Assembly (NCBI GenBank): GCA_004143945.1
Contig: SEHB01000006.1
Coordinates: 124,001-188,000, forward strand
Origin: Lysobacteraceae bacterium
GTDB lineage: Bacteria; Pseudomonadota; Gammaproteobacteria; Xanthomonadales; Rhodanobacteraceae
Length of the DNA: 64,000 nucleotides
Direction of reading: 5' to 3'
The notes below the pieces were generated by a model. That model had not been told where the DNA came from. It made no database searches and was given only the letters and a program-made list of their open reading frames with translations. This document shows, in pieces, positions 1 to 64,000 of this stretch; within the stretch, counting starts at the first letter, position 1; each line of letters begins with the position of its first letter. The position numbers were made by a program, and so were the translations under genes.

Positions 1-61
1 GCGCACGCCGGCCCGGCGCGGCATCGGGCAGCGGGCGGCCATCACCCAGGGGGGAAATCAG

Positions 62-574
62 ATGCCTTGCACCGAAGTCCGCCGCGGTCGCCGCAGCGTC
101 GTACGCGCTTGCGCCGCGCTGTTCGCGCTTGCCGCTCCTTCCGCCTTCGCCGGTGCCGGCCTCGTGCTCGCGATCGAGGACGACGTCGCGTACGCGCGCT
201 ACGGCCAGGTGGTCGACTACCGGGTCACGCTGTCGAACGAAGGCGCGGCCGACGCGGCCGACCTCGCGTGGTCGCTGGTCGTCTCCGCTGCGATGGACGG
301 CGAAGGCGCGAGCTGGACCTGCTACGGCGCCGGTGCGGGCGCGACCTGCGGCGGCAGCGGGAACGGACTTCCGGACGAGGTCGGCATCGCATTGCCGGCC
401 GGACGCAGCCTGACCTGGGTCGTCAGCGTGCCGGTGCGCGCCGATGCGGCCGATGCCGTGGCCGACGTCAGCGCGGTCCTCGCCGCACCGGCGTTCGACG
501 CGAGCGACAGCAACACGCTCGTGCTGCTGCGCGACGGTTTCGACGAGGCCTATCCGCTCTCGCCGGCGCGCTGA
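62..574 (+). CDS. Secreted DUF11-like repeat-domain protein
   Basis: The 170-residue product starts with a basic segment and a hydrophobic stretch ending in SAFA, a signal peptide probably cleaved near residue 30. The mature part contains YGQVVDYRVTLSNEG, which resembles the beta-sandwich DUF11 domain of surface and secreted proteins that are often rich in such repeats. Only one domain is present, with two cysteines near its middle that could pair. The ATG is preceded by a purine-rich ribosome site (AGGGGGG, 48-54). A single short domain and no enzyme motif give no clue to function; it may act as an exported structural or adhesion-related protein. It ends 20 bases before the convergent miaB stop. 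Confidence 0.7.
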   Translation: MPCTEVRRGRRSVVRACAALFALAAPSAFAGAGLVLAIEDDVAYARYGQVVDYRVTLSNEGAADAADLAWSLVVSAAMDGEGASWTCYGAGAGATCGGSGNGLPDEVGIALPAGRSLTWVVSVPVRADAADAVADVSAVLAAPAFDASDSNTLVLLRDGFDEAYPLSPAR

Positions 575-594
575 CGCGCGCCGCGGATCGCCGC

Positions 595-1950
595 TCAAGC
601 GGCAGAGGCGGGCTCCGGCGCATCCACGGCGCACACGCGCCCGCGCAGCGAATTGGCCAGCGCCTCGGTGATCTCGAGGTCGACGAACTGGCCGACCAGG
701 CGCGCGGGCGCCGCGAAGTTGACCGAACGCATGTTCTCGGTCTTGCCGGTGAGTTCGGACGCATTCTTGCGCGACGGCCCTTCGACGAGCACGCGCTGCG
801 TGCTTCCGACCATCGCTTCGCTGATCCGTTTCGCATTCGCATTGAGTACGGCCTGCAGGCGCTCGAGGCGGCGGTGCTTGACCGCATCGGAGGTGTCGTC
901 CGCGAGGCTCGCCGCGGGCGTGCCCGGGCGGCGCGAGTAGATGAACGAGAAGCTCTGGTCGAAGCCGACCTCGTCGATGAGCGTCATCGTGCGCTCGAAG
1001 TCGGCCTCGGTCTCGCCCGGGAATCCGACGATGAAATCCGACGAGATGCAGATGCCCGGACGCACCGCGCGCAGCTTGCGGATCTTCTGCTTGAACTCGA
1101 GCGCGGTGTAGCCGCGCTTCATCGCGGCGAGCACGCGGTCCGATCCCGATTGCACGGGCAGGTGCAGGAAATCGGCGAGCTTGGGCACGTTCGCGTAGGC
1201 CTCGACCAGCGAATCGGAGAATTCGAGCGGGTGCGAGGTCGTGAAGCGGATGCGGCCGATGCCGTCGATTTCCGCGATCGCATGGATCAGCAGGCCGAGG
1301 TCGGCGGTGCCGCCGCCGAACATCGGTCCGCGATACGCGTTGACGTTCTGGCCGAGCAGGTTGACCTCGCGCACGCCCTGCTCGGCGAGCGTCGCGACTT
1401 CGGCGAGCACGTCGTCGAACGGACGGCTGATTTCCTCGCCGCGCGTGTAGGGCACCACGCAGAACGAGCAATACTTCGAGCAGCCTTCCATGATCGAGAC
1501 GAACGCGCTCGGGCCCTCCGCGCGCGGCTCCGGCAGTGCGTCGAACTTCTCGATCTCCGGAAAGCTGATGTCGACCTGCGCCTTGCCACTCGCGCGCCGT
1601 GCCTCGATGAGCTCGGGCAGGCGATGCAGCGTCTGCGGGCCGAACACGAGGTCGACGAACGGCGCGCGCTTGACGATCGCGTCGCCCTCCTGGCTCGCGA
1701 CGCAGCCGCCGACGCCGATCAGCACCGGTTTGCCATCGTGCTTGTGCTGCTTCCAGCGCCCGAGCTGGCTGAAGACCTTTTCCTGCGCCTTTTCGCGGAT
1801 CGAGCAGGTGTTGACGAGGATCACGTCGGCTTCCGATTCGACCTGGGTCAGCTCCAGGCCATGCGAAGCGCGCAGCACGTCGGCCATCCGCGCCGAGTCG
1901 TACTCGTTCATCTGGCAACCGTGGGTCTTGATGTAGAGCTTGCCGGTCAT
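595..1950 (-). CDS. miaB: tRNA-2-methylthio-N6-dimethylallyladenosine synthase MiaB
   Basis: MiaB is a radical-SAM methylthiotransferase that adds a methylthio group to i6A37 of tRNAs reading UNN codons. The 451-residue protein has the N-terminal domain with cluster cysteines at about 12, 49 and 83 (HGCQMN, NTCS, GGCVAS). The radical-SAM motif CSKYCSFC lies at 157-164, and a C-terminal TRAM-like domain occupies the last 70 or so residues. Length and motif spacing match MiaB rather than the ribosomal-protein enzyme RimO. It is a single gene transcribed leftward, facing the DUF11-like gene. The start chosen is [13 protein letters not shown], the usual N-terminus of the family. Confidence 0.96.
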
Positions 1951-2135
1951 GGTCGGGGCGAAAGACGCGGGGGACCTCGGAGTTTAGCATTGCGCGGCAA
2001 GGACTTAGCATGGGCGGGCAGGGCCCGTACGGCTCGTCGGGCGGGAGATTCATGCTGCGATGCGGCATCGAAGTCGCTTGGCAACGTGAACAATGCATCG
2101 GAAACTCCTGACCCGATTCGGTTTCAATAGCGTTC

Positions 2136-3260
2136 ATGTCGAGATTCCGTTCCCTTGCCATCGGCCTCGCCGGCTCCGCACTCCTGTGCACGGGCGCGGG
2201 CGTGCACGCGGGCGCGCTGTACAAGTGCGATACCGCCGACGGCAGTGTCGCGTACACGAGTTCGAAGCAGGGCTTTCGCAACTGCAAGACGCTCTCGGTA
2301 TTTGCCGATCCGCCGAAACCGACTGCGGTCGCGGGCGCTGGCGCGGCGGCGGTGGCGCCGGCCGCGCAGAAAGGCTGGGTCTACCGCGAGAACGTCGCCG
2401 AACCGGCCAAGGCGGATTTCCGCGCGGTCGCGGCTGCGATCGACGCGGCGCCCGCGGAGATCCTGCGCGCGGACTTCGCGTCGGCGTCGGGCGGTGGTGG
2501 AACGACCGCGCACGTGATCGCGTTGCAGGACTTCTCGACCGTGCAGGCCGATGTCGCGAGCAATGCGGCGACCGTCGGCAACCCGCTGTTCATCGCCGCG
2601 CCGTATCGCTCGCCGCTGCGTGCGCAGGCACCGCGCACGCCGACGGCATCCGTCGCGAAGCCTGTCGAAGTTGCGAGCGCTGCGGCCGCGCGCACGCCGC
2701 GCGTGCTGCGCGGCGCGGTCTACAAGGTCGATCGCAAGGACGGCATCACCGAGTACACCAATATCCGGCCCGCGGGCAAGACGTTCGCGGTGCTGTTCAC
2801 CTACATCTCGACCTGCGTCGCCTGCGACATCCACTCGAAGATCGACTTCGCGCGCACCGCGCTCAACCTCGATGCCTACAAGGACGAAATCGCGGCCGCC
2901 GCTGCCGACTTCGGCGTCGACGGCGCTTTGCTGCGTGCGGTGATCCATGCGGAATCCGCGTTCAACCCGATGGCGCTTTCGAACAAGGGCGCGCAAGGCC
3001 TGATGCAGCTGATGCCCGGCACCGCCGGAGACCTCGGCGTGACCGACGCGTTCGATGTGTCGCAGAACATCCGCGGCGGCGCGCGCTACCTCTCGCAGCT
3101 GCTCAAGAACTTCAACGGCGACAGCCAGCTCGCGACCGCGGCCTACAACGCCGGCCCCGGTGCCGTGCAGAAATACGGCGGCATCCCGCCCTACGACGAA
3201 ACCCAGGTCTACGTGCAGCGCGTGGCGACGTTGCGAGATCGGTATTCGAAGGCGCTTTGA
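2136..3260 (+). CDS. Secreted lytic transglycosylase (SLT domain)
   Basis: The 374-residue protein carries a signal peptide (hydrophobic core IGLAGSALLCTGAGVHAGA). Its C-terminal third is an SLT/lysozyme-like domain: DGALLRAVIHAESAFNP with the catalytic Glu, then GLMQLMPGTA and AYNAGPGAV. Such enzymes cleave peptidoglycan glycan strands to 1,6-anhydro products in the periplasm. The N-terminal half contains two short DUF4124-like segments (GALYKCDTADGSVAYTS and GAVYKVDRKDGITEYTN) that may bind cell-wall material; that role is inference. The ribosome site is weak. The stop is followed at once by a palindromic repeat (3261-3382). Confidence 0.88.
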   Translation: MSRFRSLAIGLAGSALLCTGAGVHAGALYKCDTADGSVAYTSSKQGFRNCKTLSVFADPPKPTAVAGAGAAAVAPAAQKGWVYRENVAEPAKADFRAVAAAIDAAPAEILRADFASASGGGGTTAHVIALQDFSTVQADVASNAATVGNPLFIAAPYRSPLRAQAPRTPTASVAKPVEVASAAAARTPRVLRGAVYKVDRKDGITEYTNIRPAGKTFAVLFTYISTCVACDIHSKIDFARTALNLDAYKDEIAAAAADFGVDGALLRAVIHAESAFNPMALSNKGAQGLMQLMPGTAGDLGVTDAFDVSQNIRGGARYLSQLLKNFNGDSQLATAAYNAGPGAVQKYGGIPPYDETQVYVQRVATLRDRYSKAL

Positions 3261-3382
3261 GGCAGGGAATAGGGAATAGTCAAAGCGCAGAGCAGCCGCG
3301 CGGCTATCCGTCGCCCCGGCAAACGCCGGGCCCCAGTGCCTGTGCTCCGGCCTTCGCTTGAACTATTCCCTATTCCCCGCCC
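3261..3382. repeat. GGGAATAG-type palindromic intergenic repeat, copy 1
   Basis: The left arm GGGAATAGGGAATAG (from 3264) is mirrored by CTATTCCCTATTCCCC near 3363-3378. The roughly 80-base centre includes a second small palindrome, CCCGGC..GCCGGG. The element fills the space between two convergent genes, ending at the stop codon of the DegS-like protease, and would form a large hairpin in either transcript. Related copies lie at 40547-40692, 53101-53224 and 54252-54370. Confidence 0.8.
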
Positions 3383-4570
3383 TCAAGCGCCCGTCGTACT
3401 CGGCGCCGGACGTTCGGTCAGCACGAGGTCGAGCGCGAACGGGAGGTTGCCGCGCAGGCCTTCGAGGCGGATCTTCGTGCCCGGGGCCAGCGCGGCTTCG
3501 CGGTTGCGCAATTCGATCTGGTCGGCGACCGCATCGCCATCGAGCTTGAGCAGCAGGTCGCCGGGCAGCAGTCCCGCCTGCGCGGCCGGGCTTTCCGGAC
3601 TGATCCGCATCAGCAGCACACCCTGCGGTCGCGAGGTGGCACCCGATGGAGCCGGAATGTCGGTGTAGTCGGCTCCGATCCAGCCACGGATCACGCGTCC
3701 GTTCCGGATGATCTGCTCGAGCACCGCCTGCGCGGTCGCGACCGGGATCGCGAAGCCGATGCCCTCGGTCGCCTGCACCTGCGCCGAGCGCCCGTCCGCG
3801 CGCGGCGAGCGCGGGTAGAACGCGGTGTTGATGCCGATCAGCTCGCCGACCGCGTTGACGAGCGCGCCGCCGGAGTTGCCCGCGTTGATCGCTGCGTCGG
3901 TCTGGATGAAGTCCTCGTACGCCGACATCCTGAGCTGGCGACCGGTCGCGCTGACGATGCCCATCGTGACGGTCTTGCCGAGACCGACCGGATTGCCGAT
4001 CGCGAGCACGACGTCGCCCACTTCGGCGCCCTGGCCATCGGGTACGTCGATCGCGGGCAGGTTGCCCGCATCGACCTTGAGCACGGCGAGGTCGGTTTCG
4101 GCGTCGCTGCCGATCACCTGCGCCTGCGCGACGCGGCCGTCGTCGAGCGCGATCTGGATGTCGTCGGCGCCGCTGATCACGTGGTTGTTGGTCAGCACGT
4201 ACCCATCGGCGCTGAAGATCACCCCGGAACCCAGGCTCTGGTCGCGCCGCTTCATCAGCGGTCCCGGCACGTACTGCAGCAGGCGCTGCGTGAGATCCGG
4301 GATCTGGTAGACACGCCGGTAGGTCGTGATCTTGTTCGCGTAGATGTTGACCACCGCGGGCGAAGCGCGCGCGACCGCCTCCGCGTACGAGAACGGGCCG
4401 CGACGCGACGCGGACGGCGCTTCCGCGCGGGGCGCTTCGCTGCCGTTGCGTCCGCGCAGCCCGTCGACGAGGCCGGGCGCCAGCACGCTGAGCAGGAACG
4501 CGGCAGCGAGCCCGACGATGACCCAGCGGACCAGGAAGCCGGCGAATTCGTAGGCGGTGCGCGTGCGCAT
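3383..4570 (-). CDS. DegS/HtrA-type inner-membrane serine protease
   Basis: The 395-residue product has one N-terminal membrane segment (FLVRWVIVGLAAAFLLSVLA), a trypsin-like domain and a single C-terminal PDZ domain, the DegS layout rather than the two-PDZ DegP layout. The catalytic triad is visible as His in TNNHVISG, Asp in ETDLAVLK and Ser in GNSGGAL. In enterics DegS senses misfolded outer-membrane proteins and starts cleavage of the anti-sigma-E factor; no sigma-E or rse gene is in this window, so that role is inferred. The start at 4570 (MRTRTAYEF) is preferred to an upstream ATG at 4735 because the extra residues are arginine-rich and unlike the family. Confidence 0.88.
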   Translation of the reverse strand: MRTRTAYEFAGFLVRWVIVGLAAAFLLSVLAPGLVDGLRGRNGSEAPRAEAPSASRRGPFSYAEAVARASPAVVNIYANKITTYRRVYQIPDLTQRLLQYVPGPLMKRRDQSLGSGVIFSADGYVLTNNHVISGADDIQIALDDGRVAQAQVIGSDAETDLAVLKVDAGNLPAIDVPDGQGAEVGDVVLAIGNPVGLGKTVTMGIVSATGRQLRMSAYEDFIQTDAAINAGNSGGALVNAVGELIGINTAFYPRSPRADGRSAQVQATEGIGFAIPVATAQAVLEQIIRNGRVIRGWIGADYTDIPAPSGATSRPQGVLLMRISPESPAAQAGLLPGDLLLKLDGDAVADQIELRNREAALAPGTKIRLEGLRGNLPFALDLVLTERPAPSTTGA

Positions 4571-4890
4571 CGTGGTCTCGTGTGGGTCAGTGTCCCCGAC
4601 GGTCGCGCGGCATGCGCCGCGGTGTCCGGGGCCCGGATCGCGGCGCATCGTCGCGCGTCGCCGGTCCATCCGCACAGTCACGCGGCGATCACGCTCGCCG
4701 GGCGCTGCAAGGATGGCCCGAGGTCGCGCGTGCATCAGCGCGCATCCGGCAACTTTGATTGTGCGCTGCAGGGGCGTTCGTTAAACTAACACGATTTTGG
4801 GGCATCGCCCCGGCACGCACCGGCGCGGCGCATGCGCGCCGTGCCGGGCGCACGGATTCTTACTGATCTGCGGTATGCAGCGGAGTGCTG
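4571..4890. other. Divergent intergenic region, protease / petA
   Basis: This 320-base gap separates the leftward protease from the rightward petABC operon. A candidate promoter for pet lies at 4759-4787. The protease promoter should lie in the left part, but nothing convincing is visible there. No conserved small ORF or hairpin was recognised. Confidence 0.5.
4759..4787 (+). promoter_or_regulatory. Candidate sigma-70 promoter for petABC
   Basis: TTGTGC at 4759-4764 and TAAACT at 4782-4787 are separated by 17 bases, about 100 bases before petA. The sequence around the -10 (GTTAAACT) also occurs ahead of the TonB-dependent receptor at 20217-20224. The match to consensus is moderate. Confidence 0.4.
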
Positions 4891-5493
4891 ATGGCAAACG
4901 ATGCTGTGGTGGACAAGGGGCGCCGTCGATTCCTGACCGCGACGACTTCGGTCGTCGGAGGCGCAGGCGTCGTGCTGGCGGCCATCCCCTTCGTCAAGTC
5001 ATGGGAGCCGAGCGAACGCGCGAAATCCGCGGGCGCTCCGGTACTGGCCGACATCGGCAAGATCGAAGCCGGGCAGAAGGTCACGTTCGAGTGGCGCGGC
5101 CTGCCGGTTTTCGTCGTGAACCGCACCAAGGCGCAACTCGACGCGCTGCCTTCGGTCGACGAGAACCTGCGCGACCCGCAGTCGGAGAACGCGGCGCAGC
5201 AGCCCGAGTACGCGCGCAACGCGTACCGCTCGATCAAGCCCGAGTGGCTGGTCGTGACCGGCATCTGCACCCATCTCGGCTGCGTCCCCGACTTCTTCCC
5301 CGAGCTCAAGCCCGAGCCGTTCGACCCGCACTGGAAGGGCGGCTTCTACTGTCCCTGCCACAAGTCGCGCTTCGACGTCGCGGGCCGCGTCTACAACGGC
5401 GTGCCGGCGCCGGCGAACCTCGCGGTGCCGCCGCACCACTTCGTCGACGACACCCACATCCTGATCGGCGTGAACCCCGGGGAGGCTGCGTGA
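4891..5493 (+). CDS. petA: Ubiquinol-cytochrome c reductase Rieske iron-sulfur subunit
   Basis: This is the [2Fe-2S] subunit of the cytochrome bc1 complex, passing electrons from ubiquinol to cytochrome c1. The 200-residue protein has a twin-arginine-type N-terminus (GRRRFLT) followed by a hydrophobic anchor, and the two cluster-binding boxes CTHLGC and CPCHKSRF. ATG 4891 is preferred to GTG 4885 because CGGAG (4881-4885) then sits five bases upstream. It overlaps petB by one base (TGATG), so the two are probably translationally coupled. It heads the petABC operon. Confidence 0.97.
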   Translation: MANDAVVDKGRRRFLTATTSVVGGAGVVLAAIPFVKSWEPSERAKSAGAPVLADIGKIEAGQKVTFEWRGLPVFVVNRTKAQLDALPSVDENLRDPQSENAAQQPEYARNAYRSIKPEWLVVTGICTHLGCVPDFFPELKPEPFDPHWKGGFYCPCHKSRFDVAGRVYNGVPAPANLAVPPHHFVDDTHILIGVNPGEAA

Positions 5494-6800
5494 TGGGCAC
5501 CACGATGACGCGCCTGCATCCGAAGAACCGCGTGCTCGGCTGGGTCGAGGACCGCTTGCCGGTCCTGTCGTTCCTGTCGTCGCACACGAGTGGCTACTAC
5601 GCGCCGAAGAACTTCAACCTCTGGTACTACTTCGGCTCGCTCGCTCTGCTGGTGCTGGTCAACCAGATCCTGACCGGCATCTTCCTCACGATGCACTACA
5701 AGCCGGATGCGGCGCAGGCATTCGCCTCCGTCGAATACATCATGCGCGACGTGCCGTGGGGCTGGCTGATCCGCTACATGCACTCGACCGGCGCCTCGCT
5801 GTTCTTCGTGGTCGTGTACCTGCACATGTTCCGCGGCCTCATGTACGGGTCCTACAAGAAGCCTCGCGAGCTGGTCTGGATCCTCGGCATGCTGGTGTTC
5901 CTCGCGCTGATGGCCGAGGCGTTCATGGGCTACGTGCTGCCTTGGGGCAACATGTCGTTCTGGGGCGCGAAGGTGATCATCTCGCTGTTCGGCACGATCC
6001 CGTTCATCGGCGACGTGCTCGTCGAATGGATCATGGGCGACTACCTGCCCGCGGACGCGACGCTCAACCGCTTCTTCGCGCTGCACGTGATCGCGCTGCC
6101 GCTGGTGCTGCTGCTGCTCGTCGTGCTGCACCTCGGTGCGCTGCACGAGGTCGGCTCCAACAATCCGGATGGCGTCGAGATCAAGCAGAAGCTGAAGCCG
6201 GACGGCACGCCGCTCGACGGCATCGCGTTCCATCCGTACTACACGGTGAAGGACATCTTCGGCACCGGCTTCTTCCTGATGATCGCCGCGTTCATCGTGT
6301 TCTATGCGCCGACCTTCGGCGGCTGGTTCCTCGAGCACGACAACTTCATCCCGGCCAACAACCTTGCCACGCCGACGCACATCAAGCCGGTGTGGTACTT
6401 CACGCCGTTCTACGCGATCCTGCGCATGGTGCCGTCGTTCTTCGGCAGCGCGATCTGGGGCGTGATCGCGATGTTCGCGTCGATCGCGCTGCTGTTCCTG
6501 ATGCCGTGGCTCGACCAGGGCGCGGTCAAGTCGGTGCGCTACCGCGGCCTCGGCTACAAGCTCGCGCTCGGCCTGTTCGCGATCTCGTTCGTGATGCTGG
6601 GCGCGGTCGGCGCCGGTGTCAGCGCGGAGACGATCCCGAAGTGGTTCGGTGCGGACGCCGACGTGACCTTGCTCGACAACCTGTTCGGTCGCTTCTGGAC
6701 CATCGTCTATTTCGGCTTCTTCCTCTTCATCTGGGTGTACACGCACTTCGGGTTCGAGAAGACCAAGCCGGTGCCGGAGCGGGTGACCACGCATGACTGA
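5493..6800 (+). CDS. petB: Ubiquinol-cytochrome c reductase cytochrome b subunit
   Basis: Cytochrome b is the quinol-oxidising and quinone-reducing membrane core of complex III. The 435-residue product has eight or so hydrophobic helices. The paired haem-ligand histidines are visible in RYMHSTGASLFFVVVYLHMF and in FALHVIALPLVLLLLVVLHL. The Qo-site signature appears in altered context near PEWYF-like sequence (KPVWYFTPFYAILR). Its start overlaps the petA stop, with GGGGAGG just upstream, and its stop lies inside the petC start region (6793-6800), the tight packing usual for this operon. Confidence 0.97.
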   Translation: MGTTMTRLHPKNRVLGWVEDRLPVLSFLSSHTSGYYAPKNFNLWYYFGSLALLVLVNQILTGIFLTMHYKPDAAQAFASVEYIMRDVPWGWLIRYMHSTGASLFFVVVYLHMFRGLMYGSYKKPRELVWILGMLVFLALMAEAFMGYVLPWGNMSFWGAKVIISLFGTIPFIGDVLVEWIMGDYLPADATLNRFFALHVIALPLVLLLLVVLHLGALHEVGSNNPDGVEIKQKLKPDGTPLDGIAFHPYYTVKDIFGTGFFLMIAAFIVFYAPTFGGWFLEHDNFIPANNLATPTHIKPVWYFTPFYAILRMVPSFFGSAIWGVIAMFASIALLFLMPWLDQGAVKSVRYRGLGYKLALGLFAISFVMLGAVGAGVSAETIPKWFGADADVTLLDNLFGRFWTIVYFGFFLFIWVYTHFGFEKTKPVPERVTTHD

Positions 6801-7581
6801 GGCCCTGATGACCAAGACCTTGCGCTCCGTGCGTCGCCTCGCGACGCTGCTTGCCTGCGCCGCGGGATTCGCAGCGGGCGGAAGCGCGCTCGCCGCGGGC
6901 GGCGCCGGCCTGCAGCATGCGAACGTGAGCCTCGACGACGTCGCCTCGATGCAGCGTGGCGCGCGCCTGTTCTTCAACTACTGCGCGGGCTGCCATTCGC
7001 TGCAGTACCTGCGCTACTCGCGCATCGCCGAGGACCTGCAGCTCGATCCGAAGGACGTCGAGAAGAACTTCATGTTCGCCGGCGGCAAGATCGGCGACCA
7101 CGCGATCAGCACCCTGTCGGCCGCGGACGGCACCGCATGGTTCGGGAAGGCACCGCCGGACCTCTCGCTCGAGGCGCGCTCGAAGGGCGTGGACTGGATC
7201 TATACCTACCTGAAGTCGTTCCACGTCGACCCGACGCGTCCGCTGGGCTGGAACAACACGCTGTTCGAAAACGCGTCGATGCCGAACGTGCTGTGGGAAC
7301 TGCAGGGCGTGCAGGTGCTCGCGCCCAAGGGCGAGGCCCACGGGGACGGGCAGGCGGCAGGGGCCCACGGTTCCAGCCCGTTCGCATTGCGCAGCCCCGG
7401 CAGCCAGACGCCCGAGCAGTTCGACCAGACGGTGCGGGACATCACGGCCTTCCTGCAGTACGCGGGCGAGCCGGCCGCGCTCAAGCGCGAATCGATGGGC
7501 GTGTGGGTGCTGCTGTACCTCGCGTTCTTCACCTTCCTCGCGTACCTGCTCAAGCACGAGTTCTGGAAGGACGTGCACTGA
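6793..7581 (+). CDS. petC: Ubiquinol-cytochrome c reductase cytochrome c1 subunit
   Basis: Cytochrome c1 accepts electrons from the Rieske protein and hands them to soluble cytochrome c in the periplasm. The 262-residue protein has a signal peptide (to about residue 35), the covalent haem site CAGCH near residue 65, a candidate Met ligand in ASMPNVLW, and a C-terminal membrane anchor (VLLYLAFFTFLAYLL). ATG 6793 overlaps the end of petB by eight bases; ATG 6808 (MTKTLRS) is an alternative start. The residues around 180-200 are Gly/Ala/His-rich and probably a loop. Confidence 0.96.
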   Translation: MTEALMTKTLRSVRRLATLLACAAGFAAGGSALAAGGAGLQHANVSLDDVASMQRGARLFFNYCAGCHSLQYLRYSRIAEDLQLDPKDVEKNFMFAGGKIGDHAISTLSAADGTAWFGKAPPDLSLEARSKGVDWIYTYLKSFHVDPTRPLGWNNTLFENASMPNVLWELQGVQVLAPKGEAHGDGQAAGAHGSSPFALRSPGSQTPEQFDQTVRDITAFLQYAGEPAALKRESMGVWVLLYLAFFTFLAYLLKHEFWKDVH

Positions 7582-7795
7582 AACGCCCCGGGCGGCCACG
7601 GCCGCCCGCCGGCTGCGACCCTGGCCTCGAGGCTCGGCCGCTATCGCCCGCCCGCGATCGGGGCGCGTGCGCCACGCACCTTGGAGGGCGCCCCGGATGC
7701 GCCGGGACGCCTGCCCGGAACGCCCTAGGCGCGCGCCGCCCCTGCGTAGTACATTCCGGCGAGGGGCGGTTCTACGGGATGCAGGGGGATCGGAT
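7582..7795. other. petC-sspA intergenic spacer
   Basis: The 214-base spacer holds a GC-rich hairpin just after petC (GGGCGGCC..GGCCGCCC, 7590-7607) that lacks a T-run and is at best a weak terminator. A TAGTACATT stretch near 7746 could hold a -10 element for sspAB. No small ORF was recognised. Confidence 0.4.
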
Positions 7796-8419
7796 ATGGC
7801 TTTGAACCAGCGCACGCGCACCGTGCTGACCCTCTATTCCGCGCGCGACTGCGTGCATTGCCACCGGGTCCGGATGGCGCTTGCCGCCAAGGGCGTGACC
7901 TACGACCACGTGCTGGTCGACCTCGACGACCCGCCCGAAGACCTGATCGACCTGAATCCCTACAACTCGGTGCCGACCCTGGTCGACCGCGACCTCGTGC
8001 TCTACGACACCTCGGTCATCTGCGAGTACCTCGACGAACGCTACCCGCACCCGCCGCTGATGCCGGTCGATCCGCTGTCGCGTGCGCGCCTGCGGCTCGC
8101 GATCGTGCGCATCGAGAACGACTGGCTCACGCTCGTCGACGAGATCGAGGCCGGCGGTCGCCAGGCCGACACCGCGCGCAAGTCGCTGCGCGACGACCTC
8201 GTGCGCAATGCGGGTGCCTTCAAGGCCTCGCGCTTCTTCCTGAGCCCGGAAATCAGCCTCGCCGACTGCGCGCTCGCGCCGCTGGTCTGGCGGCTCGACG
8301 CGCTCGGCGTGCCGCTGCCGCGCGAAGCGCAGGCGATCATCGACTACGGCGAGCGGATCTTCCGCAGCCAGGGTTTCGCGCGCAGCCTGACGCCCGAGGA
8401 ACGAGGCCTGCACGCGTGA
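7796..8419 (+). CDS. sspA: Stringent starvation protein A (GST-fold RNA-polymerase-associated)
   Basis: SspA binds RNA polymerase and changes promoter use under starvation and acid stress. The 207-residue protein has a thioredoxin-like N-terminal half (SARDCVHCHRVRMALAAKG) with the N-S-V-P-T-L-V segment, and an all-helical GST-like C-terminal half. The Cys-x-x-Cys-like pair is CVHC; family members generally lack glutathione transferase activity. The start MALNQRT fits the family. It is preceded by AGGGGGAT, and an upstream in-frame extension is arginine-rich and rejected. Placement after petABC and before sspB is the common gammaproteobacterial order. Confidence 0.94.
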   Translation: MALNQRTRTVLTLYSARDCVHCHRVRMALAAKGVTYDHVLVDLDDPPEDLIDLNPYNSVPTLVDRDLVLYDTSVICEYLDERYPHPPLMPVDPLSRARLRLAIVRIENDWLTLVDEIEAGGRQADTARKSLRDDLVRNAGAFKASRFFLSPEISLADCALAPLVWRLDALGVPLPREAQAIIDYGERIFRSQGFARSLTPEERGLHA

Positions 8420-8459
8420 CCCCATCCAGCTGGACGAAAAACCCGTGCGCGCAGGACCG

Positions 8460-8846
8460 ATGACCTCGAATCGCCCGTACCTGGTGCGCGCGCTGTACGA
8501 GTGGATCAGCGACAACGGACTGACGCCTTACCTTCTCGTCGACGCGGCGTTCGACGGCGTGCGCGTGCCGCCAGGCGCGGCGAAGGACGGCAAGGTCATC
8601 CTCAACATCGCCGCGCGCGCAGTCGGCAGTTTCGAGATAGGCAACGAGTTCGTCGCGTTCACCGCGCGCTTCGGCGGCGTGAGCCAGTCGGTGCACGTGC
8701 CGATGGGCGCGGTGCTCGCGATCTACGCGCAGGAGAACGGGCAGGGCATGATGTTCCAGGCCGAAGACGCGCCGAACGAGCCGCCGCCCGCCTCGCCGCG
8801 CCCGGACGAAGCGCCCAAGCGACCGCATCTGCGCGTGATCAAGTGA
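8460..8846 (+). CDS. sspB: ClpXP protease specificity-enhancing factor SspB
   Basis: SspB tethers ssrA-tagged proteins to ClpXP. The 128-residue protein begins SNRPYLVRALYEWISDNGLT, the conserved tag-binding fold. It then has an acidic/proline-rich linker (residues about 100-120) and ends in RPHLRVIK, the ClpX-binding tail. ATG 8460 is preferred to GTG 8445 because the extra five residues are not family-like and AGGA lies just upstream. It forms a two-gene unit with sspA, 40 bases apart. Confidence 0.95.
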   Translation: MTSNRPYLVRALYEWISDNGLTPYLLVDAAFDGVRVPPGAAKDGKVILNIAARAVGSFEIGNEFVAFTARFGGVSQSVHVPMGAVLAIYAQENGQGMMFQAEDAPNEPPPASPRPDEAPKRPHLRVIK

Positions 8847-8902
8847 TCGCGGGTCGGCCCGGTCGCGTGCGGGCTGCGCGGGGATGACGGGGTTCCAGGA
8901 TC

Positions 8903-9014
8903 GAAACACGGAGCACACACGGCACACGGAGAAAGGCAAAAGCCCCTCAAATGGCGGGAGCTTGTCGCCTTGCTTGTCCTCGGTGTGCTCGGTGCGCTCC
9001 GTGTTTCAATCTCG
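8903..9014. repeat. CACGGAGCACAC-type palindromic repeat, copy 1
   Basis: The left arm GAAACACGGAGCACACACGG (8903-8922) continues as CACACGGAGAA. It is mirrored by CTCGGTGTGCTCGGTGCGCT (8979-8998) followed by CCGTGTTTCAATCTC. The arms match imperfectly over about 35 bases around a 45-base centre. A second copy with the same arms but a different centre lies at 25191-25275. Both fall in gaps downstream of rightward genes. Confidence 0.75.
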
Positions 9015-9026
9015 TCGCCCTGCAAG

Positions 9027-9389
9027 TCACTCCTCGTTCGCGCGAACCAGCCGCAGGGTCGGCGCGGCAGGCTCGATCGCGGGCAGCGCTTCGCGCAGCG
9101 GCAGGCTCCAGGCCTCGAGCCGGTGACCGGCCAGATCGAGGTGGCCGCGGTGGCGGTCGCTGCCGTCGAGGCTGAGCTCGAAGCCGTAACGGCGGACCAG
9201 CGTCGGCAGGCCATCGCGACGCGCGATGCGCACGCGCTGCAACGAGACGCTCTGGTCGAGCAGCTGGACACGCGCGTCGCGGCAGAGCGCGCGCCCGTGG
9301 CGAACGGCGAACTCGCGCGCCTTCAGCACGTCCATCCAGGCCCAGATCGCGACGGCGATCGTGAGCAGGGCGATCCAGGTTCCGGTCAT
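9027..9389 (-). CDS. DUF3301 family membrane-anchored protein
   Basis: The 120-residue protein has an N-terminal membrane segment (WIALLTIAVAIWAWMDVL). A conserved soluble part follows, with A-R-E-F-A, the motif C-R-D-A-R-V-Q-L-L-D-Q-S-V and Y-G-F-E-L-S-L-D-G. This pattern is typical of the DUF3301 family, widespread in gammaproteobacteria and without a known function. It is a single leftward gene between the palindromic repeat and the divergent FHA gene. Confidence 0.8.
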   Translation of the reverse strand: MTGTWIALLTIAVAIWAWMDVLKAREFAVRHGRALCRDARVQLLDQSVSLQRVRIARRDGLPTLVRRYGFELSLDGSDRHRGHLDLAGHRLEAWSLPLREALPAIEPAAPTLRLVRANEE

Positions 9390-9535
9390 GAAGCAAGTCT
9401 GGGGGCACCGGGTGCTTCCCGCAAGGCGGCGGCGCCTGCGGGCGCGCGAGTGTGCGTTGCTTCGTGGACGCGAACCCGCCCGCGGTTACAATCGGCGGGA
9501 TGTTGCCGGCGCGGGCCGGCCTCCAGGGGAACATC

Positions 9536-10339
9536 ATGAAGCTTGTATTTCCGGGCGGCGAACATGCACCCGTCGCGTTGGCGGAAGGCGTCGTCACGAT
9601 CGGCAGCGATGCCGCCTGCGACGTCCTGCTCAAGGGCGCGGGCGTCGCGGCCAGGCATTGCGAAATCGCCTACGGCGGCGGGCGCGCGAGCGTGCGACCG
9701 CTCGATGCTTCGGCGCCGACCGTACTCAACGGGCGCCAGGCGAGCGGCGACACCGCGATCAAGGACGGCGACCTGCTGGTGCTCGGGCGCGTCGGTTGCT
9801 CGATCACCTCGGGCGAACGTGTCGCGTCCGCGCCCGTCGCGGCGGCGAACACGCCTGCGGCAGATGCCGACGACGGGCGTACGCGCGTGCGCGCGACGCT
9901 GCCGAAGTTCATGCTGCGCGGCGTGTCGGGCGTCACGCTCGGCAAGACCTTCGCGGTCACCGACAACGCGGTGATGGGACGCCAGCCCGACTCCGACATC
10001 CCGGTGCCGTCCGAGGAGGTCTCGCGCCATCACGCGCGCCTGCGCGTGACGCCCGATGGCCTGTTCGTCGAGGACATGGGCTCGGCCAACGGCACCTACC
10101 TCAACGGCAAGCGCGTGCAGAGCGGCCATCTGAAGCCAGGCGAGGAGCTGCGCCTCGACACGGTGCGCTTCCTGCTCGTCGCGCCGGGGATGGACGCGCG
10201 CCAGCAATCGGTCGCGACGCGCGTCGAGGCGCCGGCCGCCAAGCCGGCTGCCGCGAACACCAAGGTCTGGCTGGCGGTCTACGCAGTCGCCGCGCTCGTG
10301 ATCCTCGGCGCCGTCCTGCACTTCATGGGCGTGCTCTGA
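9536..10339 (+). CDS. Tandem FHA-domain membrane protein
   Basis: The 267-residue protein has a degenerate FHA-like domain at about 1-95 (VVTIGSDAACDVLL, RHCEI). A canonical FHA domain follows at about 130-220 (AVMGRQPDSDIPVP, VSRHHARL, GSANGTYLNGKRV). After an Ala-rich linker it ends in one membrane helix (VYAVAALVILGAVLHFMGV). FHA domains bind phosphothreonine, so it should recruit a phosphorylated partner to the membrane; no Ser/Thr kinase is encoded nearby. Start MKLVFPGG follows a strong AGGGGA (9525-9530), and a TACAAT -10-like box lies at 9487-9492. Confidence 0.85.
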   Translation: MKLVFPGGEHAPVALAEGVVTIGSDAACDVLLKGAGVAARHCEIAYGGGRASVRPLDASAPTVLNGRQASGDTAIKDGDLLVLGRVGCSITSGERVASAPVAAANTPAADADDGRTRVRATLPKFMLRGVSGVTLGKTFAVTDNAVMGRQPDSDIPVPSEEVSRHHARLRVTPDGLFVEDMGSANGTYLNGKRVQSGHLKPGEELRLDTVRFLLVAPGMDARQQSVATRVEAPAAKPAAANTKVWLAVYAVAALVILGAVLHFMGVL

Positions 10340-10379
10340 CGGCACCGGCGTGCCGCGTGCGCATCGCGCACGCGGTGGC

Positions 10380-11240
10380 TCAGCCGTCGACGAGTTCGAC
10401 GCGCATCGAGAGGTCGATCGCGCGCACGTGCTTGGTCAGTGCGCCGATCGAAACGTAGTCGACACCGGTCTCGGCGATCGCGCGCACGCGCTCGAGTGCG
10501 ACCGAGCCCGAGACCTCGAGTGGCACGCGCCCGCCGACTTCGGCGACTGCCTGCGCGAGTTCGTGCAGTTCGAACTCGTCGAGCATGATGCGATCCGCGC
10601 CGGCCCCGAGTGCCTCGCGCAGTTCCGCGAACGTCTCGACCTCGGTTTCCACGAGCACGCCCGGATGCAGTTCGCGCGCGCGCGCGACGGCCGCCGCGAT
10701 CGAGCCGCACGCGGCGATGTGGTTTTCCTTCACGAGTACCGCATCGAACAGGCCGATGCGATGGTTGGCGCCGCCGCCCGCGCGCACCGCGTACTTCTGT
10801 GCGAGACGCAGGCCGGGCAGCGTCTTGCGCGTGTCGAGCACCACCGTGCGCGTCCCGCGCACCGCCTCGACGAAGGTCGCGGTGGTGGTTGCGGTTCCCG
10901 ACAGGGCCTGCAGGAAGTTCAGCGCGCTGCGCTCGGCGGTCACGAGCGCGCGCGCGGCGCCCTCGATGCGGCACAGCAACGCGCCTGCGGCGACACGTTC
11001 GCCGTCGGCCGCGGCCCATTCGATGCGCACGGCCGGGTCGAGCTGGCGGAAGCACTCATCGAACCACGCGCGTCCGCACAGCACCGCGTTCTCGCGCGTG
11101 ATCACGCGGGCGCGCGCCTGCGCACGCTCGGGAAGCAAGTCGGCGGTCACGTCGCCGCTGCCGATGTCTTCGGCCAGGGCCGCGCGCACGTCGCGCGCGA
11201 TCGCTTCGGATGGCGGCGTCGCCAGGGCGATTCCGGTCAC
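10380..11240 (-). CDS. nadC: Nicotinate-nucleotide pyrophosphorylase (carboxylating)
   Basis: NadC (quinolinate phosphoribosyltransferase) makes nicotinate mononucleotide from quinolinate and PRPP in NAD synthesis. The 286-residue product carries the N-terminal [15 protein letters not shown], the central [34 protein letters not shown] and [20 protein letters not shown]. The closing barrel segment is [23 protein letters not shown] 11240 is chosen because AGGAG lies about eight bases upstream; an ATG at 11278 would add residues without family likeness. No nadA or nadB is in the window. Confidence 0.95.
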
Positions 11241-11311
11241 TGCACGGGCTCCTGCTGCGGGACGGCCGCGCAGCATAGCAAGGCTCGTCGCGGCCCGCGC
11301 CGCGAGCGAAA

Positions 11312-13675
11312 TCAACCCGCCGGCGTGGTCGCAGCCGGAGGCGATGCCTGGGCTTCGTCGCCCGCATGGCGCAGGCGCGCGACGATCGCATCGAGCGCGC
11401 GGTCGAACAGCGGCACTTCCTCGAGCACCACCGCACTGCCGCGGCGCAGTTCCGCGGCGAGGCCGTAGACGGTCTTGTCGCAGACCTTGAGGCCGCGCCG
11501 ATTGACGAACAGGTACTTCTGGCTGATCGGGCTGATCCACGACAGCTTGGCGCGTTCGCGCTGGCCGTTCTCTTCGATGAACTCGAGCCAGGTACCGACC
11601 TTGAGCTCGCGCACGCCCTGCACGACCTCGTCTTCCGCTTCCGGCGGCGCCTCGGCTTCATCCGGTGGTTCGGTGCTGAGGACGATCTCCTCGACCGGGC
11701 TTTGCGGCGCGGTCGGCATCGCGGCATCGGCGAGCGAGGTGTCCACGCCCGCGACGGGCGCAGGCGCCGCGACGTTGTGTTCGATCACGTCCTTCGCGGT
11801 GCGCGTCTCGATCTTCTGTCCGTCGAGCAGCTTGCGATAGAACTGCGACAGCTCGCCCATCAGCTGCTTCACGTCGCTGTCGTGGTAGGCGACCGTCGCG
11901 AGTCCGTGGCGCAGCGCCTTCTCGAGCTGCGGCAGCAACGCGCGCAGGCGCGTGATGTCGTTTTCGGTGGTCTTGGGCTGCGCGCTCCAGACGAACTCGT
12001 CGGCGAAGCGCAGCGCGTTCTTCCACTCGTCGGAACCTTCGCCCTGGCGCAGGATCGTCAGCACGAGGTAATTCGCCCACGGGCGGGACAGGACGGTGTG
12101 CACGACCGGCGGCAATTGCCGTTCCTCGATGCGCTTCAGGATCTCGCGCGCGGCGGTCCGGCGCGCCTCCTGCAGGCGCTCGCGCCCGCGCGTGGCCTCG
12201 GCCGCGCGCTGCTCGGCGAGTTCGGCGCGCTTGCGGTGCTGGTCCATGAACTCGGTGAACGACTCGAGCTCGCGCTCGAACACGCCGACGTCGTCGTCGA
12301 AGTCGCGCAGCACGGCTTCGACCGCGGCACGGATGCGGTCGTGCAGGCGGTTGTCGCGATCCGATTCCTCTGTCCAGCTCTTGCCGGCTTCGGCCAGCAG
12401 GTCGAGCAGGCGGCGCGCGGGATGGCTCTTCTGCGCGAACAGGTGCTTGTCGAGGATCGCGACCTTGAGATACGGGATCTGCAAGCGTCCGAACAGCGCC
12501 TGCATGCGCGTCGGCAGGTTGCGGTCCTGCAGGATGTATTCGAACAGCATCCCGACGAGGTCGATCGTGTCCTCGTCCGCTGCGGAGACGCGGCGGCTCT
12601 TGGCATCCTCGGAAATCCGGCCGACCTGGTCGAGCAGTTCGCGCTTGATCTGCTGCACGGCCTGCGCCGCGTCGGCAACGCCGTCGGCGCGTGCCTGGAT
12701 CGCGGCCGACTGCGATTGCAGGATCGTCAGTGCGCTCAGCAGGTCGGTGGGGCTCAGGCCCGGCAAGCCGGCTCCGCCTTCGCCGCCTTCATAGCGGTCA
12801 CCCGGGTGGCGGCTTGCCAGCAGCGAGCGCAGGGTCTGGTAGATCTCGCCCTGCAGTTCGCTCGACGCGGCGTCGTAGTAGCCCGGCGCGATCGCGCCAG
12901 CGGCCGCGCGCGAACCGGCCGGTGCGCCGGCGCCCGCGGGCATGCCGTGCGGACGACTGCCGTGCGGCATCACGTGCCGGACCTGCGGCAGCACGCCGGC
13001 GCGGATCAGCTCGACGTTGACCTCGTCGTAGACCGGTTCGAGCCCGGCCATCACGTAGCGGTCGAACAGCTTGTAGACGATCAGCTTGACCTGGATGTTG
13101 ACGTCGAATTCGCGGATCGCGGTGCGGAACGCGTTGCCGAGCACGGCTGGGCCGATCGGGTTGTTCGCGTCCTCGACCTTGCCGCCGCCGATGATCACCG
13201 CGAGTCGCTGGTTCACCTGGTACAGCGCGCGCTGCAGCCGGCTGTCGGCCTTCGCGACCATGCTCGTGACCGCGAGCGATTCCTCGAGTTCGACGTCGTC
13301 GACGAGCGAGAGGCCGGGCGTCGACGAGGCAGTGCCCGCTTCGCCCTTGACCGGCTTGAGCTTGCCGTCGGCGAAATCGGTGAATGCCTTGGTCGCCTGC
13401 TCCTGGAACAGGCGCTCGACCAGCTGGCGCTTCTTGCGCACCTCGCGCATGCCGTCGAAGTATTCGGTCTGGATCGCGTTGCTTCCGGCGCGCTCGGCGA
13501 GGTCGAACAGCGCGTCGTCGACATTCTCGAACAGGGTCCCGACCAGCGCGTTGATGCGCTTCAGCGCAACGCTGCGCACGAGCTTGAGCAGGTCGCCGAG
13601 CCGGTCGCCCGCGTTGCCGGTCGGCTGGCGCTGCTGCAGGTCGACGACATTGGGCGTGTCTTTGGCGGCGGTCAT
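11312..13675 (-). CDS. DUF1631 domain-containing protein
   Basis: This large 787-residue soluble protein matches what I know of the DUF1631 family of beta- and gammaproteobacteria, sometimes mislabelled as thymidine phosphorylase. Visible features are a charged, mostly helical N-terminal half, a Gly/Ala-rich insert near 270, and a long helical stretch with coiled-coil character near 470-520 ([20 protein letters not shown]). The C-terminal segment is PilZ-like ([36 protein letters not shown]), which may bind c-di-GMP; that is inference. It lies between nadC and the Trm112-like gene on the same strand. Confidence 0.82.
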
Positions 13676-13799
13676 GCGCGGGATCCGTCGGACGTGGGCG
13701 CGTGGCCGGCAGATGCCGGCGACGTACCGCCATGATAGATGCGGGCAGCGACGCGAATGTGCGCGACTTCACACTTGCCTGGGGCGGTGCGACGGGCGT

Positions 13800-14069
13800 T
13801 CACGTGCGCGGGAATCCTTCGATCGACGGTGCGGCCACCGCGTGGTCCGCGAGCAGCACCGGGATGCCGTCTTCGACGCGGTAGATGGTGTTTCCATCGC
13901 GCGTGATCAAGCCCTCGGCAATCGCGCTGGCGCATGCACGCCCGCCCTGGTCGCGCAGCTGCCCGCCGGCGATCGCGCGGTTGACCGCCTCCAGCTCGGG
14001 TGCCGACAGCGCGCGCAGCGGCGCGTGCGTGGCCGGGCAGCAGAGGATGTCGAGCAGGCGCTTGTCCAT
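13800..14069 (-). CDS. Trm112/UPF0434 family small protein
   Basis: The 89-residue protein starts MDKRLLDILCCPATHAPLR and contains RDGNTIYRVEDGIPVLL near its centre, the hallmark of bacterial Trm112/UPF0434 proteins (YcaR type). The zinc cysteines are partly missing relative to archaeal and eukaryotic Trm112: only the CC pair near residue 10 and one later Cys are present. Eukaryotic homologues activate methyltransferases; the bacterial role is unsettled. The ATG at 14069 lies close to the divergent purE promoter. No clear Shine-Dalgarno was seen. Confidence 0.8.
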   Translation of the reverse strand: MDKRLLDILCCPATHAPLRALSAPELEAVNRAIAGGQLRDQGGRACASAIAEGLITRDGNTIYRVEDGIPVLLADHAVAAPSIEGFPRT

Positions 14070-14100
14070 CGGTGGCAGGTTCGTCGTCGCCGGATGTGCG

Positions 14101-14106
14101 TACAAT
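14101..14106 (+). promoter_or_regulatory. Candidate -10 element upstream of purE
   Basis: TACAAT at 14101-14106, 24 bases before the purE ATG, fits a -10 hexamer with a very short leader. The -35 region (around 14080, TTCGTC) is poor. No PurR-type operator palindrome was recognised. Confidence 0.35.
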
Positions 14107-14129
14107 AACGATTTGGGCAGCGCTCGGCC

Positions 14130-14642
14130 ATGGCAGAACGCGTGAATCTCGCGTTGCGGATAGGCGTCGTGATGGGTTCCCGGTCGGACTGGGACACCAT
14201 GCGCCATGCGGTCGAGACCCTCGAGGGCCTCGCGATCGAACATGAGGTGCGCGTCGTTTCGGCGCACCGCACGCCCGACCTGCTGTTCGGCTACGCGGCG
14301 AGCGCGAGCGACCGTGGCCTCGCCGCGATCATCGCGGGTGCCGGCGGCGCCGCGCACCTGCCCGGGATGCTCGCGTCGAAGACGCGCGTGCCGGTGCTCG
14401 GCGTGCCGGTGCAGTCGCAGGCGCTCAACGGCATGGATTCGCTGCTGTCGATCGTGCAGATGCCGGCCGGAATCCCGGTCGCGACGTTCGCGATCGGGCG
14501 CGCCGGCGCGGTCAATGCGGCGCTGCACGCCGCGGCGCTGCTCGCGACGTTCGACGACGCGGTCGCGCAGCGGCTCGATGCATTCCGCCTCGAGCAGACG
14601 CGCGCGGTGCTCGCCAACCCCGATCCGCGCGAATCCGCATGA
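14130..14642 (+). CDS. purE: 5-(carboxyamino)imidazole ribonucleotide mutase PurE
   Basis: PurE interconverts N5-CAIR and CAIR in purine synthesis. The 170-residue protein has [12 protein letters not shown] (phosphate and substrate loop), VVSAHRTPD with the catalytic His, and the [14 protein letters not shown] and [17 protein letters not shown] segments. It is class I PurE because purK follows. A stretch of about 90 bases separates it from the purK start. Confidence 0.97.
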
Positions 14643-14730
14643 GCGCGCCGCGTCGCGCCTGCCGCCTGCAGCGTACCGCGGCGCCCGTGTCGCACGCGCC
14701 GCGCGCGGCGTCATCCGGATCGATCCGCGC

Positions 14731-15867
14731 ATGTCGACGGTAGGCATCCTCGGCGGCGGGCAGCTCGCACGCATGATGGCGCTGGCCGGCGCGCCGCTCG
14801 GCCTGCGCTTCCTCGTCGTCGACAGCGCCGAGGACGCCTGCGCGGCGCAGGTCGCACCGATGCTGCGCGCCGACTGGCGCGACTTCGACGCGCTCGGCGA
14901 CTTCGCGCGGCGCATCGACGTCGCCACGTTCGACTTCGAGAACGTGCCGGCCGACACCGCACGCTGGCTCAGCGAACGCACGCGCGTGTTCCCGAATCCG
15001 CGCGCGCTCGCGACCTCGCAGGACCGGCTCGAGGAGAAGCGCCTGTTCGCGACCGTCGGGCTGGAGACGCCCGACTACGTCGCAGTCGACTCGCTCGCCG
15101 ATCTCGAACGCGCGATCGAACGCATCGGCACCCCGTCGATCCTCAAGACGCGCCGCCTCGGCTACGACGGCAAGGGCCAGTTCCGCCTCAAATCACCCGC
15201 GGATGCCGCAGCGGCGTGGAACGCGATCGCGGCAGCGCCGGCGGTACTCGAGGCATTCGTCGCGTTCGAGCGCGAACTCTCGGTGATCGCGGTGCGCTCG
15301 CGCCAGGGCGAGTTCCGCACCTGGCCGCTGACGCGGAACTGGCACGCAGACGGCATCCTGTCGGCGAGCCTCGCGCCTGCGCCGGGCAGCGAACCGCTGG
15401 GCCCGCAGGCCGTCGCGCATGCGCGGCGCATCGCCGAAGAGCTCGATTATGTCGGCGTGTTCGCGCTCGAGCTGTTCGTGGTCGGCGAGCGCCTGCTCGG
15501 CAACGAGATGGCCCCGCGCGTGCACAACTCGGGGCACTGGACGATCGAAGGCTCGCCCGCGAGCCAGTTCGAGAACCACGTGCGCGCAGTCCTCGGCCTG
15601 CCGCTCGGCGATACCCGCGCGCTCGGCGTCCACGCGATGCTGAACTGGGTCGGCGACCTGCCGCCGGCCGGGCCGGTGCTGGCCGAACCGCGCGCGCACT
15701 GGCACGACTACGGCAAGAGCGCGCGCCCGGGTCGCAAGGTGGGCCACGCGACGATCTGCGCCGACGACGCGGGCGAGATGATCGACCGCCTGCAGCGCAT
15801 CGGCGCCGCCCTCGGCCGCGACGCCCAGGTCGCCCCCGTCATCGCGGCGCTGAGGGAAGGGGACTGA
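14731..15867 (+). CDS. purK: N5-carboxyaminoimidazole ribonucleotide synthase PurK
   Basis: PurK uses ATP and bicarbonate to make N5-CAIR from AIR, feeding PurE. The 378-residue ATP-grasp protein starts MSTVGILGGGQLARMMALAG. It has the ATP-binding TRRLGYDGKGQ segment and the metal-site region NEMAPRVHNSGHWTIEGS. An in-frame upstream extension exists but is not family-like, so ATG 14731 is used. A single-arm remnant of the GGGAAT-type repeat follows the stop before the convergent sodB. Confidence 0.96.
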   Translation: MSTVGILGGGQLARMMALAGAPLGLRFLVVDSAEDACAAQVAPMLRADWRDFDALGDFARRIDVATFDFENVPADTARWLSERTRVFPNPRALATSQDRLEEKRLFATVGLETPDYVAVDSLADLERAIERIGTPSILKTRRLGYDGKGQFRLKSPADAAAAWNAIAAAPAVLEAFVAFERELSVIAVRSRQGEFRTWPLTRNWHADGILSASLAPAPGSEPLGPQAVAHARRIAEELDYVGVFALELFVVGERLLGNEMAPRVHNSGHWTIEGSPASQFENHVRAVLGLPLGDTRALGVHAMLNWVGDLPPAGPVLAEPRAHWHDYGKSARPGRKVGHATICADDAGEMIDRLQRIGAALGRDAQVAPVIAALREGD

Positions 15868-15929
15868 GGCGCGGGAAACGGCGCGACGGACGTCTTGCCA
15901 TCCCGAATCCCCAATCCCGATCCCGGCTG

Positions 15930-16508
15930 TCAGGCCAGCTGGCTCGCCGCGAACTCCCAGTTCACGAGGTTCCAGAACGCCTCGACGTACTTCGGTCGCG
16001 CGTTGCGGTAATCGATGTAGTACGCGTGTTCCCACACGTCGCAGGTCAGCAGCGCACGATCGCTGCCGGTCAGCGGGGTATTCGCGTTCGATGTGCTCGC
16101 GAGCGCGAGGCTGCCGTCCGGGCGCTGCACGAGCCAGCCCCAACCGGAGCCGAAGGTGCCGATGCAGGTCTTGGAAAACTCTTCCTTGAACTGCGCGAAC
16201 CCGCCGAATGCCTTGTTGATCGCATCGGCGAGGCGGCCGCCGGGTTCACCACCGCCATCGGGCGCGAGGCAGTTCCAGTAGAACGTGTGGTTCCAGACCT
16301 GGGCCGCGTTGTTGAACATGCCGCCGGAGGACTTGCGGATGATCTCCTCGAGCGGGAGCTGCTCGAACTCGGTGCCCTTGATCTGGTTGTTGAGGTTGGT
16401 GACGTAGGCCTGGTGGTGCTTGCCGTAGTGGTAGTCGATGGTTTCGGCCGAGATGTGCGGCGCGAGTGCATCGCGCGCCCACGGAAGCGGGGGAAGTTCG
16501 ATCGCCAT
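15930..16508 (-). CDS. sodB: Superoxide dismutase, Fe type
   Basis: The 192-residue product is an Fe/Mn-family superoxide dismutase. Metal ligands are visible as His in [11 protein letters not shown], His in [10 protein letters not shown], and Asp/His in [12 protein letters not shown]. The [10 protein letters not shown] and G-G-G segments and the overall length favour the iron enzyme, although metal choice cannot be proved from sequence. AGGAG lies just upstream of the ATG. It acts in the cytoplasm and is a single gene divergent from grxD. Confidence 0.95.
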
Positions 16509-16629
16509 GGAGTCACTCCTTGCCGGCAGGTAGGGCCTTCCAGTCTAGCGCGGACGTGGCGCCGGCTGCTCGGTGGTAACATGGGCGATTGTGCGCCGGT
16601 GTCGGCGCGGATTCATCGAGGGCCGGTGT

Positions 16630-16947
16630 ATGGACGTCATCGAACGCATCAAGGGCACGCTCGATTCGCACCCGATCGTGCTGTACATGAAGGGCACGCC
16701 GCAGTTCCCGATGTGCGGCTTCTCGAGCCGCACTTCGCAGGCGCTCAAGGCCGCGGGCGCCGACTTCCATTCGGTCAACGTGCTCGAGGATCCCGAAGTG
16801 CGCGCGAGCCTGCCGCGCTATTCGAACTGGCCCACCTTCCCGCAGTTGTTCATCAACGGCGAGCTGATCGGGGGCTGCGACATCACGCTCGACCTCTACG
16901 AGTCGGGGGAGCTCGCGCGACTCGTGCAGGACACGAAGAAGGCCTGA
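16630..16947 (+). CDS. grxD: Monothiol glutaredoxin, Grx4/GrxD type
   Basis: The 105-residue protein carries the monothiol active site CGFS in FPMCGFSSRTSQAL, the NWPTFPQLFINGELIGG segment and the helix G-G-C-D-I-T. Grx4-type proteins bind a shared [2Fe-2S] cluster with glutathione and deliver it to targets or to BolA. The start at 16630 (MDVIERIKG) is the family N-terminus; an upstream ATG at 16573 adds 19 arginine-rich residues and is rejected. The SDR gene follows after three bases. Confidence 0.95.
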   Translation: MDVIERIKGTLDSHPIVLYMKGTPQFPMCGFSSRTSQALKAAGADFHSVNVLEDPEVRASLPRYSNWPTFPQLFINGELIGGCDITLDLYESGELARLVQDTKKA

Positions 16948-16950
16948 CGC

Positions 16951-17715
16951 ATGCTGCTGGCGGAACGACCGGCGGAGGCTGTTCCGGCGCCCGCCGCCGA
17001 TGCGCTGCGCGAGCGCGTCGTGCTCGTCACCGGCGCGACCGGCGGCCTCGGGCGCGCGTGTTCGCTCGCGGCAGCCGCCGCGGGTGCGACCGTCGTGCTG
17101 TGCGGCCGCCGCGTCCGCGCGCTCGAAGCGCTCTACGACGAGATCGTCGCGCTCGGCGCGCCGATGCCCGCGATCTATCCGATGGACCTGCTCGGCGCGA
17201 CGCCGAAGGACCATGCCGACCTCGCCGCGACGATCGAGCGCGAATTCGGCCGCCTCGACGGGATCGTGCACGCGGCCGCGCACTTCGACACGCTGCAGCC
17301 GTTCGACCAGCAGAAACCCGAAGAGTGGGCGCGCGCGCAGCATGTCAACGTGACCGCGCCGTTCCTGATGACGAGCGCGTGCATGCCGCTGCTGAGCGCG
17401 GCCGCCGATTCCGCGATCGTGTTCGTGCTCGACGACCTCGAGCGCGTGTCGCGCGCGTACTGGGGCGGCTACGGCGTGGCCAAGCACGCGCTGCGCGGGC
17501 TCGCCTCGATCGTGCACGAGGAAACCGAGCATTCGAGCGTGCGCACCCACGCGATCCTGCCGGGACCGATGCGCACCGCATTGCGACGCGCGGCGTATTA
17601 TGGCGAGGACACGATGGCGCAGCCGGACCCGGCGCACGCAGCTTCCGCGGTGGTGGCGCTGCTCGCTTCCGGCCACGACCTGCGCGGGCGGATACTGGAC
17701 CTGCGCGGCGCGTGA
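16951..17715 (+). CDS. SDR-family protein (YciK-like) lacking the catalytic serine
   Basis: The 254-residue Rossmann-fold protein has the short-chain dehydrogenase cofactor motif TGATGGLGRA, a HAAAHFD segment in the N-A-A-G position, and the catalytic Tyr and Lys in YGVAK. The catalytic Ser normally found 12-13 residues before the Tyr is replaced: the segment reads VLDDLERVSRAYWGGY, with Asp at both candidate positions. It most resembles the YciK group of oxidoreductases of unknown substrate. Three bases separate it from grxD, suggesting cotranscription. Confidence 0.8.
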   Translation: MLLAERPAEAVPAPAADALRERVVLVTGATGGLGRACSLAAAAAGATVVLCGRRVRALEALYDEIVALGAPMPAIYPMDLLGATPKDHADLAATIEREFGRLDGIVHAAAHFDTLQPFDQQKPEEWARAQHVNVTAPFLMTSACMPLLSAAADSAIVFVLDDLERVSRAYWGGYGVAKHALRGLASIVHEETEHSSVRTHAILPGPMRTALRRAAYYGEDTMAQPDPAHAASAVVALLASGHDLRGRILDLRGA

Positions 17716-17785
17716 GGCCGGCGCCGCGAAGGCGCCGCGCGATCAGCGCAACGGCAACACGCGCAACAGCCACGGGGAAAAGGCG

Positions 17786-18376
17786 ATGAGTACGCTGTCG
17801 GCGGGCATCCTGCTGTTCCTGATCATGGATCCGCTCGGGAACATCCCGCTGTTCCTGAGCCTGCTGCGCAATGTCGCGCCGGGGCGGCGCCAGCGCGTGC
17901 TCGTGCGCGAACTGCTGATCGCGCTGGTGGTGCTGTTCGGCTTCCTGTTCGGCGGCCGCTTCCTGCTCGCGCTGCTCCAGCTCAAGCAGGAGTCGGTCGG
18001 CATCGCGGGCGGCATCGTGCTGTTCCTGATCGGCATCCGCATGATCTTCCCGCCCGAGCGCGGCATCTTCGGGGATGCGGACGGCGAGCCATTCATCGTG
18101 CCGATGGCGATCCCCGCGGTGGCCGGGCCCTCGACGATGGCCGCGGTGATGCTGCTCGCGAACAGCCATCCCGGGCGCGAGGTCGACTGGAGCATCGCGC
18201 TGTTCCTCGCATGGCTCGCGACCGCGGTGATCCTGCTGTCCTCGACCTACCTCTATCGCTGGCTCGGCTCCAGCGTGTTGACCGCGCTCGAGCGGCTCAT
18301 GGGCATGCTGCTGGTGGCGCTGTCGGTGCAGATGTTCCTCGACGGCCTCGTCGCCTACCTGCGCGCGCCGGCCTGA
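17786..18376 (+). CDS. MarC/UPF0056 family integral membrane protein
   Basis: The 196-residue protein has six predicted hydrophobic helices and the family signature MDPLGNIPLFLSLL near the N-terminus, with IPAVAGPSTMAAVMLL in the second half. The MarC/YhgN family has no firmly established function despite its name. The start MSTLSAG follows GGGGAAAAGG and is preferred to an upstream extension of 62 residues that overlaps the SDR gene out of frame. Confidence 0.88.
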   Translation: MSTLSAGILLFLIMDPLGNIPLFLSLLRNVAPGRRQRVLVRELLIALVVLFGFLFGGRFLLALLQLKQESVGIAGGIVLFLIGIRMIFPPERGIFGDADGEPFIVPMAIPAVAGPSTMAAVMLLANSHPGREVDWSIALFLAWLATAVILLSSTYLYRWLGSSVLTALERLMGMLLVALSVQMFLDGLVAYLRAPA

Positions 18377-18440
18377 CGCGCCGATCCATGCGCGTGTAAC
18401 AAACGCCGGCTAGCGTGCTCCGCATCAGCGGAGGTGCGCC

Positions 18441-20162
18441 TTGATCAGCGTCGAGCGGAGTTTCAACGACCGGTTCCCGCGCCTGGCCGCCGGCCGCGCG
18501 CGCAGCTTCGCCCAGCCGGTGGTCGCGTTGCTGCGGCGGATCGCGTGCGAGGAACGCATCAATGCCGCGCTGCGCGAGCTCGACGGCTCCACCGGCTTCG
18601 GCTTCGTCGAGCGCGCGCTGGAGCGACTCCAGGTCAGCTACAGCGTCGCCAACACCGATCGCGAGAACATCCCGGTGGACGGGCGTGTCGTGATCGTCGC
18701 GAACCATCCGCTCGGCGCGCTCGACGCGCTCGCGCTGATCGATCTCGTCGGCTCGGTACGCCGCGACGTCAAGGTGCTCGCGAACGACATGCTGCTGCAG
18801 CTCGGCGCGCTCGCGCCGCTGCTGCTGCCGCTGCCGGTATTCGGCGGCGGCCCCGGCATCGGTGGCCTGCGCGAGGCGTATCGCGCGCTCGAGCGCGAAC
18901 AGGCGCTGATCGTGTTCCCCGCCGGAGAGGTGTCGCGCGTGCGCGCGGGCGGCGTGCGTGACGCGGGCTGGTCGCCAGGATTCGCGCGGCTCGCGGCGCG
19001 CACGTCGTCGCCGGTGTTGCCGGTGCATATCGCCGCGCGCAACTCGCCGATGTTCTACGGCGTGTCGATGCTCGCGCGTCCGCTGTCGCCCTTGCTGCTC
19101 GCGCGCGAAATGTTCGGCGCCGCGCGCACGCGCATCGGGTTCCAGGTCGGCGAACAGGTGCCGAGCGCGGTGCTCGCGGGCCTCGTCGACGATCCGGAGC
19201 AGGTCGCGCGGCACATGCGCCGGCACGTCTATCGCCTGTCGCGGCGGCGTCCGACCGTATTCCGGACCTCGACCGCGGTCGCGCACCCTGAACCGCCGAG
19301 CGCAGTGCGGCGCGCCGTGCGTGCGGGCGAGGCGCTCGGCCGCACCCGCGACGGCAAGCAGATCGTGCTGCTCGAGGGGCGCGCCGATTGTCCCGCGCTG
19401 CGCGAGATCGGTCGGCTGCGCGAACTCGCGTTCCGCCGCGTCGGCGAAGGCACCGGTGCGCGCCGCGACCTCGACCGCCATGACCTCACCTATCGCCACC
19501 TCGTGCTCTGGGACGACGAAGCGCTCGCGGTCGCGGGTGCCTACCGGCTCGGCGAAGCCGGTCCAATCCTGGGCGAACACGGCATCGAGGGCCTGTATTC
19601 GGCCAGCCTGTTCGACTACTCGGCCGAGGCGCGCGCGCTGCTGTCGAGTTCGGTCGAGCTCGGGCGCAGTTTCGTGCCGCCCGCGTACCAGGGCTCGCGC
19701 AGCCTCGATCTCCTGTGGCAGGGCATCGGTGCCTATCTCAAGGCGAGGCCCGCGGTCACGCACCTGTTCGGACCGGTCAGCCTCAGCGCGTCGCTGCCGG
19801 CGGAGGCGCGCGAGTGGATCGTGCATTACCACGCGTACTACTTCGGTGGCGCCGAAGGCCTGGCACGTGCGCGCAATCCGTTCGTCATCGGCGCGCCGGT
19901 CGCACGCGACGCCGCGGCGGCCTGGAGCGGGCGTTCGCGCGAGGAGGGATTCGAGGTGCTGCGCCAGCGGCTCGATGCGCTCGGCGCGCGCCTGCCGGTG
20001 CTGTATCGCCAGTACGCGGACCTGTGCGAGCCCGACGGGGTGCGCTTCCTTGCGTTTGGCGTCGATCCCGCGTTCGGGGGGTGCGTCGACGGTCTCGTGC
20101 GCCTGGACCTCGCGCGGCTCCGGCCCACGAAGCGGGCGCGCTACTTCGCCGCAGGGGACTGA
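18441..20162 (+). CDS. olsF: Bifunctional ornithine lipid synthase, OlsF type
   Basis: The 573-residue protein looks like a fusion. Residues about 60-250 form a lysophospholipid-acyltransferase domain (VIVANHPLGALDAL and LIVFPAGEVSR). Residues about 300-560 form a GNAT-like acyl-ACP transferase domain (YRLGEAG, GLYSASLFDYS, ELGRSFV, YFGGAEGL). The same domain order is known for OlsF, which N-acylates ornithine and then O-acylates the product to make ornithine lipid in the inner membrane. The start is TTG 18441, six bases after GGAGG (18430-18434). The gene stands alone, 64 bases after the MarC gene. Confidence 0.82.
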   Translation: MISVERSFNDRFPRLAAGRARSFAQPVVALLRRIACEERINAALRELDGSTGFGFVERALERLQVSYSVANTDRENIPVDGRVVIVANHPLGALDALALIDLVGSVRRDVKVLANDMLLQLGALAPLLLPLPVFGGGPGIGGLREAYRALEREQALIVFPAGEVSRVRAGGVRDAGWSPGFARLAARTSSPVLPVHIAARNSPMFYGVSMLARPLSPLLLAREMFGAARTRIGFQVGEQVPSAVLAGLVDDPEQVARHMRRHVYRLSRRRPTVFRTSTAVAHPEPPSAVRRAVRAGEALGRTRDGKQIVLLEGRADCPALREIGRLRELAFRRVGEGTGARRDLDRHDLTYRHLVLWDDEALAVAGAYRLGEAGPILGEHGIEGLYSASLFDYSAEARALLSSSVELGRSFVPPAYQGSRSLDLLWQGIGAYLKARPAVTHLFGPVSLSASLPAEAREWIVHYHAYYFGGAEGLARARNPFVIGAPVARDAAAAWSGRSREEGFEVLRQRLDALGARLPVLYRQYADLCEPDGVRFLAFGVDPAFGGCVDGLVRLDLARLRPTKRARYFAAGD

Positions 20163-20193
20163 TGCTGCGTCACAGCAAAATCGACACCGCCTG

Positions 20194-20224
20194 TTACATT
20201 TTCGTCATTGAACGCTGTTAAACT
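20194..20224 (+). promoter_or_regulatory. Candidate promoter of the TonB-dependent receptor leader
   Basis: In an unusually AT-rich patch, TTACAT (20194-20199) and TAAACT (20219-20224) could serve as -35 and -10. The spacing is long (19 bases), or shorter with GTTAAA as -10. A start at about 20231 would put the first base just before the folded leader at 20233. Confidence 0.4.
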
Positions 20225-20230
20225 GTAGTT

Positions 20231-20335
20231 AAGGCTGCGGGCTCCCGACGGAGTCCCTGCCGCTACGGCGGGCAGCCTGCGACCCACTCCGAACCGAAGC
20301 ATCCCCGCCGGGATGGGCCGGTCCGGCGTTTTTTT
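20231..20335 (+). promoter_or_regulatory. Structured leader RNA with terminator upstream of the receptor gene
   Basis: The leader can fold into a closing stem GGCTGC/GCAGCC (20233-20238 with 20272-20277). This encloses hairpin GGGCTCC-cgac-GGAGTCC (20239-20256) and hairpin CCGC-tacg-GCGG (20260-20271), whose C(UACG)G loop is an especially stable tetraloop. After a short link comes the terminator stem CGCCGG/CCGGCG (20306-20311 with 20323-20328) and seven Ts. A second hairpin, CATCCC-cgcc-GGGATG (20300-20315), uses the same bases and would exclude the terminator. The arrangement resembles an attenuator or riboswitch expression platform, or a short RNA. Confidence 0.5.
20306..20335 (+). terminator. 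Intrinsic terminator between olsF and the receptor gene
   Basis: The stem CGCCGG/CCGGCG is followed directly by seven Ts (20329-20335). It lies 42 bases before the receptor ATG, so receptor mRNA starting upstream must read through it. It could also end olsF transcripts. Confidence 0.7.
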
Positions 20336-20377
20336 GCGCACTTCGATCTCGACGTCGTCCTGAGGGGACCTCCACCC

Positions 20378-23300
20378 ATGAACAAGCCACTTCGCATGCG
20401 CCTGCTGCCGCTCGTCATCGGCTCGCTGCTGGCCGCATCCACCGCGTTCGCGCAGAACACGTCGTCGTCCCTGAGCGGACGCCTCGTCGACGCGAGCGGC
20501 CAGCCGGTCGCCGGTGCGACCGTGCAGATCCTGCACGTGCCGTCGGGCACGACCAAGACCGTCACGACCGACGCGAACGGCCACTACGTCGCGCAGGGCC
20601 TGCGCGTCGGCGGTCCGTTCTTCGTGACCGCGGAGAAGGACGGCGAGAGCGCGGAGCGCAACGACGTCTACCTCAAGCTCGCCGAGGAAACCAAGCTCGA
20701 CCTCGCGACCGGCGCGATCGACTCGACCACGCTCGAGGGCATCACGGTCACCGCGAGCGCGCTGACGCAGGTGTTCCAGCCCGACAACAAGGGCCTCAGC
20801 ACCAACGTGTCGGGCCGCGAGCTGCAGAACGCGCCGTCGGCGAACCGTTCGATCCAGGACATCGCGCGCCTCGACCCGCGCATCGTGGTCAGCGACCGCG
20901 GCGACGGCTCGATGTCCGCAATGGGCCAGAACAGCCGCTACAACGCGATCAGCGTCGACTCGGTCAACGTCGGCGACCCGTTCGGCCTCAATTCCAACGG
21001 CATGCCGTACATCGGCTCGCCGGTCTCGGTCGACACGATCGCCGAGTACAACCTCTCGACCGCGAACTTCGACGTCTCCTCGAGCACGGTCGGCGCGAGC
21101 ATCAACGCGGTCACCAAGAGCGGCACCAACGAGTTCCACGGCTCGGCCTACTTCGCGTATCGCAACGCGAAGGACCTCACCGGTGACGCCGGCTGGCTCG
21201 ACAGCGACAACGACTTCTACGAATACCGCGGCTACGAGCACAACCGCACCTACGGCCTCACGCTCGGCGGCCCGATCATCAAGGACACGCTGTTCTTCTT
21301 CCTCGGTTACGAAGAGGAAACCACCACCGCGCTCGGCGCCGACGCCGCGAACGGCCTCGACCAGAGCCTCGGCGACGGTCCGTCGACGTCGAACCGCGTC
21401 TCCCCGGGCGACCTCAACCGCATCATCGACATCGCGACCGACCTCGGCCTGAAGCCCGGCACGTTCGGCGACGCGGGCGCGGACCTCGAGGACAAGCGCC
21501 TGCTGGCCAAGCTCGACTGGAACATCAACGACAGCCATCGCGCGAGCCTGAGCTTCCAGCGCACGAAGGAGAACCAGCCGATCGTGCAGGGCAACAACGC
21601 GACCTCGGTCGGCCTGTCGAGCTTCTGGTACAACAAGGACAGCGACACCAAGAACACCGTGCTGCACCTCTTCAGCGACTGGACCGACACGTTCTCGACC
21701 GAGGCCTCGGTTTCGCACACCTCGTTCGAGCAGGTGCGCACGACCGAGAACCAGCAGCCGCAGGTCGTGATCCGCCTCAACGACGACGGCACCGGCCCGA
21801 CCGTCAACCTCGGCGAAGACCAGTTCTCGCACTACAACGTGCTCGACGTGAAGTCCTGGAACGCGTTCGCGGCGGGTACCTGGAACCTCGAGTCGCATGC
21901 GTTCAAGGTCGGCTTCGACTACCAGCAGAACGAGATCTACAACCTGTTCGGCCGCACGCAGTTCGGCGCCTACACGTTCTGGGGCATCGACAACTTCGCG
22001 CAGGGCATCTACAACCAGTTCGACCTGTACCAGCCCGCGCCCGGCCTGACGATCGACGACGTCGCGGCCGAGTGGACCTACAAGCAGTGGGGCCTGTTCG
22101 CGCAGGACACCTGGCAGGTCAACGATGCGCTGTCGGTGCAGTACGGCCTGCGCATCGACATCCCGAAGACCGGCGACACGCCGCGCTACAACGCCGCGTT
22201 CGAGGACGCGTTCGGCTACCGCAACGATTCGACGATCGACAACGCGGTGCTGTTCCAGCCGCGCATCTCGTTCAACATGGACCTCGGCGGCCCGCGCATG
22301 ACCCAGCTGCGCGGTGGCTTCGGCAAGTTCATGTCGAATCCGCCGACCGTCTGGATGACCAATCCGTACCAGAACAACGGCCTGACCACCGCGACCTACT
22401 CGGCGCGCAACAACGATGGCGTGATTCCCGCGCCGGGCACGCCATTCCCGCCGTTCAGCGCCGATCCGTTCAACCAGAACCTGCCGCCGGCCGGCAGCGC
22501 GCAGATGACGGTCGATGCGATCGATCCGGACTTCAAGCTGCCGTCCGTGTGGAAGGCCTCGGTCGCGATCGACCATGAACTGCCGTGGTGGGAAACCGTG
22601 TTCTCGGCCGAGTACCAGCGCATCACGGTCGAGGACGGCATCCTGTACGAGAACCTCAACATCGGCGCGCCGACCGGCGTGCTGCCGGATGGCCGCTACA
22701 CGTACTACCGCGACCCGCGCGGCGGCCCGTCGGGCAACCGCAACCGCCAGAACGCGGACCCGCGCTTCTCGGGCAACGTGACCCTGCTGCGCAACACCGA
22801 CAAGGGCAGCTCGGACAACGTCACGCTGTCGCTGCGCAAGCCGTTCGCGGACAGCTGGTCGGCGAACATGGCGGCCTCGTTCGGCCGCGCCAGCGAAGTG
22901 AACCCGGGTACCTCGAGCCAGGCCTCGTCGAACTACTCCAACAACTGGTGGGTGAACCCGAACGAGGACGTCGCATCGCCGTCGAACGGTTCGGTGCGCC
23001 AGCGCTTCAGCACCTCGCTGACCTGGGAGCACAAGTTCTTCGGTGACTACACGACCGCGGTGACGGGCTTCTACAACGGTCAGACCGGCAACCCGTACAG
23101 CTGGGTGTTCGGCAACGACATGAACGGCGATTCCTACAGCCGCGACCTCGTCTACATCCCGAACCCGGGCGACGTCTCGTTCACGTCGGACACCACGGCC
23201 GCGCAGCAGCAGCAGTTCTTCGACTTCATCGCGGGCAACGACTACCTGCGCGACCACCAGGGCGAAATCGCGGGCCGCAACGGCGCGAAGTCGGCATGGA

Positions 23301-23629
23301 TCAACCAGGTCGACCTCAGCTTCCGTCAGGAAGTGCCGGGCTTCTTCCCGGAAGGCGCCAAGGGCGAGCTGCGCCTCGACATCTTCAACCTGATGAACCT
23401 GCTCAACAAGGACTGGGGCCACCAGGAGTACGTCGGCTTCCCGTACGGCCGCACGCTCGCGAACTTCCAGGGCGTGGATGCGGACGGCAAGCCGATCTAC
23501 TCGCTGCCGACCGATCGCGACGGCAACTACCAGCCCGGCGGAACCATCGTGTATGACGCCGGTCGCGACATCAAGACCAACGTCGTTTCGCGCTGGTCGG
23601 CGATGGTGACCTTGCGCTACACGTTCTGA
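20378..23629 (+). CDS. Oar-like TonB-dependent outer-membrane receptor
   Basis: The 1083-residue protein has a signal peptide (to about residue 25, ending STAFAQ). A carboxypeptidase-regulatory-like domain spans about 30-110 (LSGRLVDASGQPVAGATV), a plug domain about 130-250 (DIARLDPRIVVSDRG, GTNEFHGSAYF), and a long beta-barrel ends in the outer-membrane C-terminal pattern VTLRYTF. This is the Oar group of TonB-dependent receptors, abundant in Lysobacterales; the ligand is unknown. Codons are heavily biased to C/G third bases, consistent with high expression. GAGGGGACC precedes the ATG. Upstream is a structured leader with a terminator; downstream is a strong terminator. Confidence 0.92.
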   Translation: MNKPLRMRLLPLVIGSLLAASTAFAQNTSSSLSGRLVDASGQPVAGATVQILHVPSGTTKTVTTDANGHYVAQGLRVGGPFFVTAEKDGESAERNDVYLKLAEETKLDLATGAIDSTTLEGITVTASALTQVFQPDNKGLSTNVSGRELQNAPSANRSIQDIARLDPRIVVSDRGDGSMSAMGQNSRYNAISVDSVNVGDPFGLNSNGMPYIGSPVSVDTIAEYNLSTANFDVSSSTVGASINAVTKSGTNEFHGSAYFAYRNAKDLTGDAGWLDSDNDFYEYRGYEHNRTYGLTLGGPIIKDTLFFFLGYEEETTTALGADAANGLDQSLGDGPSTSNRVSPGDLNRIIDIATDLGLKPGTFGDAGADLEDKRLLAKLDWNINDSHRASLSFQRTKENQPIVQGNNATSVGLSSFWYNKDSDTKNTVLHLFSDWTDTFSTEASVSHTSFEQVRTTENQQPQVVIRLNDDGTGPTVNLGEDQFSHYNVLDVKSWNAFAAGTWNLESHAFKVGFDYQQNEIYNLFGRTQFGAYTFWGIDNFAQGIYNQFDLYQPAPGLTIDDVAAEWTYKQWGLFAQDTWQVNDALSVQYGLRIDIPKTGDTPRYNAAFEDAFGYRNDSTIDNAVLFQPRISFNMDLGGPRMTQLRGGFGKFMSNPPTVWMTNPYQNNGLTTATYSARNNDGVIPAPGTPFPPFSADPFNQNLPPAGSAQMTVDAIDPDFKLPSVWKASVAIDHELPWWETVFSAEYQRITVEDGILYENLNIGAPTGVLPDGRYTYYRDPRGGPSGNRNRQNADPRFSGNVTLLRNTDKGSSDNVTLSLRKPFADSWSANMAASFGRASEVNPGTSSQASSNYSNNWWVNPNEDVASPSNGSVRQRFSTSLTWEHKFFGDYTTAVTGFYNGQTGNPYSWVFGNDMNGDSYSRDLVYIPNPGDVSFTSDTTAAQQQQFFDFIAGNDYLRDHQGEIAGRNGAKSAWINQVDLSFRQEVPGFFPEGAKGELRLDIFNLMNLLNKDWGHQEYVGFPYGRTLANFQGVDADGKPIYSLPTDRDGNYQPGGTIVYDAGRDIKTNVVSRWSAMVTLRYTF

Positions 23630-23650
23630 CGCGCCTGCTGCGTTGGGCGA

Positions 23651-23680
23651 ACGGCCGGCCTCGTGCCGGCCGTTTGCTTT
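23651..23680 (+). terminator. Intrinsic terminator after the TonB-dependent receptor
   Basis: A perfect nine-base stem ACGGCCGGC/GCCGGCCGT with a five-base loop is followed by TTGCTTTT. It starts 22 bases after the receptor stop. Confidence 0.85.
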
Positions 23681-23763
23681 TGCACGGACGCTTGACCACG
23701 ACGCCATCGTTTGGCGATTCTGGACCATGCGCACTCCGGTGCGCGGCACACAGGGAAGCACAC

Positions 23764-25149
23764 ATGCAGCAGACCCGCACCAGCCCGGCCACCGTCAGCG
23801 CGCGCATCTCGCCTGTCGCCGGCCTCGACATCCTGTCGCGCCATGAAGTCGCGCGCCTGCGCGACGCGGGAGCGGGCGGCCTGCACGACCTGCTGCGCCG
23901 CTGCGCGCTCGCGGTGCTGACCCAGGGCAGCATGACCGACGACGCGCGCGCCCTGCTCGAGCGCTATCCGGATTTCGAGATCCAGATCCTGCAGCAGGAC
24001 CGCGGCGTCAAGCTCGAGCTCACGCACGCGCCCGCCGAGGCGTTCGTCGACGGCCACATCATCCGCGGCGTCAACGAACTGCTGTTCGCGGTGGTGCGCG
24101 ACATCGTCTACGTGTCGACGCAGATCGAGGGCGGCCTGTTCGAACTCGACGATTCCATCGGCATCACGCACGCGGTGTTCGAGATCCTGCGCCATGCGCG
24201 CGTGCTGCGCCCGAACCTGGACCCCAACCTCGTGGTCTGCTGGGGCGGGCATTCGATCTCGCGCAACGAATACGAATACACCAAGCGCGTCGGCTACGAA
24301 CTCGGCCTGCGCGCGTTCGACATCGTGACCGGCTGCGGCCCGGGCGCGATGAAGGGGCCGATGAAGGGCGCGACGATCGCGCACGCGAAGCAGCGGCGGC
24401 GCAACAACCGCTACATCGGCATCACCGAGCCCGGCATCATCGCGGCGGAGTCGCCGAACCCGATCGTCAACAACCTCGTGATCATGCCGGACATCGAGAA
24501 GCGGCTCGAGGCGTTCGTGCGCATCGGGCACGCGATCGTGGTGTTCCCGGGCGGCGTCGGCACCGCGGAGGAAATCCTCTACCTGCTCGGCATCCTGCTG
24601 CATCCCGACAACGCCGGCCTGCCGTTCCCGCTGGTGTTCACCGGGCCGGCGGAATCTGCCGCCTACTTCGAGCAGATCGACCGCTTCCTGCGCCTCGCGC
24701 TCGGCGAGGACGTCGCGCAGCACTACCACGTCGTCGTGGACGATCCGCGCGAGGTCTCGCGCATCGTGCGCAAGGGCGTCGATCGCGTGCGCAGCCACCG
24801 CCTCGACAGCAAGGATGCGTTCTTCTTCAACTGGTCGCTCAACGTCGAGCACGAGTTCCAGTCGCCGTTCGTGCCCACGCACGCCGCGATGGCCGCGCTC
24901 GACCTGCGCCGCACGCAGGCGCCGCACCGGCTCGCCGCCGACCTGCGCCGCGCGTTCTCGGGCATCGTCGCCGGCAACGTCAAGGTCGAGGGCATGCGCG
25001 CGATCGAGCAGCACGGACCGTTCGACATCCGCGGCGACAGCGGCATCATGCAGGCGCTCGACGAACTCCTCGCGAGCTTCGTCGCGCAGCAGCGCATGAA
25101 GCTGCCCGGCACGCACTACGTGCCGTGCTACCGCGTGCACACCGACTGA
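23764..25149 (+). CDS. ppnN: Pyrimidine/purine nucleotide 5'-monophosphate nucleosidase PpnN
   Basis: PpnN (formerly YgdH) hydrolyses nucleoside monophosphates to base and ribose 5-phosphate and is stimulated by (p)ppGpp in E. coli. The 461-residue protein has the LOG-family nucleotide-binding core: WGGHSISRNEY, TGCGPGAMKGPMKG and the catalytic-loop motif FPGGVGTAEEI. These are flanked by the longer N- and C-terminal extensions specific to PpnN. ATG 23764 follows AGGGAAGC. It is a single gene whose stop lies about 40 bases before a palindromic repeat. Confidence 0.94.
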   Translation: MQQTRTSPATVSARISPVAGLDILSRHEVARLRDAGAGGLHDLLRRCALAVLTQGSMTDDARALLERYPDFEIQILQQDRGVKLELTHAPAEAFVDGHIIRGVNELLFAVVRDIVYVSTQIEGGLFELDDSIGITHAVFEILRHARVLRPNLDPNLVVCWGGHSISRNEYEYTKRVGYELGLRAFDIVTGCGPGAMKGPMKGATIAHAKQRRRNNRYIGITEPGIIAAESPNPIVNNLVIMPDIEKRLEAFVRIGHAIVVFPGGVGTAEEILYLLGILLHPDNAGLPFPLVFTGPAESAAYFEQIDRFLRLALGEDVAQHYHVVVDDPREVSRIVRKGVDRVRSHRLDSKDAFFFNWSLNVEHEFQSPFVPTHAAMAALDLRRTQAPHRLAADLRRAFSGIVAGNVKVEGMRAIEQHGPFDIRGDSGIMQALDELLASFVAQQRMKLPGTHYVPCYRVHTD

Positions 25150-25190
25150 CGATCGGGCAGCACGCAAAAGCGGCGAAGCCTTCAACACGA

Positions 25191-25275
25191 AGCATACAGA
25201 GCACGCGGAGACGGCGAGAGCACTTCAGTTGGGCGTGTTCTCCGTGTGCTTCGTGTGCTCCGCGTTTCAATCTCT
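25191..25275. repeat. CACGGAGCACAC-type palindromic repeat, copy 2
   Basis: The left arm AACACGAAGCATACAGAGCA continues as CGCGGAGAC (25193-25221). The right arm TTCTCCGTGTGCTTCGTGTG continues as CTCCGCGTTTCAA (25238-25270). The arms correspond to those of the copy at 8903-9014, while the 16-base centre differs. It lies between the convergent ppnN and RND adaptor genes. Confidence 0.75.
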
Positions 25276-25302
25276 CGATTCACTCGAACCCGCGCTGCCG
25301 CG

Positions 25303-26412
25303 TCAGCCCGGCGGCCGCGCGGCGGTCGAGATCACGCCGGCGACGATCTCGCCGTGCGCCGCGGCCTGCACCTTCTGGCCCGGGCTGAGGCGTTCGGCGC
25401 CGCGCACCACGACCTGGTCGCCGGGCTGCAGCGGCCCTTCGACCGCGACGAGCGCCGCATCGCTCGCGCCGCTGCGCACGGCCACGCGTTCGCTCGCGCC
25501 GTCGGCGCCGACGCGCACCACGTGGCTGCCTTCGCTGCGCGTGACCAGCGCGTCGCGCGGTACCGCGAGCGAGCGCGTCGCCGCGCGCTCCGGCAACGCG
25601 ACCTCGACCGCACTGCCGACGAGCAGCGGCGCGCCGTCCAGGGCGAGACGCAGCTCGAACTGGCGCGAGCGCTCTTCGCCGACCGGCACGATCGTGCGCA
25701 CCTGGCCGCGCAGCGTGGCGGCTCCGGCACGCAGTTCGAGCGGCATGCCTTCGCGCAGCGCGCCCGCGAGCGCGAGGGGCGCCTGCACGCGCGCTTCGAG
25801 GTGGCCGGTGTCGACGAGGTGCGCGATCGCCGCGCCGGTCGCGACGTACTCGCCCCGCTGCACCATGCGTTCGCTGACCACGCCCGGGAACGGCGCGCGC
25901 ACCACGGTCTGTTCGAGTTCGTAGCGGACCGAGCGCACGCCGACCTCCGCCTGGCGCAACTGGGCCGTGAGCTGCGCGACCTGCGCCTTCGCTTCGTCGA
26001 CCTGGTTGGCGGCGACCGAATGGTTCGCCGCGAGCGCCGAGAGCCGCTCGGACTGGCGCTGCGCGAGTTCGCGCTGCGCATGGATGCGCGCGACTTCACT
26101 CTGTGCGTCCTCGAGGCGCAGGCGGATCGCCTCGTCCTCGAGCTTCGCGATGCGCTCGCCGGCGGCGAGCACGGTGCCGACCTCGGCGACGTATTCGACG
26201 CGGCCGGCCGCGCTGGTCGCGAGCCGCGCATCGTCGCGACTGACGACGCTGCCCGGCACCCAGCGGTGCGGCGCGATCTCGGCGCTGACGACTTCGGCGA
26301 CCTCGACGATGGCCGGTGGGGGCGCGGCCTGCTGGGCGATCGCGCACGGCGCGAGCGTCGCGATCAGGACGAGCAGGGCGCCGGACGACGGACGGTGCGT
26401 GGACATGGGCAT
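25303..26412 (-). CDS. RND efflux periplasmic adaptor subunit
   Basis: The 369-residue membrane-fusion protein has a signal peptide (to about residue 27, PCAIAQQ). A split lipoyl-like domain (VEYVAEVGTVLAAGERIAKL and VVRAPFPGVVSERMVQRGEY) flanks a short coiled-coil hairpin rich in Gln/Ala/Arg at about 90-150. A beta-barrel and membrane-proximal domain follow. No N-terminal lipobox Cys is seen. It lies 15 bases downstream of the permease in the same operon, the reverse of the more usual adaptor-permease order. No outer-membrane factor gene is present, so a TolC-like partner must be encoded elsewhere. Confidence 0.9.
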   Translation of the reverse strand: MPMSTHRPSSGALLVLIATLAPCAIAQQAAPPPAIVEVAEVVSAEIAPHRWVPGSVVSRDDARLATSAAGRVEYVAEVGTVLAAGERIAKLEDEAIRLRLEDAQSEVARIHAQRELAQRQSERLSALAANHSVAANQVDEAKAQVAQLTAQLRQAEVGVRSVRYELEQTVVRAPFPGVVSERMVQRGEYVATGAAIAHLVDTGHLEARVQAPLALAGALREGMPLELRAGAATLRGQVRTIVPVGEERSRQFELRLALDGAPLLVGSAVEVALPERAATRSLAVPRDALVTRSEGSHVVRVGADGASERVAVRSGASDAALVAVEGPLQPGDQVVVRGAERLSPGQKVQAAAHGEIVAGVISTAARPPG

Positions 26413-26427
26413 TCCTCGGCAGACGGA

Positions 26428-29400
26428 TCAGGCCGCATGCGCGATCGAGGCGCGCGAGGCGTCCTCGTGCGCACGCGCGGCGGTGGGCGGGTTGCGCGTC
26501 ATCAGGCGCATCAGGCTCGGCAGCAGCAGCAGCGAGAACACCATCGCGACGATCACGCCGCCGACGTTGACCGCTGCGAGCCCGCGGTAGATCACGCTGC
26601 CCGGCCCCGGGTTGATCGCCATCGGCAGCGCGCCGAGCGCGCCGGTCAGCGTGCTCGCGAGGATCGCGCGCAGGCGCTGGTTCAGCGCGAGGCGGATCGA
26701 TTCGTCGAGCGCGTGGCCGTGGTTCTGCGCATCGCGCGTGCGGTCGACGAGCAGGATCGCGTGGTTGACGATGATGCCGACCATCATGATGAAGCCGATC
26801 ATCGTGAGCATGTCGAGCGGCTGGAACGCGACGAGGCCGAGCACGCGCAGGCCGAGCACGCCGCCGACCAGTGCGACCGGCACCGTCAGCACGACGACCA
26901 GCGCGTCGCGCAGCGACCGGAACATCGCGGCCATCAGCAGGAACAGCACGAGCAGAGCGAGCACGAAGTTCTTGCCCATCGTCGCGACCGTCGCTTCGAG
27001 CCGGTCGGCCGCGCCGGCGAGGCGGATGTTCGCGTCGGGCGGCAGCTTCGCCTCCAGCGCGGGCACGATCTTCTGCTCGATCGTCGCGAGCGCGTCCTCC
27101 AGCGAGAGCGTCTGCGGCGGGTCCATCGTCAGCGTGACGGTGCGCCGGTGGTCGAGGCGGCGGATCTGGCCCGGACCCTGCTTCATCTCGAGCCGGATCA
27201 CCTCGCCGAGCGGGACGACTGCGCCGGTCGGCGTGACCAGCGGCGCTTCGGCGAGCGCCTCGGCGGTCTCGCGCCCGTCCGCGCGCAGGATGATGGGCAG
27301 GCGATTCTGGCCGTCGAAGTACTCGCCGAGCCAGGCGCCGTCGCCCAGCGCGCGCACGATCGTGCCGACCGTCGCGCGGTCCCAGCCGGCTTCGGCGATG
27401 CGACGGTCGTCCGGGATCGCATGCATTTCGAGCGCGACCTGGTCGGTGTTCGGATTCGCCTGCACGTTGGCGCCGGGGAATTCCTGTTCGAGCAGCGTGC
27501 GGCCTTCTTCGGCGACGCGCGTGAGCGTCTGCGCGTCGTCGCTCTGCAGGTGGATCGCGACCGAGCGCGCCGAGCCGCCGACGCCGCCGAACAGCTCGCC
27601 CTCGGTCGCGAATGCGCGCGTGTCGGGGAATCCCTTCACGATCTCGTCGCGCATGATCGCCTCGAGCTCGCCGATGCGCGATTCGTCGACCACGCGCGCG
27701 CCGATCGTGCCGCCGCCGGGCCACAGCCAGACGTAGTAGTTCTTGAGCTGCGGCTGCTTCTCGCCCTTCATGTACGGCTGCAGGCGCTCGATCAGCGTGC
27801 CGCCGATTTCGCGGTTCACCACTTCCGGGCTCATGCCGGGCGGGAAGCTGAAGAACGCGTCGATCGCGGCGCGCTTGACCGGCGGCAGGTAGTCGAGCTT
27901 GGGCAGGAAGTACCAGCTCGCGGCGAGCGGCAGCACGAGCAGCGCGAGCACCCAGCCGATCTGCTTCGGGCGCGTGTCGGTCCAGCGCAGGATGCGTTCG
28001 GTCAACGCGGGCCAGCCGTCGCCGTAGCCGGACTTGAGCTTCTTCGCCTTGAGCCAGCCGCCCGCCGCGGCCGGCAGCACGGTGATCGCGACGACGATCG
28101 AGAGCGCCACCGCGATCGAGATCGTGAGCGCGAGGTCGGAGAAGATCTGGCCTTCGACGTCCTGCAGGAACAACACCGGCAGGAACACCGCGATCGTCGT
28201 GATCGTGGACGCGATCAGCGCGGGCACCACCTGCTGCGTGCCCTCGCGCGCGGCCTCGACCGGCGTCATCCCCGCTTCCTTGAGCCGGATGATGTTGCCG
28301 GACACGACGATCGCCCCTTCGACGACCATGCCGACCGCGAACGCGAGGCCAGCGAGCGAGATCACGTTGAGGCTGCGACCACCGAGTTCGAGTGCGCCGA
28401 ACGTCGCGAACAGGCACACCGGGATCGCGCTCGCGATCAGCAGCGTCGCGCGCCAGTCGCGCATGAACCACCAGACGCAGACCAGCGCGAGCAGCGCGCC
28501 GACGATGAGGTTCTCCGTCAGCAGGTGCACCGCGCGGTGGATGAACAGCGAGGCGTCGAAGCTCTGCTCGATCGCGAGCCCGCGCGCCTTCAGCGTGCCT
28601 TCGCGCAGTTCCTCGACGACCGACTTCACCTGCTCGAGCGTGCCGAGCACGTTCGCGCCGGGTGCGCGCAGGATCTGCAGTCCGATCGCGGGATTGCCGT
28701 TCTGGTAGACGAAGAACTGCTGCTCGGGCGGGCGCTTCTCGATCGTCGCGACGTCGCCGAGCCGGACCGGCCGGCCGTCGCGCCACGCGAGCACGAGCTC
28801 GCCGAGATCCTCGGGTTGGTAGCGCCCGGTGAAGCGCAGCGTGTACTGCTGGCGGCCGAGCCCGATCTGGCCGGCCGACACGTCGGTCGCGCGCGCGGCG
28901 CGCTGCGCGATCTCCGGAATGCCGACCCCGAGCGCGGCCGCGCGCGCGAGGTCGACCGTGATGCGGATGTCGTCGGGCGGTCCCGCGTTGACGTTCACCG
29001 CGGCCACGCCGGGCACCGATTCGATGCGCGGCTTGACGACGTCCTCGATGAAGCTGCGCTGGTCCGCGATCGCGCCCTCGGTGCCGGGCAGCAGCTGCAC
29101 GAAGAACCAGCCGAGCGAATCGTTCGCGTCGCCGCCGCCGCCACCGATCTGGATCACCGGGCGCTCGGCGTCCTGCGGCTGCGAGCGCACGCGGTTCATG
29201 CGCCCGATCACGTCGACGAGCGCGGTGCGCATGTCGGTGCCGATCGCGAACGTCAGGTTGATGAAGCTGCCACCCGCATTCGCGTTGCCCTGCACTTCCT
29301 CGACGCCGGGCAGGCCCTGCAACACCTGCTCCTGCGGCTCGAGCAGCTCGGCCTCGGTTTCCTCGGGCGAGGCGGCGCGCCAGGCCGTGAAGATCGTGAT

Positions 29401-29532
29401 GTTCGGCCGGTCGATGTCGGGAAACAGCTGCAGCGGCAACTTGCCGAGGGCCATCCCGCCGAACAGGCAGATCAGCAGCACGCAGACCGCGACTGCGATC
29501 GGGTTGCGGATGGACGCATCGATCAGGCGCAT
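26428..29532 (-). CDS. RND efflux transporter permease
   Basis: The 1034-residue inner-membrane pump has the RND layout of twelve helices with two large periplasmic loops. The first helix begins MRLIDASIRNPIAVAVCVLL. The proton-relay helix reads FAVGMVVEGAIVVSGN: one acidic residue (Glu) stands where AcrB has Asp-Asp. The late helix has MIGFIMMVGIIVNHAILLVD. The substrate is not predictable; the single acidic residue recalls metal pumps such as CusA, but Met-relay residues cannot be judged here. ATG 29532 follows GGAGA; an upstream GTG/ATG extension is rejected. It precedes the adaptor gene. Confidence 0.92.
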   Translation of the reverse strand: MRLIDASIRNPIAVAVCVLLICLFGGMALGKLPLQLFPDIDRPNITIFTAWRAASPEETEAELLEPQEQVLQGLPGVEEVQGNANAGGSFINLTFAIGTDMRTALVDVIGRMNRVRSQPQDAERPVIQIGGGGGDANDSLGWFFVQLLPGTEGAIADQRSFIEDVVKPRIESVPGVAAVNVNAGPPDDIRITVDLARAAALGVGIPEIAQRAARATDVSAGQIGLGRQQYTLRFTGRYQPEDLGELVLAWRDGRPVRLGDVATIEKRPPEQQFFVYQNGNPAIGLQILRAPGANVLGTLEQVKSVVEELREGTLKARGLAIEQSFDASLFIHRAVHLLTENLIVGALLALVCVWWFMRDWRATLLIASAIPVCLFATFGALELGGRSLNVISLAGLAFAVGMVVEGAIVVSGNIIRLKEAGMTPVEAAREGTQQVVPALIASTITTIAVFLPVLFLQDVEGQIFSDLALTISIAVALSIVVAITVLPAAAGGWLKAKKLKSGYGDGWPALTERILRWTDTRPKQIGWVLALLVLPLAASWYFLPKLDYLPPVKRAAIDAFFSFPPGMSPEVVNREIGGTLIERLQPYMKGEKQPQLKNYYVWLWPGGGTIGARVVDESRIGELEAIMRDEIVKGFPDTRAFATEGELFGGVGGSARSVAIHLQSDDAQTLTRVAEEGRTLLEQEFPGANVQANPNTDQVALEMHAIPDDRRIAEAGWDRATVGTIVRALGDGAWLGEYFDGQNRLPIILRADGRETAEALAEAPLVTPTGAVVPLGEVIRLEMKQGPGQIRRLDHRRTVTLTMDPPQTLSLEDALATIEQKIVPALEAKLPPDANIRLAGAADRLEATVATMGKNFVLALLVLFLLMAAMFRSLRDALVVVLTVPVALVGGVLGLRVLGLVAFQPLDMLTMIGFIMMVGIIVNHAILLVDRTRDAQNHGHALDESIRLALNQRLRAILASTLTGALGALPMAINPGPGSVIYRGLAAVNVGGVIVAMVFSLLLLPSLMRLMTRNPPTAARAHEDASRASIAHAA

Positions 29533-30365
29533 GGCGGTCTCTCCAGGTTCCACGGCAGCCTGCGCCGCCCTCCGCGGAAACGGATGCGCCGGGAGTCACG
29601 TTGGTTGCAGGCGATGCGCCGGGCCGTTGGCTGATAGCGCCGGGTGGTGCAACGGTGTGGCCCGGTGGGGCGCGGCGAGCGGCGAGGAGTGCGGCACATG
29701 CCCTCGCCGCTTGCGCCGAGCCTCGTTTGCTCGCGCCGTGCTCATGTCCGTTCGCGCTGAGCGCAGCGGCCGCAAGCCGCGGAACATCACTTCCGTTCGC
29801 GCTGAGCGCAGCGGCCGCAGGCCGCGAAGTCGAAGCGTCCCGCAAGGTGTGGCGATTTCGCGAGCGTGCCCTTCGACTCCGGCCTTCGGTCTGCGCTCAG
29901 GGCGAACGGATCCTACTTCGCCTTGCGCCGAGCGCAGCGGCCGCAGGCCGCGAAGTCGAAGCGTCCCGCAAGGTGTGGCGATTTCGCGAGTGGGCCCTTC
30001 GACTCCGGCCTTCGGCCTGCGCTCAGGGCGAACGGATCCTACTTCGCCTTGCGCCGAGCGCAGCGGCCGCAGGCCCGCGAAGTCGAAGCGTTCCGCAAGG
30101 CGGGGCGATTCCGCGAGTGGGCCCTTCGACTCCGGCCTTCGGCCTGCGCTCAGGGCGAACGGATCCTACTTCGCCGTTCGCGCTGAGCGCAGCGGCCGCA
30201 GGCCGCGAAGTCGAAGCGTCCCGCAAGGCGGGGCGATTCCGCGAGCGGGCCCTTCGACTCCGGCCTTCGGCCTGCGCTCAGGGCGAACGGCAACGGGGGT
30301 CATGCTCGGTCACGCAGGCAGCCGGCCGGCAGCTCGGGTCGAATCCCGGATCCCCAATCCCGACC
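29533..30365. repeat. Cluster of four palindromic repeat units (about 126 bp period)
   Basis: Units begin at about 29799, 29925, 30051 and 30180, the last ending near 30290. A partial arm lies at 29753-29782. Each unit opens with GCGCTGAGCGCAGCGGCCGC, passes a roughly 45-base centre (GTCCCGCAAGGTGTGGCGAT or close variants) and closes with CTTCGACTCCGGCCTTCGGC then CTGCGCTCAGGGCGAACGG. The closing arm is nearly the reverse complement of the opening arm, so each unit is itself a hairpin. The segment also holds single repeat arms of the CCCCAATCCC type near 30348. No gene is supported here; translated reading frames through it simply repeat. Confidence 0.85.
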
Positions 30366-31163
30366 TCAATGCAACAACCGCACCTTGTCCTTGTAACTGC
30401 GCGACAACTTGAGCTGCTGCCCGGAGTCGAGGATCAGGAAGTACTCGCCGTTGAGGTGCGAGCGCAGTTCCTTCACGCGCGAGACGTTGACGATGGTCGA
30501 GCGGTGGATGCGCTGGAAACGCCGCGCGTCGAGGCGGCCCTCGAGTTCGCGCATCGTCGCGCGCAGCACGTGCGTGTCGGTCGGCGTGTGCACGCACATG
30601 TAGTCGCCGGCGGCGTCGATCCAGAGGATCTCGTCGAGCGGCACGCGCAGGATGCGGCCGGCATCCTTGATCGACAGGCGCTCGTCACCCGTGGCCGCGG
30701 TGCTGCCGTCGAGCGCCTGTTCGAGCGTGAGGTCGGGCTTGCCCGACACGTCGCCGAGCAGCCGCAGCAGCCGCGCGCAGTGGTCCTGTGCGTCGCGCGC
30801 GCCGAGTTCGCGTCGCGCGCGCTCGAGCGCGGCGTCGAGGCGCGCGTCCTCGATCGGCTTCAGCAGGTAGTCGATCGCGCTCGCCTCGAACGCGCGCAGC
30901 GCGTACTGGTCGTATGCGGTCACGAACACCGTCAGCGGCATCTGCGAGGCCGGGATCGCGCGCAGCAGCTCGAACCCGTCGACACCGGGCATCTGCACGT
31001 CGAGGAACATCAGCGCGGGCTGGTGCTCGGACACCGCGAAGAACGCTTCGCGCCCGTTGCCGGCTTCGCCGACGACGTCGATGTCGGGATGGCGCGCCAG
31101 GCGCAGGCTGAGGCCGCGCCGGGCGAGCGGCTCGTCGTCGACGATCAGGGTGCGGATTCGCAT
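30366..31163 (-). CDS. LytTR-family response regulator
   Basis: The 265-residue regulator has a receiver domain at 1-120 (LIVDDEPLARRG, phosphoacceptor Asp in MFLDVQMPG, switch Thr in FVTAYD, Lys in YLLKPIE). A LytTR DNA-binding domain follows at about 160-265 (ILWIDAAGDYMCVHT, FQRIHRSTIVNVSRV). Such regulators pair with LytS/AlgZ-like kinases and often control surface or exported functions. It overlaps the upstream kinase by 19 bases. The next genes in the same direction, beyond the repeat cluster, are the RND pump genes, which are possible targets (inference). Confidence 0.93.
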   Translation of the reverse strand: MRIRTLIVDDEPLARRGLSLRLARHPDIDVVGEAGNGREAFFAVSEHQPALMFLDVQMPGVDGFELLRAIPASQMPLTVFVTAYDQYALRAFEASAIDYLLKPIEDARLDAALERARRELGARDAQDHCARLLRLLGDVSGKPDLTLEQALDGSTAATGDERLSIKDAGRILRVPLDEILWIDAAGDYMCVHTPTDTHVLRATMRELEGRLDARRFQRIHRSTIVNVSRVKELRSHLNGEYFLILDSGQQLKLSRSYKDKVRLLH

Positions 31164-32248
31164 GCAGCGCGGTCCTCAAGCTGGGCGGTTTCGTACGGGA
31201 ACTGGATGCGGACTTCGGTACCTTGCGGCTGCAGCCGGACGATCGTGAAGTGCTGTTGGTCACCGTAGAGCACGTTCAGGCGTTCGCGCGTGTTGGCGAG
31301 GCCGACACCATGGCCGTCGCTGCGCTCGGGGCGATAGTCGAGGCTGCCGGGTCCGTCGTCGCGCAACGCGATGTCGAGGATGCCGCCCTCCACGCGCGCG
31401 ATGATCTCGATCCGGCCGCCTTCCTCGCGCCGCGACACGCCGTACTTGACCGCGTTCTCGATCACCGGCTGCAGGATCAGGCTCGGCACCAGCGCGTCAC
31501 CCGCCGGCGGCGTCACGAGGATGCCGACCGCGAGCCGGTCACCGAACCTGAGCTGCTCGATCGCGAGATAGCGCCGGATCGCGCCGATCTCCTGGTCGAG
31601 CGTGATCTTCTGTTCGGGATCGCTGTCGAGCGAATAGCGCAGGAACCCCGACAGCGCGCCGACCATCCCGTTGGCGGGTTCGCGCTGGCCGTCGAGGATC
31701 AGCGTCGAGATCGCATTCAGCGTGTTGAACAGGAAGTGCGGGTTGAGCTGGTAGCGCAGCATGCGCAACTGCGCCTGGTGCGCCATCGCGGTCGCCTTGA
31801 GCGCGGTTTCCTTCTCCTGCTGCAGCTGCCGCGCGAGCTTGATGCCGACGTAGGCGCCGGCCCACGCGAGCAGCAGGTAGAACCAGCCGAAGAAGTAGGA
31901 GATGTAGCCGAGCCAGCTCGGCGGCGGCTTGCAGTCGGTGCAGACGCCGTAGATCGCGAGCGCCCACGCGTAGCCGCCGACCAGCGAACACACCGTCAGC
32001 GCGCCCGCACCCCAGGCGATGCGCTGGCGCGGCGTACGGTTCCAGGTCGACTTCAGCACAGCGCGCACGACCAAGGTCAGCGCGAACCCGCAGACGCTGT
32101 CGAACAGCGCGAGCTTGTAATAGCCGACCGGCCGGCCCTGGCCGAGCGCGGCGAGGTAGGTCTCGACGCCGTAGCCGAGCCATACAGCGGTCTGGAGCAG
32201 CCAGAACTGCAGTTGGCGCGACTTCAGCGGGTCGGGAGTGGGGGGCAT
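31145..32248 (-). CDS. LytS/AlgZ-type membrane histidine kinase
   Basis: The 367-residue protein has four hydrophobic segments in its N-terminal half (from FWLLQTAVWLGYGVETYL onward). A short coiled region leads to the His-kinase domain with the phospho-accepting His in YQLNPHFLFNTLNAIS, the N-box LQPVIENAVKYGVS and the ATP-lid HGVGLANTRERL. The signal is unknown; there is no large periplasmic domain, so it probably senses the membrane. Start MPPTPDP is preferred over an extension to 32329. Its end overlaps the start of the LytTR regulator. Confidence 0.9.
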   Translation of the reverse strand: MPPTPDPLKSRQLQFWLLQTAVWLGYGVETYLAALGQGRPVGYYKLALFDSVCGFALTLVVRAVLKSTWNRTPRQRIAWGAGALTVCSLVGGYAWALAIYGVCTDCKPPPSWLGYISYFFGWFYLLLAWAGAYVGIKLARQLQQEKETALKATAMAHQAQLRMLRYQLNPHFLFNTLNAISTLILDGQREPANGMVGALSGFLRYSLDSDPEQKITLDQEIGAIRRYLAIEQLRFGDRLAVGILVTPPAGDALVPSLILQPVIENAVKYGVSRREEGGRIEIIARVEGGILDIALRDDGPGSLDYRPERSDGHGVGLANTRERLNVLYGDQQHFTIVRLQPQGTEVRIQFPYETAQLEDRAACESAP

Positions 32249-32465
32249 GGTCGCGCGATGGTAGAACGGGAGCGCGCCGGGCGGTGCCGGTTCGGCGTTC
32301 GGTGCGAACGGCTCGTCCCGCCGTCGCACGCTTCCGACGTGGACGATCGGCGGGGGCTGCCAGCGAGCCGCGTCACGGCGGTGCGGGTTCGCCGACTCGA
32401 AAGCGCCGCATTCAGGTGGTCAGCATCCGCCAAAAAAGCGCGCAGGGCTCCGGCAAGGTTTGCCC
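32249..32465. other. Gap between the kinase and the tandem hairpin array
   Basis: This part of the 330-base spacer should contain the leftward promoter of the kinase. No convincing promoter, small gene or repeat was seen. It passes into the 37-base tandem hairpin array at 32466. Confidence 0.4.
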
Positions 32466-32570
32466 AGTGAAAAGGCCGCATTGCTGCGGCGACGTCTATG
32501 CAATGAAAAAGGCCGCATTGCTGCGGCGAGGTTTCTTCAATGAAAAAGGCCGCATTGCTGCGGCCTTTTT
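32466..32570. repeat. Three tandem 37-base hairpin repeats ending in a terminator
   Basis: The core AAAAGGCCGCATTGCTGCGG recurs three times at a 37-base period (GG at 32474, 32511 and 32548). Only the copy nearest the tRNA has the full complementary arm CTTTTT; the other two keep the GC stem but end in CGACGTC or CGAGGTT. It looks like local duplication of a terminator hairpin with decay of outer copies. Confidence 0.85.
32540..32570 (-). terminator. Bidirectional intrinsic terminator of tRNA-Asn
   Basis: A perfect 12-base stem AAAAAGGCCGCA/TGCGGCCTTTTT with loop TTGC gives T-runs in both directions. It lies eight bases beyond the tRNA 3' end. Confidence 0.9.
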
Positions 32571-32577
32571 GCGCATC

Positions 32578-32654
32578 TGGCGCCCGAAGTTGGACTCGAA
32601 CCAACGACCCCCTGATTAACAGTCAAGTGCTCTAACCAGCTGAGCTATTCGGGC
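32578..32654 (-). tRNA. tRNA-Asn (GTT)
   Basis: On the minus strand the 77-base gene has acceptor stem GCCCGAA/TTCGGGC, D-arm AGCTGGTTA, anticodon loop CTGTTAA with anticodon GTT, T-loop TTCGAGT, discriminator G and an encoded CCA. It lies 34 bases after the pseudopilin gene on the same strand. Confidence 0.97.
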
Positions 32655-32688
32655 GAGCCGCGTATTTTCTTCCGGAGTGCCGGCCTCG

Positions 32689-33255
32689 TCAAGCCTCGGT
32701 CGTGGCGGCCGCATCGAGGCAGGCGCGGGCGGCAGCGGGCGTGGCGACGCCGCGGCGCACGCGGCCGGAGGGGCTGACCACGACCGTGCTCGCGCCGCTC
32801 GCGCCACTCCGGCGGTCGCAGATGGTCAGCGTGAGGTTGGTGCCGGCGGCGCTGCCGTCGGGGCGGTAGTCGAGCACGACGCGGCCGCTGCTCGAGACGA
32901 TCGCGACGCCGCTTGCGTGCACCTGGCCGACCGCGAGCAGCGGTTCGTGGTCCGCGCGGACGCGGTCGTGGTCGAGGTCGACGTAGAGGATCCAGCCCTG
33001 GTGCCAGGTCGTCGTGCGCGCGCAGTGCTCGGCGTCGAGGCTCGGGCACACCACGACATGGCCGCCGTGGTTCACCGCCGCGATGCGCGCCTGGTTCAGC
33101 GAGGTTTCGAGCACGTTGCGAGCGGTGCGCGCCTGCGTGCGCCCGATGAAGGATCCGAACGCGGGTGCCGCGAGGGTCGACAGCACCGCGACGATCGCGA
33201 GCACCATCAGGAGTTCGACCAGCGTGAAGCCGCGGGGTATGCGCGAGGCGTGCAT
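32689..33255 (-). CDS. GspH/FimT-type minor pseudopilin
   Basis: The 188-residue protein has a class III prepilin leader, MHASRIPRG, cut before the methylated Phe in GFTLVELLMVLAIVAVLS. Glu5 is present, a long N-terminal helix follows, and then a GspH-like globular domain with a probable Cys pair (VCPSLDAEHC). Such proteins prime type IV pili or type II secretion pseudopili, or act in DNA uptake. It stands alone: no other pilin, prepilin peptidase or assembly gene is nearby. The start at 33255 gives a normal leader; an upstream ATG would add 36 residues. Confidence 0.88.
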   Translation of the reverse strand: MHASRIPRGFTLVELLMVLAIVAVLSTLAAPAFGSFIGRTQARTARNVLETSLNQARIAAVNHGGHVVVCPSLDAEHCARTTTWHQGWILYVDLDHDRVRADHEPLLAVGQVHASGVAIVSSSGRVVLDYRPDGSAAGTNLTLTICDRRSGASGASTVVVSPSGRVRRGVATPAAARACLDAAATTEA

Positions 33256-33384
33256 GGGGCAGGTCCGTTGCGTGGATGCCCCGTCATGTTCGATCGCGTG
33301 CGCGCCGCGGTCGAGCGCCGCGTGCCGACGCCTCGCGTAGGAAATCGCCGCGTCGCGGTTCATGAGCGTGCGGGCACCTGCTCC

Positions 33385-33390
33385 TATAAT
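33385..33390 (+). promoter_or_regulatory. -10 element of uvrB
   Basis: A perfect TATAAT lies 24 bases before the uvrB ATG. The -35 is unclear (TTCATG at 33359 is 20 bases away). No CTG-N10-CAG or other obvious LexA palindrome overlaps it. Confidence 0.6.
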
Positions 33391-33413
33391 CGAAGATCCG
33401 CACGGACACGCCG

Positions 33414-35429
<2,016 letters not shown>

Positions 35430-35791
35430 GGACGCAGACGAACAGCGGCCAAGGGGATGGGCAGGAGCGGCGCGCAGGCGGCGAGTCTGCTCTTGTGGGA
35501 GGGACTTCAGTCCCGAGCTTTTCGCGCGTCGCATCGGTGCTGGAGCCCCTCCCACCAGAGGCAAGGCGTCGGGAGCCAGGGTGCGTGGTGCCAGTCGCAC
35601 GGTTCGGGCCGGCGAGCATCGCGCTTGCCGGGTTGTCGCTGGACCGGGGCCTGTGGTACCTTGCGCGCCCCTCGCGGGGGTGAAGTTTGGTCGCGCGACG
35701 ACGCGGCGTGGCCTCACCCCTTGCCCTCTCCCGCAGGCGGGAGAGGGGGAGTGAACATCGCGTTTTGCGCGATGGTTTATCATCAAAAGAC
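35430..35791. repeat. uvrB-tRNA-Val spacer with short palindromic repeats
   Basis: The 362-base spacer contains GTGGGAGGGACTTCAGTCCC at 35494-35513, with the internal palindrome GGGACTTCAGTCCC, answered by CCCCTCCCAC near 35554. It also holds CCCTCTCCCGCAGGCGGGAG at 35724-35743, continuing to AGGGGGAG. Both are short inverted repeats of the kind scattered through Lysobacterales genomes (from memory). TATCAT at 35778-35783 may be the -10 of the tRNA. No gene is seen. Confidence 0.6.
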
Positions 35792-35866
35792 GGGCGGTTA
35801 GCTCAGCGGTAGAGCACTACCTTGACATGGTAGGGGTCACAAGTTCGATCCTTGTACCGCCCACCA
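35792..35866 (+). tRNA. tRNA-Val (GAC)
   Basis: The 75-base gene has acceptor stem GGGCGGT/ACCGCCC, D-arm AGCGGTA, anticodon loop TTGACAT with anticodon GAC, T-loop TTCGATC, discriminator A and an encoded CCA. Confidence 0.97.
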
Positions 35867-35875
35867 ATTACTTTT

Positions 35876-35973
35876 GCCATCGTCCCTGATGGCGGGGTAT
35901 TGGAATGTTGGTCCGGCGTGCGATTGCGCGCCGTTGCCGAGCATTTAGACCGGCCATCCATGGCCGGACTTTT
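35876..35973 (+). repeat. Two-hairpin repeat beside tRNA-Val
   Basis: Hairpin GCCATC-gtccct-GATGGC (35876-35893) and hairpin CCGGCCA-tcca-TGGCCGG (35950-35967) followed by ACTTTT. The second could end tRNA-Val transcription. The loops GTCCCT and TCCA recur in a pair of hairpins at 43715-43757 just upstream of tRNA-Pro. Confidence 0.6.
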
Positions 35974-36043
35974 CAAATGAAGCAATGAAGCACAGTCACA
36001 GGCACGGAAAGAGGGAGCCGTAGTTCGAAAGAACACGATCACC

Positions 36044-36070
36044 ATGACGCGAACCTCGACGCTCCACTGA
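36044..36070 (+). CDS. Candidate threonine leader peptide MTRTSTLH
   Basis: An eight-codon reading frame, ATG-ACG-CGA-ACC-TCG-ACG-CTC-CAC then TGA, has three threonine codons. It lies 109 bases before thrS and 34 bases before an intrinsic terminator. Its ribosome site is weak (GAAAGAA about 12 bases upstream). It is called because position and composition match amino-acid attenuators; translation is unproved. Confidence 0.45.
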   Translation: MTRTSTLH

Positions 36071-36103
36071 GAACCTCGCGCTTCGTCCCGTGGCTGTAGA
36101 AGG

Positions 36104-36127
36104 AAAGGGCGCGACGCGCCCTTTTTT
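36104..36127 (+). terminator. Intrinsic terminator in the thrS leader
   Basis: The stem AAAGGGCGC/GCGCCCTTT with a three-base loop runs into six Ts (36122-36127). It lies 52 bases before the thrS ATG, inside the leader. Confidence 0.8.
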
Positions 36128-36178
36128 GTTGCCTGTGGTTTCCGCACGACGTGGCGGGACCGAACGCTGGAACCGACC

Positions 36179-38083
36179 ATGATCCAGATCACGCTACCCG
36201 ACGGCAGCCGCCGCGAATTCGACCAGCCGGTGACGGTCGCCGAAGTCGCCGCGTCGATCGGCGCGGGCCTCGCGAAGGCGACCGTCGCCGGCCAGGTCGA
36301 CGGCCGCCTCGTCGACGCGAGCGACCGCATCGACCACGACGCGACGCTGCGCATCATCACGCCGAAGGATCCCGAGGGCGTCGAGATCATCCGCCACTCG
36401 TCGGCGCACCTGGTCGGCCACGCGGTCAAGCAGCTGTACCCGACCGCGAAGATGGTGATCGGGCCCGTGATCGAGGACGGCTTCTACTACGACATCTGGT
36501 ACGAGCGCCCGTTCACGCCCGACGACCTTGCCGCGATCGAGCAGCGCATGCGCGAGCTCATCGACAAGGACTACGACGTCGTCAAGAAGGTGACGCCGCG
36601 CGACGAAGTGATCGCGGTGTTCAAACAGCGCGGCGAGGACTACAAGCTGCGCCTCGTCGAGGACATGCCCGACGAAAAGGCGATGGGCCTGTATTACCAC
36701 GAGGAATACGTCGACATGTGCCGCGGTCCGCACGTGCCGAACACGCGCTTCCTCAAGGCGTTCAAGCTCACGCGCATCTCCGGCGCCTACTGGCGCGGCG
36801 ATGCGAAGAACGAGCAGCTGCAGCGCATCTACGGCACCGCATGGGCCGACCGCAAGCAACTCGATGCGTGGATCCTGCGCATGGAGGAGGCCGAGAAGCG
36901 CGACCACCGCAAGCTCGGCAAGCAGCTCGACCTGTTCCACATGCAGGACGAGGCGCCCGGCCTCGTGTTCTGGCACGCGCGCGGCTGGTCGATCTGGCAG
37001 GTGGTCGAGCAGACCATGCGCCGCGTCTACGTCGAATCGGGCTACCAGGAGATCCGCTGCCCGCAGATTCTCGACAAGAGCCTGTGGGAACGGACCGGCC
37101 ACTGGCAGAACTACCGCGAGAACATGTTCACGACCTCGTCGGAGAACCGCGACTACGCGCTGAAGCCGATGAACTGCCCGGGCCACGTGCTCGTATACAA
37201 CCACGGCCTGCACAGTTACCGCGAATTGCCGATCCGCTACGGCGAGTTCGGCTCCTGCACGCGCAACGAGCCCTCCGGGGCGCTGCACGGCCTCATGCGC
37301 GTGCGCGGCTTCGTGCAGGACGACGGCCACATCTTCTGCACCGAGGCGCAGATCGAGGGCGAGGTGGTCGCGTTCCATCGCCAGGCGATGGCGGTCTACG
37401 CCCACTTCGGCTTCGAGGAGATCGACCTCAAGATCGCGCTGCGCCCGGAGTCGCGCATCGGCTCGGACGAAACCTGGGACAAGGCCGAGGAGGCGCTGCG
37501 CGCGGCGCTGCGCGCGTGCGGGGTCGAATGGCAGGAGCTGCCGGGCGAGGGCGCGTTCTACGGCCCGAAGATCGAGTACCACATGAAGGACTCGATCGGC
37601 CGTGCCTGGCAGGTCGGCACCATGCAGGTCGATTTCTCGATGCCCGGGCGCCTCGGGGCCGAATACGTCGGCGAGGATTCGGCCCGCCATACGCCGGTCA
37701 TGCTGCACCGCGCGATCGTCGGCTCGATGGAGCGCTTCATCGGCATCCTGATCGAACACCACGCGGGCGCGTTCCCGGCCTGGCTGGCCCCGGTGCAGGC
37801 CGTGGTCATGAACATCACGGGCGCCCAGACCGATTTCGCGGCCGAGGTCGCGCAAGCCCTTGTGGCCAAAGGTTTCCGGGTCGAGGCCGATTTGCGCAAC
37901 GAGAAAATCGGCTATAAAATCCGCGAACACACGTTGGACAAGGTCCCCTACCTGCTGGTCGTCGGCGACCGGGAACGGGAGGCGGGGGCCGTTGCCGTGC
38001 GTACGCGTGCGGGCGAGGACCTCGGATCGATGCCGATCGAAGCCTTCGCCGCGCGCCTGCAGTCCGAGAGCGCGCGGTCCTGA
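36179..38083 (+). CDS. thrS: Threonyl-tRNA synthetase
   Basis: ThrRS charges tRNA-Thr. The 634-residue protein has an N-terminal TGS domain (about 1-60), an editing domain with [15 protein letters not shown] and the C-P-H-like HVPNTR segment, and the class II catalytic core with zinc-binding Cys in [13 protein letters not shown]. The anticodon-binding domain ends in AARLQSE. The ATG is preceded by a weak ribosome site (GCTGGAACCGACC). It heads the conserved cluster thrS-infC-rpmI-rplT-pheST-ihfA; infC starts 42 bases after its stop. A candidate Thr-leader attenuator lies upstream. Confidence 0.98.
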
Positions 38084-38125
38084 CGCCGCGTGCCCCGGGA
38101 ATATTCCCCCTTGGAGGATTGACGT

Positions 38126-38650
38126 ATCGCCACCGACAGCAAGCCGAACCGCAGGAACCACGAAATCCGTGTTCCGCGAGTGCGCGTGATTGGCGCGGAA
38201 GGAGAACAGGTAGGCATCCTGTCCCGCGACGAGGCGCTTGCCATGGCCCAGGAAGCGGGCCTGGATCTGGTCGAGATCCAGCCGAACGGCGACCCGCCGG
38301 TCTGCCGCATCATGGATTTCGGCAAGTTCAAGTTCGATGCGCAGAAGAAGGCGCATGCGGCCAAGAAGAAGCAGAAGCAGGTCGAGATCAAGGAACTGAA
38401 GTTCCGCCCGACCACCGACGTCGGCGACTACGCGATCAAGTTGCGCAACCTGCGCCGCTTCATCGAGGAAGGCGACAAGGTCAAGATCACGATCCGATTC
38501 CGCGGGCGCGAGATGGCGCACCAGGAACTGGGTCGCGCGATGGTCGACAAGATCGTCGCGGACATCGCCGAGGAAGCGGTGATCGAGCAATACCCGCGCA
38601 TGGAAGGGCGACTGATGGTGATGATGGTCGCACCGAAGAAGAAGATCTGA
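38126..38650 (+). CDS. infC: Translation initiation factor IF-3 with an AUC start codon
   Basis: IF3 binds the 30S subunit and rejects non-standard start codons. The 174-residue product has the N domain ([16 protein letters not shown]) and linker [18 protein letters not shown]. The C domain has [17 protein letters not shown] and [18 protein letters not shown]. The first standard start in frame is GTG 38180, which would remove 18 conserved residues, and a stop codon lies in frame at 38120. ATC 38126 sits eight bases after GGAGG (38113-38117) and fits. Rare start codons on infC are known in E. coli (AUU) and give autoregulation by IF3. Confidence 0.95.
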
Positions 38651-38853
38651 CACGCAGGACCCGCGCGGCCCGCCCACCAGGGCGAAACCGCGCGGCGCGA
38701 TACGCTCCCCGCCGGCGACGGCGAGGGGACGGTGATGAGCAAAGCAGGAGCCGGTCCGCGATGCGGGCCCTACAAGCCGGAACGAGCAGGACGGAAAGCG
38801 TGGGTTCGCCCACCGCTCGCGCCAGTATCGAAAACCACCGAAGGAGTTGGGTC

Positions 38854-39051
38854 ATGCCCAAGATGAAGACCAATCGGGCCGCCGCGAAGCGGTTCCGCAA
38901 GACCGCGTCCGGCAAGTTCAAGTGCGGCCACGCGTTCAAGAGCCACATCCTCACGAAGAAGGCCACCAAGCGCAAGCGCGGCCTGCGTGCGACCAACCAC
39001 GTGCGGAAGGAAGACGCCGGTCGCGTCGCCCGCATGCTGCCGTACATCTAA
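38854..39051 (+). CDS. rpmI: 50S ribosomal protein L35
   Basis: L35 is a small basic 23S-rRNA-binding protein. The 65-residue product starts [20 protein letters not shown] and ends RMLPYI, matching the family in length and sequence. AAGGAG (38841-38846) precedes the ATG. The 203-base spacer after infC is GC-rich and may hold the L20-responsive translational operator known from E. coli; no specific fold was worked out. A 43-codon frame overlapping the start is noted in the findings. Confidence 0.97.
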
Positions 39052-39063
39052 GGGGGGCGAGAC

Positions 39064-39423
39064 ATGGCACGAGTCAAGCGTGGCGTCATCGCCCACCGTC
39101 GTCACAAGAAGATCCTCGGCAAGGCCAAGGGTTACTACAACGCGCGCCGCAAGGTGTTCCGCGTCGCCAAGCAGGCGGTCACCAAGGCGCACCAGTACGC
39201 CTACATCGGCCGCAAGCAGAAGAAGCGCAACTTCCGCGCGCTCTGGATCGTCCGCATCAACGCGGGTGCGCGCCAGTTCGGCCTGTCCTACAGCCGCCTG
39301 ATGAATGGCCTCAAGAAGGCCGGCATCACGCTCGACCGCAAGGTGCTCGCGGACATCGCCGTGCACGACATCAAGGCGTTCGGCGCGCTCGCGGAGAAGG
39401 CCAAGGCCAGTCTGGCTGCGTAG
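39064..39423 (+). CDS. rplT: 50S ribosomal protein L20
   Basis: L20 is an early assembly protein of the 50S subunit and, in enterics, represses its own operon by binding the mRNA. The 119-residue protein is typical: [37 protein letters not shown] and a C-terminal [18 protein letters not shown] segment. It follows rpmI after 12 bases and is preceded by GGGGCGAG. A strong terminator-like hairpin stands between it and pheS. Confidence 0.98.
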
Positions 39424-39487
39424 TCGTTCGAGCGTTCGTGCAGCGGGACCGCATCGGCCCTCAGCACGCAGCGAGCGTCGAGACACG

Positions 39488-39518
39488 CGGGGAGGAGGCC
39501 TGGCCTCCTCCCCGTTTT
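39488..39518 (+). terminator. Terminator-like hairpin between rplT and pheS
   Basis: An eleven-base stem CGGGGAGGAGG/CCTCCTCCCCG with a five-base loop is followed by TTTTCG. It is 30 bases before the pheS ATG. No Phe-rich leader peptide like E. coli pheM is visible upstream of it, so it is called a terminator or partial terminator rather than an attenuator. Confidence 0.75.
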
Positions 39519-39545
39519 CGTTTGCGCAACACCCTGGTGGAATAG

Positions 39546-40541
<996 letters not shown>

Positions 40542-40546
40542 CGGGC

Positions 40547-40692
40547 GGGGAATCGGGAATTGGGGAATAGGGAATGGCAACAGCAAGAGCTGCAATCACG
40601 GTCTTCGCGTCGCCGACAGCCCCGTTGACCTCCACCCCGCGCATGTCGAGCCTCGTCTTGAACCATTCCCGATTCCCCATTCCCGATTCCCT
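40547..40692. repeat. GGGAATAG-type palindromic repeat between pheS and pheT
   Basis: The left arm GGGGAATCGGGAATTGGGGA plus ATAGGGAATGG (40547-40577) mirrors CCATTCCCGATTCCCCATTC plus CCGATTCCCT (40663-40692). The centre is 85 bases. The right arm ends six bases before the pheT ATG and occupies the position of a Shine-Dalgarno sequence. Confidence 0.85.
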
Positions 40693-40698
40693 GACCAA

Positions 40699-43071
40699 AT
40701 GAAATTCTCCGAGAACTGGCTGCGCTCCCGTGTTCCGCTCGACGTCGACCACGACGTGCTGTGCGAGCGTTTCGACATGATCGGCCACGAGGTCGAAGGG
40801 GTCGAACGCATCGGTGGCGCGCTCGACGGCATCGTCGTCGCGCAGATCGTGTCGTGCGCGCCGCATCCGCAGGCCGATCGCCTGCAGGTGTGCGAAGTCG
40901 ACGCGGGCAGCGAGCGGCTGCAGATCGTCTGCGGCGCACCGAATGCGCGCGCAGGACTCAAGGCGCCGCTTGCGCGAATCGGCGCGAAGGTCGGCGAACT
41001 CGTGATCAAGGCCGCGAAGCTGCGTGGCGTCGAGTCGGCGGGGATGCTGTGCTCGGCGAAGGAGCTCGGAATCGATGCGGACGCGTCGGGCCTGCTCGAA
41101 CTTCCGGCGGATGCGCCGGTGGGGGAGCCGCTCGGGCCGTATCTCGGCTTGCCCGACAACGTGATCGATCTCGGCCTCACGCCGAACCGCGCCGATTGCC
41201 TCGCGCTCGAAGGCATCGCGAACGATGTCGCGGCTGCATTCGACGTGCCGTACCTGCCGCTCGTGATCGAGCCGGTCGCGCCGCAATCCGCGCGCAGCGT
41301 CGAGGTCGCGCTCGAGGCGACGCCCGACTGCCCGCGTTACTGCGGGCGCTGGATCGGCGGCATCGACGCGACCGCGGCGACGCCCGCGTGGATGCGCGAG
41401 CGCCTGCGCCACAGCGGCATGCGGCCGATCAGCCTGCTCGTCGACGTGACCAACTACGTGATGCTCGAACTCGGCCAGCCGCTGCACGCGTTCGATGCGG
41501 ATCGGCTGCAGGGGCCGATCGGCGTCCGACGCGCGCGCGCGGGCGAATCGCTGCGGCTGCTCGACGAGCGCGAGGTCGCGCTCGACGACGCGTTCCTCGT
41601 CGTCACCGATGCCGACCGGCCGGTTGCGCTCGCGGGCCTCATGGGAGGCCGGGACACGCGCATCGGCGACACCACGCGCAACGTGTTCCTCGAAGCCGCG
41701 CATTTCTCGCCCTCCGCGCTCGCCGGCCGCGCGCGCCGACTCGGCATGCACACCGATGCCGCGCATCGCTTCGAGCGCGGCGTCGACCCGGAGCTGCCGC
41801 GCCTCGCGCTCGAACGTGCGACGCGCCTGATCCTCGACGCCGCGGGCGGCGAGCCCGGCGTGCTCGTCGAAGCCGCGTCGGTGCCGCACCTGCCGGTACC
41901 CGCGCCGGTGCGGCTGCGCCGCGCGCGCATCCTGCGCGTGCTCGGCATCGAAGTCCCCGATGCCGAGGTCGAGCGCATCCTCGAGGCGCTCGGCATGCGC
42001 CCGCAGCGCATCGCGGATGGCTGGATCGCGACGCCGCCGAGCCGACGCTTCGACATCGCGATCGAGGAAGACCTGATCGAGGAAGTCGCGCGCATCCACG
42101 GCTACGAGCGGATCCCCGACCGCGCGCCATCGGGCGAACTCGCGGGGCCGTCGCTGCGCGAGGACCGCGTCGAGCAGCGCGCCTGGCGCGAACAGCTCGC
42201 GGCACGCGGCTACCTCGAGGCGATCACGTTCGCGTTCGTCGCGCGCGAGCAGCTCACGACCTGGGGACTGGCCGAACGCGCGATCGAACTCGCCAATCCG
42301 CTCTCGGCCGAGCTGTCGGTGATGCGCACGAGCCTGCTGCCCGGGCTGGTGGCCGCGCTCGGCGCCAATCGCAGCCGCCAGCAGGCGCGCGTGCGCCTGT
42401 TCGAACTCGGTCGCGCCTACCACGAGGGTGCGGACGCGCCCGTGGAGACCGACCGCATCGCGGGCGTCGCCTGCGGCGCCGCGATCACCGAACAATGGGG
42501 CACGCAGGCGCGTGCGCTCGACTACTTCGACCTCAAGGGCGACGTCGAGTCGCTGCTCGCGTTGACCGCCGCGTCGCACGCGTTCGCGTTCCGGCCGGCC
42601 ACCGCGGCGTGGCTGCACCCGGGGCAATCGGCCGACATCGTGCGCGGCGAGCGCGTGGTCGGCTCGCTCGGCGCCGTGCATCCGAACCTGCTCGCGCGGC
42701 TCGGGCTCGACGAGGACGTGTTCGTGTTCGAGCTCGATCTCGACGGAATCGGGGCGCGCGACGTACCGCGCGCCGAGGGCGTTTCGCGCTATCCGTCGGT
42801 TCGCCGCGACCTGTCGTTCGAGTTGCCCGAAGAGGTGCCCTATGCGGCAGTGGAAGCCGCGATTCGTGACGCGGTTGGCGAAACGCTCGCAGGGCTCGTG
42901 CTGTTCGACCGCTACGCCGGAGCAAACCTCGGTTCAGGAATCAAAAGTCTCGCTATTGGCTTGATTTTGCAGGACCGTTACCGCACCCTTACGGACCAGG
43001 ACGCAGACCGATCGGTCGCACTCGCGGTCTCTGCCCTGGAATCCGGTTGCAAAGCGAAGCTGCGAGGGTAG
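40699..43071 (+). CDS. pheT: Phenylalanyl-tRNA synthetase beta subunit
   Basis: The 790-residue beta subunit has the N-terminal tRNA-binding fold ([18 protein letters not shown]), B3/B4 editing domains ([25 protein letters not shown]), B5 and a C-terminal ferredoxin-fold anticodon-binding domain ([35 protein letters not shown]). [12 protein letters not shown] is the standard N-terminus, so the ATG is firm, yet no Shine-Dalgarno precedes it because the palindromic repeat abuts it. ihfA starts one base after its stop. Confidence 0.98.
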
Positions 43072-43072
43072 G

Positions 43073-43375
43073 ATGGCGCTTACGAAGGCGGAGATGGCGG
43101 AGCGTCTGTTCCTGGACGTCGGCCTGAACAAGCGCGAAGCCAAGGAATTCGTCGACGCGTTCTTCGAAGTCGTTCGCGATGCACTTGAAAAAGGGGAGCA
43201 GGTGAAGCTGTCGGGTTTCGGCAATTTCGACTTGCGTTTCAAGAACCAGCGTCCAGGGCGCAACCCCAAGACCGGCGTCGAGATTCCGATCTCGGCCAGG
43301 CGGGTGGTCACGTTCCGTCCCGGGCAAAAACTGAAGGTCCGGGTCGAAGCCTATGCTGGATCAGGGCAGCAATAG
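43073..43375 (+). CDS. ihfA: Integration host factor subunit alpha
   Basis: IHF-alpha pairs with IHF-beta to bend DNA. The 100-residue protein has the family start [20 protein letters not shown], the dimer core [20 protein letters not shown] and the DNA-contacting arm [16 protein letters not shown]. It follows pheT by one base and overlaps the next gene by 23 bases, the conserved gammaproteobacterial order pheST-ihfA. Confidence 0.98.
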
Positions 43376-43709
43376 CGAACTGCCGGTCATCCCGGCCAAG
43401 CGCTATTTCACGATTGGCGAGGTCAGCGAGCTCTGCGGCGTGAAGCCGCACGTGCTGCGCTACTGGGAGCAGGAGTTCCCGAACCTCAAGCCCGTGAAGC
43501 GTCGCGGCAATCGCCGGTATTACCAGCGCCATGACGTGCTGATGATCCGGCAGATCCGCTCGCTCCTGTACGACCAGGGCTTCACGATCACGGGTGCGCG
43601 CCAGCGCCTCGAAGGCACCCAGGCGCGCGCCGAGTCGACGATCTCCAACCAGATCGTGCGCCAGGTGCGGCAGGAACTCGAGGAAGTGCTGCAGATCCTG
43701 CGCCGTTAG
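43353..43709 (+). CDS. MerR-family transcriptional regulator downstream of ihfA
   Basis: The 118-residue protein has a MerR winged helix at about 15-85 ([20 protein letters not shown], then [20 protein letters not shown]). A short C-terminal helix follows ([17 protein letters not shown]). It lacks an effector-binding domain, so it probably dimerises without a ligand. This MerR-like gene commonly follows ihfA in gammaproteobacteria. It overlaps ihfA by 23 bases, and the targets are unknown. Confidence 0.92.
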
Positions 43710-43714
43710 CTCTT

Positions 43715-43757
43715 GCGATCGTCCCTGATCGCCTGAGCAGCAACAGCCATCCATGGC
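43715..43757 (+). repeat. Two-hairpin repeat upstream of tRNA-Pro
   Basis: Hairpin GCGATC-gtccct-GATCGC (43715-43732) is followed by GCCATCCATGGC (43746-43757). It shares loop GTCCCT and the CCATCCATGG core with the element after tRNA-Val, at a shorter distance. It begins six bases after the MerR stop. Confidence 0.6.
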
Positions 43758-43812
43758 CGCACGCTTCAAGGGTCTGCTAAAATCGCGGACCAGCCGAATC
43801 ACTGCAACATGT

Positions 43813-44984
<1,172 letters not shown>

Positions 44985-45068
44985 GCGCGCGCGGGGGCGC
45001 GCGCGCGAGGGGGCACATCCATGTGCCGGGTGCCGCGGAACGCGTCCGCGGCGGTCCTGGTGGTGCGA

Positions 45069-45458
45069 TCAGTCCGCGCGCGCGAGTTCGTCCTCGCTCA
45101 CGCATTCGTTCACGAACGTCTTGCGCTCGTCGCCCTTGAGGCCCTGCGACTTGGCTTCGGCACTGCAGGCCTTGCGCTTGAGCTGCGCGGGGCTCGGCGT
45201 CGCCGCGGGCTTCGCGTCGCCGCGCGCAGCGAGCTCCTTCGTGCCGCCCTTGAGGCAGGTGCTCATGAATGCGCGGCGCTCGTCGCCCTTGAGGCCCTGC
45301 TCGCGCGCGTCGGCGTTGCAGTTCTTCATGCGCAGCTGCTGCCCCGTGAGCGGCTTGCCGGACTTGCCGGCCGCCTCGGCATTCTGCGCGAACGCATTGC
45401 CGGCGCCGAACGCGATGGCGCAGGCGAACAGCAGCGACGTGATGGACGTGATCTGCAT
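45069..45458 (-). CDS. Secreted PsiF-repeat protein
   Basis: The 129-residue protein has a signal peptide (SLLFACAIAFGAGNAFAQ) and two PsiF repeats, each with a Cys-x-x-x-Ala core (KNCNADAREQGLKGDERRAF and KACSAEAKSQGLKGDERKTF). Each repeat ends in a further Cys. PsiF of E. coli is phosphate-starvation induced; the function of the family is unknown. ATG 45458 follows GGAG and removes ten non-family residues. No Pho box was recognised upstream. Confidence 0.88.
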   Translation of the reverse strand: MQITSITSLLFACAIAFGAGNAFAQNAEAAGKSGKPLTGQQLRMKNCNADAREQGLKGDERRAFMSTCLKGGTKELAARGDAKPAATPSPAQLKRKACSAEAKSQGLKGDERKTFVNECVSEDELARAD

Positions 45459-45654
45459 GTGACACTCCTCCCTGGATGGTTGAACCACGACCGTCCGGCC
45501 GTGGTGGGAGAAGTGTCCGCGCTGCGCCGCTCGCGCGGGAGAGGAAACCGTCGGCGCCGCGCGCGCGCCTCGCGCGCATCCGCGCCGAGGATTGCGGCGG
45601 CGCGGATGTAGGAAAAAACCGCGGGCTGGCGTGCCGGGCCGGCGCGCCGCGTGA

Positions 45655-47160
45655 TCAGGCGGCTGCGCGCTTGCCCTCGACCTTGCGCGGTCCCTCGACG
45701 AGCGCGCGACGCACGCCTTCGACGACGAGCTCGATCTCCGCGTCGCCGATCGCGAAATGCGGCGTGAAGCGCAGCGAGTTGGCGCCGCCGTGGATCACGC
45801 CGTAGCCGTTCTCGCGCATCCACTCCTCGGTGCTGCCTTCGCCGTAGCACTTGAACTCGGGCGAAAGCTCGCACGAGAACAGCAGGCCCGTGCCCTGCAC
45901 CTTCGTGATGTAGCCCGGCAGCTCGGTCGCGAGCCTGCCGAGCCTGGCGACGAATTCGCGCCCGCGCGCGCGGATGTTCTCGCGCAGTTCGGGCGTGAGC
46001 CCCGCGAGCACCGCGCAGCCGACGTCGAGGCCGCGCGGATTGGCGGTCATCGTGTTGCCGTAGATGCCCTTGCGGTAGAGCGCGGCTGCGCGCGCCGACA
46101 GCGCGAGTACCGACAGCGGGTACTGACCCGCGTTGAGCGCCTTCGAATAGGTTTCCATGTCCGGTGCGTCGAACGCCTCGAAGCCCGGATAGTCGACGAA
46201 CGACAGCACGCCATGCGCGCGCAGGCCGGCCTGGATCGAATCGACGAGCAGCAGGCTGCCGTGCGCGGCGGTGAGTTCGCGCGCGGCCGCGTAGAACTCG
46301 GGCGTCACGCCGCGGCCGGGATCGCCTTCGCCCATCACGGGTTCGATGAACACCGCCTCGATGAACCAGCCGTTGCGGTCGGCATCCGCGAAGGCCTGGC
46401 GCAGCTGCTCGACGCTGTAGGGCTCGACCGTCAGCACGCTGGTCTCGCCGCGATAGCTCGCGAGATGCGTGTCGTAGGCCTTGCGCGAGGAGTCCGAATA
46501 CAGCGCGGGGCGCTCGGTGCGGCCGTGGAACGCACCCTTCACCGCAAGGCGCTTGATCGTGCGACCGGCGTGGCGCGCGCCGGGATCGGTCATGAGCTTG
46601 GCATTGACGTCGATGATGCGCGAGGCGAGCGTGACCGACTCGGAGCCCGAGTTGAGGCACATGAAGCGCTCGTACGGGCAGCCGCCGCGCGTCTGGCCGA
46701 TCTCCTTGCGCAGCGCCTTGCCGAACTTCAGCTGCGAGAGGTTCGGCGTCATCACGTTGGCCATCACCTGCGGACGGCCGAGCACCGCGAGGATCGCCTT
46801 CGGCGCATGGCCGGAGCCGAGCATGCCGTAGCCGCCTGCGTCGTACACGACCGCACCCTTGAGCGTGACCAGCCACGGACCGTGCGCGGCGAGCGCGACG
46901 TAGGGATTCACGCCGTCGTCGGAATAGAAATTCACGAAGTCGGCCTGCGCCTGGCGGATCTGCTCGGACTCGTCGAGATGCAGGAAGTCGGACATGCACG
47001 AACGCAGCGCGAGGTGCGCCGCATACGCCTCGTCGATCGCTTCGGTGAGCGCGGGATCGCGCTCGAGGAAGTCGCTGATGACCGCATCCGGCAGCCCGCG
47101 CGTGCGTACCGCGCCGTCGAACTCGCGCATTTCCTTGAGCTTGGCCAGCATCGGGTTCAT
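45655..47160 (-). CDS. Class III PLP-dependent aminotransferase, substrate unknown
   Basis: The 501-residue protein has the class III fold: substrate/cofactor loop CLNSGSESVTLASRIID, then FHGRTERPALYSDSS. The cofactor Asp is in LLLVDSIQAGLRAHG (usually D-E-V-Q), and the Schiff-base Lys is in YSKALNAGQYPLS. It is longer than typical 4-aminobutyrate or ornithine transaminases, with an extended N-terminus of about 80 residues. The start has a strong AGGAGG. A TTGACT -35-like box lies upstream on the minus strand near 47250. No pathway partner is adjacent, so the substrate cannot be named. Confidence 0.85.
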   Translation of the reverse strand: MNPMLAKLKEMREFDGAVRTRGLPDAVISDFLERDPALTEAIDEAYAAHLALRSCMSDFLHLDESEQIRQAQADFVNFYSDDGVNPYVALAAHGPWLVTLKGAVVYDAGGYGMLGSGHAPKAILAVLGRPQVMANVMTPNLSQLKFGKALRKEIGQTRGGCPYERFMCLNSGSESVTLASRIIDVNAKLMTDPGARHAGRTIKRLAVKGAFHGRTERPALYSDSSRKAYDTHLASYRGETSVLTVEPYSVEQLRQAFADADRNGWFIEAVFIEPVMGEGDPGRGVTPEFYAAARELTAAHGSLLLVDSIQAGLRAHGVLSFVDYPGFEAFDAPDMETYSKALNAGQYPLSVLALSARAAALYRKGIYGNTMTANPRGLDVGCAVLAGLTPELRENIRARGREFVARLGRLATELPGYITKVQGTGLLFSCELSPEFKCYGEGSTEEWMRENGYGVIHGGANSLRFTPHFAIGDAEIELVVEGVRRALVEGPRKVEGKRAAA

Positions 47161-47412
47161 CGAAACCTCCTCGCAAACGGCGCGTGCCCGCCCCGGGGCC
47201 GGTGCGGGCACGCGCGCATTACCTGTTGATTGGAATGGAAAAAAGCAGACAGTCAATGTACCACAAGGGGCGCGGCCCCGGTACCCCGCCCGGCACCGGG
47301 GCGCTTCGCAGACGGCATGACAGCCGTCATGCCGCTTGCGTGATGCGCGATTCTGGGGCGCGCGCGGGCGCTCGCGCAGAATGGCCTCGTGCATCCGGAC
47401 AGGAGTGGACCC

Positions 47413-48312
47413 ATGCAGGCAGCGACCACCGAACCCTGCGCCGAGCTCGAGCGCGTGGTGCGACGCCACGGCGCGACGATCGCGCTCGACGGCGTCAGTC
47501 TCGCCGTGCGCGCAGGCGAGGTGCTCGCGCTGCTCGGGGCGAACGGCGCGGGCAAGAGCACCGCGATCGCGTGCTGGCTCGGCCTGCTCGATCCGCACGC
47601 GGGCCATGCGCGCCTGTTCGGCCGATCGCCGCGCCTGCTGTCGGCGCGGCGCCTGACCGGCGTGATGCTGCAGGACGCGCAGTTGCCGTCGCCGCTGCGC
47701 GTGGGCGAACTGCTCGCGCACGCGCGCAGCTGCTACCCCGCGCCGCGCACCGAAGCAGAGTGCGTCGAACTGGCCGGTCTCGACGGTTTGATGAGGCGGC
47801 GCTACGGCGCACTCTCGGGCGGCCAGCAGCGCCGCGTGCAGTTCGCGCTCGCGCTGTGCGGTCGCCCACGCCTGATGTTCCTCGACGAACCCGGCTCGGG
47901 CCTCGACATCGAGGCGCGCGGCCTGCTCTGGCAGTCGATCCGCGCGATGGCCGGGGACGGCTGCGCGGTCGTCCTCACGACCCACGATCTCGGCGAGGCC
48001 GAGACGCTCGCGAGCCGCGTCGCCGTGCTCGCGCGAGGCCGCGTCGTCGCCGATGGCCAACGCGACGCGCTGCGTGCGCGCATCGCGGCCTGCACGGTGC
48101 GCTGTCGCAGCACGCTCGATGCGACCGACGTCGCGACCTGGCCCGGCGTGCGCAGCGCGCGGCGCGAGGGCGACCGACTCGAGCTCGTCGTCGATCCGGC
48201 CGAGCCGCTGGTGCGGCGCCTGCTGCACGAGGACGCGGATCTCGGCGAGCTCGAGGTGCTGCGCGCGGGGCTTGCAGACGTCTTCAGCGAGATCACGAGG
48301 AGCGCCGCATGA
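47413..48312 (+). CDS. ABC transporter ATP-binding protein
   Basis: The 299-residue protein has Walker A GANGAGKSTA, the Q-loop VMLQDAQLPSPL, signature LSGGQQRRVQFALAL, Walker B LMFLDEPGSGLD and switch His in TTHDLGEAE. It is of the ABC-2/DrrA-like exporter type, with a C-terminal accessory domain of about 80 residues. ATG 47413 follows AGGAG with seven-base spacing. It overlaps the permease gene by four bases (ATGA), and a DesK-like kinase gene follows. Confidence 0.93.
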   Translation: MQAATTEPCAELERVVRRHGATIALDGVSLAVRAGEVLALLGANGAGKSTAIACWLGLLDPHAGHARLFGRSPRLLSARRLTGVMLQDAQLPSPLRVGELLAHARSCYPAPRTEAECVELAGLDGLMRRRYGALSGGQQRRVQFALALCGRPRLMFLDEPGSGLDIEARGLLWQSIRAMAGDGCAVVLTTHDLGEAETLASRVAVLARGRVVADGQRDALRARIAACTVRCRSTLDATDVATWPGVRSARREGDRLELVVDPAEPLVRRLLHEDADLGELEVLRAGLADVFSEITRSAA

Positions 48313-49088
48313 GCGCCGCCACCACCGTCCCCGCGCCGCGCGTCGACCTGCTGCGCTGCTACGCGCTCGAGGCGAAACTCGAATTCCTGCGCATGCTGCG
48401 CACGCCCGCGTTCGTGCTGCCGACGCTGCTGTTCCCGCCGATGTTCTACCTGCTGTTCGGCGTGATGCTCGCGCGTGCGTCGTCGCCAGGCGCCTACCAG
48501 CCCGCGGTGTACCTGCTCGCGACCTACAACGTGTTCGGGGTGATGGCGCCCGGGTTGTTCGGATTCGGCGTGACGGTCGCGCTCGACCGCGAACGCGGTT
48601 GGCACGCGCTCAAGCGCGCGATGCCGATGCCGCCCGGTGCCTGGCTCGCGGCCAAGCTCGCGATGGCGATGCTGTTCGCGGGCGTGATCTTCGCGATCAT
48701 GGCGCTGGTCGCGATCGGCTTCGGCGGCGTCGACCTGCCGCTTCGGGCGTGGGCCGGCCTGTTCGTCGTGGACGTGCTCGGCGTGCTGCCGTTCTGCGCG
48801 ATGGGCCTGTTCGTCGGTTGCGTCGTCGACGGGCAAGGTGCGCCGGCCGTCGCGAACCTCATCTACCTGCCGATGGCGTTCCTGTCCGGGCTCTGGTTCC
48901 CGCTGCACGTCCTGCCGCCCCTCGTCGGCGACATCGCGCCGCTGTGGCCGGCCTGGCACCTCGGCCGCCTCGCGCTCGCGGCGGTCGGGCAGGCCGCATC
49001 GGCGGGATCGGCAGGGCACGTGCTCGCGCTCGTCGCGACCACCGCGCTGTTCCTCGTGCTCGCGCGCTGGCGACTCGTGCGCGGATAG
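48309..49088 (+). CDS. ABC-2 type transporter permease
   Basis: The 259-residue membrane protein has six hydrophobic helices in the ABC-2 arrangement. A family-like FGFGVTVALDRERGWHALKR segment follows the second helix, and NLIYLPMAFLSGLWFPLHVL marks the fifth. With the upstream ATPase it should form an exporter. The cargo is unknown; similar kinase-linked exporters are tied to membrane-lipid or antimicrobial stress (inference). Confidence 0.92.
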   Translation: MSAATTVPAPRVDLLRCYALEAKLEFLRMLRTPAFVLPTLLFPPMFYLLFGVMLARASSPGAYQPAVYLLATYNVFGVMAPGLFGFGVTVALDRERGWHALKRAMPMPPGAWLAAKLAMAMLFAGVIFAIMALVAIGFGGVDLPLRAWAGLFVVDVLGVLPFCAMGLFVGCVVDGQGAPAVANLIYLPMAFLSGLWFPLHVLPPLVGDIAPLWPAWHLGRLALAAVGQAASAGSAGHVLALVATTALFLVLARWRLVRG

Positions 49089-49141
49089 GGCGAACGACCG
49101 ATGCAGGCACTATCATCCAGCGAGCGAACGAGGCCGATGCC

Positions 49142-50302
49142 GTGACCGATCTGTTGCGAAGCCTGCGCGCGCGCGCGCTGCCGAGCCGCTTCGTCGATGA
49201 AGAGGGCAGTGCGCCGCTGTGGAGCCTGCTCTACCTCGGCTTCCTGTTCATGAACTGGAACAACGCGCCGGTCGGGGACTGGCTGCCGCTCACGATCGCG
49301 AGCATCGCGCTGTTCCTGCCGCTGTACTTCCGTGCGCTGTGGCAATGCGGTCGCCGCATCCTCGTGCTGGCGGCTGCGATCGCGCTGCTCGGCTGCCTGC
49401 TCGTCCCGTTCAACACGGGTGCGAACACCTACCTCATCTACGCGGGCGCGTTGCTGCCTGCGAGCGGCATCCCGCTGCGGGCGTCGATCGCGTCGATCTT
49501 CGGCGGGCTCGCGGTGTTCGCGGTCGAGCTCGCCTGGGTGCTCGAATGGCCGACGCGGTTCGTCGTGATTTCCGTCGCGATCACCGCGCTGGTCGCGACC
49601 GCGATCTGCGTCGCGAACCACCACCAGCGCGAGAAGCGCCAACGCCAGGCCGAGCTCAAGCTCAGCCACGATGAAGTGCGCAGGCTCGCGGCGCTGGCCG
49701 AGCGCGAGCGGATCGGGCGCGACCTGCACGACCTTCTGGGCCACACCTTGTCGCTGATCACGCTGAAGGCCGAACTCGCGGTGCGGCTGTTCGATCGCGA
49801 CGCGCTCGCCGCGCGGCGTGAAATCGTCGACGTCGAGCGCGTCGCGCGCGACGCGCTCGGGCAGGTGCGCCGGGCCGTCACCGGCATCCGCGCGGCCGGC
49901 CTCGCGGCCGAACTCGCGTCGGCCAAGCTGCTGCTCGAATCGTGCGGCACGCGCCTCGCGTACGAGCGCGCCGATTGGTCGTTGCCGCCCGAGGTGGAGA
50001 CCACGCTCGCGTTGGTCGTGCGCGAGGCGGTCACGAACGTGCAGCGGCATGCGCAGGCCAGCTCGGTGAGGATCGCAATCGAAACCGATGGGAACGAGGT
50101 CGTGCTGGAGGTGCGCGACGATGGCAACGGCGCGCGCGTTGTCGCGGGCAATGGACTGGCCGGCATGTGCGAGCGCCTCGCGGTGCTCGACGGACGCCTC
50201 CACATCGATTCCGTGCGCGGCAGCGGCACCTGCCTCGTCGCGCGTGTGCCGCTCAACGCCTGGCCGGATCCGGCCACGACGCCCGCGGCGTTGGGTTCCT
50301 GA
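49142..50302 (+). CDS. DesK/NarL-type sensor histidine kinase
   Basis: The 386-residue protein has five to six hydrophobic helices at about 25-155 and a short coiled coil. The HisKA_3 phosphoacceptor box ERERIGRDLHDLLGHTLS follows. A C-terminal ATPase domain has VVREAVTNVQRHAQAS and GNGLAGMCERL. The GTG start at 49142 is the best in frame, with GAGG upstream. In related operons ATPase, permease, kinase and NarL-type regulator usually run in a row. Here the likely regulator begins at 52496, after an inserted block. Confidence 0.88.
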   Translation: MTDLLRSLRARALPSRFVDEEGSAPLWSLLYLGFLFMNWNNAPVGDWLPLTIASIALFLPLYFRALWQCGRRILVLAAAIALLGCLLVPFNTGANTYLIYAGALLPASGIPLRASIASIFGGLAVFAVELAWVLEWPTRFVVISVAITALVATAICVANHHQREKRQRQAELKLSHDEVRRLAALAERERIGRDLHDLLGHTLSLITLKAELAVRLFDRDALAARREIVDVERVARDALGQVRRAVTGIRAAGLAAELASAKLLLESCGTRLAYERADWSLPPEVETTLALVVREAVTNVQRHAQASSVRIAIETDGNEVVLEVRDDGNGARVVAGNGLAGMCERLAVLDGRLHIDSVRGSGTCLVARVPLNAWPDPATTPAALGS

Positions 50303-50314
50303 TCGCGCCAGCAT

Positions 50315-50590
50315 CCGTTCGCCCGGAGTGAGGCCGAAGTCAAACGGCCAGTCGCCGTGCAGTCGCATGCGTGCGCTTCGACTGCGCGCCTTGCAGGCGC
50401 TGCGCTCAGCGCGAACGGGAGTTTTCCGGTATCAGTTCGCGTATGCGCTCGGCGCGAACGGGTGTTCCGCCCGTTCGCCCTGAGCGCAGGCCGAAGGCCG
50501 AAGGCCGAAGTGGAGGGGCCAGGTCGCCGTGCAGTCCCACGCGTGCGCTTCGACTCCGCAACCTACGGTCGCTGCGCTCAGCGCGAACGG
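50315..50590. repeat. Two GTTCGCCCTGAGCGCAG-type palindromic repeats
   Basis: Unit A (50315-50418) and unit B (50471-50590) both run from CCGTTCGCCC to GCGCGAACGG, with inverted arms TGAGCGCAG/CTGCGCTCA and a CTTCGACT core. They share arms with the cluster at 29753-30290 but have a different centre (AGGTCGCCGTGCAGTCCCAC in unit B). They fill the 347-base gap between the kinase and the convergent peptidase; no gene is seen there. Confidence 0.82.
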
Positions 50591-50649
50591 TTTACGGTGC
50601 CGCATGGCGCTGCGCTCGGCGCGAGCGGTTGCCGTGCCGCATGCTGCGC

Positions 50650-51492
50650 TCAATCCGCGTCAGCATCGATTTTCAGCGACGTCAACTCGGCGTCGCCGGC
50701 TGCAGCCGCCGCCGCGGCTCGCATGCGCGCGATGCGCGCAGCGTCCGCAGGATGGGTCGAAAACAGCGTCGGCCCCTGGCCGGGTCCGGCGCGATGGTCG
50801 GCGAGCACCCGGAACACCGCATCGGTGCCGCGTGCGTGGCCGTACAGCGAAACGACCGCTGCGAGCGCGGCCTCGTCCGCGCGTCGCTCGACTGCGCGCG
50901 AGTATCCGAGCGTGACGAGCCGCGCGAGTTGCGGCAGCAGCGCGTGCCCGTCGCCCGCGAGGACCGCGATCAGCAACGCGATCGAAGCGCCGCCGCCGAT
51001 CGCCGAGATCGGATCGCGCGCACGCAGGTGGCCGAGTTCGTGCGCGAGGACGAGTGCGAGCGCGTTCTCGCTCGGCATGCGCCGGTACAGGCCCTGCGTC
51101 ACGATCACGTGTCCGCCGAGTGTCGCGAATGCATTGGGCGTGTCCGAATCGGCGAGGTGCACGGTCGGCACCATGCCTTCGGGCAGGTCCATGCGTGCCA
51201 CGAGTCGCGACGCGAGCTCCGCGAGATAGGCCTCGATGCGTGCATGCGTCGCGTCCGGCGCGCCGCCTGCACCCGCGTCGAGCAGGTCGAAGCCGAACAC
51301 GTGACTGCCGACCATCGCCTGTTCGGTCGCATACGGAATGCGCCGCGCGAGCCAGCCGCCGGCGACCCACAGCAGCGCGCTGCCGATCACGATGCACAGG
51401 CCGATGCCCGCGCACAGCCTGAGGAACTGCGCGAGTGGACTCTCGCGCGAGACATTGACCTCATGCGGAACCGGCGGGTTTTCGTAGCTCAT
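50650..51492 (-). CDS. M48-family membrane metallopeptidase
   Basis: The 280-residue protein has an N-terminal membrane helix (FLRLCAGIGLCIVIGSALLW) and zinc motif HELGH within LVLAHELGHLRARDP. The downstream third-ligand Glu is probably in AVERRADEAAL. A second hydrophobic stretch follows HELGH. The layout is that of HtpX/M48 peptidases that cut membrane or periplasmic proteins. ATG 51492 is preferred to an upstream arginine-rich extension. Confidence 0.88.
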   Translation of the reverse strand: MSYENPPVPHEVNVSRESPLAQFLRLCAGIGLCIVIGSALLWVAGGWLARRIPYATEQAMVGSHVFGFDLLDAGAGGAPDATHARIEAYLAELASRLVARMDLPEGMVPTVHLADSDTPNAFATLGGHVIVTQGLYRRMPSENALALVLAHELGHLRARDPISAIGGGASIALLIAVLAGDGHALLPQLARLVTLGYSRAVERRADEAALAAVVSLYGHARGTDAVFRVLADHRAGPGQGPTLFSTHPADAARIARMRAAAAAAAGDAELTSLKIDADAD

Positions 51493-51538
51493 CCCGGCGC
51501 TTCGCACCTTCGTCCGCACGCCGGGCCGGCACGGCAGG

Positions 51539-52048
51539 TCATCCGCGTGCCTCGAGGCGCGACTCGGACATCGCCGGGCGCGTCGGGATCGCACTCGCCG
51601 GAACGAGCGCCGTGCCGTAGGCGAGGAATTCGGCCGAGAACAGCGCCTGCCTGCGATGGTCTTCGGACAGCGACGCGGTCTCGAAGCGCACGTTGAACAC
51701 CATCGTCGCGCCGATCGCCTGCGCGTCGCGCTTCATGCGCACGATCGCCTCGCGACGCCCGCGGTCCATCAGCGATTCGTACACGCCGAGTCGCCCGCCG
51801 ACGAGGCTCGCGAGCGACGCCGCGATGCGCTTGAAATAGTCCTCCGCGATCACGACCGAGCCGGTGACGAGGCGCGTCCGGCGGTACTCGTCCGGCGGCG
51901 GCGTGCGTTCGTTGAACACGAGGATGCGCGCGAGCTGGCGTTCGGCCTGCGCGAGCTCGCGGAAATGCCGCTGTTCGGCGATCCGGCCGAACACGAGGCC
52001 GATCGCGAGCAGCGCGACGAAGAAGCCGACCTGTATCAGGAATTCCAT
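51539..52048 (-). CDS. YbjQ-like protein with N-terminal membrane anchor
   Basis: The 169-residue product has one membrane helix (LIQVGFFVALLAIGLVFG), a charged linker, then a YbjQ/UPF0145-like domain (TRLVTGSVVIAEDYFKR, IGATMVFNVRFETASL, AEFLAYGTALV). The domain matches the downstream paralogue at 52051-52365. UPF0145 forms pentameric beta-sandwiches and is sometimes called heavy-metal-binding; function unknown. It is two bases after that gene's stop and in the same operon. Confidence 0.82.
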   Translation of the reverse strand: MEFLIQVGFFVALLAIGLVFGRIAEQRHFRELAQAERQLARILVFNERTPPPDEYRRTRLVTGSVVIAEDYFKRIAASLASLVGGRLGVYESLMDRGRREAIVRMKRDAQAIGATMVFNVRFETASLSEDHRRQALFSAEFLAYGTALVPASAIPTRPAMSESRLEARG

Positions 52049-52050
52049 CG

Positions 52051-52365
52051 CTACTGCACCACGACCGCGGTGCCGTAGGCCATCACCTCGGCCGCACCCG
52101 CGGTGATGTTCGAGGTCGAGAAGCGCACGTTGACGACGGCGTTCGCGCCGACCGCCTTCGCCTGCGCCAGCATGCGCGCCGTCGCTTCATCGCGCGACTC
52201 GGCCAGCAGTTCGGTGTAGGCCTTGAGTTCGCCGCCGACGATATTCTTGAGCCCGGCGAGGATGTCGCGGCCCGCATGCTTGGCACGCACGGTCGAGCCC
52301 TGCACGAGACCGAGGTGGCGCACCGTGGTCTTGCCCGGGATCGCCTCGAGGTTGCTGATTTCCAT
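52051..52365 (-). CDS. YbjQ family protein (UPF0145)
   Basis: The 104-residue protein matches the UPF0145 family: LGLVQGSTVRAKHAGRDI, GGELKAYTELL, AVGANAVVNVRFSTSNI and the closing YGTAVVVQ. It is cytoplasmic and of unknown function. It is the first gene of a leftward three-gene run (UPF0145, anchored UPF0145, M48 peptidase) that separates the DesK-like kinase from the response regulator. Confidence 0.88.
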   Translation of the reverse strand: MEISNLEAIPGKTTVRHLGLVQGSTVRAKHAGRDILAGLKNIVGGELKAYTELLAESRDEATARMLAQAKAVGANAVVNVRFSTSNITAGAAEVMAYGTAVVVQ

Positions 52366-52495
52366 TCCTTCCCCCTTCGTCTGCCAGCGGCTGCCGGCGC
52401 GCTAGCGTAGCGCCTCCGCGCGCGCATGGACCAGCGGCGTCACCCGCCGCGATTGCGCTACAGTCCGCACGGTTTCACCGAAGCGGGGACAGGGC

Positions 52496-53098
52496 GTGAT
52501 CCGGGTGTTGCTGGCGGAAGACCAGGCGATGGTGCGAGGTGCGTTGTCCGCGCTGCTCGGCCTCGAGCCCGACATCGAGGTCGTCGGACAGGCTGCCGAT
52601 GGCGAGGAAGCCTGGCGCCTGCTGCAGCAGTGCGCGCCCGACGTCTTCGTGACCGACATCGAAATGCCCGGGCTGACCGGGCTCGAACTCGCGCAGCGCG
52701 TGCGTCGGCACGAACTTGCGTGCAAGGTCGTGATCCTGACCACGTTCGCGCGGCCCGGCTTCCTGCGCCGCGCGCTCGAGGCCGGCGTCGGCGGCTACCT
52801 GCTCAAGGATGCGCCGGCGACGCAACTCGCGGAGGCGCTCCGCACCGTGCACCGCGGCGGCCGCGCGATCGACCCGCAACTCGCGATGGGCGCGTGGTCG
52901 GAGGCCGATCCGCTCAACGACCGCGAACGCCAGTTGCTGCGCCTCGCGGGCGAAGGCCTGTCCGCGGGCGAGATCGCCGAACGCCTGAACCTCTCGCACG
53001 GCACCGTGCGCAACTACCTCTCCGAAGCGATCGGCAAGCTCGGTGTCGGCAACCGCATCGAGGCGTACCGGCTGGCTCGTCAGAAGGGGTGGCTGTGA
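52496..53098 (+). CDS. NarL/DesR-type response regulator
   Basis: The 200-residue regulator has a receiver domain (LLAEDQAMVRG, phosphoacceptor in VFVTDIEMPGLTG, Lys in YLLKDAPA). A LuxR-type helix-turn-helix follows (LNDRERQLLRLAGEGLSAGE, then LNLSHGTVRNYLSEAIGKL). The GTG start follows GGGGACAGGG. Its type fits the DesK-like kinase at 49142-50302, 2.2 kb away on the same strand. Fifteen or so bases after the stop a palindromic repeat runs up to queA. Confidence 0.92.
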   Translation: MIRVLLAEDQAMVRGALSALLGLEPDIEVVGQAADGEEAWRLLQQCAPDVFVTDIEMPGLTGLELAQRVRRHELACKVVILTTFARPGFLRRALEAGVGGYLLKDAPATQLAEALRTVHRGGRAIDPQLAMGAWSEADPLNDRERQLLRLAGEGLSAGEIAERLNLSHGTVRNYLSEAIGKLGVGNRIEAYRLARQKGWL

Positions 53099-53100
53099 AG

Positions 53101-53224
53101 GGCGGGGAATGGGGAACAGGGAATAGGAGCGGCAGGAGCACGATGCGAAACTGTGGCGCGTCGTGCGGAGAGGCCGCGCGGCCCTTACCATTCCCTGTTC
53201 CCCATTCCCCATTCCCATTCCCCG
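53101..53224. repeat. GGGAATAG-type palindromic repeat upstream of queA
   Basis: The left arm GGCGGGGAATGGGGAACAGG then GAATAGG (53101-53127) mirrors CCATTCCCTGTTCCCCATTC and a further CCC/ATTCCC run to 53224. The centre is about 60 bases. The right arm ends one base before the queA TTG start. Confidence 0.82.
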
Positions 53225-54251
53225 ATTGAACAAGCACGACTTCCACTTCGACCTGCCGCCCGCGCTGATCGCGCAGGCGCCGCTGCCGGAACGGTCGGGA
53301 AGTCGCTTGCTGCTCGCCGACGGCGCTACGCGACGCATCGAGGATCGCCGCTTCGTCGAGCTTCCGGAGCTGCTGCGCGCGGGCGACCTGCTCGTGTTCA
53401 ACGACACGCGCGTGCTGCCTGCGCGTCTGTTCGGACGCAAGGCGAGTGGAGGGGCGGTCGAGATCCTGATCGAGCGTATCACCGGCACGCACGAGGCGCT
53501 CGCGCAGCTCGGCGTCAGCAAGAAGCCCAGGCCGGGAGCGCGGATCGCGTTGCAGGATGGCAGCGAAGTCGAAGTGCTCGCGCGCGAGGGGACGTTCTTC
53601 CGCCTGCGCTTCGATGTCGTCGAGCCGCTCGAGAAGCTGCTGTCGCGCGTCGGGCGCATGCCGCTGCCGCCGTACATCGCGCGTGATGCGGGGGCGGCCG
53701 ACCAGGAGCGTTACCAGACCGTCTACGCGCGCGAGGCTGGCGCGGTCGCCGCGCCGACCGCGGGGCTGCATTTCGATGCGGCGTTGCTGGAACGGCTCGC
53801 CACGCGCGGCATCGAATCGGGCTACGTCACGCTGCACGTCGGTGCGGGCACGTTCCAGCCGGTGCGCGCCGAGCGCATCGAGGACCATGCGATGCATCGC
53901 GAGTGGCTCAATGTCGGCGCGGGCCTGGTGGAACAGATCCGGCGCACGCGCGAGCGCGGCGGCCGCGTCGTCGCGGTGGGCACCACGGTCGTGCGCGCGC
54001 TCGAAAGCGCGGCGCGCGACGGTCAGCTCGCGCCGTTCGCGGGCGAGACGCAGATCTTCATCTTCCCGGGCTACCGCATCACGACCGTCGATGCGCTGCT
54101 GACCAATTTCCACCTGCCCGAATCGACGCTGCTGATGCTGGTGTCGGCGTTCGCCGGACGCGAATTCGTGCTCGACGCCTACCGCCACGCGGTCGAACAG
54201 CGCTACCGCTTCTTCTCGTACGGGGACGCGATGCTGGTGTGGCCGTGTGGC

Positions 54252-55485
<1,234 letters not shown>

Positions 55486-55779
55486 GGGGCGAGTTGGCCT
55501 CGCCATCGGTGACGCGGGGTAACGGGGATGCTCGTCGGATCGCAAGCCCGAGCGAGCGGCCCGCGGACGGGAAGCGTCGAAGGTGAACTCCGGGACGGGG
55601 ACGACGGTCGCAAGATTGAGCGTGTGCGTGGAACCTGCCTTCCAGCGCTCGGCCCCCGGCGTCCAGCCTCGGCAGGCAGGCTCCGGGTCCCGTGCGCGGC
55701 CCGGATCGGCATGCCATAATCCGCGACCTTTTCGATGGTTGCCGCGTCCGCGCGGGCAACCGCATCCGCCGGAGTACAC

Positions 55780-56112
55780 ATGGATTTCCTGATCTCGAAT
55801 GCGTATGCGCAGGCCGCGGCCCCGGCCGCCGCGCCGAACCCGCTGATGTCGTTCCTGCCGCTGATCATCCTGTTCGGCATCTTCTACTTCATGCTGATCC
55901 GGCCGCAGATGAAGCGCGCCAAGGAACAGCGTGCGATGGTCGCGGCGCTGAGCAAGGGCGATGAAGTGCTCACGAACGGCGGCCTGCTCGGGCGCATCGA
56001 CAGCATCGCCGAGCAGTTCGTGACGCTCGAACTCGCGCCCGGCGTGGTCGTGAAGTTGCGCAAGGACGCCGTTTCGGCCGTGTTGCCGAAGGGCACGCTG
56101 AAGACCGCCTGA
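55780..56112 (+). CDS. yajC: Preprotein translocase subunit YajC
   Basis: YajC joins SecDF in the holotranslocon. The 110-residue protein has a short N-terminal region rich in Ala, one membrane helix (FLPLIILFGIFYFMLIRPQ), then the conserved AKEQRAMVAALSKGDEVLTN and GGLLGRI segments. GGAG precedes the ATG. The 294-base gap upstream holds a CATAAT box at 55715-55720 that could be a -10 element for yajC-secDF, plus a GGGCTGAGGGCTGAGG run after tgt. Confidence 0.96.
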   Translation: MDFLISNAYAQAAAPAAAPNPLMSFLPLIILFGIFYFMLIRPQMKRAKEQRAMVAALSKGDEVLTNGGLLGRIDSIAEQFVTLELAPGVVVKLRKDAVSAVLPKGTLKTA

Positions 56113-56185
56113 TTCCCCGCCGCCGGACCCGCGAACCCGCCGCCCGTGTCGGCGGGCTGGCCGTCGTGATGCATTGGACCCCAAG

Positions 56186-58102
56186 ATGAACGAATTCCCT
56201 CGCTGGAAGTACGTGCTGGTCGTCGTCGTGCTGTTGCTCGGCGTGCTCTACGGCGTGCCGAACCTGTTCGTGCAGCAGCCCGCCGTGCAGATCAATGCCA
56301 ATCGCGGCGCCACCGTCGACGAGGCGCTGAAGGAACGCGTGCAGGGGGTGCTCGAGAAGGAAAAGATCACCTTCGACCGCATCGAGACCGGCGATGGCCG
56401 CATGCTGGTTCGCCTGCCGATCGGCGAAACCGAAGAGCAGGCGAAGGCGCAGGAAAAGCTGCGCACGGAACTCGGCGACCAGTACGTCGTGGCGCTCAAC
56501 CTCGCCTCCACCGTTCCCGCCTGGATGCGCGCGATCGGCGCGCGCGAAATGCCCAAGGGTCTGGACCTGCAGGGCGGCGTGCACTTCCTGATGGAAGTCG
56601 ATTCCAAGGACGTCATCGAGAAGCAGCTGCAGCGCTTTTCCGACGACATTCGCTCCGCGTTGCGCGACCGCGACATCCGTTACCAGTCGGTCGGCCGCGG
56701 CCCGCAAGGCCTGGTCGTGACCCTGCGCAACGACGAGGACCGCGATGCGGCGCTGACCGCGATCACCGCGGCCGTGCCCGATGTCGAAGTCAGCCGCGGC
56801 GCGCAGGTCGGCGACGCCTGGACCCTCAACGCGAACGTGAAGCCGGAGAAGATCCGCGAGATCTCGCAGAACACGATCCGCCAGAACGTCGCGACGCTGA
56901 GCAACCGCATCAACGCGCTCGGCGTGGCCGAGCCGCTGATCCAGCAGCAGGGCGAGAACCGCATCGCGGTCGAGCTGCCGGGCGTGCAGGACACCGCCGA
57001 GGCGAAGAAGACGCTCGGCGCGCAGGCGACGCTCGAATACCGCGCGGTCGACGAGAACGCCGACGCGTTCGCCGCGATGCGCACCGGACAGGTGCCGCCC
57101 GACGACAAGCTGTACTACCGTCGCGACCGCGGGCCGGACGGCAAGCAGATCCCGATCCTCTTGAAGAAGAAGATCATCGTCAGCGGCGACGAGATGGTGG
57201 ACGCGACCAGCGCGCCGGATCCTCAGTCGGGCACGCCGTCGGTGTCGGTCGTGCTGAACTCGGCCGGCGGTCGCAAGATGCTCGACTTCACCACCAAGAG
57301 CGTCGGCAAGCCGATGGCGGTCGTCTACATCGAGCGCACGCCTGAAGTGCGCGTCGTCGACGGCAAGGAAGTGCGCAGCACGAAGATCACCGAGGAGGTG
57401 ATCAGTGTCGCGAACATCCGTGGCGTGTTCTCCAACCGCTTCCAGACCACCGGCCTCGGCAGCAACGACGAAGCCGCCGAACTCGCGCTGCTGCTGCGCT
57501 CCGGCTCGCTGGCTGCGCCGATCGACATCGTCGAGGAACGCGTGATCGGCCCGAGCCTCGGCAAGGACAACATCCAGAAGGGCATCATGGCGGTGCTGCT
57601 CGGCCTCGGCGCCGTGCTCGTGTTCATGGCGTTCTACTACTGGCTGTTCGGTTTGATCGCCGACCTCGCGCTGGTGTTCAACCTCGTGCTGCTGCTCGCG
57701 GTCATGAGCGCGGTCGGCGTGACGCTGACGATGCCGGGCATCGCGGGCATCGTGCTCACGCTCGGCATGGCGATCGACGCGAACGTGCTGATCTGCGAAC
57801 GCGTGCGTGAGGAACTGCGCAACGGCTCCAGCCCGCTCGCCGCGATCCGCGCCGGCTACGACAAGGCATGGGCCACCATCCTCGACGCCAACGTGACCCA
57901 CCTGATCTCGGCGCTCGCGCTGATGACGCTCGGCTCCGGCGCGATTCGCGGATTCGGCGTCACGCTGTTCATCGGCATCCTGACCTCGATGTTCACCTCG
58001 GTCACGGTCAGCCACGCGATCACCAATCTCGTGCACGGTCGCCGCAAGAAGCTCAAGGGGCTGTCGATCGGCAGCGGTTACACGCGCGCCGCGGCTGCCT
58101 GA
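56186..58102 (+). CDS. secD: Protein translocase subunit SecD
   Basis: SecD uses the proton gradient with SecF to help export after SecA-driven translocation. The 638-residue protein has the first helix WKYVLVVVVLLLGVLYGVPN, periplasmic P1 domains (KGLDLQGGVHFLMEVD, TLSNRINALGVAEPLIQQQG), and five C-terminal helices with VLTLGMAIDANVLICERVRE. ATG 56186 is preferred to TTG 56174. secF follows after 11 bases. Confidence 0.97.
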   Translation: MNEFPRWKYVLVVVVLLLGVLYGVPNLFVQQPAVQINANRGATVDEALKERVQGVLEKEKITFDRIETGDGRMLVRLPIGETEEQAKAQEKLRTELGDQYVVALNLASTVPAWMRAIGAREMPKGLDLQGGVHFLMEVDSKDVIEKQLQRFSDDIRSALRDRDIRYQSVGRGPQGLVVTLRNDEDRDAALTAITAAVPDVEVSRGAQVGDAWTLNANVKPEKIREISQNTIRQNVATLSNRINALGVAEPLIQQQGENRIAVELPGVQDTAEAKKTLGAQATLEYRAVDENADAFAAMRTGQVPPDDKLYYRRDRGPDGKQIPILLKKKIIVSGDEMVDATSAPDPQSGTPSVSVVLNSAGGRKMLDFTTKSVGKPMAVVYIERTPEVRVVDGKEVRSTKITEEVISVANIRGVFSNRFQTTGLGSNDEAAELALLLRSGSLAAPIDIVEERVIGPSLGKDNIQKGIMAVLLGLGAVLVFMAFYYWLFGLIADLALVFNLVLLLAVMSAVGVTLTMPGIAGIVLTLGMAIDANVLICERVREELRNGSSPLAAIRAGYDKAWATILDANVTHLISALALMTLGSGAIRGFGVTLFIGILTSMFTSVTVSHAITNLVHGRRKKLKGLSIGSGYTRAAAA

Positions 58103-58113
58103 CAGGAACGGAC

Positions 58114-59055
58114 ATGGAACTCTTCAATCCGAACAGCAACATCGACTTCCTCGCCAAGCGCAAGATCAGCCTGGTGATCTCGATCCTCCTGATCCTGGTT
58201 TCGCTCGGCCTGCTCGCGACGCGCGGCCTCAACTACGCGCTCGACTTCACCGGCGGCGTGCTGGTGGAGGTCCATTACGACGAACCGGCCGAGATCGACC
58301 AGGTGCGCAGCGCGCTCGAAACCGGCGGCTTCCACGGCGCTCAGGTGCAGAGCCTCGGCGGCACGCGCGACGTGTCGATCCGCCTGCAGCCGCGCGAGGA
58401 CCAGAAGGACGCCGAGCGCGTCGGCCGCGACGTGCTCGCGGCGCTGCAGACGCAGCGGCAGGACGTGTCGCTCGCGCGGCATCCGGACCTCGTCGGGCCG
58501 CAGGTCGGCGCGGAACTGCGGTCGGACGGCTTCGTCGCGGCGGTGTTCGTGATGATCGGCATCATGATCTACATCGGCATCCGCTTCGAGAAACGCTTCG
58601 CGGTTGCGGCGATCGCGAGCGAATTCCACGACGCGATCCTGACGCTCGGTTTCTTCTCGGCGACGCAGATCGACTTCGACCTGACCGTGCTCGCCTCGCT
58701 GCTCGCGGTGCTCGGCTACTCGATCAACGACAAGGTCGTCGTGTTCGACCGCGTGCGCGAGCTGTTCCGCATCACGCGCAAGGCCGAGCCTTACGCGATT
58801 CTCAACAAGGCGGTCAACCAGACCCTTTCGCGCACGATCATGACCTCGCTCACGACCGCGCTCGCGATGGGTGCACTGTACTTCTGGGGTGGCCCTGCCG
58901 TGCACGGCTTCGCGCTGACGATGCTGGTCGGCATCGTGATCGGCACGCTGTCGTCGATCTTCTTCGCCAATCCGATCCTGTACTGGCTCGGCGTGTCGAA
59001 GACCGACCTCATGCCGGTCACCAAGGAAGACCCCGAGCTCGCGCGCCGGCCTTGA
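58114..59055 (+). CDS. secF: Protein translocase subunit SecF
   Basis: The 313-residue partner of SecD has the N-terminal helix SLVISILLILVSLGLLATRG and the family motif YALDFTGGVLVEVHYDEP. The later helices include LGYSINDKVVVFDRVRE and LTTALAMGALYFWGG. ACAGGAACGG precedes the ATG. An inverted repeat GCGCGCCGG/CCGGCGCGC overlaps the stop (about 59040-59063) but lacks a T-run. Confidence 0.97.
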   Translation: MELFNPNSNIDFLAKRKISLVISILLILVSLGLLATRGLNYALDFTGGVLVEVHYDEPAEIDQVRSALETGGFHGAQVQSLGGTRDVSIRLQPREDQKDAERVGRDVLAALQTQRQDVSLARHPDLVGPQVGAELRSDGFVAAVFVMIGIMIYIGIRFEKRFAVAAIASEFHDAILTLGFFSATQIDFDLTVLASLLAVLGYSINDKVVVFDRVRELFRITRKAEPYAILNKAVNQTLSRTIMTSLTTALAMGALYFWGGPAVHGFALTMLVGIVIGTLSSIFFANPILYWLGVSKTDLMPVTKEDPELARRP

Positions 59056-59184
59056 CCGGCGCGCGGTTGCGCGCGCCCAGGGCACGGAACACGAGGTACA
59101 CGCGGGCACCCTCACGGCGTACCCGATGCCGGATGGTCTTCGTACCTCGGGTCGGTCAGCCTGCGCGTCCGATCCGCCGCGCCG

Positions 59185-60015
59185 TCAGAACGTTTCGGGA
59201 ATCCAGAAATCCGGATCGCGCAGCTTCTCGCGCGCGGGCTTGCGCGGAAGCTTCGGCAGCTTCAGCGGCTTGTCGGGCGGCGCACGTTCGGGCAGCTGCC
59301 GCAGCAGGTGGGCGACGAGGTTGAGGCGGCCACGCTTCTGGTTGTTGAAGTCCACCACGAACCACGGCGCATGTTTCGCATGCGTCGCCTTCAACATCGT
59401 GTCGCGCGCCTTGCCGTAATCGACGTAGCGCTTGCGTGCCTCGAGGTCGACCGGCGAGATCTTGAAGCGCTTGAGCGGATCGGTCGCACGTTCGGCGAAG
59501 CGCTGCTCCTGTTCGTCCTGGTCGACCGCGAGCCAGTATTTCAGCAGGATCAGACCGTCGGCGGTGATCAGGCGCTCGAACAGCGGGCAGTCGGCGAGGA
59601 ACTGCCGGTATTGCGCATCGGTGCAGAAGCCCATCACGTGCTCGACGCCGGCGCGGTTGTACCAGCTGCGGTCGAACAGCACGAGTTCCCCCGCGGCCGG
59701 AAGGTGGCGCGCGTAGCGCTGGAAATACCATTGCGTGGCTTCGCGTTCGCTCGGCTTCGAGAGCGCGACGGTGCGCACGTGGCGCGGATTGAGCGGCTCC
59801 TCGATCGCCTTGATGACGCCGCCCTTGCCGGCTGCGTCGCGACCCTCGAACACGACGACGACGCGCTTGCCGTGCGCGATGATCCAGCGCTGCAGGTCGA
59901 GCAGGTCGTCGTGCATGCGCTCGATCTGATCGTTGTACCCCGGCTTCTTCTGTTCCTTCACGGCGGGATCCCGGTTGGAGTGGAGGTGACGCTGCGCACG
60001 GCGCGACCCGGCCAC
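59185..60015 (-). CDS. ppk2: Polyphosphate kinase 2
   Basis: PPK2 makes nucleoside di- or triphosphates from polyphosphate. The 276-residue protein has the Walker A FEGRDAAGKGGVIKAI, Walker B-like LVLFDRSWYNRAGVEHVMGF, the lid HAKHAPWFVVDFNNQKRGR and a single-domain length, consistent with class I (ADP/GDP-preferring) enzymes; the class is inferred. GTG 60015 is used; GTG 59961 (VKEQKKPGYN) is an equally plausible start. It lies six bases after the moaB stop, so the two are probably cotranscribed. Confidence 0.93.
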   Translation of the reverse strand: MAGSRRAQRHLHSNRDPAVKEQKKPGYNDQIERMHDDLLDLQRWIIAHGKRVVVVFEGRDAAGKGGVIKAIEEPLNPRHVRTVALSKPSEREATQWYFQRYARHLPAAGELVLFDRSWYNRAGVEHVMGFCTDAQYRQFLADCPLFERLITADGLILLKYWLAVDQDEQEQRFAERATDPLKRFKISPVDLEARKRYVDYGKARDTMLKATHAKHAPWFVVDFNNQKRGRLNLVAHLLRQLPERAPPDKPLKLPKLPRKPAREKLRDPDFWIPETF

Positions 60016-60021
60016 GACGGC

Positions 60022-60540
60022 TCACTCGCGCAGGCGCGGACGCAATCCGGCGAGGTTGCAGGGTTTCGTCGTCGCATCGAGCTGGGGGCGCAGCAGCCGC
60101 TCCCAGGCCGTGCGGCAGGCCGAGGTGGAGCCGGGCAGGCAGAACACGAAGGTCGCGTTGGCGAGGCCCGCGAATGCGCGCGACTGCAGGGTCGAGGTGC
60201 CGATTTCCTCGAAGCTCAACGCGCGGAACATCTCGCCGAAGCCCGGCATCTGCTTGTCGAGCAAGGGCAGGATCGCCTCGGGCGTCGAATCGCGACCGGT
60301 GAAACCGGTGCCACCGGTCACGATCACGCCATCGACGGCTTCGTCCGCGATCCAGTCCGCGACGACCGCGCGGATGCGATAGAGATGGTCGCGCTCGATG
60401 CGCCGCTCGTGCAGCAGGTGCCCGGCCTGGCCGAGCGAAAGCACGAGATAATCGCCGGAACCGTCGTTGCCGGCATTGCGCGTGTCCGAAACGGTCAGCA
60501 CGCACAGGCGAAGCGGAACGAAGGCATCGGCGGCGGTCAT
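60022..60540 (-). CDS. moaB: Molybdenum cofactor biosynthesis protein MoaB
   Basis: MoaB/Mog-type proteins adenylylate molybdopterin. The 172-residue protein has the MoCF fold: VLTVSDTRNAGNDGSGDYL, VIVTGGTGFTGRDSTPEAI with the substrate loop, FRALSFEEIGTSTLQSRA and the closing FCLPGSTSACRTAWERLL. Length and sequence match bacterial MoaB. No other molybdopterin gene is nearby. It sits between the TPR glycosyltransferase gene (64 bases upstream) and ppk2. Confidence 0.93.
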   Translation of the reverse strand: MTAADAFVPLRLCVLTVSDTRNAGNDGSGDYLVLSLGQAGHLLHERRIERDHLYRIRAVVADWIADEAVDGVIVTGGTGFTGRDSTPEAILPLLDKQMPGFGEMFRALSFEEIGTSTLQSRAFAGLANATFVFCLPGSTSACRTAWERLLRPQLDATTKPCNLAGLRPRLRE

Positions 60541-60604
60541 GCGCGCAGCCTAGCGTGGGCGACGCCCGCTGCAAAGGCACCCGTGGCTTCGCCTGCGCCA
60601 GGCC

Positions 60605-62692
60605 TCATTCGAGGGGCGCGGGCGCGAGTCCGGCGCGGTCGCGCTCGGCCATCCGGCGCAGCAACCCGGCGAAATCGCGTGCGAAGCCGCGCATGTCGAA
60701 CAGGCCCGCGCGCTCGCGCGCATCGGCGACGCGCGCGCGCAGCGCCGCGCGTGCAGCCGGATCATTCCCGAGGCGCGCCGCGATCGCGACGTATGCGTCG
60801 TCGTCGGCTGCCATGAGTTCGTCGAGCCCGAGGTGATGCACGAGGCTCGCCGCAACCCGCGATGCGAACGTCTCGCCCGGGCAGGTCAGCACCGGGCAGC
60901 CGGCCCAGAGTGCATCTGATGCGGTGGTATGCGCGCCGTACGGCGCGGTGTCGAGGAACAGGTCCGCATGCGCGTAGCGCGCGAGGTGCTGCTCGTGCGG
61001 CAACGGTGGGCCGAACACGAGGCGCGTGGGCGGGATGTGCGCGCGCGCGGCCTCCGCCCGCAGCCGCGCGTTCGCGTCGTCGGGACCATCGAGCAGCCAC
61101 AGCACGCCCGCCGGCACCGCCTGCAGCACCGCGAGCAGCCGCGTGAACGTGGTCCGATTGAGTTTCCAGCTGTTGTTGAAGCAGGCGAACACGACCGCGT
61201 CCGCGGGCAGCCCGTGGCGTTCGCGCGGCTGCGGCGCGACGATGCGTCGCGTCGTGTCTGACGGCTGGAAACACCGCGGCAGCCAGGCCACGTTCTCGGC
61301 GAAATGCGGCCAGTGCGCGCGCGGCAACACGATGCGGTCCGCGATCACGTAGGACATCCATGGCGCGCCGAGCGTGCCGGGGTACGCGAGCCAGTTGACC
61401 TGCAAGGGCGCCGGCCGCAATGCGAACACGCGCGGACGCGAGCCCTGGCAGTAGCCGTCGACGTCGACCAGCACCTCGATGCCGGCCGCGTGCACGCGCG
61501 CTGCGATCGTTTCGTCGGTCGCCGAGGACACGTCGTGCCAGGCATGCGCTGCGGCGCGCAGGCGCTGCATCAGCGCGCCGCCGTCGTCGCGCGCGGTCGA
61601 GAACAGGTGCAGATCGAGCGCCTCGTCGCGCAGCGCTTCGATGCATGCGACGACGAGCAGCGCGGTCGGATGGTTGCCGAAGCCGTTCGCGACGAATCCG
61701 ACGCGCAGTGGGTCGCCGGCGCGGCGCCGCTCGAGCCGCAGCGGTCGCGCCGCACGCACCGGCGCGACCGCGCGTTCGATCGTGGCGGCCTGGGTGGCCG
61801 CGCAACGCAGCTGCAGGGCGGCGCCCGCATCTTCGGCGAGGAAACCGAAGGGCGCGATGCCCGAAGCGCCCGCGGCGACGCGCGCGGCGAGCCGCGCGGA
61901 GAGTGCGTCGAGCCCCTCCCAGTCGCACAGGCGTCGACGCACGAACACCAGTTGCGCGAGCGCGGGATCGAGTCCGGGGTCGCGTTCGAGCGCGCGCGCA
62001 TGGCACGCCGCGGCCTGCGCGGGTCGACCCGACTCTTCGGCCATGAGCCCCGCCTGGTACGGAAAACGCGCATCACGCGGCGCCGAGCGCGCGCCAGCCT
62101 CGTAGGCATCGAACGCATCGACGTGGCGCTGCTGCGCCGCAAGTGCATGGCCGAGCACGAGCAGCGCTTCGGGATGCCCCGGCGCGAGCGCGAGTCCCGC
62201 GCGCGCGGAGCGCTCGGCCGCGTTCGCGTCGCCGAGCGCGAGTTCTGCCGCGGCGAGGTTGCACCATCCGCCGAGGTAGCCCGGCGCCGCGCGCGTAGCC
62301 GCCGCATAGGCATCGCGCGCGCCCGCGGTGTCGCCTGCGGCGAGTCGCGCGTTGCCTAGACCGTTCAGCGCCGCCGGGTGCGCGGGCGCGAGGCGGACCG
62401 CGGTCTCGAGTGCAGTGCGTGCAGCCGCTGCGTCGCCACCTGCGAGCAGCACGCTGCCGAGGTTGCACAGCACCTCGATCGATGCGGGAGCAATCGAACG
62501 CGCGTGCTCGAGCGCATCGCGCGCCTGCGCGATGCGTCCCAGCTGGAACAGCGCGATGCCGTGCAGCCGCGCGGCCTCCGGCTGGCGGGGCAGGCGCTCC
62601 CGCAGGTGCATGGCCTCGCTCGCCGCGAGTTCGGGGCGACCGCTCGCGATCAAGCTCGCGATCCGGTCGAGCGCGGTCGTGGAATCGTCCAT
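60605..62692 (-). CDS. TPR-containing O-GlcNAc-transferase-like protein (GT41 type)
   Basis: The 695-residue protein has about seven TPR repeats at 20-260 (PEALLVLGHALAAQQRHVDA and similar). A GT41/SPINDLY-like catalytic half follows: VGFVANGFGNHPTALLVVAC, VLVDVDGYCQGSRP, QVNWLAYPGTLGAPWMSYVI, FACFNNSWKLNRTTFTRLL and FLDTAPYGAHTTASDALWAG. Eukaryotic GT41 enzymes add O-GlcNAc or O-fucose to Ser/Thr; bacterial targets are mostly unknown. ATG 62692 follows GAAGGACG. The frame stays open to 63913 upstream, but that extension is antisense to the next gene and rejected. Confidence 0.87.
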   Translation of the reverse strand: MDDSTTALDRIASLIASGRPELAASEAMHLRERLPRQPEAARLHGIALFQLGRIAQARDALEHARSIAPASIEVLCNLGSVLLAGGDAAAARTALETAVRLAPAHPAALNGLGNARLAAGDTAGARDAYAAATRAAPGYLGGWCNLAAAELALGDANAAERSARAGLALAPGHPEALLVLGHALAAQQRHVDAFDAYEAGARSAPRDARFPYQAGLMAEESGRPAQAAACHARALERDPGLDPALAQLVFVRRRLCDWEGLDALSARLAARVAAGASGIAPFGFLAEDAGAALQLRCAATQAATIERAVAPVRAARPLRLERRRAGDPLRVGFVANGFGNHPTALLVVACIEALRDEALDLHLFSTARDDGGALMQRLRAAAHAWHDVSSATDETIAARVHAAGIEVLVDVDGYCQGSRPRVFALRPAPLQVNWLAYPGTLGAPWMSYVIADRIVLPRAHWPHFAENVAWLPRCFQPSDTTRRIVAPQPRERHGLPADAVVFACFNNSWKLNRTTFTRLLAVLQAVPAGVLWLLDGPDDANARLRAEAARAHIPPTRLVFGPPLPHEQHLARYAHADLFLDTAPYGAHTTASDALWAGCPVLTCPGETFASRVAASLVHHLGLDELMAADDDAYVAIAARLGNDPAARAALRARVADARERAGLFDMRGFARDFAGLLRRMAERDRAGLAPAPLE

Positions 62693-62827
62693 CGTCCTTC
62701 GTGCCTCGCAGTCGATGCATTCTAGGTGCATGCGACGCAGGTTGCCGACGGGAACGACCGACATGCTGACGCGGTGCGCGCGACGATGGCACCATCGCGG
62801 CCTTGTCTCGCCCGGGGCGTCGCGCGC

Positions 62828-64000
62828 ATGCGGACCGCGTTGAACGGATGGCTCGTGGTGGCTGCACTCGTGTTTCCGCTCTCGACCGTGACGGCCGCAC
62901 CGGCAGGGCCGGCGGCGACCTCGGTGATGCGCGTCGCCGGCGGCGAGGTGGCGATCGGCCTCGATCCCGACGCGCTCGCCGCGCTCGACCTGCAGCTCGC
63001 CGGCGCGGATCGCGCGCGCGACGTCATCGACGGCGTTCGCGGCCGGCGCCAGCACCGCGCGCGCTACGAGGCGCGCGAAGGCGACCTCGACCTGCGCCTC
63101 GAAGACGGCATCGTCGTCGCGCTCGGCGCCGGCACGCTGCAGTACGCGGGCGGGCCCGTATTCACGCATGCGGGCCGGCGCATCGGCCTTGCGGGATTCG
63201 GCCTGCGCGCGTCTTCCGCGGCGCCGCTCGACCTCGAGCTCGTCGACGCAGGCGGCACGGTCTGGTTCAGTGCCGACCATGCGCACCATGGCGTCGAAGA
63301 GGGCGAGCCGCGCCGGTTCGCGATGCGTGCGATGAACCTGCGCCTGTCGCCGCATTTCGCGCGCGTGCTCGGCGAGGCGGCCCGCGCGAACCTCGTCGTC
63401 GGTTCGCTCGACCTCGTCGTTCAGATCGAAGGCACGGGCGGCGCACAGGCCGGACGCGCCTGCAGCGCACCGTGGCCGGCGCCCGGGTTGCGCACCGATG
63501 TCGCGCTGATCCGCTCCAACCTCAGCGGGTTCTGGGACGCCGTCTACGCGCCGCGATGCGGGCGTCCGCCGTTGCCCGATGGCGGCGCCTGTACGGCGAG
63601 CGACGACGACGGCTTCGTCGTGATCGGCGCGGATGCGAGCCTGCGCAACGTCGGCGAGACCGCGATTCCGTGGCATGCGAGTTTCAGCGGCAACCACCCG
63701 CCGCATGGCGGTGACCAGCATCCGGTGCTGGTGTGGAACCTGTACCGCATCGGTGCCGACGGGCGCATCCGCCAGATCGGTGCTTCCGGCGCGAAGCACG
63801 CGTTCTATTCGGTCAACCGCAACTGTGGCTGCGCGGGTGGCAACGTGTTCTGGCCGGGCTGCGACGACATCTACTCGTTCGCGAGCAATGACAACGGCGG
63901 TGGCGCGCAGCACCTCGCGCCGCGCGCCGAGATCATCCCGTATGGCGTGCGCTGGGCGCGCTGCGGCTCGGCCTGGGACGCCGATTGCGACGGCCGCATG
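62828..64000 (+). CDS. Secreted Cys-rich protein of unknown function (cut at window end)
   Basis: The frame is open for 391 codons to the last base, so the C-terminus is missing. A signal peptide (LVVAALVFPLSTVTAAP) is followed by a beta-rich region to about 200. A C-terminal domain then has GNHPPHGGDQHPVLVWNLYR, IGASGAKHAFYSVNRN and GCAGGNVFWPGCDDIYSF. It resembles, from memory, extracytoplasmic proteins of Rhodanobacteraceae with a QHP-x-N-x-YR motif and conserved Cys pairs; no enzymatic role is known to me. It is divergent from the glycosyltransferase gene. Confidence 0.75.
   Translation, partial: MRTALNGWLVVAALVFPLSTVTAAPAGPAATSVMRVAGGEVAIGLDPDALAALDLQLAGADRARDVIDGVRGRRQHRARYEAREGDLDLRLEDGIVVALGAGTLQYAGGPVFTHAGRRIGLAGFGLRASSAAPLDLELVDAGGTVWFSADHAHHGVEEGEPRRFAMRAMNLRLSPHFARVLGEAARANLVVGSLDLVVQIEGTGGAQAGRACSAPWPAPGLRTDVALIRSNLSGFWDAVYAPRCGRPPLPDGGACTASDDDGFVVIGADASLRNVGETAIPWHASFSGNHPPHGGDQHPVLVWNLYRIGADGRIRQIGASGAKHAFYSVNRNCGCAGGNVFWPGCDDIYSFASNDNGGGAQHLAPRAEIIPYGVRWARCGSAWDADCDGRM

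Follow-up and report, generated by a model that had tools for sequence, protein, structure and literature searches.

What controls thrS, the gene for threonine--tRNA ligase, when it is preceded by a minute reading frame rich in threonine codons and, between this frame and the gene, by a terminator? Amino-acid attenuators such as trp, his, thr, leu and pheST consist of a short frame with codons for the matching amino acid, an intrinsic terminator and an alternative antiterminator. In Firmicutes, thrS is controlled at transcription by a T-box, which senses the charging of tRNA-Thr. For the locus studied here we consider it very probable (roughly 0.86) that a ribosome-mediated transcription attenuator makes thrS expression depend on charged tRNA-Thr. 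The reading is well supported by comparison with relatives. What the sequences show is the frame, its threonine enrichment and conservation, the terminator and, in relatives, a predicted fold that depends on the position of the ribosome; that the leader is translated, that ribosomes stall on it, and that transcripts end there in the cell and respond to threonine is what we infer.

The mechanism would work as follows. With ample Thr-tRNA, the ribosome would reach the leader stop and cover the first bases of the spacer (region 2), the terminator would fold, and RNA polymerase would stop before thrS. Under a shortage of Thr-tRNA the ribosome would wait on the threonine codons and leave the spacer free to pair with the terminator core, giving readthrough into thrS and probably infC onward. 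Initiation at the leader AUG would use a Shine-Dalgarno-like motif on the other side of a hairpin, and a rare CGA codon before threonine would slow the ribosome there.

The thrS leader in the window

The features of the locus in the window (the whole stretch of 64,000 nucleotides that was analysed) are collected in Table 1. The preliminary description of this DNA had read a threonine leader-peptide attenuator here, and the relatives' frames, their threonine enrichment and the ribosome-position folds support it, the last two lying far above their controls. Its eight-codon frame with threonine at codons 2, 4 and 6 is present as ATG ACG CGA ACC TCG ACG CTC CAC TGA, and the stop lies 108 nt before thrS. 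The terminator, GGGCGCGACGCGCCC-UUUUUU, is there too as the predicted 3' fold of the leader; its stem spans 36101-36127 once the A/U extension is counted by our own predictor. A simple terminator scan of the window did not list it; pairing of the U tract within the stem is the probable reason. The proposed antiterminator, 36077-36089 with 36107-36118, exists with its mismatches (-12.6 kcal/mol as a duplex) and is part of the fold predicted for the partial RNA with a ribosome on the threonine codons. The ribosome site of the leader had been called poor, and the AUG has no strong Shine-Dalgarno sequence immediately 5' of it; a GGAG lies beyond the hairpin, and looping the hairpin out would bring it to 7 nt from the AUG. 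The 135-nt leader folds a little better than shuffled sequences (z -2.14), and 6 of 200 shuffles fold equally well. A promoter search of the window found none, and the true start of infC may be further upstream than 38180.

Table 1. Features of the thrS locus, in positions of the window
Feature	Position	Strand	Basis or remark
tRNA-Val (GAC)	35792..35866	+	upstream neighbour of the leader
candidate terminator of the tRNA-Val unit: GC-rich hairpin, T-rich tail	35947..35970	+	own terminator predictor only
GGAG, Shine-Dalgarno-like, 5' side of the hairpin	36014..36017	+	sequence, type B alignment A3, anti-SD scan
conserved hairpin CGU-A-GUUC-GAAA-GAAC-ACG, adjoining the leader start	36019..36037	+	A3 alignment; predicted fold of window RNA
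linker AUCACC from hairpin to AUG, invariant	36038..36043	+	A3 alignment
leader peptide frame MTRTSTLH + stop; Thr codons 2, 4, 6; Arg = CGA	36044..36070	+	
region 2	36071..36100	+	assumed ribosome footprint; folds
antiterminator 5' strand	36078..36089	+	predicted pairing with 36107-36119, partly transcribed RNA
antiterminator 3' strand	36107..36119	+	overlaps terminator arms and loop
intrinsic terminator, 12-pair stem + U tract	36101..36127	+	own predictor, folds
thrS, threonine--tRNA ligase	36179..38083	+	TIGR00418, 698.7 bits
infC (IF-3), downstream of thrS	38180..38650	+	TIGR00168 from profile position 16

Threonine frames and codon choice in relatives

We fetched 104 thrS upstream regions from the window's order, in 12 family groups and out of a larger number of matches; the genome searches in the order gave no thrS match in 2 of 41 and 7 of 150 genomes. 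For a class outgroup, where thrS was matched in 172 of 185 genomes (three of the window's order), 60 regions of other families were taken. A set gathered by name comprised 80 loci kept from at least 587 candidates; by their record titles 39 are Betaproteobacteria and 3 belong to the window's order. These regions were searched blindly, ignoring amino acids, for an ATG frame of 5-16 codons whose stop lies 5-75 nt before a predicted intrinsic terminator. The outcome named beforehand as speaking against the attenuator was a terminator shared by relatives without the frame or its threonine codons. The opposite is seen, as a frame precedes the terminator in 83 of 104 order regions (12 of 60 in the outgroup and 29 of 80 in the named set).

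Threonine makes up 29% of the blind-frame residues in the order (207/708), 5% in the outgroup (8/154) and 22% in the named set, the last figure deriving mainly from Betaproteobacteria. The next commonest residue in the order frames is arginine, with 13%. As controls from the same order regions, threonine reaches 4% in other plus-strand frames and 5% in minus-strand frames, and reading the leaders in the wrong frame yields 9% and 4%. We claim enrichment from this blind count alone, since the 82 order leaders of the fold tests below were picked for their threonine content.

A frame with at least one threonine was found in 82 of 104 order regions and in 11 of 12 family groups, counts that are not independent because the leaders share descent. 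The groups give f1 35/38, f2 21/23, f3 3/3, f4 3/3, f5 2/2, f6 0/1, f7 1/1, f8 10/12, f9 1/4, f10 1/12, f11 1/1 and f12 4/4, and the system is thus mostly absent from f10, f9 and f6. The scarcity in f10 (e.g. locus L013) suggests either loss of the leader there or a later gain elsewhere. The expectation that relatives would keep the threonine codons holds for 79 of 104 regions, with two or more of them, and not for some leaders of the window's own type (type B, see below), which keep a single one (L019 MTRIFDILD, L021 MTRVLPLI). The 82 leaders are of exactly eight codons in 53 cases, and their stops stand a median of 26 nt (range 9-43) from the terminator.

An intrinsic terminator was predicted in 86 of 104 order regions. 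Four loci (L002, L009, L040, L043) have a threonine leader behind the other common 5' element (type A) and no terminator by our own predictor; their control may be translational, or may go through a hairpin without a U tract. By eye, L023, L024 and L026 seem to have an extra hairpin between terminator and gene, just 5' of thrS.

The choice of codons in the leaders is unusual as well. An arginine directly before threonine is encoded by CGA in 32 of its 39 occurrences in the order and in 17 of 19 in the named set, and CGA accounts for about 1% (order) and 3% (named) of the arginine codons in thrS, as counted in partial genes of up to 1,500 bases and often just 100. ACT makes up 35% of the threonine codons of order leaders versus 3% in thrS. 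The tRNA-Arg anticodons of the window's genome are ACG, CCG, TCT and CCT, with TCG absent among 43 tRNA matches; inosine wobble reads CGA, so in this genome the codon must be read in that way. We infer that the rare CGA slows the ribosome at the threonine codon that follows. In the Salmonella his leader, according to the part of the paper available to us, CGA gives strong de-attenuation (PMC4046918).

Another explanation of the CGA, that CGCGAAC is kept for pairing with region 2, was tried and is unsupported: exact 6-mer complements occur in 3 of 33 order leaders with 1.5 expected, and in 3 of 17 named leaders with 1.9 expected. To compare CGA usage we also sought histidine leaders at hisG loci. 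From 41 matches 30 loci were examined, and the two frames containing histidine (L314, L326) have 36-37 codons and are not leader-like.

The Betaproteobacteria have a parallel thrS leader with the core MTPRT(T) (MTPRTTT...). A looser search, with an ATG, GTG or TTG start, at least three threonines or an R-T motif and no terminator required, matched 25 of 39 betaproteobacterial loci and 5 of 38 others in the named set; typical leaders are MTPRTTTWLWGNR (Massilia), MTPRTTTTPTKV (Roseateles) and MFKRTTTTRISR (Vogesella). The exact core occurs in 6 of 299 genomes of the phylum, in 4 of the 6 with a TGS-like motif at most 900 nt downstream. Several of the betaproteobacterial loci, among them L175, L179, L181, L187, L191, L195 and L211, have a conserved stretch before the ATG, often GAGAAAGGC....GGTT.

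Ribosome position and the predicted fold

To model the switch, the ribosome was placed at the first threonine codon or at the stop, with the first free base 12 nt after the start of the A-site codon. A ribosome at the first threonine codon leaves the terminator with a probability of 0.51 over the 82 order leaders, and a ribosome at the stop with 0.87. The shift exceeds 0.3 in 35 of 82 leaders and is reversed in none, counts which are inflated by sequence kinship. The mean change is 0.366, versus 0.093 when the spacer is shuffled; the shuffles have a shift above 0.3 in 14 of 82 leaders on average and 22 of 82 at most, and 0 of 50 shuffled sets reach the observed mean. For 18 named leaders that do not belong to the order, the change has a mean of 0.197 versus -0.002 shuffled, with 4 of 18 above 0.3.

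Sequestration of the 5' arm of the terminator before the 3' arm is made gave a weak signal, 0.68 observed and 0.60 shuffled, and it was folding the whole segment, as above, that proved informative. In the order this test was significant in 8 of 82 leaders with a stalled ribosome, and the difference between stall and stop in 0 of 82. For the window alone, 5'-arm sequestration against spacer shuffles gave p 0.13 and the stall-versus-stop comparison p 0.18, and its antiterminator taken alone is indistinguishable from chance. It is weaker than the long-stem antiterminators of L021, L014, L006 and L028.

The window has nevertheless a stage at which the predicted fold depends on the ribosome. A stall on codon 2 or codon 4 gives the antiterminator as the predicted fold at RNA 3' ends 36120 and 36122 (-19.3 and -18.9). 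A ribosome that has gone on to the stop gives a weaker antiterminator at 3' ends 36118-36120 (-13.1, to be compared at 36120 with -19.3 for the stall); at 36122, where the stalled fold is still the antiterminator at -19.3, it gives the terminator (-15.3). After completion of the U tract the terminator is favoured in both ribosome states (0.98 and 0.99 at equilibrium). As the finished terminator wins whether the ribosome is stalled or at the stop, we read the window as a leader that could switch only kinetically. An antiterminator that is exclusive and dependent on the ribosome is found for the order as a set, and for the window at one stage of the partial transcript only.

The preliminary description also had a pause stem overlapping the threonine codons. 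The two arms, 36048-36052 (CGCGA) and 36076-36080 (UCGCG), are exact complements of five pairs at -6.0 kcal/mol, and so far it stands. A conserved pause stem does not: for 80 leaders the mean energy of the duplex of leader and region 2 is -9.01, and for their shuffles -9.03, no excess across the order. In our judgement a pause hairpin is helpful rather than defining, and we keep the locus in the attenuator class without one.

Start modules, other explanations and known thrS control

By their 5' element the 82 order leaders divide into 49 of type A, 11 of type B, to which the window belongs, and 22 others. Type A has the consensus RRGGUGGCC-hairpin-GGYCGAGNGUGYGACAUG, with exceptions (51 distinct sequences). 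In its hairpin 94.3% of the cells are paired, 5 of 8 pairs have changed on both sides and there are 23 double-change cells; slid controls reach 10-50% pairing. The type B alignment, A3, holds 17 motif-gathered sequences (16 distinct) with 28 invariant positions, including the linker and codons 2-3, though this invariance comes partly from selection, as the gathering motif includes the AUCACC bases. All cells of the type B hairpin are paired, with three double-change cells, and 5 of its 7 pairs never vary. Covariation in the aligned sequences thus argues strongly for the type A hairpin and only slightly for that of type B. In 51 of 51 scanned type A leaders the sequence most like a Shine-Dalgarno site is found beyond the hairpin, at -36 to -39; of 11 type B leaders, 7 have it at -33 and 4 at -10. 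The four leaders of f12 have the same motif, GAGGUGG, near the AUG and no hairpin. A resemblance to the 16S rRNA 3' end was considered and set aside, since the hairpins vary in their loops.

The ribosome-binding site of the leader would therefore seem to be split by a hairpin, by analogy with E. coli thrS, whose split site is interrupted by a hairpin that ThrRS binds, according to the part of PMC3858243 available to us. This likeness is what speaks for a ThrRS-bound operator, with the hairpin as the ThrRS site and the peptide secondary, because at this locus as well, in front of the same gene, a conserved hairpin stands between a Shine-Dalgarno-like motif and an AUG. We hold it to be very unlikely. 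The hairpin precedes the AUG of the leader, followed by a peptide and a terminator, and not that of thrS, whose translation the E. coli operator controls through ThrRS; its loop is variable and has no conserved threonine anticodon, so it does not match the tRNA-Thr-like stem-loop, set in the thrS ribosome-binding site, that marks an operator of the E. coli type. Mimicry of tRNA-Thr by the 5' element is also unsupported by alignment scores of three elements against 18 tRNAs of the genome, as the three tRNA-Thr score no better than others; the closest case is the type B element of the window, for which tRNA-Thr UGU is third, one point below Glu and Asp. Moreover, the untranslated RNA of several type A leaders, folded from the AUG, is already antiterminator-like, so a block of leader translation would raise expression, which is the wrong direction for feedback.

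Another explanation is that the terminator merely ends the tRNA-Val transcript or insulates thrS, the short frame being accidental. A tRNA-Val(GAC) does lie upstream in the window and in 15 of 16 scanned A3 loci (absent at L004, with L090 unscanned and with a further one at L031, which is near type B), and terminators before thrS are predicted in 28 of 60 outgroup regions, only 12 of these with a blind frame, which in 3 has two or more threonines. Against an accidental frame stands a threonine enrichment limited to frame 0. The tRNA is found at only 2 of 14 scanned type A loci, the other 12 carrying the leader with a fetched flank that shows no tRNA-Val, and a separate hairpin with a T tail already follows the tRNA in the window (35947-35970), one which the simple terminator scan of the window did not list. 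We regard this explanation as highly improbable. The least probable is that the short frame only aids thrS translation or coupling, by ribosome reinitiation, with no sensing of threonine: such a role of short leader genes has been put forward for bacteria (in the available part of PMC4833913), but here a terminator and the 108 nt from leader stop to thrS intervene, and the threonine enrichment and the ribosome-dependent fold would be left unexplained.

Returning to the attenuator, one could imagine it as a two-part sensor that departs from the textbook attenuator, made of a split-site hairpin gate, a CGA-Thr stall primer and exchangeable start modules with the codon sensor kept. The CGA, read by inosine wobble only, would prime a stall at the threonine codons even under mild shortage, lineages would swap the start module (hairpin-split, ordinary Shine-Dalgarno or leaderless), and ThrRS might bind the gate, or else IF3, the product of the downstream gene infC. 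This elaboration is speculative and we think it rather unlikely.

The frame, terminator and antiterminator stand in the same layout as in the amino-acid attenuators of E. coli, before a gene of the matching pathway or synthetase; pheST is also named in the part of PMC1262725 that was available. The present leaders differ in having thrS as their target, in being mostly of eight codons, in the hairpin between ribosome-binding motif and AUG, and in having neither a supported pause stem nor an Rfam match above cut-off. With Rfam, only tRNA scored above cut-off in the window and nothing did so on the leader in nine loci, where we take the few matches below cut-off to be chance. A T-box binds tRNA directly, and its covariance model matched neither the window, at gathering scores, nor any of the nine loci, with matches listed down to E = 1. 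In the literature covered, with subscription papers mostly outside its scope, there is one other proposal of a thrS leader peptide, MKRVRPFLETTPGFVPAR of Streptomyces lividans (PMC8079986). As given in the accessible part of that paper, it is likewise a frame with threonine 5' of thrS, but it has 18 residues with two threonines, an unclear terminator and one strain behind it, and by eye no evident likeness to the eight-codon leaders. The main text of an attenuator survey (PMC2965389), in the part available, does not contain the name thrS.

What would be new is thrS as a target of attenuation in these groups, with a very short leader and unusual start modules. If true, the attenuator would be a third mode of thrS control beside the E. 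coli operator and the Firmicutes T-box, reaching across an order and with parallel leaders in Betaproteobacteria. Leaders that are so short and numerous are also a natural set for asking how the CGA-Thr context and the architecture of the start site tune a ribosome-driven switch.

The elements appear to be specific to thrS. The type A model gave 21 strong matches in 81 genomes, all 5' of thrS and on the same strand; the model had itself been made with most of these loci, and the telling part is that no strong match lies elsewhere. Seven further matches were weak (E 7e-4 to 0.01). The type B motif, at three mismatches or fewer, occurs a single time in its own genome. Its 18-base core, at one mismatch or none, was found in 32 of 233 genomes of the family, and 12 of 15 of those loci with a 16-base core have a thrS-like start downstream, the exceptions being L250 (a short contig piece), L272 and L273.

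Twelve leaders of groups f5, f8, f9 and f11 have, by eye, a TACAAT-like box about 6-8 nt 5' of the start codon (L025, L029, L034, L036, L039, L082, L084, L088, L091, L093, L096 and L098), and from this position their peptides may be leaderless, that is, without a 5' UTR. One of them, at L084, starts with GTG (MIAFVRTSTG).

In the ThrS protein of the window the N-terminal 140 residues (36179-36598) are 93% identical to those of L002, from another genus and with a type A leader. Within its own genus 14 genomes gave a match, and the identity is 56-64% for 13 of them and 89% for the remaining one (L003). With the protein so similar to that of a type A genome and the leader of type B, the leader and the thrS coding sequence seem, from their sequences, to have had separate histories, perhaps by recombination.
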